A stretch of DNA of 49,095 nt from Tepidanaerobacteraceae bacterium. Lineage in GTDB: Bacteria > Bacillota > Thermosediminibacteria > Thermosediminibacterales > Tepidanaerobacteraceae. Positions 1-49,095 of the stretch are shown piece after piece. The position numbers and the translations under genes are program-made. Below the pieces are notes generated by a model, which saw only the letters and a program-made list of their open reading frames with translations, had not been told where the DNA came from and did no database searches. The stretch lies in contig JARRBK010000009.1 in the NCBI GenBank assembly GCA_029982615.1, positions 1 to 49,095 of the forward strand, written 5' to 3'. The number at the start of each line of letters is the position of its first letter. Within the stretch, counting starts at the first letter, position 1.

Positions 1-109
1 GTTCTTGAGACATTAGATAACGCACCTCATTCCCCATAGTGACATTTTATCACGATAGTCTACAAGGTGACATTATCATAAAATAACCACATACATGGCA
101 AAAAAACAT
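1..109. repeat. Short imperfect repeats resembling an IS end
   Basis: Three imperfect copies of a GACATT-N-ATCA/ATAA word occur at about 9-20 (GACATTAGATAA), 41-53 (GACATTTTATCAC) and 69-80 (GACATTATCATA). Spaced repeats of this kind are seen at the ends of IS21-family elements. No transposase is present in the window and the element, if any, would lie to the left of position 1, so the assignment is tentative. Confidence 0.3.
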
Positions 110-138
110 TTGAAAAAAATGCGTATTTATAGTATAAT
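110..138 (+). promoter_or_regulatory. Promoter of the tRNA-Pro gene
   Basis: A TTGAAA -35 box (110-115) and a perfect TATAAT -10 box (133-138) are separated by 17 bases. The predicted start of transcription lies a few bases before the tRNA, as expected for a stable RNA gene. Confidence 0.8.
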
Positions 139-147
139 TAGTTTCGT

Positions 148-224
148 CGGGGCGTAGCGCAGCTTGGTAGCGCGTTCGGTTCGGGTCCGAAAGGTCGTGG
201 GTTCAAATCCCGCCGCCCCGACCA
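148..224 (+). tRNA. tRNA-Pro, anticodon CGG
   Basis: The 77 bases fold as a full cloverleaf. The acceptor stem CGGGGCG pairs with CGCCCCG, the D stem is GCGC/GCGC, the anticodon stem TTCGG/CCGAA encloses the loop TTCGGGT with anticodon CGG, and the T arm has the TTCAAAT loop between GTGGG and CCCGC. The CCA end is encoded. The C1-G72 first pair is typical of bacterial tRNA-Pro. It reads the CCG codon and stands alone between its own promoter and terminator. Confidence 0.95.
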
Positions 225-250
225 TTTTTTTCTAATTTCGCTAAAACAAA

Positions 251-276
251 ACCACCGTATATAGGTGGCTTTTTTT
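251..276 (+). terminator. Rho-independent terminator after tRNA-Pro
   Basis: CCACC (252-256) and GGTGG (264-268) form a short stem with a 7-base loop, followed by a run of seven T. It ends the tRNA transcript before the next gene. Confidence 0.75.
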
Positions 277-341
277 AATGAAAGTTTTTTAGATTTTTTA
301 ACCATAATAAATTACAGGTTGCAAAAAGTGAGCTGATTTGC

Positions 342-1004
342 TTGATTCAAATAGATGACGCCGGCAGCGGCAGCCTTATCGGCGGCACGTGCATAGGTAT
401 CCATTATGACAAAACAAAAATAGTCGACTTCGATTTTATTCCTGTGGAACTCTTTAATCAGGAAAATTTTAAAAATAAGACCTATCAGAAACACGTAATT
501 AAAATAGTGTTAAACTTTTTTCTAAAATATTCCATTCCTGCAGACGAACCCATTGAGGTCTGCCAGGGTTACATCTTCGATGCCCTCAGAGACTATTTTA
601 CCCAGAATAAATTCATATGGAAGAATACAAAAATCCAGGGGCTCCTTCAGAATAAAGTCGAGAAAGCTTTCTCCGATTACACTATATCCCTCGGGCTTCC
701 CAAAAACTACGTTTTGTTTACAAAATATCCCTTTCATTTTCATAAACTTCTTCGCTGGGTCTACGCTGATTATGATGTAAGAAAACATTTATGCAAGACC
801 GGCTGGAAAAGCTGGATGAAATATGGCAATTTGCCAGTCGAAACCGATTACGGTTTTATGGACACACCTGGATATTATTGCCTAAAATGCGGCAAAAAAA
901 TCAATTTCAAAAGCCCTGTTAAAATCTTAAAATTCTTCAGCAACAGGCAAAACATATTATACCTGCATAAAGACTGTTTGTCTAAAACCTTCCCGACCTC
1001 ATAA
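342..1004 (+). CDS. Uncharacterised protein with RNase HII-like N-terminal motif and C-terminal zinc-finger-like cysteines
   Basis: This is a 220-residue soluble protein with no signal peptide or membrane segment. The first residues read IDDAGSGSLIGG, which closely resembles the catalytic start of RNase HII (IDEAGRGPLAGP), so an RNase H-like fold is plausible. Other conserved-looking acidic positions are in EVCQGYIFDALRDYF and KAFSDYT. The C-terminus carries CLKC and, about 27 residues later, HKDC, a possible zinc site. The start is a TTG at 342 with only a weak GTGAG upstream; the frame is open back to about 282. Its 3' end overlaps the 3' end of the convergent UbiB-like gene by 23 bases. 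I cannot assign a function; nuclease activity is inference from the motif alone. Confidence 0.7.
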   Translation: MIQIDDAGSGSLIGGTCIGIHYDKTKIVDFDFIPVELFNQENFKNKTYQKHVIKIVLNFFLKYSIPADEPIEVCQGYIFDALRDYFTQNKFIWKNTKIQGLLQNKVEKAFSDYTISLGLPKNYVLFTKYPFHFHKLLRWVYADYDVRKHLCKTGWKSWMKYGNLPVETDYGFMDTPGYYCLKCGKKINFKSPVKILKFFSNRQNILYLHKDCLSKTFPTS

Positions 1005-2640
1005 TGGAAATAAGCAGCCAGAAACCCATGAAGCCTGCAATTAAAAACCCCAGTTCAGCTACAGGTATTTTTAAAAACAACCTGCGGCTCTGGTCTGCCA
1101 TTAATGAAGAGCCCATTATAAGACTTGCAACAATGATGCTAAAAGCCAGCCGGTTGCTTATAATATCCAGGCGGCTAATTAAACGATCCAGTTTTTCATG
1201 TTTTAAAGTGAGTTGTATTTCCCCCCGCTCAATCATTTCCATTATCTTCATAGAATGCCTTGGCAATCCCCATCCGTAGGCCCTGATTCTATTGAGCGAA
1301 TTATAAATATTTGTTTTCAATGCTTTTATTGAATAACTCTGCCTTAAAGCTTCTTTGACGTATGGTTCAGCTATTTCTATAATACTAAGGTTTGGCGCCA
1401 ACGTCGCCAAAATCCCTTCTAGTGTTATAAGAGTCTTGGCCAGCAATGCCAGTTCTGAAGGCACCTTTATTTGGTATTTTCGCGCCATTTCCAGCATTTG
1501 AGTCAATACTTGTCCAATCTTAATTTCATTAAAGGAAACGTCACAATATTTCGACATAACGTATTCAACATCGCTTTTCAACTCTTCCAGGTTAACCGTT
1601 TTCCTGGAAATTCCCATATCCAGCAGCACTTCACAAACAGTATCCGCATCCCTTTCAGCTGTTGCTATAACCAAACGCATCCCCTGCTTTTTTAAAGTTT
1701 CCCTGAGGGCACCCACCATCCCAAAATCCAGCAACCCAATCTTGCCGCCGTTTAAAATAATTATGTTGCCAGGATGCGGATCAGCATGAAACAAGCCAAA
1801 GCTTAATATTTGTTTTATATAACAGGTCGCTAAATTTTTGGCAACCTTCTCAGAACTAATCTGTGCTCGTCCAAGAGCTTCGACATCTGTCACTTTTATT
1901 CCAGAAACATACTCCTGAGTCAGCACTCGAGAGGTAGTAAACTCCCAAAATATCTCAGGAATATAAACCTCTTTTGAATCCTCGAAGTATTTTTTGAAGC
2001 GTTCAGCATTTCTGCCTTCCCGCGAAAAGTCCATCTCCTTAATAAGAGAGTCTGAAAATTCTTCTGCCAGCTCCACAAGGCCGTACATCCTCGCCCATTC
2101 AAATCGGTGTTCCAGAAACGCTGCCAAGTCTAAAATAATCTCCAGATCTTCACTTACCGTTTCCTCTATATTCGGCCTTTTTACCTTTACTACTACGTCC
2201 TCTCCACTGATGAGCTTTGCTTTATACACTTGACTGATGGAGGCCGAAGCTATCGGTTCTTCGGAGAATGTTTCAAAAACCTCCTCCAATGGGCGAGATA
2301 ATTCTTTCGAAATAATACTTCTGGCTTCATCTGTGCTGAATGGCTTTACTTCATCCTGTAATTTTTCCAATTCCACCAAGATATCGCCAGGTATAATATC
2401 CTTGCGTGTACTCAACATTTGCCCCAATTTTATAAACGTCGGCCCGAGCTCTTCCAGGACCATTCTTACTCTTACTGCAACGGGAGTTTTATTGTAATCA
2501 GACATAGTTCTTTTTTTCCTGAGAGGGAGATATTCGAAGAGCCCGATTCTGTCCATTATCAAACCAAATCCATGTTTTATAAAAACATTGGCAATCTCGC
2601 GAACCCGCCGGATATTCCTATAGCGCGTGTAAAATGACAT
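982..2640 (-). CDS. UbiB/AarF (ABC1) family atypical protein kinase
   Basis: This is a membrane-associated ABC1 kinase-like protein of about 552 residues, normal length for the family. Family hallmarks are visible: KLGQ in the N-terminal KxGQ helix (FIKLGQMLSTRKDI), the alanine-rich loop ASASISQVYKA, the VVVKVKRP lysine, the EMDFSREGRNA glutamate region, HADPHPGN as catalytic loop and LLDFGMVG as metal-binding loop. Two hydrophobic segments close the protein. Homologues support quinone synthesis in aerobes; the role in an anaerobe is unclear. I prefer the ATG at 2640, which has AGGTGA six bases upstream, over the GTG at 2649, which has no ribosome site and abuts the preceding stop. It follows the aminotransferase directly and is probably co-transcribed. 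Confidence 0.9.
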   Translation of the reverse strand: MSFYTRYRNIRRVREIANVFIKHGFGLIMDRIGLFEYLPLRKKRTMSDYNKTPVAVRVRMVLEELGPTFIKLGQMLSTRKDIIPGDILVELEKLQDEVKPFSTDEARSIISKELSRPLEEVFETFSEEPIASASISQVYKAKLISGEDVVVKVKRPNIEETVSEDLEIILDLAAFLEHRFEWARMYGLVELAEEFSDSLIKEMDFSREGRNAERFKKYFEDSKEVYIPEIFWEFTTSRVLTQEYVSGIKVTDVEALGRAQISSEKVAKNLATCYIKQILSFGLFHADPHPGNIIILNGGKIGLLDFGMVGALRETLKKQGMRLVIATAERDADTVCEVLLDMGISRKTVNLEELKSDVEYVMSKYCDVSFNEIKIGQVLTQMLEMARKYQIKVPSELALLAKTLITLEGILATLAPNLSIIEIAEPYVKEALRQSYSIKALKTNIYNSLNRIRAYGWGLPRHSMKIMEMIERGEIQLTLKHEKLDRLISRLDIISNRLAFSIIVASLIMGSSLMADQSRRLFLKIPVAELGFLIAGFMGFWLLISIMRSGRF

Positions 2641-2649
2641 ATCTTTCAC

Positions 2650-4029
2650 CTATCTTGAGAAAAGTGAACCTGCTGCTGTTTTTACAGTGCTTAAAGTCAA
2701 CTTGAACAATCCGCGGTTTTTGGAAAAAATATCCTCCATGGAGTTTAACATATAGTCAATATCCTGCTCCGTGACAATAAGAGGCGGTTCCATCCTTATA
2801 ACATTGGGATTGTTCAATGTGTAAGCTGTTATTATGCGGTGACCGTTTAATAGTTCGCCTGCCACCATTGCTCCTGCAAATTCTTGGTAAAATTTGCTTA
2901 CCGCTCCTCCCGTTATCCTATTGAGCATACCTTTTTCCATTGTTTGAAACTCTATACCCACCATCAGCCCTCGGCCGCGCACTTCTTTAATAATGCTGTA
3001 CCTATCCTTCAATACATTTAAGCCCTTAAGCATATAGTCTCCCATTTTTTGTGCGCGTTCAGGCAAATTTTTTTCAACAATAGCAGAAATGGCGGCTATG
3101 CCTGCAGCACATGCCATAGTATTGCCTCCAAAAGTTGATGTGTGCAAAAGACATTTTTCCATGCCGCCAAACGCTTTTTCCCACACTTCTGCCGTAGTAA
3201 TAAAAGCTCCCAGGGGCATAACTCCTCCACCGATGGATTTGGCCACGCACATTATATCTGGAGTAATTTGTTCTTCTTCACATGCAAACATCCTTCCAGT
3301 GCGGCCAAAGCCGGTCTGGACTTCGTCCACTATCAGCAGAGCCTCGTACCGCCTGCACAATTCCCTGGCGCTTTTCAAATAACCCTTGGGCGGCACTATT
3401 ATACCTCCTTCTCCCTGGATAGGTTCCACTATGAATGCCGCCACATCCCTCGTTTTTAATTTATCCTCCAGTTCATCCAAACGACCGTATTCCACAGTTT
3501 CAAACCCAGGAACAAGAGGCGAAAATGGTTCCTGATATTTTTTTCGGCCAGTAGCCGAAAGGGCTCCCATGGTCTTTCCATGAAAAGAGCCTTTACACGA
3601 TATGATATTACGTTTACCAGTAGCAGCCCTGGCAGTTTTTAAAGCGCCCTCCACAGCCTCAGCACCGCTGTTGCAAAAAAAGCAGTGTTTAAGGCCGGCC
3701 GGAGCCACTTGCGAAAGGTTATGGCCCAAAACCGCAGCATATGTACTCAACGATGCTTGAAGCAAATTAGGCCTTGAACTAACTCTGGAAATCGCATCAA
3801 GTACTTCAGGAGGATTGTGGCCCAGGTTCAATGCGCCGTACGCACCTAAAAAATCTATATACTTTTTGCCGTCGCTATCCCATACATAACAGCCTTCAGC
3901 CTTTACAAAATTCTTATCAAAATTTAAAAGGCTTAGCATGGAAGCAAGCCCTGGATTGACGTATTCAGAATACAACTTTCTTACCTCATTGCGTGACAGT
4001 CTTTCCACGTCATCGATATGATAAAGCAT
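2650..4029 (-). CDS. Class III PLP-dependent aminotransferase (putrescine/acetylornithine type)
   Basis: This 459-residue protein belongs to the ornithine/putrescine aminotransferase branch of fold-type I enzymes. The PLP phosphate site NSGAEAVEGALK, the FHGKT loop, VDEVQTGFGRTG with the pyridine-binding aspartate, and the Schiff-base lysine in CVAKSIGGG (about residue 264) are all present. It should move an amino group from a diamine or omega-amino acid to 2-oxoglutarate in the cytoplasm. The long N-terminal extension before the fold (DDVERLSRNEVRKLYSEY) is like PatA/YgjG putrescine aminotransferases; the substrate cannot be fixed from sequence. The ATG at 4029 has AAGGGGTG eight bases upstream and beats the TTG at 4035. 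It is the first gene behind a consensus promoter and abuts the UbiB-like gene. Confidence 0.88.
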   Translation of the reverse strand: MLYHIDDVERLSRNEVRKLYSEYVNPGLASMLSLLNFDKNFVKAEGCYVWDSDGKKYIDFLGAYGALNLGHNPPEVLDAISRVSSRPNLLQASLSTYAAVLGHNLSQVAPAGLKHCFFCNSGAEAVEGALKTARAATGKRNIISCKGSFHGKTMGALSATGRKKYQEPFSPLVPGFETVEYGRLDELEDKLKTRDVAAFIVEPIQGEGGIIVPPKGYLKSARELCRRYEALLIVDEVQTGFGRTGRMFACEEEQITPDIMCVAKSIGGGVMPLGAFITTAEVWEKAFGGMEKCLLHTSTFGGNTMACAAGIAAISAIVEKNLPERAQKMGDYMLKGLNVLKDRYSIIKEVRGRGLMVGIEFQTMEKGMLNRITGGAVSKFYQEFAGAMVAGELLNGHRIITAYTLNNPNVIRMEPPLIVTEQDIDYMLNSMEDIFSKNRGLFKLTLSTVKTAAGSLFSR

Positions 4030-4062
4030 ATACAAAACACCCCTTATGTTATTCTATTATGA

Positions 4063-4091
4063 ATTATATATCAGTCAACTGGATATGTCAA
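4063..4091 (-). promoter_or_regulatory. Perfect consensus promoter of the aminotransferase-ubiB operon
   Basis: On the minus strand TTGACA (4086-4091) and TATAAT (4063-4068) match both sigma-A boxes exactly with the ideal 17-base spacer. Transcription would start near 4056, leaving a leader of about 27 bases that contains the ribosome binding site. Confidence 0.85.
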
Positions 4092-4178
4092 AACGGGGAC
4101 TTTTTTGAAAGCATCCTTTTTCTTAAAAATGCGCTCGGTTTAGTTTTAAATATCATAAATATCATGATTCAACATAAC

Positions 4179-4364
4179 TCAGCAGCCCGGATTAGCTTCT
4201 GCCATTTTTTGCGCTTTGTTAAAACAGTAATACTCATATATGAGTTTGTCCAATTTAAGGCTTAAAAGATATACTCTTTGACTGTTTATATTTTCTTCCA
4301 CATCAAGGGTTTTATAAAGCTCTATTCTCAAATTGTAGATTTCACGGGACAAACTTCTTAACAT
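4179..4364 (-). CDS. Spo0E-like aspartyl-phosphate phosphatase
   Basis: This is a 61-residue helical protein with the Spo0E family layout: an N-terminal helix (REIYNLRIELYKTLD) and a second helix carrying the signature S-x-x-L-D (LLSLKLDKLIYEYY). Family members dephosphorylate Spo0A-P and so delay sporulation, working in the cytoplasm. A ribosome site AAAGGAGAG lies about 11 bases upstream of the ATG. The gene sits alone about 115 bases before the consensus promoter of the aminotransferase operon. It suggests the host has a sporulation phosphorelay; whether it acts on Spo0A is inferred from the family. Confidence 0.75.
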   Translation of the reverse strand: MLRSLSREIYNLRIELYKTLDVEENINSQRVYLLSLKLDKLIYEYYCFNKAQKMAEANPGC

Positions 4365-4566
4365 TCAGGCCATCTCTCCTTTTAATAAATCAACGTAGGT
4401 GATTTTATCATAGCAAAAAATTAAATTCAAACTGCTCGATGGCCAGTTTATCCCATTACAGCCATAAAATACTATTTTACTGTTTTTTCCGTGATAATTT
4501 TCTTTTTTATAACCATTTATCGCCATATTTTAAAAAAAATGTCATTATCTGTATTCATTTGTCAGT

Positions 4567-5085
4567 TTACAGCTTCTTGATTTTATTTCGCACTTTGCCC
4601 ATTCGAGGAGCAAAACCAAAAGAATTCAACGCTGAAATCACTATTAAAGCCAGGAACCCTCCCACTATTGCAGTAATCAACTGGGGAAACTGGAGTGCGG
4701 AAGAAACTGACGGATTCAAATGGAGAATAAATCTCGTGGCAACGTATAAAACCCCGAACTTTATGACAGCTGATGCCAGAACGGCTATATATGAATTTAA
4801 AGGTTTTAAAAAATAAAATACTATAACTAAAAGAGCATTGCCGATCATAATAAACGGCACGGCAGGAGCAAGTACAGGTTTTAAAATGCCTACAAGCAGC
4901 GCAATCCAAGGTGTTGCTGCGCCAATTACTACCCCGGAAGGCCATCCAATAGCGCATGCAGATATAAGAAGAACTGCGTTCACTAATGGCCCTGTAAAAA
5001 ACTGGCCTAACTTCAGGCTCTGGAATACTACAGTCAATGCTAGCAGGATTGCTGTCCTGGTTATTGACTTTATTCTACTATTCAA
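4567..5085 (-). CDS. ECF transporter S component-like membrane protein
   Basis: This is a very hydrophobic protein of about 172 residues with five to six predicted membrane helices (starting at AILLALTVVFQSL, NAVLLISACAIGW, and later VIFKF/VGGFLALIVISAL segments). The alternation of helices and conserved small residues resembles substrate-capture (S) components of energy-coupling factor importers, which bring vitamins or metals into the cell with a shared EcfAA'T module. No ecfA or ecfT gene is in the window, so it would use a module encoded elsewhere. The substrate is unknown. I chose the TTG at 5085, with AGGGGG nine bases upstream; the upstream TTG at 5109 lies almost on the predicted transcription start, and the ATG at 5094 touches the G-run. 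Confidence 0.7.
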   Translation of the reverse strand: MNSRIKSITRTAILLALTVVFQSLKLGQFFTGPLVNAVLLISACAIGWPSGVVIGAATPWIALLVGILKPVLAPAVPFIMIGNALLVIVFYFLKPLNSYIAVLASAVIKFGVLYVATRFILHLNPSVSSALQFPQLITAIVGGFLALIVISALNSFGFAPRMGKVRNKIKKL

Positions 5086-5118
5086 TCCTAACATCCCCCT
5101 ATTTATCAATTATATTCA

Positions 5119-5147
5119 ATTATAGCCTCTATTGTAACTAAAATCAA
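5119..5147 (-). promoter_or_regulatory. Promoter of the ECF S component-like gene
   Basis: On the minus strand TTGATT (5142-5147) and TATAAT (5119-5124) are separated by 17 bases. Transcription should begin near 5112, which rules out the TTG at 5109 as a well-positioned start codon. Confidence 0.7.
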
Positions 5148-5208
5148 CAAATCTTACTACTAAAAGAGTCTATTTTTAAGCCGTAAGGTAAATTAACCGG
5201 CCTCCGTA

Positions 5209-5541
5209 TCATTCGCCTTTTTTATTATCGATTACCTCATATTCCACATCTATGACATCCCGTTCGTCCGTTTTCTTTTTAGCCCTGCTATATATATCCT
5301 GGGATTCCTCATATTTTTTCAATCTGCCCGCCATGAAAGAAAGCATCAGCAAAATGACAACAAGGTCATCCAAAATTCCTATGCCAAAAATGGGGTCTGG
5401 TATAAAATCCACCGGTGAAATAAAATAAAATAGCGAGATAATAACCCATATTTTTTCACTGATAGGCACCCCTGGATCCAACACAAATTTTAAAGCTGTC
5501 CATGCCTCTTTCAATAAACCCCAACGCTTTGAACCGCTCAT
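5209..5541 (-). CDS. DUF1232 (YkvA-type) membrane protein
   Basis: This 110-residue protein has the DUF1232 core: a hydrophobic segment around IISLFYFISPVDFIPDPIFG, with the conserved SPxDxxPD, followed by a second hydrophobic segment (GILDDLVVILLMLSFM). A charged tail ends in KKKTDERDVIDVEYEV. The family is membrane-associated and has no established biochemical role. AGGTGATGAC precedes the ATG at good spacing. It lies between the SCIFF maturase and the ECF-like gene, all on the minus strand, but no functional link is evident. Confidence 0.85.
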   Translation of the reverse strand: MSGSKRWGLLKEAWTALKFVLDPGVPISEKIWVIISLFYFISPVDFIPDPIFGIGILDDLVVILLMLSFMAGRLKKYEESQDIYSRAKKKTDERDVIDVEYEVIDNKKGE

Positions 5542-5623
5542 GTCATCACCTCATTTGTGACATTTATCTTGTTTTCCACAGCACAAAAATTAATCAAAGT
5601 GAGTTAAGAAACCATCCCCCGAC

Positions 5624-6997
5624 TCACATATTGCCCTTTGAAGCTACGATTTCAAGATAAATAGCGACTTCGATTCTCTTTTTTTGCAGTTGGCATGCGG
5701 TATCATCAGGAGTATTCATATCTTTATTTATTTGATAATTATTCGCATTACATCCCCCGCTGCAAAAAAATCGTGCCCAGCAAACAGAACATTTCGGCTT
5801 TGCGAATACGTGGGTATTTTTAAATCTTTCCACAATTCTCTCATTCAATTTTTTCTCAAAAACATTGCCCATAATGAAATCTTCTACTCCGACAAACTGA
5901 TGGCACGGATATATATCTCCGCAGGGAGTAACCGCTAGATATTCCCGACCCGCACCGCATGCAGACAACCTTTTGTACGCACATGGCCCGTGATAAATGT
6001 TAATATTAAAATGATAAAACCTGAAGGGGTTTTTCCCTGAAATCCTCCTTTGCAAATACTCTTGTGCTATTTTCTCATATTGGTCATTTATAATAGGCAC
6101 GTCGGATTCTCTTAGCAGAAAATCCCCTTCATTTCCTACTACCGGCTCTATTGAGATTTGTTTGTATCCCATGTCTGCCATATGGAAGACATCCTCAGAA
6201 AAATCCAAGTTTTTATTAGTAAATGTTCCCCTTACATAATAATCTTTATTATCTTTCTCCCGCAATTCCACCATTTTTTTAATATTTAATACTGCTGCAT
6301 CATACGTCCCGGAACCGTCGGCTCTTACCCTCATATTGTCGTTCACATCTTTTCGACCGTCCAGGCTCAGCACAATATTATCCATATTTTGATGTAAATA
6401 CTCTATTACCGCATCGTTCAAAAGCAAGGCATTTGTGGTAATAGTAAAATGAAACTTTTTGCCGGTTTTTCCCTCAAGATTTTTCGCATACGAAACTACT
6501 TGCTTTATTGTATCAAGCGCCATCAACGGCTCTCCGCCAAAAAAATCTATCTCCAAATTCTTCAGGTTTCCCGAATGCTCTACTAAAAAATCAACGGCAT
6601 TTTCTCCTACTTCTTTCGTCATCAATTCCCTCCTGCCATGATAATCCCCTTTGGCTGCAAAACAATATTTACAACGCACGTTGCAGTCGTGGGCAACATT
6701 GAGGCACAATGCTTTTACATGCCTATTGCTATTTATTCTATTTATCGCAAAGGAAAAATCTGCTTCGGTAAATATAAGGTTTTCTGCCTTTAATTTTTCT
6801 ATTTCCTCAAGAGCTTCAAGAATCGACACTTTAGAATATCTGCTCTCCAGTTTTTTTACAATTGAATCTTTATCAATTTTCCCATAATAATCCAGGATAT
6901 CGTAAACCAAATCATCAATTTCAAATACTGACCCACTGTTGACATCAAGAACAATGTTTTTATCAAATATCCTGAATTTATGAATCTGTCCGGTCAA
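5624..6997 (-). CDS. scfB: SCIFF-type thioether radical SAM peptide maturase
   Basis: This radical SAM/SPASM enzyme of about 457 residues has an N-terminal peptide-recognition (RRE-like) region (IHKFRIFDKNIVLDVNSG), then the CNVRCKYC cluster motif (CX3CX2C), the FFGGEPL loop, and a cysteine-rich SPASM tail (CGAGREYLAVTPCGDIYPCH and later CSVCWARFFCSGGC) that would bind two auxiliary clusters. These match SCIFF maturases, which forge cysteine-to-alpha-carbon thioether links in a short six-cysteine peptide. Two starts are possible: the TTG at 6997, preceded by GAGGAGAGG at six bases and placing IHKF at the N-terminus as in relatives, or the ATG at 7018. I favour 6997. The precursor peptide gene, normally next door, is not found here. 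Confidence 0.85.
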   Translation of the reverse strand: MTGQIHKFRIFDKNIVLDVNSGSVFEIDDLVYDILDYYGKIDKDSIVKKLESRYSKVSILEALEEIEKLKAENLIFTEADFSFAINRINSNRHVKALCLNVAHDCNVRCKYCFAAKGDYHGRRELMTKEVGENAVDFLVEHSGNLKNLEIDFFGGEPLMALDTIKQVVSYAKNLEGKTGKKFHFTITTNALLLNDAVIEYLHQNMDNIVLSLDGRKDVNDNMRVRADGSGTYDAAVLNIKKMVELREKDNKDYYVRGTFTNKNLDFSEDVFHMADMGYKQISIEPVVGNEGDFLLRESDVPIINDQYEKIAQEYLQRRISGKNPFRFYHFNINIYHGPCAYKRLSACGAGREYLAVTPCGDIYPCHQFVGVEDFIMGNVFEKKLNERIVERFKNTHVFAKPKCSVCWARFFCSGGCNANNYQINKDMNTPDDTACQLQKKRIEVAIYLEIVASKGNM

Positions 6998-7113
6998 ATA
7001 GATCCTCTCCTCGAGCATACTTTTTTTATCCCTGAAACAAATATCATTTTACCACAAACATAGCTTATTATAAACACTGTTTGCTAACGAAAATGCAAAT
7101 AACATGGCATAGC

Positions 7114-7142
7114 TTGACAAAATGCGGGAAAAGTTGTATATA
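7114..7142 (+). promoter_or_regulatory. Promoter of the fmdB-like gene
   Basis: TTGACA (7114-7119) and TATATA (7137-7142) are separated by 17 bases. The leader to the ATG at 7198 is about 50 bases and ends with a GGAGGAAC ribosome site. Confidence 0.75.
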
Positions 7143-7197
7143 AAAAATTGTATATGCTTTTGCGCGTATAAAAATTCTCGCGAATGGAGGAACAATT

Positions 7198-7488
7198 ATG
7201 CCGACGTATATATACAGATGCAAAAATTGCGGTGATTTTGAAAAAGAACAGTCCATAAAAGAAAATCCTTTGCGCGTATGCCCTACTTGTGGAGGTCCGG
7301 TACAAAGGCTAATTAGCCCTAATGTAGGTTTGGTCTTCAAGGGCTCGGGGTTTCACATTACGGACTATGTACACAAAGATGAAAAAAAACATTCAAAAGT
7401 GGAAAGCATTAATGACAAAGCAGGCAAGGGAAGTGAAAGCTCGAGGGCAACTTCTGACCATATCGAAAGCGAAAAGAAGGCAGGATAA
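7198..7488 (+). CDS. FmdB family zinc ribbon protein
   Basis: This is a small protein of 96 residues. The first 45 residues are a zinc ribbon of the FmdB/CxxC_CXXC_SSSS type: MPTYIYRCKNCG, then CPTCGGPVQRLIS, two CxxC pairs binding one zinc. The family was named after a putative regulator of a methanogen formylmethanofuran dehydrogenase, but its role in bacteria is not known. The FKGSGFHITDY element after the ribbon is also characteristic. The tail is charged, serine-rich and probably disordered. It is a monocistronic plus-strand gene, convergent with the chemoreceptor and sharing a terminator with it. Confidence 0.9.
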   Translation: MPTYIYRCKNCGDFEKEQSIKENPLRVCPTCGGPVQRLISPNVGLVFKGSGFHITDYVHKDEKKHSKVESINDKAGKGSESSRATSDHIESEKKAG

Positions 7489-7512
7489 AAAAGGCGCACC
7501 GCGCGCCTTTTT
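7487..7512. terminator. Bidirectional terminator between fmdB-like gene and chemoreceptor
   Basis: GGCGC (7493-7497) and GCGCC (7503-7507) enclose a 5-base loop. The stem is flanked by six A on the left and five T on the right, so it can stop transcripts from both convergent genes. Confidence 0.85.
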
Positions 7513-7520
7513 AGATAAAT

Positions 7521-9137
7521 TCATATATCCTTTACCATTATATCTGATGCCAGGGCTCCCAATATATCGCCCTTTTCATTTTTAATGGGAACCGAAATTG
7601 TAACACATGTGTCATTGGTTCCAACCGGTATATATGGTTCTGAAATATAGCAGTTCCCCTTGATTGCTTCATTGTACCAAGGGCGAAAAGAAATGTCCTC
7701 TATATCCACGTGCCGTGTTATATAAAAAATTTTACCACCTGCAGCGGAATAAAGTATTTGAAATTCCGGATGGCTTGCCTGAAGCCGCGCGAAAGCCTTT
7801 TTGTGTTCACTCCTATCCATGGAGGCAATCTCTTTTGAGAGCGCATTTTCCCTCAACACATTGAGAAGGTTCTCCACCGCTCTTTTTTTATCTTCAGCAA
7901 GCTCAACGTCTTTCCCAAAACTCCTGATTAATTCGTTTAAACGTTTTTGCGTATCTTTGAGGTATGCTGCCATGCTCGACAGTTCTTCTAGCGCTGCTTT
8001 TTGTTGTTCGCTAGCTGCAGCCACTTCCTGAGAGACCGCCGAGTTCTCTTCCGTCACTTTTACTATATCATTGAAAGAATCCACTATCTTCGTGATTTCT
8101 TGAACCTGCCCAGATGCATTCCGCTCTATTTCAGCCAAGTCCGTTTCAACCTCACGCGCAGTTCTAAAAACATTTTCAAGAAAATTCTGAGTCTGTCTCG
8201 CATGGGAAATATCATTTCTTGACCGTTGCAAATTCTGCCTGGTGTTTTCAAGATTTTTATTGATACCCTCAACCATCTCCCCAAGGATTTTTCCTATGTT
8301 TTTTGCCAACTCCTTTGATTCCTCAGCCAGTTTCCTGATTTCTTGAGCAACCACGGCAAATCCTCTTCCATATTCACCTGCACGGGCCGCTTCAATAGCA
8401 GCATTAAGAGCCAGCAAATTGGTCTGTTCTGCTACATTTTCCACAGAAACAGTTATATCATTGATCTTCTTGCTCTTTTCAGTTAGTTCGCCTATATCTA
8501 CTGCCAAAAGTTCGCTCAGTCTGCCGCTTTCGATGATATTTTCCATAAGAAGTTTCAAAGTCTCAGAAGAATTGTCTAAAGCATCCATCAAAGTTCTGAA
8601 TCCTTTTGCGGTATTGCGAGCCTTAACAAGGGTGTTTTGGGATTTTTCCATCAAAACCGCAAGTTGTTCTTTAGAACCCATTGAAAGGGCTGCCTGGTGT
8701 TCCGCCCCTCCCGCAACGTTTTGTATTGATTCGACTATTTGGTTGTAAGAGCCATCCACATCTTTTACGCTTCTGGAAAGATTCTCGGATAAGTGCGTTG
8801 CTTGTTCAGACACTATTTTTAATTCACGCTTTATTCCCTTGACCGCCCCTAAAAAATCTGTGATGCAGCCAGCTAGTTCTTGAAATACACACAATCCCTT
8901 TTTCCCTTCATCGTTATCTTCAGCAGACTCTATTGATTTTCTTATATAGATGTCAAAGCGGTTAATAGATTCCGTCAGGAAATAAAATATCGCCATTAAC
9001 GAAAAAAGGCCGGCCAGTGATACAATTTTAAAAACGTATTCAAGGAATTTAAAGAGCTCGGCTGCAACAAATGTCGTTAAAGTAAAGATTATAATAGTAA
9101 AAAAACAAACCCTTAATTTAAATATTTTTTTTGCCAA
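7521..9137 (-). CDS. Methyl-accepting chemotaxis protein with C-terminal Cache-like sensor domain
   Basis: Two adjacent membrane helices lie at the N-terminus ([20 protein letters not shown] and [17 protein letters not shown]) with almost no extracellular loop. A long coiled-coil signalling domain follows, with the hairpin tip [19 protein letters not shown] and [18 protein letters not shown] that docks CheA and CheW. The last about 110 residues resemble half of a Cache (PDC) ligand-binding domain: [20 protein letters not shown], then [22 protein letters not shown]. In ordinary receptors that domain is N-terminal and outside the cell; here it would be cytoplasmic. I chose the TTG at 9137, which has AAGGAGGG five bases upstream, over the start at 9167. 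No other chemotaxis gene is nearby. Confidence 0.9.
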
Positions 9138-9257
9138 GATATCCCTCCTTATAATCTGACCAACCAAACCGGCACTGTTCAGCAGCCTTTTTTATAATTC
9201 ATCCAAGCTCCCCATCCTACGAATCCAATCCACCTGAATCTGTTCATATATTTATCA

Positions 9258-9974
9258 TCAGCTTCCAAGATATGCCTTGACAATGCTTTCATTCTTTTTC
9301 AATTCTGAGCCGCAATTCTCCATTACTATTTTCCCGGTTTCCAAAACATAACCATAATCAGCGAGCTTTAATGCCATTTTTGCATTTTGTTCCACAAGAA
9401 GTATTGTTATCCCATCTTGGTTGAGCCTCTTTATAATTTTCATTATTTCCTGCACAATAATGGGTGCGAGGCCCATAGAAGGCTCATCTAGCAATAAAAG
9501 TTTTGGCGTCACCATCATCGCTCTACCGATGGCCAGCATTTGCTGTTCTCCACCGGATAGAGTTCCTCCGGACTGTCTCCTGCGCTGCTTCAAAATCGGA
9601 AAAAGTTCATAAACGTATTCCAATCTTTCTTTGCGCTTTTTGTTATCCTTTAAAGTAAACGACCCCAGTTCAAGATTTTCTTCTACCGTCAGATCTTTGA
9701 AAATCCGTCTCCCTTCTGGCACATGAATTAACCCCATTTCAACAATAACGTGGGGTTTTTCTCGCGTTATATCATTGCCCATAAATTCAATGGTTCCTGC
9801 ATATGCCTGAACTAAACCCGAAATGGTCTTTAATGTCGTGCTCTTGCCCGCCCCATTGGAGCCCAGCAGCGTAACTATCTGCCCCTGGTGCACTTCAAGG
9901 CTAATCCCGCGCAGAGCATGAATCTTGCCATAATAAGTTTCTACATTATTGAGCCTGAGCACGATATCATTCAT
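9258..9974 (-). CDS. livF: Branched-chain amino acid ABC transporter, ATP-binding protein LivF
   Basis: This 238-residue ABC ATPase has Walker A GSNGAGKST, signature LSGGEQQM, Walker B LLLLDEPSMGLAP and the switch histidine region LLVEQNAKMAL, which is characteristic of LivF rather than LivG. It energises uptake of leucine, isoleucine and valine (or related ligands) at the inner face of the membrane. It is the last gene of the operon; its ATG overlaps the livG stop by four bases, behind a GGAGGAGG-rich site. No clear terminator hairpin is visible in the 120 bases before the chemoreceptor gene. Confidence 0.93.
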   Translation of the reverse strand: MNDIVLRLNNVETYYGKIHALRGISLEVHQGQIVTLLGSNGAGKSTTLKTISGLVQAYAGTIEFMGNDITREKPHVIVEMGLIHVPEGRRIFKDLTVEENLELGSFTLKDNKKRKERLEYVYELFPILKQRRRQSGGTLSGGEQQMLAIGRAMMVTPKLLLLDEPSMGLAPIIVQEIMKIIKRLNQDGITILLVEQNAKMALKLADYGYVLETGKIVMENCGSELKKNESIVKAYLGS

Positions 9975-10747
9975 ACTGCCTCCTCCTCCTCTTTACCCAG
10001 ATATGCTTCTATTACTCTTTGATCATTTTGTACTTGTTCTGCCGTTCCTTCGGCTATTTTCTGGCCATAATTTAATACAATAATTTTTTCAGATACATTC
10101 ATAACCAGGCCCATATCGTGTTCAATCAAAACAATCGTAATGCCCAGTTGTTCTTGTATTTTTTGCATAAGAGCTATGAGCTGCATTTTTTCATCGTGAT
10201 TTAAGCCAGCCCCAGGCTCATCCAACAAAAGCAACTTTGGCTGTGTGGCCAAAGCTCTAGCCAGCTCAACCCGCCTTTGATCCCCATAAGCAAGATTTTT
10301 TGCAATTCGGTCCTTTTTATCCAGAATTCCTACAAAGTCGAGGCATTTTTCACTTGTTTCCCTAATTCTTCGCTCTTCTTGCCTTTGACTAGGTAAGCGC
10401 AGTATAGAGCTGACAATTCCCGCACCGCTTCTGCAGTGCATGCCAGCCATTACATTTTCTAAAACGGTCATGTACTTAAAAAGTCTTAAATTCTGAAAAG
10501 TCCTTGCCATGCCCATTTCAGTTATTTTAAAAGGTTTTAATTTTTTTATGCTCTTGCCTAAAAACAAAATATCGCCTTCATTTGCTCTGTAAAAACCGGT
10601 CAGACAATTAAAAACCGACGTCTTGCCGGCGCCATTCGGTCCTATCAGACTGGTGATAGAATTTTCCTCTATGTTGAAGCTGAGATTGTTTACCGCTGTC
10701 AATCCTCCAAATCTCAAAGTAAGATTTTTTACCTCCAAAATCGCCAT
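9971..10747 (-). CDS. livG: Branched-chain amino acid ABC transporter, ATP-binding protein LivG
   Basis: This 258-residue ABC ATPase has Walker A GPNGAGKTSVFNCLTGFY, the LivG-type signature LAYGDQRRVELARAL, Walker B LLLLDEPGAGLN and the C-terminal BCA_ABC_TP_C tail NDQRVIEAYLG. It pairs with LivF to drive the LivHM channel. AAGGAGAG lies about ten bases before the ATG. It sits between livM and livF. Confidence 0.93.
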   Translation of the reverse strand: MAILEVKNLTLRFGGLTAVNNLSFNIEENSITSLIGPNGAGKTSVFNCLTGFYRANEGDILFLGKSIKKLKPFKITEMGMARTFQNLRLFKYMTVLENVMAGMHCRSGAGIVSSILRLPSQRQEERRIRETSEKCLDFVGILDKKDRIAKNLAYGDQRRVELARALATQPKLLLLDEPGAGLNHDEKMQLIALMQKIQEQLGITIVLIEHDMGLVMNVSEKIIVLNYGQKIAEGTAEQVQNDQRVIEAYLGKEEEEAV

Positions 10748-10772
10748 GGGTGCATTCTCTCCTTAAAATATT

Positions 10773-11777
10773 TTAATTGTTCTTTTCGGGCCATAGCCCA
10801 TGAGGCCTGAAAATCATAATTATCAGCAATATTATGCCAAAAACTAACATCCTCATGTTTCCAATGCTCCTGAAGATTTCGGGGAACATGACAAGAATAA
10901 ATGCTCCCATTATAACTCCGGGAATCTTTCCCATTCCTCCAAGGACCACAGCTGCCAATATATTTACAGATTGGGTAAACTGAAAAGTTTCAGGTGAAAT
11001 GGATGTCATTTTTACGGCATAGAAGGAACCTGCAATTCCTGCAAAGATAGCTCCAGTTATATATGCATACAGCTTGAATTTAACACGGTCTATCCCCATT
11101 GCTTCAGCAGCATCTTCATCCTCTCGGATGTATTCCCATGCACGCCCAAGTCTGGAATTGTGTAATCTATAGGACACGAACACTGCAAGAAATACCAATA
11201 ATAAGAATATATAGTAAAAATGCTGATTCTGATAAAGCTTCATACCAAAAAAAATCGGTCTCTCAATTCCAACTAACCCACTGGCTCCTCCTGTTATTTT
11301 TAGGTTTCTGGCAGCTATCCTTATTATTTCGCCAAAGCCTAGAGTCACAATGGCCAAATAATCGCTGCGCAGCCTGAGCGTAGGCCCACCTATAATAATA
11401 CCGGCTATAGCTGAAAATAATATGCTAAACGGAATGGTCAGCCAAAAATTAATGCCAAGACGTGTTGAAAGAATACCTGTAGTATATGCGCCTACCGCAA
11501 AAAATGCTGCATATCCCAAATCCAGCAGTCCGGCAAAACCAACTACTATATTCAATCCAAGACACAATATCATATAAAAATAGGCATTTGTCAAAATCTC
11601 CAAAACGTAATTACTTGCAAAATACGGCAATGCAAGGGATGTTACTATTAACAAAGTGGATATACCCGTCTTCACCTTTGTATCTTCAAATACTTCAAAT
11701 ATTCTATCAGACCAATTAACCATCCTCTTATCCATCGACGTTTTCTCAATGGTTGTATTCAAATCTTTTATCACCAT
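10773..11777 (-). CDS. livM: Branched-chain amino acid ABC transporter permease LivM
   Basis: This 334-residue membrane protein has a hydrophilic N-terminal extension of about 35 residues, then around eight to ten membrane helices. The LivM landmarks GLNIVVGFAGLLDLGYAAFF and the cytoplasmic coupling loop GRAWEYIREDEDAAEAMGID are present, and the protein ends with the family-typical FRPHGLWPEK. With LivH it forms the translocation channel. The ATG at 11777 lies eight bases after the livH stop. Confidence 0.93.
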   Translation of the reverse strand: MVIKDLNTTIEKTSMDKRMVNWSDRIFEVFEDTKVKTGISTLLIVTSLALPYFASNYVLEILTNAYFYMILCLGLNIVVGFAGLLDLGYAAFFAVGAYTTGILSTRLGINFWLTIPFSILFSAIAGIIIGGPTLRLRSDYLAIVTLGFGEIIRIAARNLKITGGASGLVGIERPIFFGMKLYQNQHFYYIFLLLVFLAVFVSYRLHNSRLGRAWEYIREDEDAAEAMGIDRVKFKLYAYITGAIFAGIAGSFYAVKMTSISPETFQFTQSVNILAAVVLGGMGKIPGVIMGAFILVMFPEIFRSIGNMRMLVFGIILLIIMIFRPHGLWPEKNN

Positions 11778-11784
11778 GCTTTCT

Positions 11785-12693
11785 CTACATCCTCTCGATT
11801 TCAGTTTTGCCTAAAATACCTGTAGGCTTAAATACAAGCAGTAAAATCAAAATAGCGAAAGCAAAAACATCCTTCCATCCAGAACCGACAAAAGGCAACT
11901 GAGTCCCGGCCGCTTCCAGCAATCCCAAAACCAACCCTCCAATCATTGCCCCGGGTATACTTCCTATTCCGCCGATAACCGCTGCTGTAAAAGCCTTTAA
12001 TCCAATTATAAAGCCCATGAAAAAATGTATGCTGCCGTAATAAACGCCGGCCATGATTCCTGCTGCTGCAGCCAGTGCAGAACCAATAAAGAAGGTAAGG
12101 GCAATTATCTTATTTACATTAATGCCCATTAACCTGCATGCATCCTGATCAAGCGCAATAGCTCTCATTGCTTTCCCATACATTGTCCTCGAAATAAAAA
12201 TGTGCAAACCTATCATTAAAGCAGCAGTGGCAAGAACAATTACTATCTGCGTATAACTTATTTGAATGTTATGCAGGCTTATCCCTTCATAGCCTAAATC
12301 TGTCTTAAATGCCCTGAATTCACCATTAGTAAGCACCATTACTGTATTATACAATGTAAGGGAAACGCCCAAGGCTGTAATCAAAATAGAAAGGCGCGGT
12401 GCATTTAGCATTGGTTGATAAGCAATACGTTCAATCACAACCCCCAGCAGACCTACTATCATCATGCTTACTATCATAGCCAATATTATGCCAGTCCAAC
12501 CAGCACCAACCGCTCCAGATATAACAGTCAGCACAGCCAGCCCCACAAACGCTCCTGTCATGTAAATATCTCCGTGAGCAAAATTCAATAACTTAATTAC
12601 TCCGTATACCATGGAATAACCAAGAGCTACCAGACTGTAAACTGAACCTATTATGAGTCCGTTGACTATTTGCTGTGCGATTATATTTAGCAT
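11785..12693 (-). CDS. livH: Branched-chain amino acid ABC transporter permease LivH
   Basis: This permease of about 302 residues starts with the typical QQIVNGLIIGSVYSLVALGY and carries GVIKLLNFAHGDIYM and the coupling loop YGKAMRAIALDQDACRLMGI. About eight membrane helices are predicted. The frame opens at a TTG at 12723, but GATGGG followed by seven bases before the ATG at 12693, and family alignment of the N-terminus, favour the ATG. It lies about 125 bases after livK and directly before livM. Confidence 0.9.
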   Translation of the reverse strand: MLNIIAQQIVNGLIIGSVYSLVALGYSMVYGVIKLLNFAHGDIYMTGAFVGLAVLTVISGAVGAGWTGIILAMIVSMMIVGLLGVVIERIAYQPMLNAPRLSILITALGVSLTLYNTVMVLTNGEFRAFKTDLGYEGISLHNIQISYTQIVIVLATAALMIGLHIFISRTMYGKAMRAIALDQDACRLMGINVNKIIALTFFIGSALAAAAGIMAGVYYGSIHFFMGFIIGLKAFTAAVIGGIGSIPGAMIGGLVLGLLEAAGTQLPFVGSGWKDVFAFAILILLLVFKPTGILGKTEIERM

Positions 12694-12820
12694 TTGAAAT
12701 CCCATCATCCTTTCGCAAAACAAAATGGTGACTAAAATAGAGGAATTATATATCAGCTCTTGATATTCTCAAGACCGATATATAACTCCTCAAAGACTTT
12801 TCATAAATTTAAGTTTTACT

Positions 12821-14002
12821 CTATTGCATCAAATTCCATTTGCCATCTTTTGCCTCAAGGAGTACGAAATTACTTTTTGCAAGCGTTCCATCGTCGGTAA
12901 TGGTCACTTCACCCGAAATGCCTTTGAAGCCTTTTGTCTCTCGTAACGCCTTTATAATTGCTTCTTTGTCGGTAGACCCGGCTCTCTCTATGGCATCCTT
13001 CAGAAGATATATTCCGTCATAAGATAGCGAAGAATAAGGGCCGGGGTCCTGGTTATAGCGGGATTTATACTTTTGTATGAAATCTTTAGCAGCTGGCAGG
13101 TACTCGGCCATCGGGTTTGAAGTGCACACCACTCCATCGGCAGCACTACCGGCAATTTCCATCAATTTCGGTGAATTGCAACCATCGCCGACGGCGATTT
13201 TGCCCTCATAGCCTCGCTGGCGCAACTGTTTTATAAAAAGAGCGCCGTCTGCATAATAGGCTGTCCAATAAACAGCATCTGGATTTTTGGATTTTATGCT
13301 TGTTACTATCGAAGAATAATCCTGCTCACCTTTATTCGCCACCTCTATACCTAGCACCTTATGACCGGCTTCTTCCCATTTCTGTTTGGTTATATTTGCC
13401 AGGTCTTCAGAGTACGCATCGCCCTGGTGAACTATCACAATAGAATCAACTTTCCATATGTCTTGGAACAATTCAACGGCTTTATCGCCCTGGTGCAGCG
13501 CTGTCCCATTGATCATTATGGCATTGCCACGGTTTTCATTTATCAGTTTAGTAGAATTTGCTACTGTAATGATATGAGGGATGTGGGCATCTCCGAATAT
13601 GGCCAATGTCGGCAAAGTAGCCCCAGAAGCATAAGAACCCACAACAGCCATTACCCCCGAAGAAACGAGCTTGTTTGCTGCGGCAGAAGCTTGTTGGGGA
13701 TCGGCGGCATCATCAGCAGAAACAGTAACAAGTTTTTTGCCCAAAACTCCTCCCGAATCATTGATTTCATCTGCCGCCATAATCATTGCGTTTTCCATAT
13801 CCTTTCCATACGTCGCCTCCGAACCGGTGAGCGGCATTATTAAACCTACTTTGATCTCACCGTCGAAGCTTTTTTCTTCGGTTTTAGTTTCGCTCTGGCT
13901 TTCAGAATTCGAACTTTGCTGCGATGACTGCTGGCTTCCACAGCCAAACATCATCAAAGCTAAAAAGACAAACAACACTAAAGCTAAACCTTTTTTAAGC
14001 AT
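12821..14002 (-). CDS. livK: Branched-chain amino acid ABC transporter, substrate-binding lipoprotein
   Basis: This 393-residue precursor has a lipoprotein signal (MLKKGLALVLFVFLALMMFGC), a serine/glutamine-rich tether, and a periplasmic-binding-protein fold of type I (IKVGLIMPLTGSEATYGKDM, VSADDAADPQQASAAANKL, VVGSYASGATLPT). It should capture branched-chain amino acids, or a similar small ligand, outside the cell and deliver them to LivHM. AGAGGGGGA lies five bases before the ATG. It is the promoter-proximal gene of livKHMGF. The exact ligand cannot be read from sequence. Confidence 0.92.
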   Translation of the reverse strand: MLKKGLALVLFVFLALMMFGCGSQQSSQQSSNSESQSETKTEEKSFDGEIKVGLIMPLTGSEATYGKDMENAMIMAADEINDSGGVLGKKLVTVSADDAADPQQASAAANKLVSSGVMAVVGSYASGATLPTLAIFGDAHIPHIITVANSTKLINENRGNAIMINGTALHQGDKAVELFQDIWKVDSIVIVHQGDAYSEDLANITKQKWEEAGHKVLGIEVANKGEQDYSSIVTSIKSKNPDAVYWTAYYADGALFIKQLRQRGYEGKIAVGDGCNSPKLMEIAGSAADGVVCTSNPMAEYLPAAKDFIQKYKSRYNQDPGPYSSLSYDGIYLLKDAIERAGSTDKEAIIKALRETKGFKGISGEVTITDDGTLAKSNFVLLEAKDGKWNLMQ

Positions 14003-14334
14003 GAAGTTCCCCCTCTTTCTTAATTATTTTTAATTATTATTATTTTTAATTATCTCCCTTATATGCTTGAAATCAAAGCAAAACATGCCATTTTTGCGGT
14101 CGAAAACTTACATTTTTATATCAGTTATTTATAATAATAACACCCTTCACGAACATATGTCAAAATTATGTCAGTTTTTCATCGGATTTTGGTTTTAGAC
14201 TTTAGCATCCATGTAGCTATGAAAACTAATCCCTCTTTTGTATTTTGGGATCCAATTATCATAATGAAAATAAATTAGATGTAATATTCTATAAAAATAA
14301 TATAATTCCTCTTTTTTGTAAGCTTTTTTTGCAT
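14003..14334. other. Upstream region of livK, no gene
   Basis: About 330 AT-rich bases lie between livK and the rnf terminator. I see the livK ribosome site at about 14008-14016 and a candidate promoter (listed separately). I find no convincing open reading frame, T-box or riboswitch. Confidence 0.6.
14134..14163 (-). promoter_or_regulatory. Candidate promoter of the liv operon
   Basis: On the minus strand TTGACA (14158-14163) is followed after 18 bases by TATTAT (14134-14139). The leader to livK would be about 125 bases. Confidence 0.55.
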
Positions 14335-14369
14335 AAAAAAAGAGGATACCTTAAGTATCCTCTTTTTTT
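14335..14369 (-). terminator. Terminator of the rnf operon
   Basis: AGAGGATAC (14341-14349) and GTATCCTCT (14355-14363) form a perfect 9-bp stem with a 5-base loop, flanked by six A and at least six T. It lies just after the rnfB stop on the minus strand. Its symmetric flanks would let it act in both directions. Confidence 0.9.
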
Positions 14370-14381
14370 AAATAGCCTCCA

Positions 14382-15407
14382 CTATTTTGTATTGCAAGCT
14401 TTAATGCTTTCTTGTTTTTGTCCAGCCCTTACCATGGTTATAGCATTTTTGGGACATTTTTCCTCGCATATGCTGCATCCAATGCAGAGTTCCAGATTTA
14501 CCTCATGTTTTTTCTTTAATTCGCCCTGTATCGCACCTGTAGGGCAATTTTTTGCGCATACAGTGCACCCTATGCATTTGTCGCCAATCACGGCCTTTTT
14601 TCGCTCGGCAAACGCTGCAGATATAGTGCCAGTGGGGCATACTTCCACACACTTCATGCAGTTGCGGCATTTTGCATAATCTATTACTGCAACATTGTTG
14701 ACCACATGAATCGCATCAAAGGGGCAGGATTTTTCGCATCGTTTGCATGCTATGCATCCAACGGAGCATACATCGCGGGTATCCTTTCCCTTCATCGTAG
14801 CCCTGCAGCGCACATGAACTTCATTTTTTTTCGGAGTTAAGGCTATAACAAATTTTGGGCATTCTTTAACGCACAAACCACAACCAGTACATTTTTCTTC
14901 ATCAATTGACGGCAGCCCGTTATCGCTCATAGTAATAGCATCAAAAGGGCAAACTTTTGCACAATCGCCAAATCCAATGCATGCAAAAGAGCAAGCTTTC
15001 GGGCCGCCATTTACCAAGGAGGCTGCCCGACACGATTTCACTCCGCGATAATCCGATTTTAATTTTGCCTCTTTATTTCCTCCCTGGCATATAACCCTAG
15101 CGATTTTTTTATCTTCAGAAGAACCCACATCTGATACTCCCATGATGCTTGCTACTTTCTGGGACACCGTTGCCCCTCCTACTGCGCACGCATTGACCGG
15201 TGCTTTTCCTTCTACGATAGCCTTCGCAAGGCCGGAGCATCCCGGAAACCCACAGGCTCCACAATTCGCGCCGGGCAATGCTTCAAGAACTCTATCAACT
15301 CGCGGGTCGTTTTCCACCGCAAACTTTATTGAAGCAATCACCAGGCCTGATGCCAAAACCAGGCTAAGGCCTGCCATGCTCAATGCTGCAATTAAGATTA
15401 AATTCAT
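14382..15407 (-). CDS. rnfB: Rnf complex subunit RnfB, polyferredoxin
   Basis: This 341-residue protein has one N-terminal membrane helix, then the four-cysteine domain GANCGACGFPGCSGL...C, then six ferredoxin-type cysteine motifs (for example CTGCGLCVKECP, CKRCEKSCP, CRNCMKCVEVCP, CIGCTVCAKNCP, CIGCSICEEKCP). It is the entry point for electrons from reduced ferredoxin. The length matches clostridial and acetogen RnfB rather than the shorter proteobacterial form of about 190 residues. It is the last gene of rnfCDGEAB and has GGAGGTG before its ATG. Confidence 0.95.
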   Translation of the reverse strand: MNLILIAALSMAGLSLVLASGLVIASIKFAVENDPRVDRVLEALPGANCGACGFPGCSGLAKAIVEGKAPVNACAVGGATVSQKVASIMGVSDVGSSEDKKIARVICQGGNKEAKLKSDYRGVKSCRAASLVNGGPKACSFACIGFGDCAKVCPFDAITMSDNGLPSIDEEKCTGCGLCVKECPKFVIALTPKKNEVHVRCRATMKGKDTRDVCSVGCIACKRCEKSCPFDAIHVVNNVAVIDYAKCRNCMKCVEVCPTGTISAAFAERKKAVIGDKCIGCTVCAKNCPTGAIQGELKKKHEVNLELCIGCSICEEKCPKNAITMVRAGQKQESIKACNTK

Positions 15408-15445
15408 CGTTTCACCTCCGATATTTAACGGTTACCAACTATTTA

Positions 15446-16033
15446 TCACAAGGGAGCAAGCCCCGTAAATCCAAGGAATATCATGGCTAGCAGGCCAGCT
15501 GTAATAAACACTATGGCCGGTCCTTTCAAAGCTTCCGGTACATCAGAAAATTCTAGTTCTTCCCGGATACCTGACATCAAAACCAGGGCCAGTGTAAACC
15601 CAAGGCCCGCACCCAAGCCAAAAATCGTGCTTTCAATTAAATTATAACCTTTCTGGGGAATTAAAAGTGCTACTCCCATCACTATGCAGTTGGTGGTTAT
15701 TAAAGGAAGATATATGCCGAAAGCATTATACAGAGCAGGGCTTATTTTCAAAACCGCCATTTCCACCAGTTGCACCAACGAAGCGATTACCAGAATGAAA
15801 GATACTATCTGTAAAAATGGAGTCAAGCCAAACGGCTCAAGTATGAAGCTCTGTATAAAATAAGCCGCAACCGCTGTCATGGTCAAAACAAAAGTAGTAG
15901 CCATCCCCATGCCGACGGCCGTCTCAGTCTTATTGGATACCCCTAAAAATGGGCAGTGCCCCAGGAATCTTGAAAAAACAAAGTTATTCACCAACACCGT
16001 GCTCACAATTATGAAAAACAAATCTTTCAGCAT
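15446..16033 (-). CDS. rnfA: Rnf complex membrane subunit RnfA
   Basis: This 195-residue protein has six predicted membrane helices and the family motifs NNFVFSRFLGHCPFLGVSNK and LPLITTNCIVMG. RnfA and its inverted partner RnfE form the ion-path core and share a membrane-embedded iron-sulfur centre using conserved cysteines (FLGHCPFLG, TNCIV). AGGAGGTGG lies just upstream of the ATG. Confidence 0.95.
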   Translation of the reverse strand: MLKDLFFIIVSTVLVNNFVFSRFLGHCPFLGVSNKTETAVGMGMATTFVLTMTAVAAYFIQSFILEPFGLTPFLQIVSFILVIASLVQLVEMAVLKISPALYNAFGIYLPLITTNCIVMGVALLIPQKGYNLIESTIFGLGAGLGFTLALVLMSGIREELEFSDVPEALKGPAIVFITAGLLAMIFLGFTGLAPL

Positions 16034-16049
16034 GAATGCACCACCTCCT

Positions 16050-16661
16050 CTAGTGGCAATGTGTTTTTTTAACAGGTTTCCTTGAAATCATATTCATTAT
16101 TCCTACTAATATGCCCATGACCAGAAATGCTCCGGGAGGGAGCATCATAATCACCCAGTGAGTAGCTCCTCCCATTACATTTATTCCAAATAGGGTTCCT
16201 GAACCCAGGACTTCCCTAACTAAACTTATTAGTGTAATTGCCCATGTATATCCCAGTCCCATGCCAAGAGCATCAGCAATAGCCCTTGGTAAACTCGCTT
16301 TAGATGCAAAGCCTTCGGCTCTCCAAAGAACTATACAGTTTACCACTATCAACGGAATAAAGATACCCAACACCTGGTATAAAGGCGGGAAATATGCCTT
16401 CATAAAAAGGTCCACTATTGTAGTGAAAGTCGCTATGACTATTATATAACACGGTATTCTTACCTTTGACGGAATTATATTTCTTAAAAGCGACACAAGT
16501 ATACTGGAACATGTAAGCACAAATGTCAGCGCCAGCCCCATGGCAATTCCATTCTGCCCGGCAGTAGTTACGGCCAGAGCCGAACAAATACCTATAACTG
16601 CTCTGAAAGTAGGATTTTCTTTCCACAACCCATTTAAAAAATCCTTAACCAGTTGTGCCAT
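16050..16661 (-). CDS. rnfE: Rnf complex membrane subunit RnfE
   Basis: This 203-residue membrane protein is homologous to RnfA, with IGICSALAVTT and IPLIVVNCIVL carrying the paired cysteines. The N-terminus AQLVKDFLNGLWKENPTF is typical for RnfE. Its ATG overlaps the rnfG stop by one base (TAATG), preceded by GGGAGGTG. It sits between rnfG and rnfA. Confidence 0.95.
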   Translation of the reverse strand: MAQLVKDFLNGLWKENPTFRAVIGICSALAVTTAGQNGIAMGLALTFVLTCSSILVSLLRNIIPSKVRIPCYIIVIATFTTIVDLFMKAYFPPLYQVLGIFIPLIVVNCIVLWRAEGFASKASLPRAIADALGMGLGYTWAITLISLVREVLGSGTLFGINVMGGATHWVIMMLPPGAFLVMGILVGIMNMISRKPVKKTHCH

Positions 16662-17203
16662 TAGAAATCACCTCCCACGGGAAAGATTTTAGTAACCTTT
16701 GCCAAAGAGCTCTTAATGGCGTTTGCAACCGCCGTAGGAGAAATAGTAGCTCCTGTTATAACCTTGACATCCTTTTTTGGAATGAACTCGTCATTAACAG
16801 ATTTACCCTTGAATTGGTCCGTAAAATCTGGTTCTTTTATTCTTGCCCCCAAACCTGGTGTTTCAGACATTGATAAAATTTCTATTCCTGTGAGTTTACC
16901 TTCTCTAGGGGCATATCCCACCATTATTTCAATTGGACCGCTAAAACCCGAGCCTGTGGTTTTAAAAGCAATACCTTTTTTATTTCCCTGATTATCTGTG
17001 CCAATATAAAATGTCATGCCTTCCTTTTCAACGGTTTGAATTTTTTCCGCTCCCGGAATAACCTTTAACACCGCTTGCTGCAAAGCTTGTTGTGTCTGCT
17101 CCTGAATTCTGGGATTTGTTACTTCATAAGATAAAGCCAGCACGCCACCAGATACAAGAGAAATAATCACTAGCACCACTATCATTCTCATGTATTGATT
17201 CAT
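16661..17203 (-). CDS. rnfG: Rnf complex FMN-binding subunit RnfG
   Basis: This 180-residue protein has one N-terminal membrane helix (MIVVLVIISLVSGGVLAL) and an extracytoplasmic FMN-binding domain. The motif GATISPTAV near the C-terminus contains the threonine expected to be joined to FMN by ApbE. A GYAPREGKLTGIEIL segment and SETPGLGARI are typical of the family. The gene overlaps rnfD by four bases and has GGAGAGGTG upstream. An apbE gene lies about 14 kb away in this window. Confidence 0.94.
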   Translation of the reverse strand: MNQYMRMIVVLVIISLVSGGVLALSYEVTNPRIQEQTQQALQQAVLKVIPGAEKIQTVEKEGMTFYIGTDNQGNKKGIAFKTTGSGFSGPIEIMVGYAPREGKLTGIEILSMSETPGLGARIKEPDFTDQFKGKSVNDEFIPKKDVKVITGATISPTAVANAIKSSLAKVTKIFPVGGDF

Positions 17204-18123
17204 TTCGCCTTCACCTCTCCATATATCCTGGGTACGGTATATCTGTTTATTACAGGAGTGAAGGCGTTCATCAACAATATGGAAAAGGATACGCCTTCAG
17301 GATACCCGCCATAAAATCTGATAATTACAGTAAAAATGCCGGCTCCCAAGCCAAAAATTATTTTCCCCAATTTGCTGATTGGTGATGTCACCATATCGGT
17401 AGCCATGAAAAAAGCCCCTAGCATCAATCCTCCTGAAAGAAGTTCAAACAGTGGATCGCGCCCTAACAATGCGGATAGTATCGCTACCGTCCCCAGATAA
17501 AATACTGGAATTCTCCATTCTATATACCCTTTATATAACAAATACAATCCGCCCAAAATAATCAACAATGCCGAAGTCTCTCCCATAGAACCGCCTATAT
17601 TTCCCAGAAAAAGTCTCGCATAATCGGTGGAAACGCCCTGCATCTTCATTATTTGCAATGGCGTAGCGCCGGTGGTCCCATCCACTGGGTTTATCCATGT
17701 GGTCATCTGCACTGGAAAAGAAATCATCAAAAACACTCTGCCGATGAGTGCTGGGTTGAAAGGATTCATTCCTAGGCCACCGTAAACCTGTTTCCCCAAT
17801 GAAATAGCTACTGCAGCGCCTACTACCGCCATCCACAAAGGGAGCCCAGGCGGCAGGTTCAATGCCAGAAGAATCCCCGTAACCACAGCACTTCCGTCCC
17901 AAATAGTAACAGACTTCCCTCTAAGTTTTTGAAATATAGCTTCGGTTAAAACAGCTGCCAAAACAGTAGTTATGATAAGTATCAGTGCCCTCAAGCCAAA
18001 AAAATATATCCCCGCAGCAGCCGGCAAGAGCAAGGCTCCGGCTACGTTGAACATTATCTTCTGAACACTTTCTCCCGAATGAATGTGGGGAGAAGAAGTG
18101 GTAATAAGCTTATATTCTTCCAT
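17200..18123 (-). CDS. rnfD: Rnf complex membrane flavoprotein RnfD
   Basis: This 307-residue protein has about nine to ten membrane helices. DGTTGATPLQIM contains the threonine of the covalent FMN site, and GGLGMNPFNPALIGRVFL is a family signature. It accepts electrons in the membrane and couples them to sodium or proton movement. GGAGGG precedes the ATG. The gene lies about 105 bases after rnfC and overlaps rnfG. Confidence 0.94.
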   Translation of the reverse strand: MEEYKLITTSSPHIHSGESVQKIMFNVAGALLLPAAAGIYFFGLRALILIITTVLAAVLTEAIFQKLRGKSVTIWDGSAVVTGILLALNLPPGLPLWMAVVGAAVAISLGKQVYGGLGMNPFNPALIGRVFLMISFPVQMTTWINPVDGTTGATPLQIMKMQGVSTDYARLFLGNIGGSMGETSALLIILGGLYLLYKGYIEWRIPVFYLGTVAILSALLGRDPLFELLSGGLMLGAFFMATDMVTSPISKLGKIIFGLGAGIFTVIIRFYGGYPEGVSFSILLMNAFTPVINRYTVPRIYGEVKAK

Positions 18124-18229
18124 CCGAAAAATCCCTCCTGCCTATCTTTTAATTTTTTATAATAAAGAATGTTGGATTTCTTAAGCTTTGTTTTACTACT
18201 AATTTTAAAACAGGCTGCTCAAATTTAAT

Positions 18230-19546
18230 TTATTTTTTCTTCGAGGCGATAATGTGATTTTTAGCAAGTCTAATAAGCTGAGTCAAGGGTATATGAGCCG
18301 GGCACACATAGGCGCAACATCCGCATTCTATACAATCTAAGGCGTGATACTCTTCTGCTTCGTCCCACATACTTCTTTCTGCCAGTTTGCCTAGGGTTGT
18401 AGGAAGCAAATGTATGGGACAAGCATCCACACACTTGGCACAGCGGATGCAAGGCGACTGCTCGGCTAAGACCACATCTTTTCTCTCAAGAATAAGTATG
18501 CCGGAAGTTCCTTTAACTGCAGGAACATCCAATAATGACTGGGCCAAGCCCATCATAGGGCCACCCATAATAACCTTGCCTACCTCTCCCTGAAATCCTC
18601 CGCACTGTTCAATAATTTCAGAAAAAGGTGTGCCGATTCTTATTAACAGGTTTTTGGGCTCTTTTATACCGGGGCCGGTTACTGTTGTTATCCTTTCTAC
18701 CAGAGGCATTCCGGTTTTGAGAGCTGTGGCAATGGCTGCGCATGTACCCGCATTGTCCACTATTACATGCACATCCATGGGAAGGCCGCCCGAAGGCACT
18801 TCTCTGCCAGTTACGGCATTTATGAGCTGTTTTTCACCGCCTTGAGGGTACTTAGTAGCCAACTCTACTACCTGTATGCCTTTTTTACCTTCCACGGCAT
18901 GTTTGATGGCTTCAATAGCATCGGGTTTGTTTGCTTCAATAGCTATATACCCGTTTTCTACCCCCGTTGCCTTCATGACAGCTTCAAGGCCCATTACAAC
19001 ATCCTCGGGCCTTTCTACCATCAGCCTGTGGTCTGCCGTCAGATACGGTTCGCACTCGGCTCCGTTTACGATGACGGTGTCTATTGTTTTTCCTGGAGGA
19101 GGCGACAACTTTACCTGTGTGGGAAAGCCCGCGCCTCCCATGCCCACAATGCCAGCCTCACGAATAATGCTTTTTATTTCGTCTGGAGTCAATTCGTCCA
19201 GCGGTTTCGGAGGCTTTAAGTCTTCAAAAACCTCATCTTTTCCATCGGATTCTATCACCACCGATACCACCATTCCCCCACCGGGATGAGGCCTGGGTTC
19301 CACAGCCGATACTCTCCCTGAAATGCTGGCATGAATCGGAGCTGATACAAAGGCTTTTGCCTCACCTATTTTTTGCCCTTTTTTCACCGTATCGCCGACC
19401 TTAACTATAGGTTCACACGGAGCTCCCACATGCTGGCTCATGGGGATTATGACCCTGTCTGGAATTTTTGCCATTTCCACGGGTTTATGTTTTGTAAAAT
19501 CTTTATTGTAAGGAGGATGTATGCCTCCTCTGAAGGTTTTGAGCAT
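18230..19546 (-). CDS. rnfC: Rnf complex NADH-binding subunit RnfC
   Basis: This 438-residue peripheral protein is where NAD+ is reduced or NADH oxidised. It has an N-terminal biotin-like/barrel region, a flavin and NADH domain like that of complex I 51-kDa subunit (GMGGAGFPTQVKL, VNGAECEPYLTADHRLM), a SLBB-like domain, and two [4Fe-4S] motifs at the C-terminus (CIRCAKCVDACP and CIECGCCAYVCP). GGAGAGGTG precedes the ATG. It is the first rnf gene. Confidence 0.95.
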   Translation of the reverse strand: MLKTFRGGIHPPYNKDFTKHKPVEMAKIPDRVIIPMSQHVGAPCEPIVKVGDTVKKGQKIGEAKAFVSAPIHASISGRVSAVEPRPHPGGGMVVSVVIESDGKDEVFEDLKPPKPLDELTPDEIKSIIREAGIVGMGGAGFPTQVKLSPPPGKTIDTVIVNGAECEPYLTADHRLMVERPEDVVMGLEAVMKATGVENGYIAIEANKPDAIEAIKHAVEGKKGIQVVELATKYPQGGEKQLINAVTGREVPSGGLPMDVHVIVDNAGTCAAIATALKTGMPLVERITTVTGPGIKEPKNLLIRIGTPFSEIIEQCGGFQGEVGKVIMGGPMMGLAQSLLDVPAVKGTSGILILERKDVVLAEQSPCIRCAKCVDACPIHLLPTTLGKLAERSMWDEAEEYHALDCIECGCCAYVCPAHIPLTQLIRLAKNHIIASKKK

Positions 19547-19814
19547 CGTTTCACCTCTCCCTTAAAAGTAAAACCTAATATTAGTTCGACATTTTTTCAA
19601 AAAAACCTTTTTATATTATCATTTTAACATTAAATTTTCTTTTGATAAAGCATATAGTATACAACAATTCATTACCTGATAATATTTTATAAATTTAATA
19701 TAAATATAAATTGTTTTGTAAATCAATTTTTATTTAAAAAAAGCGCTTGGGTATTTTTTAATTAATACCCTGCACCGGTTATAATAAATAGCTTAAAAGC
19801 ATAAACTCAAAATT
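19547..19814. other. rnf leader and promoter region, no gene
   Basis: These AT-rich bases between rnfC and the hyd terminators hold a candidate promoter (19698-19726). At about 19744-19770, read on the minus strand, an inverted repeat GGGTATT/AATACCC is followed by AAGCGCTTTTTTT, which could be a further weak terminator or attenuator. No open reading frame is supported. Confidence 0.5.
19698..19726 (-). promoter_or_regulatory. Candidate promoter of the rnf operon
   Basis: On the minus strand TTGATT (19721-19726), a 17-base spacer and TTATAT (19698-19703) make a plausible sigma-A promoter, giving a leader of about 145 bases before rnfC. A partial dyad TTGTTTTGTAAATCAA (19711-19726) overlaps the -35 box. 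Confidence 0.45.
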
Positions 19815-19841
19815 TGAAAAGCCCGAGGTAATCTCGGGCTA
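19815..19841 (-). terminator. Distal terminator of the hyd operon
   Basis: AGCCCGAG and CTCGGGCT (19820-19827, 19833-19840) form a perfect 8-bp GC-rich stem with a 5-base loop. On the minus strand it is followed by TTTTCAAATTTTG. It separates hydA from rnfC. Confidence 0.75.
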
Positions 19842-19865
19842 AAACGGTCAAAAAAACAAAATTTA

Positions 19866-19892
19866 TTAGGGGGCTCCACTAAGGAGCCCTTC
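19866..19892 (-). terminator. Proximal hairpin after hydA
   Basis: GGGCTCC (19871-19877) and GGAGCCC (19883-19889) form a 7-bp stem with loop ACTAA. The T tract is poor on both strands (a T-rich stretch comes only about 15 bases later on the minus strand), so it may protect the mRNA end rather than terminate by itself. Confidence 0.5.
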
Positions 19893-19933
19893 TTGTCAAA
19901 AAAATTCTCGATGCTCTTTACTTATGCATAGTG

Positions 19934-21682
19934 CTATACCTCAGGATACAGCGGCCGTTTGGTGTAATGTGTATGAAGCAGTTGATGGGATTTTTCGCTC
20001 AGGGGTTTTCCCAAAAATTCCTTATAAAGTGTCTGGACTGCCGGGTTTTCATGGGACTTTCTCAACTTCATGCTGCGGTCCACTTCATATATGGCTTTTC
20101 CCCTCTCCTCTCTATAATCCATATCCCATCGCTCTTCAGCGCTTAAAATAGGCTGGCCGCCGCCGCCAACACATCCACCCGGGCAGCACATAATTTCTAT
20201 GAAATGATAATTGGCCTCGCCACTCTTGACTCGGTCCAACACCTTCCGGGCATTGGAAAGTCCGTGGGCTACCGCCACATTCACTCTGGTGCCGTCTATA
20301 TCTATGGTGGCTTCTTTGATTCCTTCAACGCCGCGGACTTCAGTGAATTCTATATTCTGGAGCTCTTTGCCGGTTACAACTTCATACACTGTTCTCAAAG
20401 CAGCTTCCATAACGCCTCCGGTGGCTCCAAAAATCGCGCCAGCGCCAGTGGATATACCCAGAGGATCGTCAAACTCTTCATCCGGCAGTTTGCTCAAATC
20501 TATGCCTGCCTCTTTCAGCATTCTGGACAGCTCTCGCGTGGTCAGGGCCACATCCACATCCTGATAGCCACTGGAATTCATCTCAGGTCTCTGGGCTTCG
20601 AATTTCTTAGCTGTACACGGCATTATGGATACCACAAATATCTTGGAGGGATCTATGCCCATTTTCTCGGCATAATAGGTTTTGGCTACAGCGCCGAACA
20701 TCTGCTGCGGTGACTTGCATGTGGAAAGGTTATCCAGAAGTTCAGGATAATAGTGCTCACAGAATTTAATCCAGCCCGGACTGCAGGATGTTATAAGTGG
20801 CAGCTTTCCTCCGTGCTTAAGCCTTTTCAGAAACTCGTTTCCTTCCTCCATTATGGTCAAGTCAGCGGCAAAATTCGTGTCGAAGACCTTGTCAAAACCC
20901 AGTCTTCTCAGGGCAGCAGGCAATTTCTTGGTAACAATTGTACCTACTCCTTCCCCAAATTCTTCTCCCAGAGAAACCCTGATGGCTGGAGCCGTCTGGA
21001 CTATTACGTGCTTGTCCGGGTCAGCCAAAGCCTGCCACACTTTGTCGGTATCGTCCTTTTCTTTCAATGCTCCCACCGGACATGCCAGTATACACTGGCC
21101 GCAGTTTACACACGCAACTTCCGCCAGGCTCATGTCGAAAGCCGGTGCAATTACAGTATTAAAGCCTCGATGGTTTGGAGAAATCACTCCCACGCCCTGT
21201 ACTTTGTGACAAGTACTTACACACCTGCGGCAAAGGATACATTTTGATGCGTCCCTTACAATTGACGGCGAAAAATCGTCATACTTGGGAGCATGTTTTT
21301 CTCCTGGGTATCTAATGGATTTTATCCCCAGTTCTTCAGAGAGCTTCTGCAGTTCACAGTTGAGGTTTCTGACACAGGTGGGGCATTCGAGGTTGTGGTC
21401 CGACAGCAAAAGCTCTAGAGTCACCTTCCTGGATTCCCTCACAGCAGGCGAATTGGTTATCACTTCCATGCCCTCGGAAACCGGAAGCACGCAGGAAGCC
21501 TGAAGGGCTCTTGCTCCTTTTACTTCCACAACACACATGCGGCATGCGCCGATTTCGTTTATGCCTTTGAGAAAGCATAGCGTTGGAATCTTGATATTGG
21601 CCTTGTGTGCTGCTTCCAACACCGTTGAACCTTTTGGTACTTCTACTTTTTGACCGTCTATTGTCAATGTAACCATTTCCAT
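19934..21682 (-). CDS. hydA: Electron-bifurcating [FeFe] hydrogenase catalytic subunit HydA
   Basis: This 582-residue enzyme makes or oxidises H2. An N-terminal [2Fe-2S] domain (CRMCVVEVKGARALQASC) is followed by a His-Cys cluster region (HNLECPTCVRNLNCEL), two ferredoxin clusters (CILCRRCVSTC, CVNCGQCILACP) and the H-cluster domain with TSCSPGWIKF, MPCTAKKFE and EIMCCPGGCVGGGGQP. The TSCSP form of the first motif is as I recall it for trimeric bifurcating enzymes. A small-subunit-like tail follows (AVQTLYKEFLGKP). With HydB and HydC it couples NADH and reduced ferredoxin to proton reduction in the cytoplasm. It ends the long rex-hyd operon and is followed by two hairpins. Confidence 0.95.
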   Translation of the reverse strand: MEMVTLTIDGQKVEVPKGSTVLEAAHKANIKIPTLCFLKGINEIGACRMCVVEVKGARALQASCVLPVSEGMEVITNSPAVRESRKVTLELLLSDHNLECPTCVRNLNCELQKLSEELGIKSIRYPGEKHAPKYDDFSPSIVRDASKCILCRRCVSTCHKVQGVGVISPNHRGFNTVIAPAFDMSLAEVACVNCGQCILACPVGALKEKDDTDKVWQALADPDKHVIVQTAPAIRVSLGEEFGEGVGTIVTKKLPAALRRLGFDKVFDTNFAADLTIMEEGNEFLKRLKHGGKLPLITSCSPGWIKFCEHYYPELLDNLSTCKSPQQMFGAVAKTYYAEKMGIDPSKIFVVSIMPCTAKKFEAQRPEMNSSGYQDVDVALTTRELSRMLKEAGIDLSKLPDEEFDDPLGISTGAGAIFGATGGVMEAALRTVYEVVTGKELQNIEFTEVRGVEGIKEATIDIDGTRVNVAVAHGLSNARKVLDRVKSGEANYHFIEIMCCPGGCVGGGGQPILSAEERWDMDYREERGKAIYEVDRSMKLRKSHENPAVQTLYKEFLGKPLSEKSHQLLHTHYTKRPLYPEV

Positions 21683-21706
21683 GGTTTCACTCTCCCTTCC
21701 ATAAAA

Positions 21707-23500
21707 TCAAACTTTTGTTATAGCGCCAAACGGACACCTATCATAGCAGCTGTTGCATTTAATACATTTTTCTTGATCTATCACATGGGGCTGTTTTCTC
21801 TCGCCGCTTATGGCTCCAGTGGGACATACTTTGACACAGAGGCTGCATCCCCTGCACTTGTCGGCCACAACCTCATAATGAATGAGCGCTTTGCATGCAC
21901 CCGCGGGGCACCTTTTTTCCTTGATATGGGCCTCATACTCATCCCTGAAATAGCGAATGGTGGAAAGCACAGGGTTTGGAGCTGTCTGGCCCAATCCGCA
22001 CAGTGCGGAAGCCTTTATGCTCTTGGCAAGGTTCTCCAGGAGCTCTATGTCTCCTTCCCTGCCTTCCCCGTTGGTTATGCGCTCTAGAATCTCCAGCATC
22101 CTCTTGGTGCCGATGCGGCAGGGGGGACATTTGCCGCAGGATTCATCCTGGGTGAAGGTCAGGAAGAACTTTGCAATATCCACCATACAGTTGTCTTCAT
22201 CCATGACAATCATGCCGCCGGACCCCATCATTGAACCTGCCTGCACGAGCGTATCATATTCTATGGGCATATCCAGAAGCGATGCCGGAATACATCCGCC
22301 AGAAGGGCCTCCAGTTTGCACTGCCTTAAATTTCTTCCCGTTGGGAATACCACCGCCAATCTCATAGATGACTTCCCTTAGGGTTGTGCCCATCGGTATC
22401 TCTACGAGGCCGGTATTGTTAATCTTGCCGCCAACAGCAAACACTTTTGTGCCCTTGCTCTTTTCCGTGCCGATGCTTGCGAACCAATCGGCTCCCTTTA
22501 AAATTATCATCGGGATGTTCGCATAAGTTTCCACATTGTTTATGATGGTAGGTTTGCCCCACAGGCCCTGATTTGCCGGAAATGGCGGCCTCGGCCTTGG
22601 TTCGCCGCGTCTACCTTCTATCGAAGCCAGGAGCGCTGTTTCCTCTCCGCACACAAAAGCTCCTGAACCCAGCCGCAGGAAAATATCAAAATTAAAACCT
22701 GTTCCCAAAATGTTTTTCCCCAGCAAGCCATGCTCCCTTGCCTGGTTTATGGCTATTTCCAACCTTTTCACAGCAATAGGATATTCTGCCCTTACATATA
22801 TATACCCTTCGCTGGCTCCTATGGCATAGCCTGCGATTTCCATCGCTTCCAGCACCGAATGGGGGTCGCCCTCCAGAACGCTCCTATCCATGAAGGCTCC
22901 CGGGTCTCCTTCATCGGCGTTGCAGACCACATATTTTATATCGCCTTTGGCATCGGCAGCAAACTGCCATTTGACGCCTGTGGGAAAGCCTCCTCCTCCG
23001 CGGCCCCTGAGCCCTGATTTTTTGACCTCGTCTATAACCTGCTGGGGCGTCATCTGGGTCAAAACTTTGGCAAGCGCTTTATACCCATCGTTGGCGATGT
23101 ATTCTTCGATAAGCTCAGGATTTATAAGGCCACAGTTTCTCAGGACTATGCGTTTTTGCTTTTTGTAAAAATCTATATCTGTAAGCGCCCTTAAACGCTC
23201 TTCGGTAAGATGTTCCTTATACAAAAGCCTTTCCACAATGCGCCCTTTAATCAGGTGCTCCTCCACTATTTCTGGTACGTCTTCAGGTTTAACCCTGCAG
23301 TAATAACTTCCTTCAGGATAAATCAGTACATTGGGCCCCAATTCGCACAGCCCCAGGCAGCCAGTCTGCACTACCCTGACTTCCTTTGAAAGGCCTCTTT
23401 TATCTATTTCCTTCTGAAAAGCATCCATCACATTCTCGCTGCCGGAAGCCGTACAGCCGGTCCCTTTGCAGACGAGCACATGAGCTCTGTAAATTTCCAT
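21707..23500 (-). CDS. hydB: Bifurcating hydrogenase NADH-binding flavoprotein HydB
   Basis: This 597-residue NuoF-like subunit has an N-terminal thioredoxin-fold [2Fe-2S] domain (CKGTGCTASGS, TGCLGLCELGP), the FMN/NAD core (GLRGRGGGGFPTG, NADEGDPGAFMDR), the [4Fe-4S] motif ESCGKCPPCRIG, and two C-terminal ferredoxin clusters (CRGCSLCVKVCP, CIKCNSCYDRCP). It is the expected bifurcation centre of the HydABC complex. AGGAGGG lies before the ATG. It is placed between the small [2Fe-2S] protein gene and hydA. Confidence 0.95.
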   Translation of the reverse strand: MEIYRAHVLVCKGTGCTASGSENVMDAFQKEIDKRGLSKEVRVVQTGCLGLCELGPNVLIYPEGSYYCRVKPEDVPEIVEEHLIKGRIVERLLYKEHLTEERLRALTDIDFYKKQKRIVLRNCGLINPELIEEYIANDGYKALAKVLTQMTPQQVIDEVKKSGLRGRGGGGFPTGVKWQFAADAKGDIKYVVCNADEGDPGAFMDRSVLEGDPHSVLEAMEIAGYAIGASEGYIYVRAEYPIAVKRLEIAINQAREHGLLGKNILGTGFNFDIFLRLGSGAFVCGEETALLASIEGRRGEPRPRPPFPANQGLWGKPTIINNVETYANIPMIILKGADWFASIGTEKSKGTKVFAVGGKINNTGLVEIPMGTTLREVIYEIGGGIPNGKKFKAVQTGGPSGGCIPASLLDMPIEYDTLVQAGSMMGSGGMIVMDEDNCMVDIAKFFLTFTQDESCGKCPPCRIGTKRMLEILERITNGEGREGDIELLENLAKSIKASALCGLGQTAPNPVLSTIRYFRDEYEAHIKEKRCPAGACKALIHYEVVADKCRGCSLCVKVCPTGAISGERKQPHVIDQEKCIKCNSCYDRCPFGAITKV

Positions 23501-23531
23501 TATTATCCCTCCTAAACTATTCCTGTTATTG

Positions 23532-23906
23532 TTAAATGTTGGGGATTACCCAGTCATCTATTATCTGATTATTTATGATGTGCTTTACTACAATTTGGCG
23601 GGCTTTGTCTTCATTGACATTCACATAAGTCACTTTCGGCTGGTTTGGCTTGATTACATCCACCAATGGTTCAAACTTGCAAAGTCCAATACAGCCGGTT
23701 TCAGTAACTATGACGTTATCCAAATTTCTTTTCTTAAGCTCATCCAAAATTGCCAGCATTGTCTGCCTAGCACCAGCAGCTATGCCACATGTCCCCATTC
23801 CCACAACTACACGAGTTTTAGTTTCATTGTCTTTTCTTAAATTAATCAAATCCTTGGCCTGTTCTCTGATTTTTTCCAGTTCCTCTATTGATTTTATAGC
23901 AGCCAT
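23532..23906 (-). CDS. Thioredoxin-like [2Fe-2S] ferredoxin protein of the hyd operon
   Basis: This 124-residue protein has a thioredoxin-like ferredoxin fold similar to the C-terminal part of NuoE and the N-terminal part of HydB. GMGTCGIAAGA supplies one cysteine and TGCIGLCKFEPLVDV two more; a fourth classical ligand is not evident, so cluster binding is uncertain. Proteins of this kind are commonly encoded between hydC and hydB in Thermoanaerobacter-like operons, and may be an accessory electron carrier or an extra subunit. GGAGGTG precedes the ATG. Confidence 0.8.
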   Translation of the reverse strand: MAAIKSIEELEKIREQAKDLINLRKDNETKTRVVVGMGTCGIAAGARQTMLAILDELKKRNLDNVIVTETGCIGLCKFEPLVDVIKPNQPKVTYVNVNEDKARQIVVKHIINNQIIDDWVIPNI

Positions 23907-23908
23907 TT

Positions 23909-24466
23909 TTATACACCTCCGCTTATTTGCTTTAAATTTTCCTCCACAAAGGCTTTTATCCAGTCAAGCACCATGGGGTTGGATATGGGAACATCCTGCA
24001 GCGTCTTTTTTATTTCCCTGGTATCCAGCACAAATTCACCGCCGTCAATACGATGCCTGTAGATAAAATCCTTCCCCGGGTTTGCCGCTACCAGCAGCAC
24101 CATGGTATCTGACATATTTCCAAGAGGCGGCCTATCTATATGGCTTCTTACGAAACTTGCTTTGATTCTAGTTCCCTCTCCCACTTTAGAATAAATCTCA
24201 AGCTCTCCCCCACAGCTTTTTGCGGCCTGTTCAAACAGGGGCAGCCCCAACCCCACTTTTCTGGTGGTCCTGGTAGTGAAAAAGGGGTCTTTCACTTTTT
24301 GCAAAGTAGTTTCATCCATGCCCCTGCCATTATCTATTATCTCTATAATCATGACATCTTTTTTTGTATCCTCGTCGATATTTATCTCTACTAGCGTGGC
24401 TCCTGCGTTTATAGAGTTTTCAACAATGTCCAGCACATGTAGCGAAAGCTCTTTCATCATAATCAT
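23909..24466 (-). CDS. Stand-alone HATPase (histidine-kinase-like ATP-binding) protein
   Basis: This 185-residue cytoplasmic protein has a GHKL ATPase fold near its N-terminus: N box ENSINAGATLVEI, G1 box DNGRGMD, an F-box FFTTR and G2 box VGLGLPLFEQAA. It lacks a dimerisation/phospho-acceptor histidine domain, so it is not a complete sensor kinase. The C-terminal 70 residues have no recognised motif. Its ATG overlaps the hydC stop by four bases, so it is tightly coupled to the hydrogenase. A role in redox or H2-dependent regulation, for example as an anti-sigma-like kinase, is inferred from the neighbours. Confidence 0.85.
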   Translation of the reverse strand: MIMMKELSLHVLDIVENSINAGATLVEINIDEDTKKDVMIIEIIDNGRGMDETTLQKVKDPFFTTRTTRKVGLGLPLFEQAAKSCGGELEIYSKVGEGTRIKASFVRSHIDRPPLGNMSDTMVLLVAANPGKDFIYRHRIDGGEFVLDTREIKKTLQDVPISNPMVLDWIKAFVEENLKQISGGV

Positions 24467-24951
24467 TCATATTTTTCCAGGATTTCAGGGACTTTATCGG
24501 GCGTTAATCTGCCGTATACTTCGTCATTGATTATTATGGTTGGCGCAAGCCCGCAGGCCCCCACGCATCGGCAAGCATCCAGAGAAAACTTGGCATCATC
24601 TGTGGTATCTCCCACTTTTATGCCCAACTCCTTTTCAAGCCTTTCGAGGACTTTGTGGGCGCCTCTTACATAGCATGCTGTGCCGAGGCACACCCTTATC
24701 TGATATTTTCCCCTGGGCTTTAAATTAAAGAAAGAATAAAAAGTTATGGTGCTGTAAACTTCACTCAGGGTAACATTCAGTGCCTCAGCAACCCTCTTTT
24801 GCACCTCCATGGGAAGATAGCCTACTATACCCTGGGCTTCCTGCAGGGCTTGAAGCAACGCGCCCCTCTGGCCTTTATACTTTTCCAGCATTTCATCGAC
24901 TTTTTTCAGCTTTTCTTCCAGCCCAAAATCTTTTTTGACAGCAGCTTCCAT
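24463..24951 (-). CDS. hydC: Bifurcating hydrogenase NuoE-like subunit HydC
   Basis: This subunit of about 162 residues has the NuoE fold: an N-terminal helical bundle (GALLQALQEAQGIVGYLPMEVQ) and a thioredoxin-like [2Fe-2S] domain with cysteines in VCLGTACYVRGA and ACRCVGACGLAP. It passes electrons between HydB and HydA. The ATG at 24951, six bases after GGAGAGG, is better placed than the ATG at 24957. It follows the PHP gene by about 50 bases, the largest gap inside the operon. Confidence 0.93.
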   Translation of the reverse strand: MEAAVKKDFGLEEKLKKVDEMLEKYKGQRGALLQALQEAQGIVGYLPMEVQKRVAEALNVTLSEVYSTITFYSFFNLKPRGKYQIRVCLGTACYVRGAHKVLERLEKELGIKVGDTTDDAKFSLDACRCVGACGLAPTIIINDEVYGRLTPDKVPEILEKYE

Positions 24952-25005
24952 TTTCATCCTCTCCTTTACAAGTAATTGTATTCTTTTTCACTTTTTCGTC
25001 TGCAT

Positions 25006-25752
25006 TTACTCTTTTATAATTACGCGCCTCCCTTCCACTCCTTTAAAAGCCTTTTTAATCTCTACAAAATTTGGTGTTTTTATATATAAAAATGTTTTTT
25101 GAAAAACCATCTCCTTCAGCCTGTGAGCGTCAGAAGAGGTTATTATGCTATACTTATCGGGTATATTAAACTTTCGTCTTGCTTCTTTCTCTGAAACATT
25201 CCTTGAAATTTCTATTGCACTTATCTCTAAATCAGCAGGTATGAATCCCAATTGACCCATCAGGCTATAAGTCTTTCTGTCGATATGGGCAGGAACCAAC
25301 ATACCCCCCATTTTTAAAACTCTCTGAGATATCTCTTCGGCAGAGGCCGAAATAGCTGAAATTAACATCTTGTCTTCTTCGCCGGTGATATTGGAATCCC
25401 TATCCACAATCTGCTGCGGGCCGAAGAATTTGGGGTTGTTTTTTATCGCGGGTAGATGTTTGTAAACATAATCCTGCCACTCCATCATGGTATTTAAATC
25501 CTCAAAAAAAACAAGCAGATGGGCTTCTTCAGCACTTTCCACTTCCATACCCGGAATTACCGTTATATCATAATCTTCTGCGGCTTCCTGCACGGGCTTG
25601 ACGTTTTTTGCACTGTTGTGGTCGCATATGGCTATAATTTTTGTCCCCATAAGCTTTGCCATATTTAAAATGTTTGCCGGGTTCATTTCTTCATCAGCGC
25701 AAGGCGACAGGCAGGTATGAATGTGCAGGTCCGCCGGATAAGCTTTTAGCAT
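25006..25752 (-). CDS. PHP domain phosphoesterase
   Basis: This 248-residue enzyme has the metal-binding motifs of the PHP superfamily: DLHIHTCLSPC at the N-terminus, CDHNS, the EVESAEEAH region, PAHIDRKTYS and, near the C-terminus, SSDAHRL. These residues bind two or three metal ions for phosphoester hydrolysis. The substrate is unknown; it could be a phosphoprotein or a small metabolite. The gene overlaps the upstream DRTGG gene by seven bases, so it belongs to the signalling part of the hydrogenase operon. Confidence 0.85.
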   Translation of the reverse strand: MLKAYPADLHIHTCLSPCADEEMNPANILNMAKLMGTKIIAICDHNSAKNVKPVQEAAEDYDITVIPGMEVESAEEAHLLVFFEDLNTMMEWQDYVYKHLPAIKNNPKFFGPQQIVDRDSNITGEEDKMLISAISASAEEISQRVLKMGGMLVPAHIDRKTYSLMGQLGFIPADLEISAIEISRNVSEKEARRKFNIPDKYSIITSSDAHRLKEMVFQKTFLYIKTPNFVEIKKAFKGVEGRRVIIKE

Positions 25753-26096
25753 TTTTCCCGGCTCCTCGATAGCAAGTTATAAAGCATACCACATATCTCA
25801 TATATGGTTTTTTGCGTTGAGAATACAGGGATATTTTCCTCTTCAGCTTTTTTTATCGTGTTTTGCTCTACTTCCACACCTTCTGCCACGATGACCCCTG
25901 CAAGGCCCAATAGTGAAGCAACCGCTATTATATTCTGATGGCTCTGAATCGTCACCCATACTTGATTTTCCCGGGCGTGGGCCATAACCCAGCTTAAAAG
26001 GTCTGAAGCATAACCGCCATCCACCTGCCTGTTTTCATCCATATTGCTGGTAAGCAATTTTAGTTCAAGCCTTTCCTTCAATTCAAGCAAAGTCAT
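25746..26096 (-). CDS. DRTGG domain protein
   Basis: This 116-residue protein is a single DRTGG-type domain, like the central region of CBS/DRTGG regulatory proteins and of phosphate acetyltransferase N-terminal regions. Recognisable elements are VDGGYASDLLSWVM, NIIAVASLLGLAGVIVAEG and PVFSTQKTIYEICGMLYN. These are thought to bind a small ligand, but none is known. It resembles the first half of the DRTGG/HATPase protein two genes upstream. Overlaps of four and seven bases with its neighbours show translational coupling. Confidence 0.8.
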   Translation of the reverse strand: MTLLELKERLELKLLTSNMDENRQVDGGYASDLLSWVMAHARENQVWVTIQSHQNIIAVASLLGLAGVIVAEGVEVEQNTIKKAEEENIPVFSTQKTIYEICGMLYNLLSRSREKC

Positions 26097-27439
26097 TTGT
26101 GCTCACCCCCCTTGCTTTTTTCCATGGTAGGAGGAAGTTTCTGGGAAAGATCCAGCATTTCCGCTGCCAACTGCTTAACCTTGTCTCTTAATTTAAACAG
26201 ACAATCCGTTTCGTTTGCCTCGCCTTGCACTATATCTTCCGCAAGAGCCCTGCAATTGGGCGAACCGCAGCTGCCGCAATCCAAGCCAGGCAGTTCCTTC
26301 AGGGTCCTTTCCAGCTGTTCCATTTTTTGTATAGCCTTCGCTATATCTTCGTCCAATCTAAGGGAGGGCTTTGGAAGAATTTTTTCCTCAAAATCATAGT
26401 ATTTTTTTTCAAGTCTATCGATAACTTCTTTTATATCTATTGAGCTTTTGCTTCCTAATTTCTCAAAAAGCCTTCGGATTCTCACTCGGGCAACGAATTG
26501 ATTTTCTACCGTCAGGGCTCCTCCGATGCATCCGCCTATGCACGCCTGACATTCAATGTAATCTATGTCTGACAGTTTGTTTAATTCTACTTCTTCCAAA
26601 ACTCCTATACAGTTATGAATCCCATCGACTGCTAGGTGGTTATCGCCCCCTATGGCCTGGTTTTCGCCTCCTGCACTTCCCCAGCCTATGCCAATACCCG
26701 AGGCTCTGCCGAATATCGATTCGTATTCGTCATCGCTCAAATTTTTTATTACTTCAGCGTATACGTTTGCAATAGACAGCACGCCGTCTACGAAGGATTT
26801 ATCAGCACCAATGGGCTGTTTTACTGAAGTAACCTTGGCCGGGCACGGGCTTATGAAGAAAACGCCTATTTCTTCGCTTTTTATACCATACCTGTCCACC
26901 AATATTTCTTTTGCTCTTTTTGCAGCTATTTCAACAGGTGCTTTAATGGGTATAACATTTTTTATAAGCTCTGGAAACCTTACCTGAATTAGCCTCAAAA
27001 CCGCAGGGCATGAAGATGAGATTAGAGGCCTAATATCTGTATGGCGCTTTATATATTCCCTTATGGCAATTGAAACCTCTTCAGCTGCCAAAGGCACTTC
27101 ATATATTTCATCGAATCCAATTTTCTTGAGAGCACTTAGTACACTATTTATAGATGTCCCTTCCTTAAATTGACCATAAAAGCTGGGCGCGGGCAGTGCT
27201 ACTTTAATTTTGAATTGCTTTAGCTTCTCAAAATCATCTACGGTTGCGTATTTTGCATGATTTGGGCAGACCCGTATGCATTCGCCGCAATCGATGCATT
27301 TGTTTTCCATTATATGGGCCTTCCCGTTTCTAACTCTTATGGCCTCGGTGGGGCAGCCTTTTATGCAGTTAGTGCATCCTCTGCATTTTTCTATATCGAG
27401 AGTAACCGAGTGGTAATCCCGCCACAAGATTATCACCAT
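26093..27439 (-). CDS. Putative sensory [FeFe] hydrogenase (HydS-like, no PAS domain)
   Basis: This 448-residue protein begins with two ferredoxin clusters (CRGCTNCIKGCP, CIDCGECIRVCP), continues with an H-cluster domain and ends with a further four-cysteine Fe-S motif (CGSCGSPNCRALAEDI...C). The H-cluster loops read SSSCPAV, SPCPAK and ECQACIGGCIGG. All four cluster-ligand cysteines appear kept, but the first cysteine of the catalytic TSCCP motif, used for proton transfer, is serine. Such changes are known in sensory types such as the Thermoanaerobacter mathranii HydS of group D, which also lacks a PAS domain and lies in a bifurcating hydrogenase operon. I therefore infer an H2 or redox sensor rather than a production enzyme. 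The start at 27439 has only a weak ribosome site. Confidence 0.82.
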   Translation of the reverse strand: MVIILWRDYHSVTLDIEKCRGCTNCIKGCPTEAIRVRNGKAHIMENKCIDCGECIRVCPNHAKYATVDDFEKLKQFKIKVALPAPSFYGQFKEGTSINSVLSALKKIGFDEIYEVPLAAEEVSIAIREYIKRHTDIRPLISSSCPAVLRLIQVRFPELIKNVIPIKAPVEIAAKRAKEILVDRYGIKSEEIGVFFISPCPAKVTSVKQPIGADKSFVDGVLSIANVYAEVIKNLSDDEYESIFGRASGIGIGWGSAGGENQAIGGDNHLAVDGIHNCIGVLEEVELNKLSDIDYIECQACIGGCIGGALTVENQFVARVRIRRLFEKLGSKSSIDIKEVIDRLEKKYYDFEEKILPKPSLRLDEDIAKAIQKMEQLERTLKELPGLDCGSCGSPNCRALAEDIVQGEANETDCLFKLRDKVKQLAAEMLDLSQKLPPTMEKSKGGEHK

Positions 27440-27453
27440 CTTTCATTAAGAAG

Positions 27454-28263
27454 CTAAAGGTTAATTACCATTCTTACTTTTGTCCCTTTTCCGACAACAG
27501 AAGTTATTTCGAAAACGTCTGAAAATTTCTTCATATTTGGAAGGCCCATGCCTGCTCCAAACCCTAGTTCTCGCACGCGGTCTGGAGCAGTAGAAAATCC
27601 TTCCTGCATGGCTTTTTCGATATCAGCTATGCCCGGGCCTGTATCTTCTGCTATGACTTCAATATATCGGGGAGTAATATTAAAACTCAAATTTCCCTTT
27701 TCCGCATGAATTACAATATTCATCTCAGCTTCATACGCAACGATTGATACCCTCCTGATGGCTGATGAATTAGCTCCTATCTGCTTGAGTATCTTTTTAG
27801 CCTGTTCTGTAGCTTTACCGGCGTTGTTAAAATCGTTGCCTTCAATGTCATAAGAAAGTTTCATGCCCTGGAGATTTTCCTGCTCTTTTTCCACTGCTAT
27901 AGTCCCTGCTTCTGTCGGAGCTTGGTCACCTCTTAAACCCTCTTTATATAAGATTCCACAGGTTTCATAAAGAGGATGTTTTGTGCTAAGCAGCGGAAGT
28001 TTATGCTGTTTGGCAAGCTCAACAACGTCCTCTGGCGGAATTTTACCCCGTACAAATACAATAGCAGCAAAATCTGCCATGCTGGCTGTTTGAATTATCT
28101 GCCGATGCGTAAGCCCTGTAAGAAGAATAGCGTTAGTTTTCGTGTCTGCCAGTATATCACTCATAAGATCAGCACCGCAAGCATTGGCAACTTCTATATC
28201 CAGCAATTCTTGCCCCCATAGTATTTGTGCCTGCAGTAAATCTTTAATTCTCGAAAGTTTCAT
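27454..28263 (-). CDS. DRTGG-HATPase fusion regulatory protein
   Basis: This 269-residue protein has two parts. Residues 1 to about 115 are a DRTGG-type domain (ANACGADLMSDILADTK, STKHPLYETCGILY). Residues from about 140 on are an RsbW-like GHKL ATPase (YEAEMNIVIHAEKG as N box, EDTGPGIAD as G1, GFGAGMGLPNMKKFSD as G2). It has no phospho-acceptor histidine, so it resembles anti-sigma-factor kinases more than sensor kinases. It overlaps the rex stop by four bases. Its place between rex and the sensor-like hydrogenase suggests that the DRTGG part receives a metabolic signal and the ATPase part transmits it; the target is unknown. Confidence 0.85.
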   Translation of the reverse strand: MKLSRIKDLLQAQILWGQELLDIEVANACGADLMSDILADTKTNAILLTGLTHRQIIQTASMADFAAIVFVRGKIPPEDVVELAKQHKLPLLSTKHPLYETCGILYKEGLRGDQAPTEAGTIAVEKEQENLQGMKLSYDIEGNDFNNAGKATEQAKKILKQIGANSSAIRRVSIVAYEAEMNIVIHAEKGNLSFNITPRYIEVIAEDTGPGIADIEKAMQEGFSTAPDRVRELGFGAGMGLPNMKKFSDVFEITSVVGKGTKVRMVINL

Positions 28264-28895
28264 CTAGTATCCTCCAGATAATATGTCAAGTATTCCAGCT
28301 GCGCCGCAAGGTCCACCCTACGGAGCATTACATTGTCTCCAGTAATATTAATATTCACGGGAGCAAAATTAATGATACCCCGTATTCCGGCCTCCAGCAA
28401 TTTATCCGCCACTTCCTGAGCCGCTGAAGCCGGTACCGCTATGATGCCCAATTCAATGTTGTGGATTCGCGCTTTTTCCCCCAGCAAATCAATATGGCAT
28501 ATTTCAATACCCGCAAGTTTTTTGCCTATTTTACTGGGATCGGTATCAAAAATACAGGCTATATCAAATCCCCTTTCAGAAAAGCCTTTATACTGCGATA
28601 AAGCTCGGCCAAGATTTCCAGCGCCCACTATTGCCACCGGCCATCTTCTCCCCAAACCGAGGATTTTCATTATATAATTGTAAAGCTCTCTTGAATTGTA
28701 TCCTACCCCTCTTGTTCCAAATTCGCCAAAATATGCCAAATCTTTTCGCACTTGTGCCGGAGTCACGCCGGTGGCCTTCGCTATTTGCTGGGAAGATACT
28801 GTATCAATCCCTTTTTCGTCGGCTTCTTTCAGATAACGAGAGTACAGAGATAACCTTCCAATTGTGGCATCGGGTATCTTGAATTTTTTAAACAT
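28260..28895 (-). CDS. rex: Redox-sensing transcriptional repressor Rex
   Basis: This 211-residue repressor has an N-terminal winged helix (IGRLSLYSRYLKEADEKG, TPAQVRKDLAYFGEFGTRG) and a Rossmann NAD(H) domain (VAIVGAGNLGRALSQY) with a C-terminal domain-swap helix (LAAQLEYLTYYL). It binds its operator when NADH is low and lets go when NADH rises. I set the start at the ATG at 28895, matching the family N-terminus FKKFKIPDATIGRL; GGGAGTG lies about 13 bases upstream. The open frame extends to 28973 but the extra 26 residues look like leader. It is the first gene of the hydrogenase operon and lies just downstream of a perfect Rex operator. Confidence 0.94.
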   Translation of the reverse strand: MFKKFKIPDATIGRLSLYSRYLKEADEKGIDTVSSQQIAKATGVTPAQVRKDLAYFGEFGTRGVGYNSRELYNYIMKILGLGRRWPVAIVGAGNLGRALSQYKGFSERGFDIACIFDTDPSKIGKKLAGIEICHIDLLGEKARIHNIELGIIAVPASAAQEVADKLLEAGIRGIINFAPVNINITGDNVMLRRVDLAAQLEYLTYYLEDTR

Positions 28896-28990
28896 GGTAA
28901 ATGAATCACTCCCTAGATTTGATTTTAACACAGCAATCCGGTTTTTACAATAGTGATAAGAGAAAAAAATCACAAAGTTATAATATTGTC

Positions 28991-29020
28991 TATAGATTGT
29001 TAATTTTTTAACAATCTATA
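28991..29020. promoter_or_regulatory. Rex operator at the head of the rex-hyd operon
   Basis: The core TTGTTAATTTTTTAACAA (28997-29014) matches the Rex consensus TTGTTAA-N4-TTAACAA exactly. The dyad extends to arms of 13 bp (TATAGATTGTTAA and its complement) around the 4-base centre. It lies about 100 bases before rex and overlaps the stop codon of the upstream permease gene. Autoregulation by Rex is inferred. The promoter boxes around it are not clear. Confidence 0.88.
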
Positions 29021-29750
29021 TATATTTCCATTTGCATATACATCTTTCAATTACATCTAAAAGCGTAAATAGTAAAATCCCTATTATGCTCATTCCCAAA
29101 ATCCCGGCAAAAAGTTCATTATAATCCACGCGGGTCCACGCATCCATTATAAAATACCCTATTCCTCTGGAAGTAGCAAATGTCTCGGTAAAAAAAAGCA
29201 CTGAAAGGGCTGTACCTAGGCTTATCCTTAGCGATGTAAAGATTTGTGGCATGCATGCTGGTATCACCACATGGACGTAGATATCTCTTTTTTTACCACC
29301 CAGGCTTTTTATGGAATCCACGCTCCCTTGAGGAAGGTTCTTGCCCGCGTCTCTAGCGGTGACCGCCATATGAAAAAAAATTATTGTCGAAATCAGCAGT
29401 ATCCTCGGCAAGTCCCCCAATCCGAGCAGCATCAAAAATACAGGCAGAAAAACAATTTTCGGCACTGGATACAGCACAAGGATAATAAATGAAAAAAAAT
29501 CGTCAGCCTTTTGTTCTGTGCCCAGAAGCAGACCAAAAGGAACTCCGGTAAAAAATGCTAAAAACATTGCAGCAAGGATGCGGTAAAGGCTTGCCCATAT
29601 ATGTATTAACAGGCCATTTTCTAATAAATAAGCAAGAGTAATCACTGCACTGCAGGGTGAAGGTATAACCGGCGCACTTATCGCAGAAATCCCCCACCAC
29701 GTTATCGTTAAGGAAATCAAAGCAAAAGCATAACATCTGCTCTTTTTCAT
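29016..29750 (-). CDS. ABC transporter permease, SsuC/TauC/ThiX-like
   Basis: This 244-residue membrane protein has about six helices and the EAA-type coupling loop SIKSLGGKKRDIYVHVVIPA. It is the channel of an importer using the NMT1-type binding protein encoded two genes upstream. Relatives carry sulfonates, taurine, thiamine precursors or riboflavin. Its ATG overlaps the ATPase stop by four bases. Its stop codon lies inside the Rex operator. Confidence 0.87.
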   Translation of the reverse strand: MKKSRCYAFALISLTITWWGISAISAPVIPSPCSAVITLAYLLENGLLIHIWASLYRILAAMFLAFFTGVPFGLLLGTEQKADDFFSFIILVLYPVPKIVFLPVFLMLLGLGDLPRILLISTIIFFHMAVTARDAGKNLPQGSVDSIKSLGGKKRDIYVHVVIPACMPQIFTSLRISLGTALSVLFFTETFATSRGIGYFIMDAWTRVDYNELFAGILGMSIIGILLFTLLDVIERCICKWKYI

Positions 29751-30487
29751 CGGCTATGCCCCCGCATCAGGTTTCTAATAAGGTCCACTGTTTTGTGATA
29801 TTCCTCGCTTTCTCTTACTCCCCATCCGCTGTTGTTTATGACATACAATATCCTTCCGGGCGACTGTGAAAATACAATAACTTTTTGGCCAAGAAAAACG
29901 GCTTCCTCAATGCTGTGGGTTACCAGCAGTATTGTCATCGGGTTTTGCCGCCAAAGGTTTAAAATCTCGCCCTGCATGTTTTCCCGAGTCATAGCATCCA
30001 GAGAAGAAAAAGGCTCGTCCATTAAAAGAAGAGAAGGCGACACCACCAGCGCCCTGCCGATGGCGACCTTTTGTTTCTGGCCGCCGGATAATTGTCCAGG
30101 ATAATGCCGGGCAAAAGGTTTGAGCAATAATTTATCCAAAATGCCGTCTACAATTTTTTTTATTTTTATACAATCTTCTCTTCTGATAACCAGGCCCAAA
30201 GCCACATTCTGCTCCACAGTTTTCCACGGAAAAAGCCCAAAATCCTGTAAAATTACCGCGGTTTCCAGGGATGGCCCCTCCACCCTTTCACCGTTTATGT
30301 ATATATTGCCCTGAGACGGCTTCAATAACCCTGCAATAGTGTAAATTAGCGTGGTTTTACCGCAACCCGAAGGACCGACCAGAGTATATATTTTTCGGTC
30401 CTCCAGTTCTAGATTAATATTGTCCAGTGCTCTCACTCTGGATTTTTCTGCAGAATACTCCACCGAAAGGTTTACAATTTCCAGCAT
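29747..30487 (-). CDS. ABC transporter ATP-binding protein, SsuB/TauB/ThiZ-like
   Basis: This 246-residue ABC ATPase has Walker A GPSGCGKTTL, Q-loop LQDFGLFPW, signature LSGGQKQKVAIGRAL, Walker B LLLMDEPFSSLD and the switch histidine VTHSIEEAVFLG. It drives the neighbouring permease. It lies about 30 bases after the binding protein gene and overlaps the permease gene. Confidence 0.9.
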   Translation of the reverse strand: MLEIVNLSVEYSAEKSRVRALDNINLELEDRKIYTLVGPSGCGKTTLIYTIAGLLKPSQGNIYINGERVEGPSLETAVILQDFGLFPWKTVEQNVALGLVIRREDCIKIKKIVDGILDKLLLKPFARHYPGQLSGGQKQKVAIGRALVVSPSLLLMDEPFSSLDAMTRENMQGEILNLWRQNPMTILLVTHSIEEAVFLGQKVIVFSQSPGRILYVINNSGWGVRESEEYHKTVDLIRNLMRGHSR

Positions 30488-30516
30488 TGCAATCTTTCCC
30501 CTGAAGTTTCAAACTG

Positions 30517-31470
30517 TCATTTTATGACTGAATCATCCACCATGTCCTTATATCCTATTCGTTTCTTGAGCAATCCTTTGTTTTGCATCCAGTGCAGCAC
30601 CTGATTTATGTCGCCTTCCGTCGGAACCGACAGCTTTGTATACTGGGGGAACTCAAAATTTCCCGCAACTTCTTCTGGAAAATGGGCAGTGGCAAGCACA
30701 TCTCTGAAATTTTCGGGGTTGGCATTAATGTCACGAGTCACTTTCTCGTATGCTCTATATACTTTTTTAATAAAATCTTTTTTACTGTTTATGGCTTCTT
30801 GTGTAAACAGCATGACACCGGGTACCAGCAATGAATCTTTTGTAGAAAGCAAAATTTTCGCTCCGGCTTTTACGGCAAGGCTTGATAAAGGTTCCGGCAA
30901 ACAAGCAGCATCGACTTTGCCGGATTTGAGCATTTCGAGCCTTACGGGCATTTTCGAAACGATAATTTTTTCTATCTCTTTGTCCGAAATGCCTTTTTCA
31001 GCAAGCAAATTGTCTACCACATACTCTATTATGGTATTTTTTGACAATGCCACTTTCTTTCCCAAAAGCCCGTTCGCGTCCTTTATCCCCGAATTAGGCG
31101 CCGCCAGTATATCGTATTTTCCACACGTTACAGAGGTAATTTTCACATCAATACCATTTTGAACTGCAAATGCCGCAGCCAGTATATCTCCCACTTCTCC
31201 ATCTATAGATCCGCTCTGAAGGGCCGCATCCCTTTCTACCGGATTGTTAAAAGATACAAGTTCAACTTTTACTCCTTCTCGGTCGAAATAACCCTTTGCA
31301 TCAGCTGCAATAAAGGGAACTGAGTCTACATCCGGCAGGACACCGATTTTAACCACCACGGCATCACTTTGGTAAGCTTCGACTTTTTTTACTGTATCTT
31401 TTTTGCCAATACTGCAGCCGTTTAACAAAAAAATTGGTATAATCAGCGTTAAAATTAATAATTTTCTCAT
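30517..31470 (-). CDS. NMT1/THI5-like ABC substrate-binding lipoprotein
   Basis: This 317-residue precursor has a lipoprotein signal ending LLNGC, then a type II periplasmic-binding fold like SsuA and ThiY (KIGVLPDVDSVPFIAADAKG, YFDREGVKVELVSF, GLLGKKVALSKNTIIEY, LEMLKSGKVDAACLPEP). It would capture a small sulfonate, a vitamin precursor or a flavin. GAGGGAGGGGG precedes the ATG. The gene follows apbE after about 125 bases on the same strand, which makes a flavin-related ligand worth testing but not proven. Confidence 0.88.
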   Translation of the reverse strand: MRKLLILTLIIPIFLLNGCSIGKKDTVKKVEAYQSDAVVVKIGVLPDVDSVPFIAADAKGYFDREGVKVELVSFNNPVERDAALQSGSIDGEVGDILAAAFAVQNGIDVKITSVTCGKYDILAAPNSGIKDANGLLGKKVALSKNTIIEYVVDNLLAEKGISDKEIEKIIVSKMPVRLEMLKSGKVDAACLPEPLSSLAVKAGAKILLSTKDSLLVPGVMLFTQEAINSKKDFIKKVYRAYEKVTRDINANPENFRDVLATAHFPEEVAGNFEFPQYTKLSVPTEGDINQVLHWMQNKGLLKKRIGYKDMVDDSVIK

Positions 31471-31596
31471 ATGTTTCCCCCTCCCTCATTTTTTCACCCA
31501 AAACTTTGGATATTTGAATATATTAATTTAATTTTGGTGTAGAGGCTAAATCAAAAAAACAATTTTTTATAAATAATTATTACATTATAGCAGTGA

Positions 31597-32643
31597 TTAT
31601 TCATCCAATTTTTCCAGTTTAAAGCTTTTGTTCGTAATTTTAAATCCGTATTGCCCAATGCCGGAACTTGTGTATATCCATCGATCTCCGGTGACAAAGG
31701 CAGCTTCCACATCAGGCATTTTTTCCACATACTTCATGCCATCTTTCAGTCCCAATGCAAAAACCGCGGTAGAAAGGGCATCAGCGTCTATGGAGCTATC
31801 AGAAATGATGGTGACGCTTACCAGCCCGTTGTCCACCGGATAACCCGTGGATGTATCCAGAATGTGATGATATCGTTTTCCATTCTTAATAAAATACCTC
31901 TCGTAAACTCCGGAAGTCACCAGGGTTTTGTCCGTTACATCCACAGTGGCAAAAGTATTGCCTCTGGGTTCAAATGGGTTTTGTATCCCTATTTTCCATG
32001 GAGAATCATCGGGTTTTCTGCCGATAACATATATGTTGCCGCCAAGGTCCACTACTGCGCTTTTTATACCGCTCGCTTTCAGTATTCGAGCCGCTTCGTC
32101 AGCAGCATAACCTTTAGCTATGGCTCCTAAATCTAATGCCATTCCCGGTTTGCTGAGCATTACACTGTTTTCATTTTCATTTACGACTACATTTTTATAA
32201 TTTACATGCCGCAGGGCAGATTTTATTTCTTCCGGCGATGGCACCCGTGCTTTATCCGTCCCTATGCCCCACAGTTTCACCAGAGGGCCTATCGTTATGT
32301 CAAATCTTCCACGGGAACTCTCAGAGTAATAAATTCCTTTCTTAATAACGTAAAAGGTGTCGGGGCTTACCTTTTGAAAATCCTTTCCTGCTTTCCTGTT
32401 TATCTCAATCACTTCACTGTCATCGCCGCTGGCGGTCATCTTTTTTTGAATATCATTTATTCTGTCAAAGACCCTATCAATAGCCTCCGATGCGTTATCT
32501 CCATAAGCAGTAATCCGAATAATTGTATCCAACATAAAATTGGTTTTTGTGACAGGGTTTTGGGTTTTTGTTGTCCCACAAGATATTAGAAGGCTTGTTA
32601 ACACGATTATAAAAAAATATTTTGCAAATGTTTTCACTGTCAA
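31597..32643 (-). CDS. apbE: FAD:protein FMN transferase (ApbE)
   Basis: This 348-residue lipoprotein (signal ending LLISCGTT) works on the outer face of the membrane and moves FMN from FAD to a threonine on target proteins. Family motifs present include the DTIIRITAYG start, RFDITIGPLVKLWGIG, ALDLGAIAKGYAAD, VDLGGNIYVIG, GKRYHHILDTSTGYPV and DADALSTAVFALG. The obvious targets here are RnfG and RnfD. The start is a TTG at 32643; an in-frame stop lies just upstream, and the only strong ribosome site is 40 bases away across a hairpin (see the leader entry). A GTG two codons downstream is an alternative. Confidence 0.93.
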   Translation of the reverse strand: MTVKTFAKYFFIIVLTSLLISCGTTKTQNPVTKTNFMLDTIIRITAYGDNASEAIDRVFDRINDIQKKMTASGDDSEVIEINRKAGKDFQKVSPDTFYVIKKGIYYSESSRGRFDITIGPLVKLWGIGTDKARVPSPEEIKSALRHVNYKNVVVNENENSVMLSKPGMALDLGAIAKGYAADEAARILKASGIKSAVVDLGGNIYVIGRKPDDSPWKIGIQNPFEPRGNTFATVDVTDKTLVTSGVYERYFIKNGKRYHHILDTSTGYPVDNGLVSVTIISDSSIDADALSTAVFALGLKDGMKYVEKMPDVEAAFVTGDRWIYTSSGIGQYGFKITNKSFKLEKLDE

Positions 32644-32692
32644 TAAAAGCGGTTCCGGTCAACAGCTATATGCCGGTACCCTACCCTCCTTT
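32641..32692 (-). promoter_or_regulatory. apbE translation-initiation region with hairpin between Shine-Dalgarno and start
   Basis: Read on the minus strand, AAAGGAGGG (32684-32692) is followed by three bases, then a hairpin with arms GGTACCGG (32673-32680) and CCGGAACC (32651-32658), one A-A mismatch and a 14-base loop, then seven bases and the TTG start (32641-32643). Linear spacing is about 40 bases; with the hairpin stacked it falls to about ten. This arrangement is read directly; its function is inference. Confidence 0.55.
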
Positions 32693-32986
32693 AAATCAAA
32701 AATTTAATAAATTTATGTCGGCATTATTGTAAAAATCTTTTAACATAATTCTACAAAAACTTATAAATTCCTTCTCAGTTTTGACGTATCATTTTTTGCA
32801 CATTTTGTAGTTTTATTCAAACATACTGTTTATTAAATTAGAATTTTATCGGGCATAAAGAAGGAAAAACAGCTTTTCATAGAATATATAAGTCAAACAT
32901 TATAAATATCGTATTCATAATTGTATCATAAAATGAACAAAGTTATTTTCAATCAACTTTCAGCAAAAATGCGAGGAGGGGAGCCA
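32693..32986. other. Divergent intergenic region between apbE and the NDH-2 pseudogene
   Basis: These AT-rich bases separate two divergent genes. At the right end GAGGAGGGGAG (about 32973-32983) is the ribosome site of the broken oxidoreductase gene. I find no convincing promoter pair, riboswitch or small gene. Confidence 0.5.
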
Positions 32987-34585
32987 ATGGAAGAAAAAAA
33001 GAAAATTGTTGTTTTGGGAGGTGGATTCGGAGGTCTTACTGCTGCTCAATCCCTGGATAAACTTTTAAAAAGAAACAAAAATGTAGAGATTATCCTAATC
33101 AATAAAAGCCGTAACCAAATTTATCTCACTGAGCTGCACGAAGTCGCAGGAAACCGCATACCGCCAGACAGTATAGAATATTCACTGGAAACGGCCCTAG
33201 AAGAAACCCGAATTAAACTCATTGTCGATGAGATTCAAAAAGCTGACTTGAAAGAAAGAAAGCTTTACGGCATGAATGGAATATATACTTTCGACTATCT
33301 GATTCTGGCCTGCGGCAGCGAACCGGCTTTTTTCGGAATACCTGGAATGAAAGAAAATGCGTTCACGTTGTGGTCTCGTGAAGACGCCCTGAGGATAAGG
33401 GAACACATAATAAAAATGTTCAAAGCAGCAAGCAACGAGCCGGATGGACAAAAAAGGCGCGAATATTTGACCTTTGTGGTAGGCGGCGGCGGTTTTACAG
33501 GAATAGAAATGATTGGCGAATTGGTAGAATGGATCGAAGAACTTTGTCTTGAATACAATATTAAGCATAACGAAGTTTCTCTTATGGTAATAGAAGCCCT
33601 TCCCAAAATTCTGCCCAACCTTTCTGACAGCTTAATAGAAAAAGCCAGCAATTACTTAAAGAAAAAGGGGGTGCGCATTCTCACCAATTCCCCTATTACT
33701 AGCGTATCAGCAGATTCCTTTACATTGACATCAGGCCAGGTCATCAAAACTCATACCCCTTATCTGAACGGGAGGAGTTCAGGCCAACAATTTTGTGAAT
33801 TCCTTAGGCCTTAAAACCGCATCTCGCGGCAGAATTGTAGTTAATGAATACGCGGAAATAAATAACAAGCCTAAAAAGCCTTTAAAGTTGCGGCTTCACG
33901 GTAATATGGTTTCGATAGGAGAGAAGTATTGCGTGGCAGACGTTATGGGGTTCAAGCTCACCGGCTTTCTCGCATCTGCCATAAAACACCTGGCTGATAT
34001 GCATTATCTTTTCGGCATAAGCGGCATAGGGTTTGTTGTCGATTATATAGGTAATCAGTTCTTCCGGAAAACTCGCAAAAAATCCGCGCTGATAAAACAT
34101 GCCAGCGTGAGGACCAGCACAGCCTGGCTGGCGTTTTTGAGGGTATACCTGGGGTACAAATGGCTCATGTCAGGTATTGAAAAAGTCAATACAGGCTGGC
34201 TTGCCTCAGGAAACAAACTGGTGGCGGGGCTTCCACCGCTCCTGTAGATCCTAATACGCCCCAATGGTATGTTGCTTTCATGGAAAAAGTAGTGTTTCCT
34301 CACGCTTTATTTTTTCAGGCAATGAAAACTCTTAGTGAACTGGCAATAGGCATATGCCTCATACTGGGGCTATTCACTGTACCGGCAGCCCTCGGCTCCA
34401 TTTTTATGAATCTAAACTTTATGATTTCAGGTTCAGGAGATATGTGGTTCCTGGTAGTATCCATAGTTATGCTGGCAGGTGCCGGTCGTTCTTTCTGCCT
34501 AGATTACTATGCAATCCCTTACATCTCCAAAGTGTTTAAAAGGTTCTTGCGCCGCGGCGAAATAAAGCTTTATAACTTTACTTAA
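32987..34585 (+). pseudogene. Broken type II NADH dehydrogenase (NDH-2) fused to a DoxX-like membrane domain
   Basis: The start is an ATG at 32987 after GAGGAGGGGAG. The N-terminal third is a good flavoprotein: FAD motif VLGGGFGGLTAAQSL, and NADH motif VVGGGGFTGIEMIGEL. The frame breaks at about 33756-33759, where one extra C in ACCCCTT shifts it. In the corrected frame a TGA (33765-33767) stands where relatives have tryptophan (LIWTGGVQ). Near 33855-33875 the segment with the second FAD motif (the GD region) is missing, since VVNEY runs straight into INNKPKKPLKLRLHG. A further shift at about 34221-34230 leads to the last part (ALFFQAMKTLSELAIG and following), a DoxX-like four-helix membrane domain. 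Intact homologues would pass NADH electrons to menaquinone. Several independent lesions argue for a decayed gene rather than one sequencing error. Confidence 0.85.
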
Positions 34586-34702
34586 TTTATTATTATATTT
34601 TTAAAAAAATCTCGCCCTCTTTTTTTATCCAATAAGCACATTTCATTGCAAAAGGCAATTAAGTGCAAAAATGTATAAAAACAAAAACTCCTTTTTAGCT
34701 TT

Positions 34703-35950
34703 TTAATCAAGGCAATGAATAAACAAGCCGCTTCTCAGTTTGGGTTCGAACCACGTAGATTTTGGAGGCATGATTTTGCCTGCATCAGCAATGCTCATTA
34801 AATCTTCCATTGAAGTGGGGTACATTGAAAAGCCAACCTTCATCTCACCGCTGTCAACTCTGCGTTCAAGTTCTTTTAATCCCTTTATTCCTCCTATAAA
34901 ATCTATCCGGTCGTCATTTCTCGGGTTTGTTATGCCGAATATGGGCGAAATAATATTGTTTTGAAGTATGGAAACATCAAGTCTTGCCACGGGGTCGTCT
35001 TCTTTAAAAGTGCCCTCTTTTGCGCGAATACCGTACCATCTGCCGCAGATGTACATCCCAAACGTATGCCTTTCTGCAGGCCTGAAAGGCGATTTTCCGT
35101 TGTATATAATGTCAAATTTCTCAGCAGTCTTTTGTAAGAGTTCTGCCTCGCTAAGTCCGTTTAAATCCTTTATGAGCCTGTTATATTCCAATATGGTAAG
35201 TTCATCAGCAGGGAAAACTACAGACAAAAAATAATTATATTCCTCGCTGCCGGTAAAAGCAGGGGTTGCTTTTCTCCTCATCTGCCCCACCCTTACGGCG
35301 GCTGCTGCCCTGTGGTGGCCATCGGCAATGTATAACGATTCTATCTTAGAAAATAAATTCATCAAATTATTTATTACATTTTCATCGTCTATCACCCATA
35401 CACTGTGGCCAATCCCATCTTCAGACACAAAATCATACACAGGCTCGATTTTATTCGTCCAATCATCCAAAATAGCGTTGATTTCAGGATTTTTCCGGTA
35501 AGCCATTAAGATTGGGCCTGTATGTGCATTGGTGTATTTAACATGGTTCACCCTGTCCTGTTCCTTTGGAGCCAGTGTATTCTCATGTTTTTTTATAATA
35601 TTGTTCAGGTAATCGTCAATTGAAGTACATAGAACGACTCCTTTTTGAGCTTTTCCATTCCTAATCAATTTATAAATATAAAGGCATTCGCATTTTTCTT
35701 TTATATAAACCCCATTTCTTATCATATCATTCAAGTTTTCGCAGGCTTTCTGGTATATCTTTTCATCATGGGCATCAACGGGTTCGTCAAAGTCTATTTC
35801 AGGCTTGTCTACATGTAAAAAAGATATACTGTTTTGTTTCACCATTTCACGGGCTTCATCAGTGCTTACCACATCATATGGAAGAGCAGCTACCTTTGCC
35901 GCAAGTTTAGGTACCGGCCTTAAGGCCTTAAAGGGTTTTATATTCGCCAT
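34703..35950 (-). CDS. DUF1015 family protein
   Basis: This is a cytoplasmic protein of about 415 residues. It starts NIKPFKALRPVPKLAAKVAALPYDVV, typical of DUF1015, and includes SFLHVDKPEIDF, the DRVNHVKYTNAHTGPI block and the conserved YIADGHHRAAAAVRVG. Members are widespread in Clostridia and Thermotogae with no proven activity; the conserved histidine and acidic residues suggest an enzyme. The ATG at 35950 follows AAGGAGGAAT at ideal distance, so the open frame up to 36094 is not used. It lies 35 bases after dppF and is probably the last gene of that operon. Confidence 0.85.
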   Translation of the reverse strand: MANIKPFKALRPVPKLAAKVAALPYDVVSTDEAREMVKQNSISFLHVDKPEIDFDEPVDAHDEKIYQKACENLNDMIRNGVYIKEKCECLYIYKLIRNGKAQKGVVLCTSIDDYLNNIIKKHENTLAPKEQDRVNHVKYTNAHTGPILMAYRKNPEINAILDDWTNKIEPVYDFVSEDGIGHSVWVIDDENVINNLMNLFSKIESLYIADGHHRAAAAVRVGQMRRKATPAFTGSEEYNYFLSVVFPADELTILEYNRLIKDLNGLSEAELLQKTAEKFDIIYNGKSPFRPAERHTFGMYICGRWYGIRAKEGTFKEDDPVARLDVSILQNNIISPIFGITNPRNDDRIDFIGGIKGLKELERRVDSGEMKVGFSMYPTSMEDLMSIADAGKIMPPKSTWFEPKLRSGLFIHCLD

Positions 35951-35985
35951 AATATTCCTCCTTATAATCGGGGCATTCCTGTGAC

Positions 35986-36960
35986 TTAGTACAGATGGCA
36001 AGCTACAAAATGCTCTCCTCCCACATCCTTTAGTTCTGGCTCTATCTCGCTGCATTTTGGTTTTGCATACTTGCATCGAGTGTGAAAATGACACCCGCTG
36101 GGCGGGTTAACCGGACTTGGAACATCTCCTTCCAATATTATCCTTTGTCGTTTGACTTCGGGATTTGGAATGGGAATGGCTGAAAGAAGCGCTCGGGTGT
36201 ACGGATGCAAAGGTTTGTCGTACAGTTCGTTCTTTCCCGCTATCTCCACCACCTTGCCCAGATACATTACCGACACCCTATCGCTGATGTGTTTTACCAC
36301 ACTTAGGTCGTGGGATATGAAAAGATATGTTAGGTTAAATTTCTCCTGCAATTCCTGCATGAGATTTAAAACCTGGGACCTTACAGAAACGTCCAGAGCA
36401 GAAACGGGTTCATCACAGATTATAAGTTCTGGATTCACTGCCAAAGCTCGGGCTATCCCTATCCTCTGCCGCTGCCCACCAGAAAATTCATGAGGGTATC
36501 TCCTTATATGCTGGGTCCCCAGGCCGACTACATGCAATAATTCCAAGACCTTCTCTTCTTTTGCCCGGCCAGAAGCCAATCCAAAGATATCCATTGGTTC
36601 CCCTATTATATCTCCTACTGTCATTCTTGGGTTTAACGAAGCATATGGATCCTGAAAAATAATCTGCATTTTTTTGCGCATTTCCCGCATCTGTTCTTTT
36701 TTGAGTTTTAGGATATTTATGCCATCGTAGTTAATTTCACCCTGGGTAGCCTCGAGCAGCCTTAATATAACCCTTCCCAGCGTGGATTTGCCGCACCCGC
36801 TTTCTCCGACAAGGCCTAAGGTTTCTCCCCTCTTAATGAACATATCCACTCCGTCTACGGCTTTCACATAACCCACTGTCTTTTTCAGAATCCCACCGGT
36901 AATCGGAAAATATTTTTTTACTCCCTTGACTTCGAGCAAATTTCTCTGGGTATTCGCCAT
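35986..36960 (-). CDS. dppF: Oligopeptide/dipeptide ABC transporter ATP-binding protein DppF/OppF
   Basis: This 324-residue ATPase has Walker [11 protein letters not shown], signature [15 protein letters not shown], Walker [13 protein letters not shown] and the oligopeptide-transporter C-terminal domain with cysteines ([14 protein letters not shown]...C). It energises peptide uptake together with DppD. The ATG at 36960 overlaps the dppD stop by one base (TAATG) with GGGAGG upstream; the frame to 36981 is not needed. Confidence 0.92.
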
Positions 36961-37949
36961 TATCTGCCGCCTCCCTTCCATTCATTGGTATATTTCCAGC
37001 ACCGCACCTGATGCCCATCCAGCTGCAGCAATTCAGGTTCTCTCATCCTGCATATTTCACGAGCTTCTGGACAGCGCGGATGGAACCTGCAACCAGAGGG
37101 CATGTTAAAAGGATTCGGCACCGCACCCTCGATAACATAAAGTTTTTCTTTTGGTTCATCAAGCCTCGGAATAGAACCCAGTAATCCTACAGTATAGGGA
37201 TGCTTTGGATTTTTAAAAATGGTTTTGACATCAGCATATTCCACCACTTTCCCAGCGTACATAACCAGCACATTCTCCGCCATTTCCGCCACCACCCCGA
37301 GGTCATGGGTTATGAGCATTATAGCTGTGCCGAGCCTTTCTTTCAAATCCTTCATCAATTCAAGTATCTGAGCCTGAATCGTGACGTCAAGGGCAGTAGT
37401 GGGTTCATCAGCTATGAGAAGGGCCGGGTTGCAGGAAAGGGCCATAGCTATCATTACCCTCTGCCTCATGCCGCCGCTCATCTGATGGGGATATTCACGT
37501 ACCCGCTGCTCTGCCGAAGGAATTCCCACCATTTTCAACATTTCAACGGCTTTTGCCATAGCATCCCTTTTGCTCAATCCCTGATGGAGCTCTATAGCTT
37601 CGCTTATTTGTTCCCCCACGGTAAAAACGGGGTTTAGCGAAGTCATCGGTTCTTGGAAAATCATCGATATATCATTGCCTCGAATTTTGCGCATTTCACT
37701 TTCTGTTTTTTTCAACAAATTTTCACCCTTAAAAAACACTTCTCCTTCGACAATTTTACCCGGAGGATTCGGAACAAGCCTGAGCAAAGACAAGGATGTG
37801 ACACTCTTGCCACAGCCGGACTCTCCAACTATGCCAAGAGTCTCTCCTTTTTTGATGCAAAAATCCACTCCATCCACAGCCGGAACTATTCCATCATCGG
37901 TAAAAAAGTAAGTTTTAAGATTCCGTACTTCCACCAGATTATCATTCAT
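36960..37949 (-). CDS. dppD: Oligopeptide/dipeptide ABC transporter ATP-binding protein DppD/OppD
   Basis: This 329-residue ATPase has Walker [16 protein letters not shown], signature [15 protein letters not shown], Walker [13 protein letters not shown] and the cysteine-bearing C-terminal domain ([14 protein letters not shown]...C) that in some relatives carries an Fe-S cluster. It partners DppF. GGGAGG precedes the ATG. It lies between dppC and dppF. Confidence 0.92.
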
Positions 37950-37961
37950 TGTTTTACCTCC

Positions 37962-38882
37962 CTACTGTTTCAATCGGGGATCAAGAGCATCCCTCAAACC
38001 ATCACCGAAAAGATTGAATCCTAAGACCAGCACCATTATTGCTATTCCCGGAAATACTGACCACCACCACTGGCCAGAAAGGAAGAACTGCTTCCCCTCA
38101 CTTATCATAAATCCCCAAGCCGGTTTTGGCGGCTGAACCCCGAATCCCAAAAAACTCAGGGAAGATTCCAGCAGAATAATGCTTCCCATCTCCAAAGTGG
38201 CTTGAACTATAATCGGTGCGAGAATATTTGGCAAAATATGTCTGAATAGAATACGGCTGTCTCCACCGCCTACGGCTGTGGCTGCTTCTACATATTCATT
38301 TCTCTTGACCTGCATCACCTGGCCCCGAGCAACTCTTGCAAAAGATGCCCAAGAAACCACTCCAATGGCTGAGTACATTAGTGGAAGGCTGGGGGGAAGA
38401 TATGCCACCAGCGCCAGAACAAAGAGCAGGAACGGAAATGCAAACACTACATTAGTAAGCCAGCTTATAAAATCATCTATAAATCCACCATAATACCCCG
38501 CAAGGCTCCCCAATACCACCCCTATGATTACCGACATGCCTGTGGCTGCAAAACCTATCTGAAGCGAAATCCTAGCTCCGTACACAACCCTGGTGTATAT
38601 ATCCCTTCCATACACATCCGTCCCAAACCAATGTTCAGCGCTAGGCGGAGCAAGTTTTGCCTTGATTCCCTCAGTCCATATCAACTGTTTATAAGGGTCA
38701 TATCGAGTTATATACGGGGCAAAAATTGCCGCAAGGCAAATGATTATAACCAGCGTCAGGCCAAACGTGGCTGATTTGTTTTTTCTCAGTCGAAGCCATG
38801 CATCCATCCACAAGCTTCGCCCTTCTGACATTCTCTTCGATTTAACGGGAGCCGTATTATTTATACTCTTTTTTGTCTGCAT
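37962..38882 (-). CDS. dppC: Oligopeptide/dipeptide ABC transporter permease DppC/OppC
   Basis: This 306-residue permease has an N-terminal OppC-type segment (WLRLRKNKSATFGLTLVIIIC), the extracellular EHWFGTDVYGRDIYTRVVYG, about six helices, and the coupling loop EYVEAATAVGGGDSRILFRH. It ends with FGDGLRDALDPRLKQ, a standard family end. With DppB it forms the channel. GGGAGGG lies before the ATG. Confidence 0.92.
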   Translation of the reverse strand: MQTKKSINNTAPVKSKRMSEGRSLWMDAWLRLRKNKSATFGLTLVIIICLAAIFAPYITRYDPYKQLIWTEGIKAKLAPPSAEHWFGTDVYGRDIYTRVVYGARISLQIGFAATGMSVIIGVVLGSLAGYYGGFIDDFISWLTNVVFAFPFLLFVLALVAYLPPSLPLMYSAIGVVSWASFARVARGQVMQVKRNEYVEAATAVGGGDSRILFRHILPNILAPIIVQATLEMGSIILLESSLSFLGFGVQPPKPAWGFMISEGKQFFLSGQWWWSVFPGIAIMVLVLGFNLFGDGLRDALDPRLKQ

Positions 38883-38896
38883 AGCTTACCCTCCCA

Positions 38897-39823
38897 TCAG
38901 TCGTATTTTATTCTTGGATCAAAAAAAGGATATGAAAGATCCACTATAATGTTGGCTAACACGAAGAGGAGGGCCATAAACAATACTGTACCTCTGATTA
39001 CCGGGAAATCCCTGTTTAGCAGCGCTTCCACGCTTAATCTACCTAAACCCGGCATTGAAAAAATTTGCTCAGTTACCACCACACCGCTTAAAAGATTCGC
39101 GGTCTCTATTCCTATGACCGTTACCACCGGAATCATAGCATTCCTGAGAGCATGCTTCATTATAACTATACTCTCTGCCAGGCCTTTGGCTCTGGCAGTC
39201 CTTATATAGTCCTGGCGAATTGTTTCTAGCATGCTGGATCGCGTAAGCCTAGCGATAAGTGCTCCAGGGCGCACTCCCAACACTATCGACGGCAGCACGT
39301 AGTATATAAGCTCCCCGTTGCCAAGCCCCGTACCAGGAATCCACCCCAGCACCTTACAAAAAAGCACTACCGCTAACAACCCTACCCAAAACACCGGTGC
39401 AGATATACCTAGGATAGCAAATATCATGGCTGAATAATCCATCCACGTATACCGTTTGACTGCTGAAATTATACCCAGCGGGACTCCTATGATGACCGCA
39501 ATAATCATTGAAAAAATTGCAAGCTTGATAGTTACTGGAAGCCTGGTTAATATTGCCTGAACCACTGGCATATTGTTTCTATAAGATCTTCCCAGGTTAA
39601 AAGTGAGGGCATCCTTCATAAAATCCACGAACTGAACCATAACAGGTCTATCCAGCCCCATCTCGTGCCTTATCTTTGCTATGGTTTCAGGATTGCCCCT
39701 CTGGCCCACCATCAATCTAGCAGGATCGCCTGGTACAATAGTAGTAAGAATAAACACCACTGCTACGACGCCCAAAATTACAGGGACAGCCCCTATAAGG
39801 CGCCGTATGATATAATTCAGCAA
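38897..39823 (-). CDS. dppB: Oligopeptide/dipeptide ABC transporter permease DppB/OppB
   Basis: This permease of about 308 residues begins LLNYIIRRLIGAVPVILGV, has the large extracellular loop PGDPARLMVGQRGNPETIAKI, and the coupling loop DYIRTARAKGLAESIVIMKH. I set the start at the TTG at 39823, four bases after GGAGGAGGAG and matching the family N-terminus. The frame extends to 39895 but the extra residues are arginine/proline-rich and not family-like. Confidence 0.9.
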   Translation of the reverse strand: MLNYIIRRLIGAVPVILGVVAVVFILTTIVPGDPARLMVGQRGNPETIAKIRHEMGLDRPVMVQFVDFMKDALTFNLGRSYRNNMPVVQAILTRLPVTIKLAIFSMIIAVIIGVPLGIISAVKRYTWMDYSAMIFAILGISAPVFWVGLLAVVLFCKVLGWIPGTGLGNGELIYYVLPSIVLGVRPGALIARLTRSSMLETIRQDYIRTARAKGLAESIVIMKHALRNAMIPVVTVIGIETANLLSGVVVTEQIFSMPGLGRLSVEALLNRDFPVIRGTVLFMALLFVLANIIVDLSYPFFDPRIKYD

Positions 39824-39900
39824 GCTTCTCCTCCTCCTAAAGCTGCTGCATATTATTCGACCCGGCTTCCTTAAAGGGAAACCAGGTCTTCCCAACAGTA

Positions 39901-41577
39901 TTATTTTTCAAGTTTAACCTGGGTGTACTTCATTGTATATTCACCCATAAATGGTTTAACTGCATTTTTCACATAATCCTGTACCAACATATGGTCTGTA
40001 TAATGATAAATGAACAGCCACGGAGCTTCTTCCCGCGCTATGGCTTCCGCCTGTTTGTAAAGCTCAGTCCGCTTGGCTTGGTCAATTTCGATTCTCGCCT
40101 GGTTTGTCAGCTCGTCGAATTTTTTGTTGTTAAATCCCGAATAGTTTCCTCGAGCACCTATGTTGGCAGAATTCAATAATACATACAGGAAATTGTCGGG
40201 ATCTGGGTAATCTGCTGTCCAACCCATTCTGAAGAATGGAATCTCCATCTTATCTGCTGCGTCGAGCAAAGCGCTCCAATCTATATTCTTTAATGAAACA
40301 TCAATACCTGCATTTTTTAACTGGGCCTGAAGTGCTTCAGCTATACTCTTGTGAGTGTCGCTGGTATTGTAAACCAGCTCTACTTTTATGCCATCGGGGT
40401 AACCTGCTTCCTTTAATAATGCTTTAGCTTTTTCTAAATCATAAGTATATTTGGGCTGAATGTTCTCATCATAACCCATTATGCCTGGAGGTAGCACACC
40501 GGTAGCGGGCAGTGCCCTGCCATTTCTCACTATATCGATTAGGGCCTTGCGGTCGATGGCATAGTTGAAAGCCTGGCGGAGGGCTTTGTTATCCTTGAAG
40601 GGCGGCTTTTGTAAATTAAAACAGTAAAAATAGGTGGCTGGTTCGGCAGTCTCCTGAAATCCTTTTTTGGCTTTGGCTTCAGCATAGTATGGGTCAGCCA
40701 CTTCTTCTATCTGATCAACATTGCCCAACTCAAACTCGGTCCATTCCATGGCAAGGTCGGTTATGACCCTGAATTCCAGTCCGTCGAGGTACGGCAGTTG
40801 ATTGCCGTTTTTGTCCTTCTGCCAATAATTATCATTTCTTGAAAGCACAATTTTATCATCCTGAATCCACTTCTCAAACTTGAAGGGGCCCGTTCCCACA
40901 GGATGGAAGTTGAACTGTTCTTTACCGTATTTTTCCACATCTTCCCTGGGAAGAACGCTAAATGTATTACAAGCAAGCACACTCAAAAAAGGTGCAAAAG
41001 GATAATCGATTTCTATTTTCAAGGTATAATCGTCCACCTTAGATATTCCTGCTATATGGTCGGTTTTTTTATCCTGGTAATCCTTGTAACCTTTTATCAT
41101 ATCGAGAAAGTACGCTCTGGGCGAATTTGTATCCGGATTCAGAATATAATTGAATGTCCAAACCCAATCATCGGCTGTTACCTCACGCCCTCCGTTGGTT
41201 GTGGGTTCTCCTGCTACAGTTTTATGGAAATGCACGCCTTTTCTGAGATGAAAAGTGTAAGTTTTCTTATCTGGAGAAACATCCCAGGATTCTGCAAGCA
41301 AAGGCTGCACATTGCCGTCTTTATCGTAATCTACTAACGTCTCAAATATTTGATAAATAATTCTTGACGAAGAAGTATCGGTCGCAAATACGGGATCAAG
41401 GTTCCGAGGGTTAGCCATTATTGCCATCCTCAGTATATTTTCGGACCCTTCTGCCGAAGGCTGCTGTGGTGATTGCTGCTCTCCGCCTCGCTGCCGGGCA
41501 GCTTTCTGCCCGCAACCTGCAAGAGTAGTAACCGCGAACAAGAGTGCAATTAATAATACAAATTTTTTTCTGTGCAT
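39901..41577 (-). CDS. dppA: Peptide ABC transporter substrate-binding lipoprotein DppA/OppA-like
   Basis: This 558-residue precursor has a lipoprotein signal ending TTLAGC, a glutamine/proline-rich tether, and the family 5 solute-binding fold (LRMAIMANPRNLDPVF, YTFHLRKGVHFHKT, HPVGTGPFKFEKW, GYDENIQPKYTYDLEKAKALL, MGWTADYPDPDNFLY). It captures peptides, or possibly nickel-like or sugar ligands as in other family members, for DppBCDF. GGGAGG lies seven bases before the ATG at 41577. It is the first gene of the operon. Confidence 0.92.
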   Translation of the reverse strand: MHRKKFVLLIALLFAVTTLAGCGQKAARQRGGEQQSPQQPSAEGSENILRMAIMANPRNLDPVFATDTSSSRIIYQIFETLVDYDKDGNVQPLLAESWDVSPDKKTYTFHLRKGVHFHKTVAGEPTTNGGREVTADDWVWTFNYILNPDTNSPRAYFLDMIKGYKDYQDKKTDHIAGISKVDDYTLKIEIDYPFAPFLSVLACNTFSVLPREDVEKYGKEQFNFHPVGTGPFKFEKWIQDDKIVLSRNDNYWQKDKNGNQLPYLDGLEFRVITDLAMEWTEFELGNVDQIEEVADPYYAEAKAKKGFQETAEPATYFYCFNLQKPPFKDNKALRQAFNYAIDRKALIDIVRNGRALPATGVLPPGIMGYDENIQPKYTYDLEKAKALLKEAGYPDGIKVELVYNTSDTHKSIAEALQAQLKNAGIDVSLKNIDWSALLDAADKMEIPFFRMGWTADYPDPDNFLYVLLNSANIGARGNYSGFNNKKFDELTNQARIEIDQAKRTELYKQAEAIAREEAPWLFIYHYTDHMLVQDYVKNAVKPFMGEYTMKYTQVKLEK

Positions 41578-41841
41578 CAAATCCCTCCCGAAGAACAAAA
41601 TAAATAATATATTAATAATTTTCCTTATCTTGTCTAATTATTATTTTTTATCTCCCCCCTTTTTTTACAGCAAAAAATAAATGCAATTACTTTCTAATCC
41701 AAAGCGACATTTAAATATTCTATAATAAATTAAAAAATCCTCCTGTAACGGATATGCACTTTTATAAATTGATTATAATATTCGCAATATTTTATATTAG
41801 AAGAGTTGCGATTGCAGTAACTACGGCTTTTTGTACATCGG
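41578..41841. other. Upstream region of dppA, no gene
   Basis: These AT-rich bases precede dppA. On the minus strand a possible promoter (TTACAG, 17 bases, TTATAG, at about 41719-41747) is weak. An open frame on the plus strand here has no coding features. Confidence 0.45.
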
Positions 41842-41876
41842 CAACCCCTCTCATTCTCAAAAATCGAGAGGGGTTG
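41842..41876 (-). terminator. Long hairpin after gatB
   Basis: CAACCCCTCTC and GAGAGGGGTTG (41842-41852, 41866-41876) form an 11-bp stem with a 13-base loop, ten bases beyond the gatB stop. No T tract follows on the minus strand, so termination may be inefficient or need a factor. Confidence 0.5.
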
Positions 41877-41884
41877 GTCGCAAA

Positions 41885-43312
41885 TCATCCTAAAAGTTTT
41901 TTTAATATCTCGTTGACCATCTGCGGATTGGCTTTTCCTCGAGTTTCTTTCATCATCTGGCCCACGAGGAAACCAAGGGCCTTTTGCTTGCCGTTTTTGT
42001 AATCCTGCACTGATTTTTGATTTTGCTCGATGACTTTTGTAGCAATTCTTTCAAGTTCTTTCTCATCAGATATCTGCACAAGGCCCTTTCGTTTTACTAT
42101 AACCTCAGGGTCTTCTCCTGTCTCAAACATGTCCCTGAACACTTCCTTGGCAATTTTGCCGCTGATGGTGCCCTGGTCCATCATGCGAAGCATTGCTGCC
42201 AGTTGTTCAGGTTTAAACTTAATCTGCTCCACTTCCATTCCCTTTTCGTTCAATAGGCCCATCATTTCCACCATCACCCAGTTGCTCACAACTTTTGGGT
42301 CATGATAGTGGGAAATGCACTCCTCGTAAAAGTCGGACAAAGCCTTAGAAGAAGTGAGAACACCTGCATCATAGGCGGGAAGGCCAAATTCTTTCACATA
42401 GCGTTCTTTTCTAGCATCCGGCAGCTCCGGGAGATTGGCTTTTATCTCGGCAATCCAATCCTTATCCAGAACCATGGGAACTAGATCAGGTTCCGGAAAA
42501 TACCGGTAGTCATGGGCCTCTTCCTTGTTTCTCATCGACACCGTGACGCCTCTAACTTCATCCCACCGGCGCGTTTCCTGAATAAGCTCTCCTCCTTCTT
42601 CAATCACTTCCCTCTGCCTTTTTTCTTCATATTCAAGGCTGCGCCTAACAGCTTTAAAAGAACCGAGGTTTTTAATTTCCACTTTTGTTCCGAATTTGTC
42701 CACACCTTCCCGCCTGATGGATATATTTACATCGCACCGCAAAGACCCCTCTTCCATCTTGCAGTCAGAAACTTCTATGTACTGCAGGATGGACTTTAAT
42801 TTATTCAGGTAAAGCCACGCTTCTTCCGGCGAGCGAATATCGGGTTCGGACACGATTTCTATTAAAGGCACACCCGTCCGGTTCAGATCTACAAGAGAAT
42901 TGTTCTTTCCCTCTTCGTGTATAAGTTTACCTGCGTCTTCTTCGAGATGCACTCTGGTAATACCGATGCGGCGCGTCTTTCCATCTACCTCTATTTCAAT
43001 GTATCCATTCCTTGCTATAGGCAAATCATATTGCGAAATCTGGTAAGCCTTCGGCAGGTCTGGATAAAAATAATTTTTTCTGTCAAACTTGGAATAAGCT
43101 GCAATTTCGCAGTTGAGAGCAAGACCTGCTTTTATGGCGTATTCTACTGCCTTTTTGTTAGTTACCGGAAGCACTCCTGGCATTCCAAGGCATATTGGGC
43201 AGCAATGAGTATTTGGTTCTCCGCCGAATTCTGTAGAACATCCGCAAAACACCTTGGACTTTGTTAAAAGCTCCACGTGCACCTCAAGCCCTATAACAGT
43301 TTCATAATTCAT
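41885..43312 (-). CDS. gatB: Asp-tRNA(Asn)/Glu-tRNA(Gln) amidotransferase subunit B
   Basis: This 475-residue subunit binds misacylated tRNA and performs the phosphorylation step of the transamidation. Motifs include the N-terminal [50 protein letters not shown] and the C-terminal YqeY-like helical tail ([18 protein letters not shown]). Zinc-like cysteines CGC and CCPIC are kept. Its ATG overlaps the gatA stop by four bases. It is the last gene of gatCAB. Confidence 0.96.
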
Positions 43313-44829
43313 GCTATCACCCCTTTTCCGGCATCTGGCTCTTTATCACACTTTTGTTCACCAGAAGAGGCTGTATCGCTATCAATACACGGCTTCTTCA
43401 AATGGTATTCAGTTGCCTGCTCAAAGGCGTATGCCGCCTGTAGAATGGTGGGCTCATCAAAAGGTCTCCCGATTATCTGAAGGCCTATGGGCATATTTCC
43501 AGAAAATCCGCACGGCAGTGAAATTCCTGGAAGGCCAGCCATGTTGACCGGTATGGTACAGACATCGTTCATATACATCTTTAAGGGATCATCGGTGTTT
43601 TCGCCTATTTTAAAAGCTACCGTAGGGGCCGTGGGACACAAAATAAAGTCGTATTTCTTGAACGCTTGGTCAAAATCCCTTTTTACCAGCGTCCTCACTT
43701 TTTGTGCTTTTAAATAATACGCATCATAATAACCTGAACTCAATGCATATGTCCCCAACATTATCCGTCGCTTTACCTCAGCTCCAAAGCCTTCGCTTCG
43801 GGTCTTTTTATACAAATCTATCAGATCCTCGTAATCCTTAGCCCTGACGCCATAGCGGATTCCGTCGTAGCGAGCAAGGTTTGAACTGGCTTCAGCCGGC
43901 GCTATGATGTAATAAGCCCATAGGGCATATTCTGTATGAGGCAGAGAAATCTCCTCGCAGCTTGCACCCATTTTTTCAAACACCTTTGCCGCATTCAGCA
44001 CCGCTTCGCGGACTTCTGCATCTATACCTTCACCAAAATATTCTCGGGGAATACCTATTTTCATTCCAGATACGTCTGGCTTCAAGCTAAGGGTATAATC
44101 GGGAACGGGTATATCCGCTGAGGTGGAATCCATTATATCCCTACCGGCAATGGCATTTAATACCATGGCACAATCCGTAACATCTTTAGTAATGGGCCCT
44201 ATCTGATCCAGTGAAGATGCATAAGCCACAAGTCCGTAACGAGAAACCCGGCCGTAAGTAGGTTTCATTCCCACCACACCGCAGTATCCAGCTGGCTGAC
44301 GGATAGACCCTCCTGTATCAGATCCGATAGCGAAAATACACTCATCAGCTGCCACTGCCGCTGCAGAGCCGCCGGATGAACCGCCGGGCACCCGGGTCGT
44401 ATCCCATGGATTTCTGGTGGCAAAAAAAGCAGAGTTTTCGGTAGACGAACCCATGGCAAATTCATCCATATTGGTTTTGCCCAAAATTACAGCATCCCTT
44501 GATTTAAGCCTTACAGATAGCGTTGCATCATACGGCGGAATAAAATTTTCCAGGATTTTCGATGCACAGGTGGTTTTTAAACCTTCTGTACATATATTAT
44601 CCTTTATGGCAACAGGAACTCCTGTGAGCGGATTTGTGAAATCTTTTCTTTTATCCACCTCCCTGCTTTTTTGCAGGGCTCCCTCTTCATCCAGAGTTAT
44701 GTAAGCCCTTATTTTTTCGTCTACGCTTTTAATCCTGTCAAATAATGCCTTCGTCAGCTCTTCACAGGAAATCTCTCTTTTCTTTAACAACTCGTGGGCT
44801 TCATGTATGGTGAGCCTGTATATCTCCAA
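43309..44829 (-). CDS. gatA: Asp-tRNA(Asn)/Glu-tRNA(Gln) amidotransferase subunit A
   Basis: This amidase of about 506 residues releases ammonia from glutamine for tRNA-dependent amidation. The Ser-cisSer-Lys triad is visible: lysine in [10 protein letters not shown], serine in [12 protein letters not shown] and serine in [13 protein letters not shown] chose the TTG at 44829, eight bases after GGAGG; the TTG at 44844 overlaps that ribosome site. It lies between gatC and gatB, with a 120-base gap after gatC. Confidence 0.95.
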
Positions 44830-44949
44830 ATTGCAGACCTCCAATCTATAAATTCTAAATTTTTTGCCCCTCGGTTTTGTTAAGCTGCATCTTGTTCGGT
44901 ATAAACCGCTTGAAGCAGCCTCCTGCCTCCGTTATATAACCAATTAGTG

Positions 44950-45240
44950 TTATTCTTCAATAATTCTGGGCACTCGGAAAAAATTGCCGGACCTGTCAGG
45001 GGCATTTTTTAATGTTTCTTCCAGCGAGAGGCTTTCCTTCACCTCATCTTCGCGGAATACATTCTTTATCGGAATCACATGGGCAGTGGGTTCTATATTT
45101 GTGGTATCAAGTTCATTGAGTTTTTCCATATAATCCAGAATGGAATTCAATTTCTCCATCATTTCGGCCTTCTCTTCTTCAGAAAGATAAAGCCTTGCAA
45201 GGTTTGCCACATGGTCCACTGTATGCTTTTCTATCTTCAT
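44950..45240 (-). CDS. gatC: Asp-tRNA(Asn)/Glu-tRNA(Gln) amidotransferase subunit C
   Basis: This 96-residue belt subunit holds GatA and GatB together. VDHVANLARLYLSEEEKAEM, LNSILDYMEKLNELDT and the C-terminal APDRSGNFFRVPRII are the family blocks. The ATG at 45240 has GGAGGTGAG at ideal distance; the open frame up to 45294 is leader. It follows an NlpC/P60 gene by 28 bases. Confidence 0.94.
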   Translation of the reverse strand: MKIEKHTVDHVANLARLYLSEEEKAEMMEKLNSILDYMEKLNELDTTNIEPTAHVIPIKNVFREDEVKESLSLEETLKNAPDRSGNFFRVPRIIEE

Positions 45241-45268
45241 ATTCTCACCTCCATTGCAAACTAAAAAA

Positions 45269-46105
45269 TCACAATCTATACCGCCTGGCGCCAATATAGC
45301 TCTTATCCAGGTCTTCTCTGTAGTTGTGAGCTTGCGGATAAAAACTGTTTATACAGACTCCACTCTTGCCAGAGCTATGAATATATTCTCCATTTCCCAT
45401 ATATATCCCCACATGAGAAGGCTCTGAGTCAGATGTGCTAAAGAATACTGCATCACCCTTTTCCAGTTCTTTTCTCTCCTTTACAGGTTCTCCTTTTTTA
45501 AATTCAAACTGCTGATTTGCATCCCGCGGCAATTTAAATCCATTAATTAGAAACAGGGTTTGTACAAATCCCGAACAATCAAAACCATACGGGGTTGTGC
45601 CTCCCCAGAAGTACGGCAACCCTATGAATTTTTTCCCGGTTTCTATTATGCTGTCATATGTTCCCTTGGGAATCTCATCGAAGGATTGAATCACAATTCC
45701 AGCGGTTTTTGGCAGCATTCCTGCCTGCCCGTCAGGCAAAGCCACCAAATAATATTCTGCATTTTCGCCGATGAGCCTGAGCCTCGCCGCCATGACGGCA
45801 CTATTTATTGATTTTAAATTCGCGCACGATAAAATCGGGCAAAAACTATCAGTAACCAAAACATGAGGCTTTTCCAGCCATTCGCGCCACATCTTCTCAC
45901 TCACCTGCTCTGCGTTTGCTGAGTGAATCCATCCCCTATATCCGTCAGACATTTCTATATAATACCAGTGCGCCTTTTCCTCCAGAATTTGTATCGGCTC
46001 TGAAAGCCTTGCCTGCGTAACCAAATTTTTCCCTAAGATTTTGTAAGGTTCCTTACCGACATTGCAAAACTCGTGTTTTATAAAACCGTATCCCCTTTTG
46101 CCCAT
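45269..46105 (-). CDS. NlpC/P60 family peptidase with SH3-like domains
   Basis: This protein of about 278 residues has two SH3b-like modules (residues about 1-60 and 75-140) and a C-terminal NlpC/P60 cysteine peptidase domain: YFWGGTTPYGFDCSGFVQ with the catalytic cysteine, SHVGIYMGNG with the catalytic histidine, and YIHSSGKSGV. The layout is like YkfC-type gamma-D-glutamyl-diamino acid endopeptidases that cut cell-wall peptides. No signal peptide is seen, so it is probably cytoplasmic and serves murein-peptide recycling. The ATG at 46105, nine bases after GAGGAGG, is preferred to the TTG at 46111. It is the first gene before gatCAB. Confidence 0.87.
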   Translation of the reverse strand: MGKRGYGFIKHEFCNVGKEPYKILGKNLVTQARLSEPIQILEEKAHWYYIEMSDGYRGWIHSANAEQVSEKMWREWLEKPHVLVTDSFCPILSCANLKSINSAVMAARLRLIGENAEYYLVALPDGQAGMLPKTAGIVIQSFDEIPKGTYDSIIETGKKFIGLPYFWGGTTPYGFDCSGFVQTLFLINGFKLPRDANQQFEFKKGEPVKERKELEKGDAVFFSTSDSEPSHVGIYMGNGEYIHSSGKSGVCINSFYPQAHNYREDLDKSYIGARRYRL

Positions 46106-46135
46106 TTTCAAATGCCTCCTCTATTCCACCTACTA

Positions 46136-46164
46136 ATTCTACCATTTTGTCCTGTTTAATACAA
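46136..46164 (-). promoter_or_regulatory. Candidate promoter of the NlpC/P60-gatCAB operon
   Basis: On the minus strand TTGTAT (46159-46164), 17 bases and TAGAAT (46136-46141) make a plausible sigma-A promoter with a leader of about 25 bases. Confidence 0.55.
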
Positions 46165-46200
46165 CGGTATGGAAATTTTTTCGATAAACTATTACATTAG

Positions 46201-46230
46201 TTGAAAATAAAGGTATAATATAGTTATAAT
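46201..46230 (+). promoter_or_regulatory. Promoter of trpS
   Basis: TTGAAA (46201-46206) is followed after 18 bases by TATAAT (46225-46230). A second TATAAT at 46214-46219 could pair with ATTACA at 46191-46196. The short leader has no room for a T-box. Confidence 0.65.
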
Positions 46231-46270
46231 AAATATATATAAAATGCGACACAGCAAGGAGTTGAAGAAA

Positions 46271-47248
46271 TTGACAAGAGTTTTTTCTGGAGTTCAGCCC
46301 ACAGGTGATATTCATATAGGAAATTACCTGGGTGCAATGAAACATTTCGTAGAACTGCAGGATGTGCACGAATGTTTTTTCTGCGTGGTGGATCTACATG
46401 CTCTGACGGTTCCCCAAAATCCGGATATACTCAGGAAAAAAACCCTCGAAGTAGCGGGCATATACCTCGCCATAGGTCTTGACCCCTCAAAAACCACAAT
46501 TTTTGTTCAGTCCCGCGTGCCTGCTCACAGCGAACTTTCATGGCTACTGCAGTGCATTACATATTTTGGAGAACTAAACAGGATGACCCAGTTCAAGGAC
46601 AAGAGCGCTGGTAAAGAGAATGTATCCGTAGGGCTTTTTACCTATCCCGACCTTATGGCAGCGGATATCCTGCTTTATGATACAAACTATGTTCCTGTGG
46701 GAGCAGACCAGAAACAGCATCTTGAGCTGACCCGAGACATAGCTCAGCGGTTCAACAACAGGTTCGGGCAAACATTTGTGGTCCCCGAGCCTCTCATAAG
46801 CGAAGTGGGAGCAAAAATAATGTCTCTTTCAGACCCAACAAAAAAAATGAGCAAAAGCGCTGAAGACGAATTGGGGCGCATAAATCTGCTGGATTCTCCC
46901 GATGCTGTAAAAAAGAAAATCATGAGAGCCGTAACCGATTCTGAAAACAGTATTTATTATGACCCGGACAAAAAGCCTGGATTGAGCAACCTTTTGACGC
47001 TGATGAGCGTCCAGACAGGCGAGAGTATCGAGAAAATAGCAGCGGAGTATGACGGAAAAGGTTACGGCCGTTTGAAAAAAGACCTCGTCGATGTTACCGT
47101 AAATACGTTGAAGGAAATACAAGATAAATATTACAGCCTGTCCCACGACGAAATAAAAAAGGTGCTTTCTGATGGTGCAGCGCGGGCTGAAGCTATTGCT
47201 ACAAAGACTCTGCAAAAAGTGCAGCAAAAAATGGGGTTGAGGTGCTGA
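46271..47248 (+). CDS. trpS: Tryptophanyl-tRNA synthetase
   Basis: This 325-residue class I synthetase charges tRNA-Trp. The signature motifs are SGVQPTGDIHIGNYLGA (HIGH-like) and KKMSKSAED (KMSKS), with VPVGADQKQHLELTRD in the tryptophan pocket. The TTG at 46271 follows AAGGAG by nine bases and gives the standard N-terminus TRVFSGVQPTG; the open frame from 46244 runs through the ribosome site. It is monocistronic and convergent with sfsA. Confidence 0.95.
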   Translation: MTRVFSGVQPTGDIHIGNYLGAMKHFVELQDVHECFFCVVDLHALTVPQNPDILRKKTLEVAGIYLAIGLDPSKTTIFVQSRVPAHSELSWLLQCITYFGELNRMTQFKDKSAGKENVSVGLFTYPDLMAADILLYDTNYVPVGADQKQHLELTRDIAQRFNNRFGQTFVVPEPLISEVGAKIMSLSDPTKKMSKSAEDELGRINLLDSPDAVKKKIMRAVTDSENSIYYDPDKKPGLSNLLTLMSVQTGESIEKIAAEYDGKGYGRLKKDLVDVTVNTLKEIQDKYYSLSHDEIKKVLSDGAARAEAIATKTLQKVQQKMGLRC

Positions 47249-47259
47249 TAGATATGCTT

Positions 47260-48012
47260 TCACAAAATTATCTTCACCGCTTCCATTAATTCTATATTGT
47301 CAAGTTCCACTCTGCATCTGACGGCAAACACATCAACTCCCGCCCTGGCAGCTGCCCTCAAAGCCCTTCCAAAGGACGTATCCATGGCATCGTTGGGAGA
47401 AAAAGCATCAGCATCCTCCCTCTGTATGACAAAACAAACGCCCGCTCCAAAGCCCTCACGTTTTGCTTCAACAAGCTCCAGGAGGTGCTTTGTCCCCCTT
47501 TCTGTGGGGGCATCCGGGAAAAGAGCCATTTTCTTTTCCACCAGGGTGACCCCTTTTACTTCCATATAGTATTTTATGCTATCCTTTTTTCCATCTGCAT
47601 CATTTTTCCCAATGCCTATATCGAACCGGCTGTCTTTAAATTTCACCTCTGATCTGACAAAATCATATCCTTCTATTTTCTTAATAGTTTTGCAAAGCCA
47701 ATTATAATTATCCTGCTGAAAGAAATCCTTGCTTTCTTTTAATGCTACCACCATCAGTTTGTTGGGGAGCATAGAATCCACCGACACAAGTATGTCGTCC
47801 TTATATACCATAATAAGATCATAGCAATACTTTCTCAGGCGATTCGCAGTCTCTCTTAACACCACCCTGGCTCCGGGCACGAGAAGTTCCGCCAACCTTC
47901 CGCTGTTTGGCACATGAACTTCGATACTCCCACCCTTTAAATCGACCCTTGCCACAAACCTGTTAAGCCTTTTTTCAAATATCGCCTCGACTTTCTTACC
48001 GGGTATAATCAT
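47260..48012 (-). CDS. sfsA: SfsA family DNA/RNA nuclease-like protein
   Basis: This 250-residue protein matches SfsA: an N-terminal OB-like part (FVARVDLKGGSIEVHVPNSGRLAELLVPGARV) and a PD-(D/E)xK nuclease-like core with SRFDIGIG and YYMEVKGVTL. The family was first linked to sugar fermentation and later to DNA/RNA cleavage; the role here is not known. Its ATG overlaps the stop of the upstream DUF6391 gene by four bases. Confidence 0.92.
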   Translation of the reverse strand: MIIPGKKVEAIFEKRLNRFVARVDLKGGSIEVHVPNSGRLAELLVPGARVVLRETANRLRKYCYDLIMVYKDDILVSVDSMLPNKLMVVALKESKDFFQQDNYNWLCKTIKKIEGYDFVRSEVKFKDSRFDIGIGKNDADGKKDSIKYYMEVKGVTLVEKKMALFPDAPTERGTKHLLELVEAKREGFGAGVCFVIQREDADAFSPNDAMDTSFGRALRAAARAGVDVFAVRCRVELDNIELMEAVKIIL

Positions 48013-48689
48013 AACTCCGAGACAGTCCTTATAAAGTACGTGCGGTTAGGGTTTACAACAATTTCGAAAGGGAATCCAAATGGAGCCGGTTTCCCATATA
48101 TATCAAGGATTTGTATATCGCCTACATCCGGATAAGTGGTAAAATATTTCTGTAGCGTCATTCCAAAAGGCTTTGACAAAAGGTTTGCTGCAAGGAAAGC
48201 CAATATCATATTTACAAGGGATAGATGATGATAAGAAAACAGCACTATTATAAAAACCAGAGAAAAAAGAAAATTTGCTGCAGCTATGGAAGTTCCGCAC
48301 CTGGGATGTATGGCAAGATCGGTCTCGCCCCTTATCATCCTGAAATGTCCTTCTCTTGCGGCATCAATTATTTCATAAGGCGAAGGCAAATCCGGGCCCG
48401 ATAGCGAAAAACCATTTGCGTAGGCAAGGCCGCCGATTCGCAAATTTCTGCCGTAACGCTGTTCCAAAACGTTTACAGTGGCATGCTCCAGACTGTGGTT
48501 TTTTCTTATGCGTTTATCGACAGCAATTTTAAGGATTTGCCATGGTATGGTTATAACATTATAAAAAGAATTAAAAACCAGCACATAAGGTAGCAGAAAC
48601 AATATTCCTATTCCAAAAAAAATCATTAGGGGAAGAAGAAGATAGGGAAAAAACAGAAGCAGAACAAATAATATCAACAAAAACGGCAT
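48009..48689 (-). CDS. DUF6391-type membrane protein
   Basis: This protein of about 226 residues opens with two strongly hydrophobic segments (FLLILFVLLLFFPYLLLPLM and IGILFLLPYVLVF), then a soluble block with NHSLEHATVNVLE, GLAYANGFSLSG and HPRCGTSIAAANF, and a third hydrophobic stretch. The conserved HxxEH-like and HPRCGT motifs suggest metal binding, but no function is established; the DUF6391 name is from memory. The ATG at 48689, with GGGTGA five bases upstream, is preferred to the GTG at 48698. It is translationally coupled to sfsA. Confidence 0.8.
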   Translation of the reverse strand: MPFLLILFVLLLFFPYLLLPLMIFFGIGILFLLPYVLVFNSFYNVITIPWQILKIAVDKRIRKNHSLEHATVNVLEQRYGRNLRIGGLAYANGFSLSGPDLPSPYEIIDAAREGHFRMIRGETDLAIHPRCGTSIAAANFLFSLVFIIVLFSYHHLSLVNMILAFLAANLLSKPFGMTLQKYFTTYPDVGDIQILDIYGKPAPFGFPFEIVVNPNRTYFIRTVSEL

Positions 48690-49095
48690 TAAATTCACCC
48701 TTTCAGGAATTTAATTCATTGGCTTTAACCAAAACAAACTGGCTGTAAAGTTATAACTTTTATGCCAATAAAAATACAAAAATAAAATATCTCTTCCAAG
48801 CAAACTTTTCATTAATTATAACAAATATTCGTCTGGATATAAACCCTAAAAATACACATCATCAAAATGCTAAAAGGTTCATAAAAACCAACTTGCCCTT
48901 TCTGAACTAATTTTGACGAAAAGTTAATTTATCATGAAACAGTGGAATACTAAGTTTAAATGGTTTATAATTAATATCAAAGTAAAATTATACATCAGAC
49001 CAGCTAAAAAAAGTCAAGTATAAAAGCAAAATAATTTCAATCAAAAAAAGACAATATTAAACCGAAGCCAACAAAAAGACGAACATTGGCCTTTG
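48690..49095. other. AT-rich end of window, no gene seen
   Basis: About 400 bases with no supported gene on either strand. Minus-strand TATAAT boxes occur near 48987-48992 and in the 48815-48830 area, which may belong to the DUF6391 promoter, but neither has a strong -35 box at standard spacing. Confidence 0.5.

Follow-up and report, generated by a model that had tools for sequence, protein, structure and literature searches.

A candidate distal Rex operator in a proposed, conserved two-site control region upstream of rexA and hydrogenase genes in a Tepidanaerobacteraceae bacterium

The palindrome at positions 28991-29020 of a 49,095-nucleotide stretch of a Tepidanaerobacteraceae genome (the window) looks like a genuine candidate Rex switch in front of hydrogenase genes. 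Its core, here called ROP1, is, judged by its sequence, an ordinary Rex operator, and comparison with relatives suggests that it may be the distal operator of a rexA-hyd control region conserved across the order Thermosediminibacterales. A second, proximal Rex-like site (block2) would lie just upstream of the -35 element. We propose that a Q-type paralogue, RexB, encoded elsewhere in the source genome on contig C48, would read the distal GTTA/TAAC site and that the adjoining K-type RexA would read the proximal GTGA one, with both NADH sensors acting on one promoter. The pairing of ROP1 with RexB and of block2 with RexA is proposed because of the K or Q residue of the recognition helix, the contact to guanine 7, and the GTTA and GTGA motifs. 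If it behaves as the known family does, Rex free of NADH would repress expression, and a high NADH level would relieve that repression. Taken whole, and including the view that the long arms of the dyad are functionless, this reading has in our judgement a slightly better than even chance of being correct.

The operator core and the genes downstream

An inverted-repeat scan recovered 28991-29020 as a perfect dyad, TATAGATTGTTAA-TTTT-TTAACAATCTATA, with 13-bp arms and a 4-bp spacer (30 bp in total), one of three dyads in the window with arms of at least 10 bp. The 18-bp core matches TTGTTAANNNNTTAACAA at 14/14 fixed positions and is the sole exact match in the source assembly (1,821,798 bases; reversed-pattern control, 0). 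The first-pass annotation had described an exact Rex consensus within a 30-base dyad with 13-bp arms that overlaps the permease stop codon, and all of this holds: the stop TAG (29016-29018, minus strand) falls within the right end of the dyad. As an 18-bp inverted repeat, ROP1 fits TTGTKAANNNNTTMACAA at 14/14, and it is placed 5' of a redox gene and kept in relatives (19/21 genomes). Twenty Markov samples of the window gave no 14/14 match. When up to 3 mismatches are allowed, the whole window holds 8 matches vs 6.42 expected from shuffles, so that nothing but the exact site is noteworthy; at up to 2 mismatches, the source genome holds 24 sites vs 18 in the control, barely over chance. Elsewhere in the window, a longer perfect inverted repeat (14334-14370, 16-bp arms) has A and T runs on its flanks and a terminator-like look.

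The features of the control region are as follows.

29016..29750, minus strand: ABC permease, taurine/sulfonate-like by family profile matches (all scores below cut-offs), with its stop inside the dyad
28991..29020, no strand assigned: full 30-bp perfect dyad with 13-bp arms (inverted-repeat scan); the extension past the core is peculiar to the source genome
28997..29014, minus strand: candidate distal Rex operator core ROP1, TTGTTAAAAAATTAACAA; 14/14 match, kept in 19/21 rexA upstream regions
28958..28975, minus strand: block2, proximal Rex-like block, TTGTGATTTTTTTCTCTT, with G-type half-sites; form kept in 21/21
28945..28950, minus strand: predicted -35, TTGTAA (promoter prediction and alignment of relatives)
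28922..28930, minus strand: predicted extended -10, TGTTAAAAT, with the start placed near 28915 (promoter prediction; TGnTAnAAT in 21/21)

Downstream lie rexA and a hydrogenase gene cluster.

28260..28895, minus strand: rexA, K-type Rex with helix QVRKDLAYFG (NCBIfam NF003993, 296.4 bits, cut-off 217; relatives in the PDB)
27454..28263, minus strand: DRTGG and HATPase protein (Pfam)
26093..27439, minus strand: Fe-S protein with [FeFe]-hydrogenase large-subunit C-terminal domain (PF02906, PF04060), which we take to be HydS-like
25746..26096, minus strand: DRTGG protein (PF07085)
25006..25752, minus strand: PHP-domain protein (PF02811)
24463..24957, minus strand: NuoE/HydC-like [2Fe-2S] subunit (NCBIfam)
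23909..24466, minus strand: HATPase-domain protein (PF02518)
23532..23906, minus strand: 2Fe-2S ferredoxin-like protein (weak NCBIfam matches below cut-off; no Pfam match)
21707..23500, minus strand: NuoF/HydB-like flavoprotein (TIGR01959, 526.1 bits, below the cut-off of 558.65; NF010120, 414.9 bits, cut-off 389)
19934..21682, minus strand: HydA, NADH-dependent [FeFe] hydrogenase of group A6 (NF040763, 965.6 bits, cut-off 765)

RnfC and RnfD follow hydA (17200-19546). The gene order from Rex to HydC is colinear in L005, L006, L008, L009, L010 and L012, while L007 and L011 end early. Upstream of rexA, both here and in 8 named relatives, lies apbE (FMN transferase, 31597-32643 in the window), giving an apbE-rex-hyd-rnf neighbourhood (rnf in the source only). 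The DRTGG, HATPase and PHP proteins at 23909-28263 sit inside the hydrogenase operon, and DRTGG and PHP are kept in the relatives examined.

The relatives compared comprised 80 named loci, the best 80 of 564 from one scan, and 22 genomes of the order, with species overlap between the two sets. The ATG at 28895 was taken as the start of rexA; relatives lend no support to the GTG at 28973 in the open reading frame list. The core GTTAA-N4-TTAAC stands upstream of rexA in 19/21 genomes and is degenerate in G013 and G002. Exact core matches over these 21 genomes number 17, of which 14 are upstream of rexA (control, 0), and in the 8 closest of the best 80 of 564 loci the core upstream of rexA scores 12-14/14.

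The best predicted rexA promoter, on the minus strand, pairs the -35 and extended -10 elements listed above at a spacing of 17 bp. Alignment of the 21 genomes shows the -35 region TATTG(T)AAAA to be likewise kept, with an additional A in G013. Directly upstream of this -35 lies block2, TTGTGA-N6-TCnCTT, which recurs in the form xTGTGA-N6-TCnCTx in 21/21 genomes. Its centre falls 49-52 bp ahead of the predicted start in the 21 genomes, and the gap to the -35 is 5-7 bp in 17 of them; in the other four (G003, G012, G018 and G014) the scan called a false -35 by catching TTGTTA of ROP1, so that their gaps were excluded and the -35 was taken from the alignment. By our own count block2 matches the GTGA consensus at 10-11/14, and it is kept in 21/21; its right half retains GnGA, the contacted bases, and the base between them varies. 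Block2 resembles a Rex site built from the alternative kind of half-site (GTGA). The first-pass annotation had the operator controlling entry to the rex-hydrogenase operon. A Rex-type site at the entry of rex-hyd, kept in 19/21 genomes and leading here to a group A6 hydrogenase, bears out the association. ROP1, however, is 46 bp from the predicted -35, on its upstream side, and so would not lie over the promoter, whose start site is itself a prediction; overlap with the core promoter is common among Rex operators but does not define them. Block2, the second Rex-like element, is closer to the promoter than ROP1, and the Rex encoded next door appears not to be the paralogue of ROP1's motif class.

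Two Rex paralogues and their possible sites

In the order, rexA occurs in 21/22 genomes and RexB in 20/22, and both are present in 14/14 genomes that are at least 90% complete. The two proteins of the source genome are 39% identical; RexB scores 334.1 bits with NF003990, above the cut-off of 233, and bears the Q-type helix QIRQDLNNFG. The helix residue (K51 in RexA, Q52 in RexB) is K in 80/80 rexA relatives (best 80 of 564) and in 21/21 genomes of the order, and Q in 20/20 RexB. The solved structure nearest to RexA (184.8 bits) is that of Thermotoga maritima Rex, and the one nearest to RexB is 3WG9 (269.5 bits), Thermoanaerobacter ethanolicus Rex, which has the identical helix QIRQDLNNFG. The species of these structure entries follow in part PMC8836258.

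As far as the accessible parts of the two structural reports go, T. maritima Rex contacts Gua5 through Arg48 and both Gua7 (O6) and Ade8 through Lys49 (PMC8836258), and Streptococcus agalactiae Rex contacts the O6 of guanine 7 through Arg51 (PMC8376106). By our alignment, guanine 7 would be base 5 of TTGTG, the position at which GTGA and GTTA part. Published motifs, so far as the excerpts give them, include ATTGTTANNNNNNTAACAAT of the GTTA type for T. ethanolicus Rex (PMC5886521), GTTA as the clostridial consensus (PMC12044746) and GTGA as the general one (PMC6391272). The available text of PMC8836258 adds that the T. maritima crystal operator also carries a GAGA half and that the contact residues are highly conserved among the four homologues compared, and this conservation counts against a simple K/Q rule. 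In the order, the fifth base of the half-sites is T in 38/38 of ROP1 and G in 21/21 left and 21/21 right halves of block2; these bases are set by the search patterns themselves, and the unconstrained alignment of the 21 genomes provides an independent check, which agrees.

Several comparisons blur this picture. A reference motif, ttGTgAattaatTcACaa, learned from the DNA preceding 72 rexA relatives that belong to other lineages than the order, ranks block2 first in 13/21 genomes and second in 8/21, with ROP1 the other where present, and is weak evidence since it partly overlaps TATAAT boxes. Its fifth base is G at 0.48 and T at 0.29, and both sites score alike, leaving the classes unseparated. 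Other targets in the order bear mixed G/T sites, so the classes are possibly not cleanly separated. The best site upstream of RexB in the order reaches 12/14 for a mixed pattern in 6/20 genomes, and none is higher. RexB and ROP1 are not consistently lost together: G002 is without both, G013 keeps RexB alongside a degenerate ROP1, and in G007 (89% complete) ROP1 is present and RexB was not found. In a phylum-wide K/Q check of 149 genomes, the exact patterns occurred in 14 and 8 genomes, too rare to be informative, with control matches in several. Helices were typed for the 40 best-ranked Rex matches among those listed. Upstream of 19 Q-helix rex genes, only 4 had a GTTA-type site of at least 12/14.

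The strongest competing explanation, possible although we think it unlikely, is ordinary autoregulation, in which RexA alone would repress through both sites and RexB would have other targets; it extends the first-pass reading by one site. The rexA gene adjoins both sites, the motif derived from K-type rex upstream regions outside the order scores ROP1 and block2 similarly, and Streptococcus mutans offers published precedent for a Rex that controls its own gene and for a rex promoter with a pair of Rex sites, as described in the available part of PMC3441419. Against this, half-site types are strictly segregated at the rexA promoter, and what the structures suggest for the helix residue, as drawn from the accessible text of PMC8836258 and PMC8376106, favours distinct readers. 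Moreover, 0/72 rexA relatives outside the order (among the best 80 of 564) have a GTTA-type site above 11/14 in the 160 bp before rexA; two of these same 72 loci reach 13/14 for the GTGA pattern.

The proximal block, operator spacing and dyad arms

Rather than serving RexA, block2 could be a CRP/FNR-type site or an overlapping promoter (TTGTGA as -35, TATTGT as -10), leaving ROP1 as the only Rex site; we regard this as doubtful. The arrangement GTGA-N6-TCAC is common to CRP-type sites, which speaks for it, as does the fact that TTGTGA and TATTGT are both kept, 15-17 bp apart as read from the alignment. Each of these hexamers, however, matches the sigma-70 consensus at only 4/6, and conservation of the right half of block2 tracks the Rex contact bases.

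The distance from the centre of ROP1 to the predicted start is 89-91 bp in 11 genomes, 80 bp in 1 and 69-70 bp in 7, and that between the centres of ROP1 and block2 is correspondingly 39-41 bp (11 genomes), 30 bp (1) and 19-20 bp (7). These values near whole helical turns are suggestive of helical phasing, on the basis of about two changes. A third, degenerate Rex-like site, TTGAYAATAATATAACAT, is seen between ROP1 and block2 in G008, G010, G006 and G012.

It is improbable, in our estimation, that ROP1 is activating or phase-dependent, with Rex at about -70/-80/-90 touching RNA polymerase or the protein at the proximal site. Such a role would accord with the spacing classes near whole turns while block2 stays constant at 49-52 bp, with the overlap of other Rex-like sites in the order with the -35 or their position near the start, and with the activator role for Rex proposed in S. 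mutans (PMC3441419, available part). The spacing classes nevertheless represent only about two independent changes, for which we estimate a chance of roughly 0.1-0.2, the start site comes from prediction and not from mapping, and Rex has been described chiefly as a repressor.

Returning to the two-operator reading, we advance its fuller form only tentatively: two paralogues of differing DNA specificity would read one hydrogenase promoter through two same-face operators about 20, 30 or 40 bp apart, and the inputs of two NADH sensors, which might differ in set point and of which one might activate, would thereby be integrated at rex-hyd-rnf.

The arms of the dyad call for a separate account. In other genomes of the order they are 5-8 bp long, and 10 bp in G014 only. 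Aligned to the same-genus genome G001, the right arm is identical, and the left arm shows an 8-nt gap and a changed base at three positions; at each of these three the letter in the window completes the dyad, and the window letters also make the TAG stop. The two nearest named relatives (L005 and L006) have the same ABC genes between apbE and rexA. In the other 6/8 the upstream match is apbE and an ABC gene is matched in none, which indicates that the stop overlap is confined to one lineage. The stress that the first-pass annotation laid on the 13-bp arms and the stop overlap is therefore not sustained. Because the extra length is absent in relatives, we infer that it is a recent local change without function, and the length of the dyad is most likely a local accident. 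A template-switch change in the source lineage would explain the left-arm differences from G001, and an assembly artefact could also have produced the long arms, the source genome being 68.5% complete. Selection for long arms is unsupported, given the short arms elsewhere and the differing left arm of G001.

The same annotation had suggested a weak hairpin ending the ABC-transporter mRNA. We consider a terminator or 3' hairpin of the ABC operon very improbable: the permease stop does lie within the dyad and the dyad does fold as RNA, but its z of -2.43 is as expected for any perfect dyad, 28800-29800 holds no terminator-like site (a G+C-containing stem followed by a T run), the long arms are not kept in relatives, and in 6/8 named relatives apbE is upstream with the ABC gene unmatched. 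No known RNA element was found in 28700-29300.

Known systems and further Rex-like sites

That Rex controls hydrogenase genes is already known, and the two-paralogue, two-operator layout would be a testable variant of it. In T. ethanolicus, T. saccharolyticum and T. kivui, the operator TTGTTAANNNNTTAACAA has a core identical to ROP1, and sites are predicted close to adhE, ldh and the genes for hydrogenase and its maturation (available parts of PMC5886521 and PMC12044746). Unlike in these clostridial and Thermoanaerobacterales systems, the Rex encoded beside the site here belongs to the other helix class, and ROP1 is separated from the promoter by a block of GTGA type. Caldicellulosiruptor bescii Rex similarly controls hyd, ech, hydG and rex: gel shifts showed binding upstream of hydrogenase operons, and rex belongs to its own regulon, although C. 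bescii has a single rex gene and the general GTGA consensus, according to the accessible text of PMC6391272. The S. mutans rex promoter resembles the proposed layout in its two Rex-binding sites, one of them over the -35, and differs in having one Rex and one site class, as far as the available part of PMC3441419 describes it.

T. maritima, a hydrogen producer, also has two Rex paralogues, Rex1 and Rex2, and Rex1 carries a K-type helix like that of RexA. Rex2 presumably adjoins hydABC, and we know of no dual-operator promoter in T. maritima. Our literature searches found nothing for TM1427 or for Tepidanaerobacter with Rex and hydrogenase, and, among the papers listed, no report of two Rex paralogues of one genome acting on one promoter.

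What appears worth testing is a promoter with two conserved sites in organisms that encode a pair of Rex proteins. If the proposed pairing is true, a Rex gene that adjoins an operator need not encode that operator's reader, and the order would offer a natural test of how a single helix residue, K or Q, determines the choice between GTGA and GTTA. In this order of anaerobes, an NADH-dependent hydrogenase would then also be coupled to a pair of NADH sensors.

Elsewhere in the order, Rex-like sites stand ahead of a [2Fe-2S]/hydrogenase-like operon (C52 of the source, also G007, G010 and G012), a pyridine nucleotide-disulphide oxidoreductase (C69 of the source), an NADH:flavin oxidoreductase (C34 of the source), and CO dehydrogenase, formate dehydrogenase-like and alcohol dehydrogenase-like genes, these last identified from protein starts only. 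This redox context speaks for the proposed reading, although several matches fall within genes. The site of the hydrogenase-like operon includes the -35 TTGACA, and those of L131, L142 and L150 lie downstream of the likely -10. Such sites over the -35 or past the -10 represent the usual blocking layout, from which the rexA-hyd region departs. L142 and L150 (both at about 1440-1560), as well as L131 and L146, may carry tandem Rex-like sites on either side of the -10, separated by about 32-40 bp as judged by eye, and one of these tandem sites begins with the -35 TTGACA.
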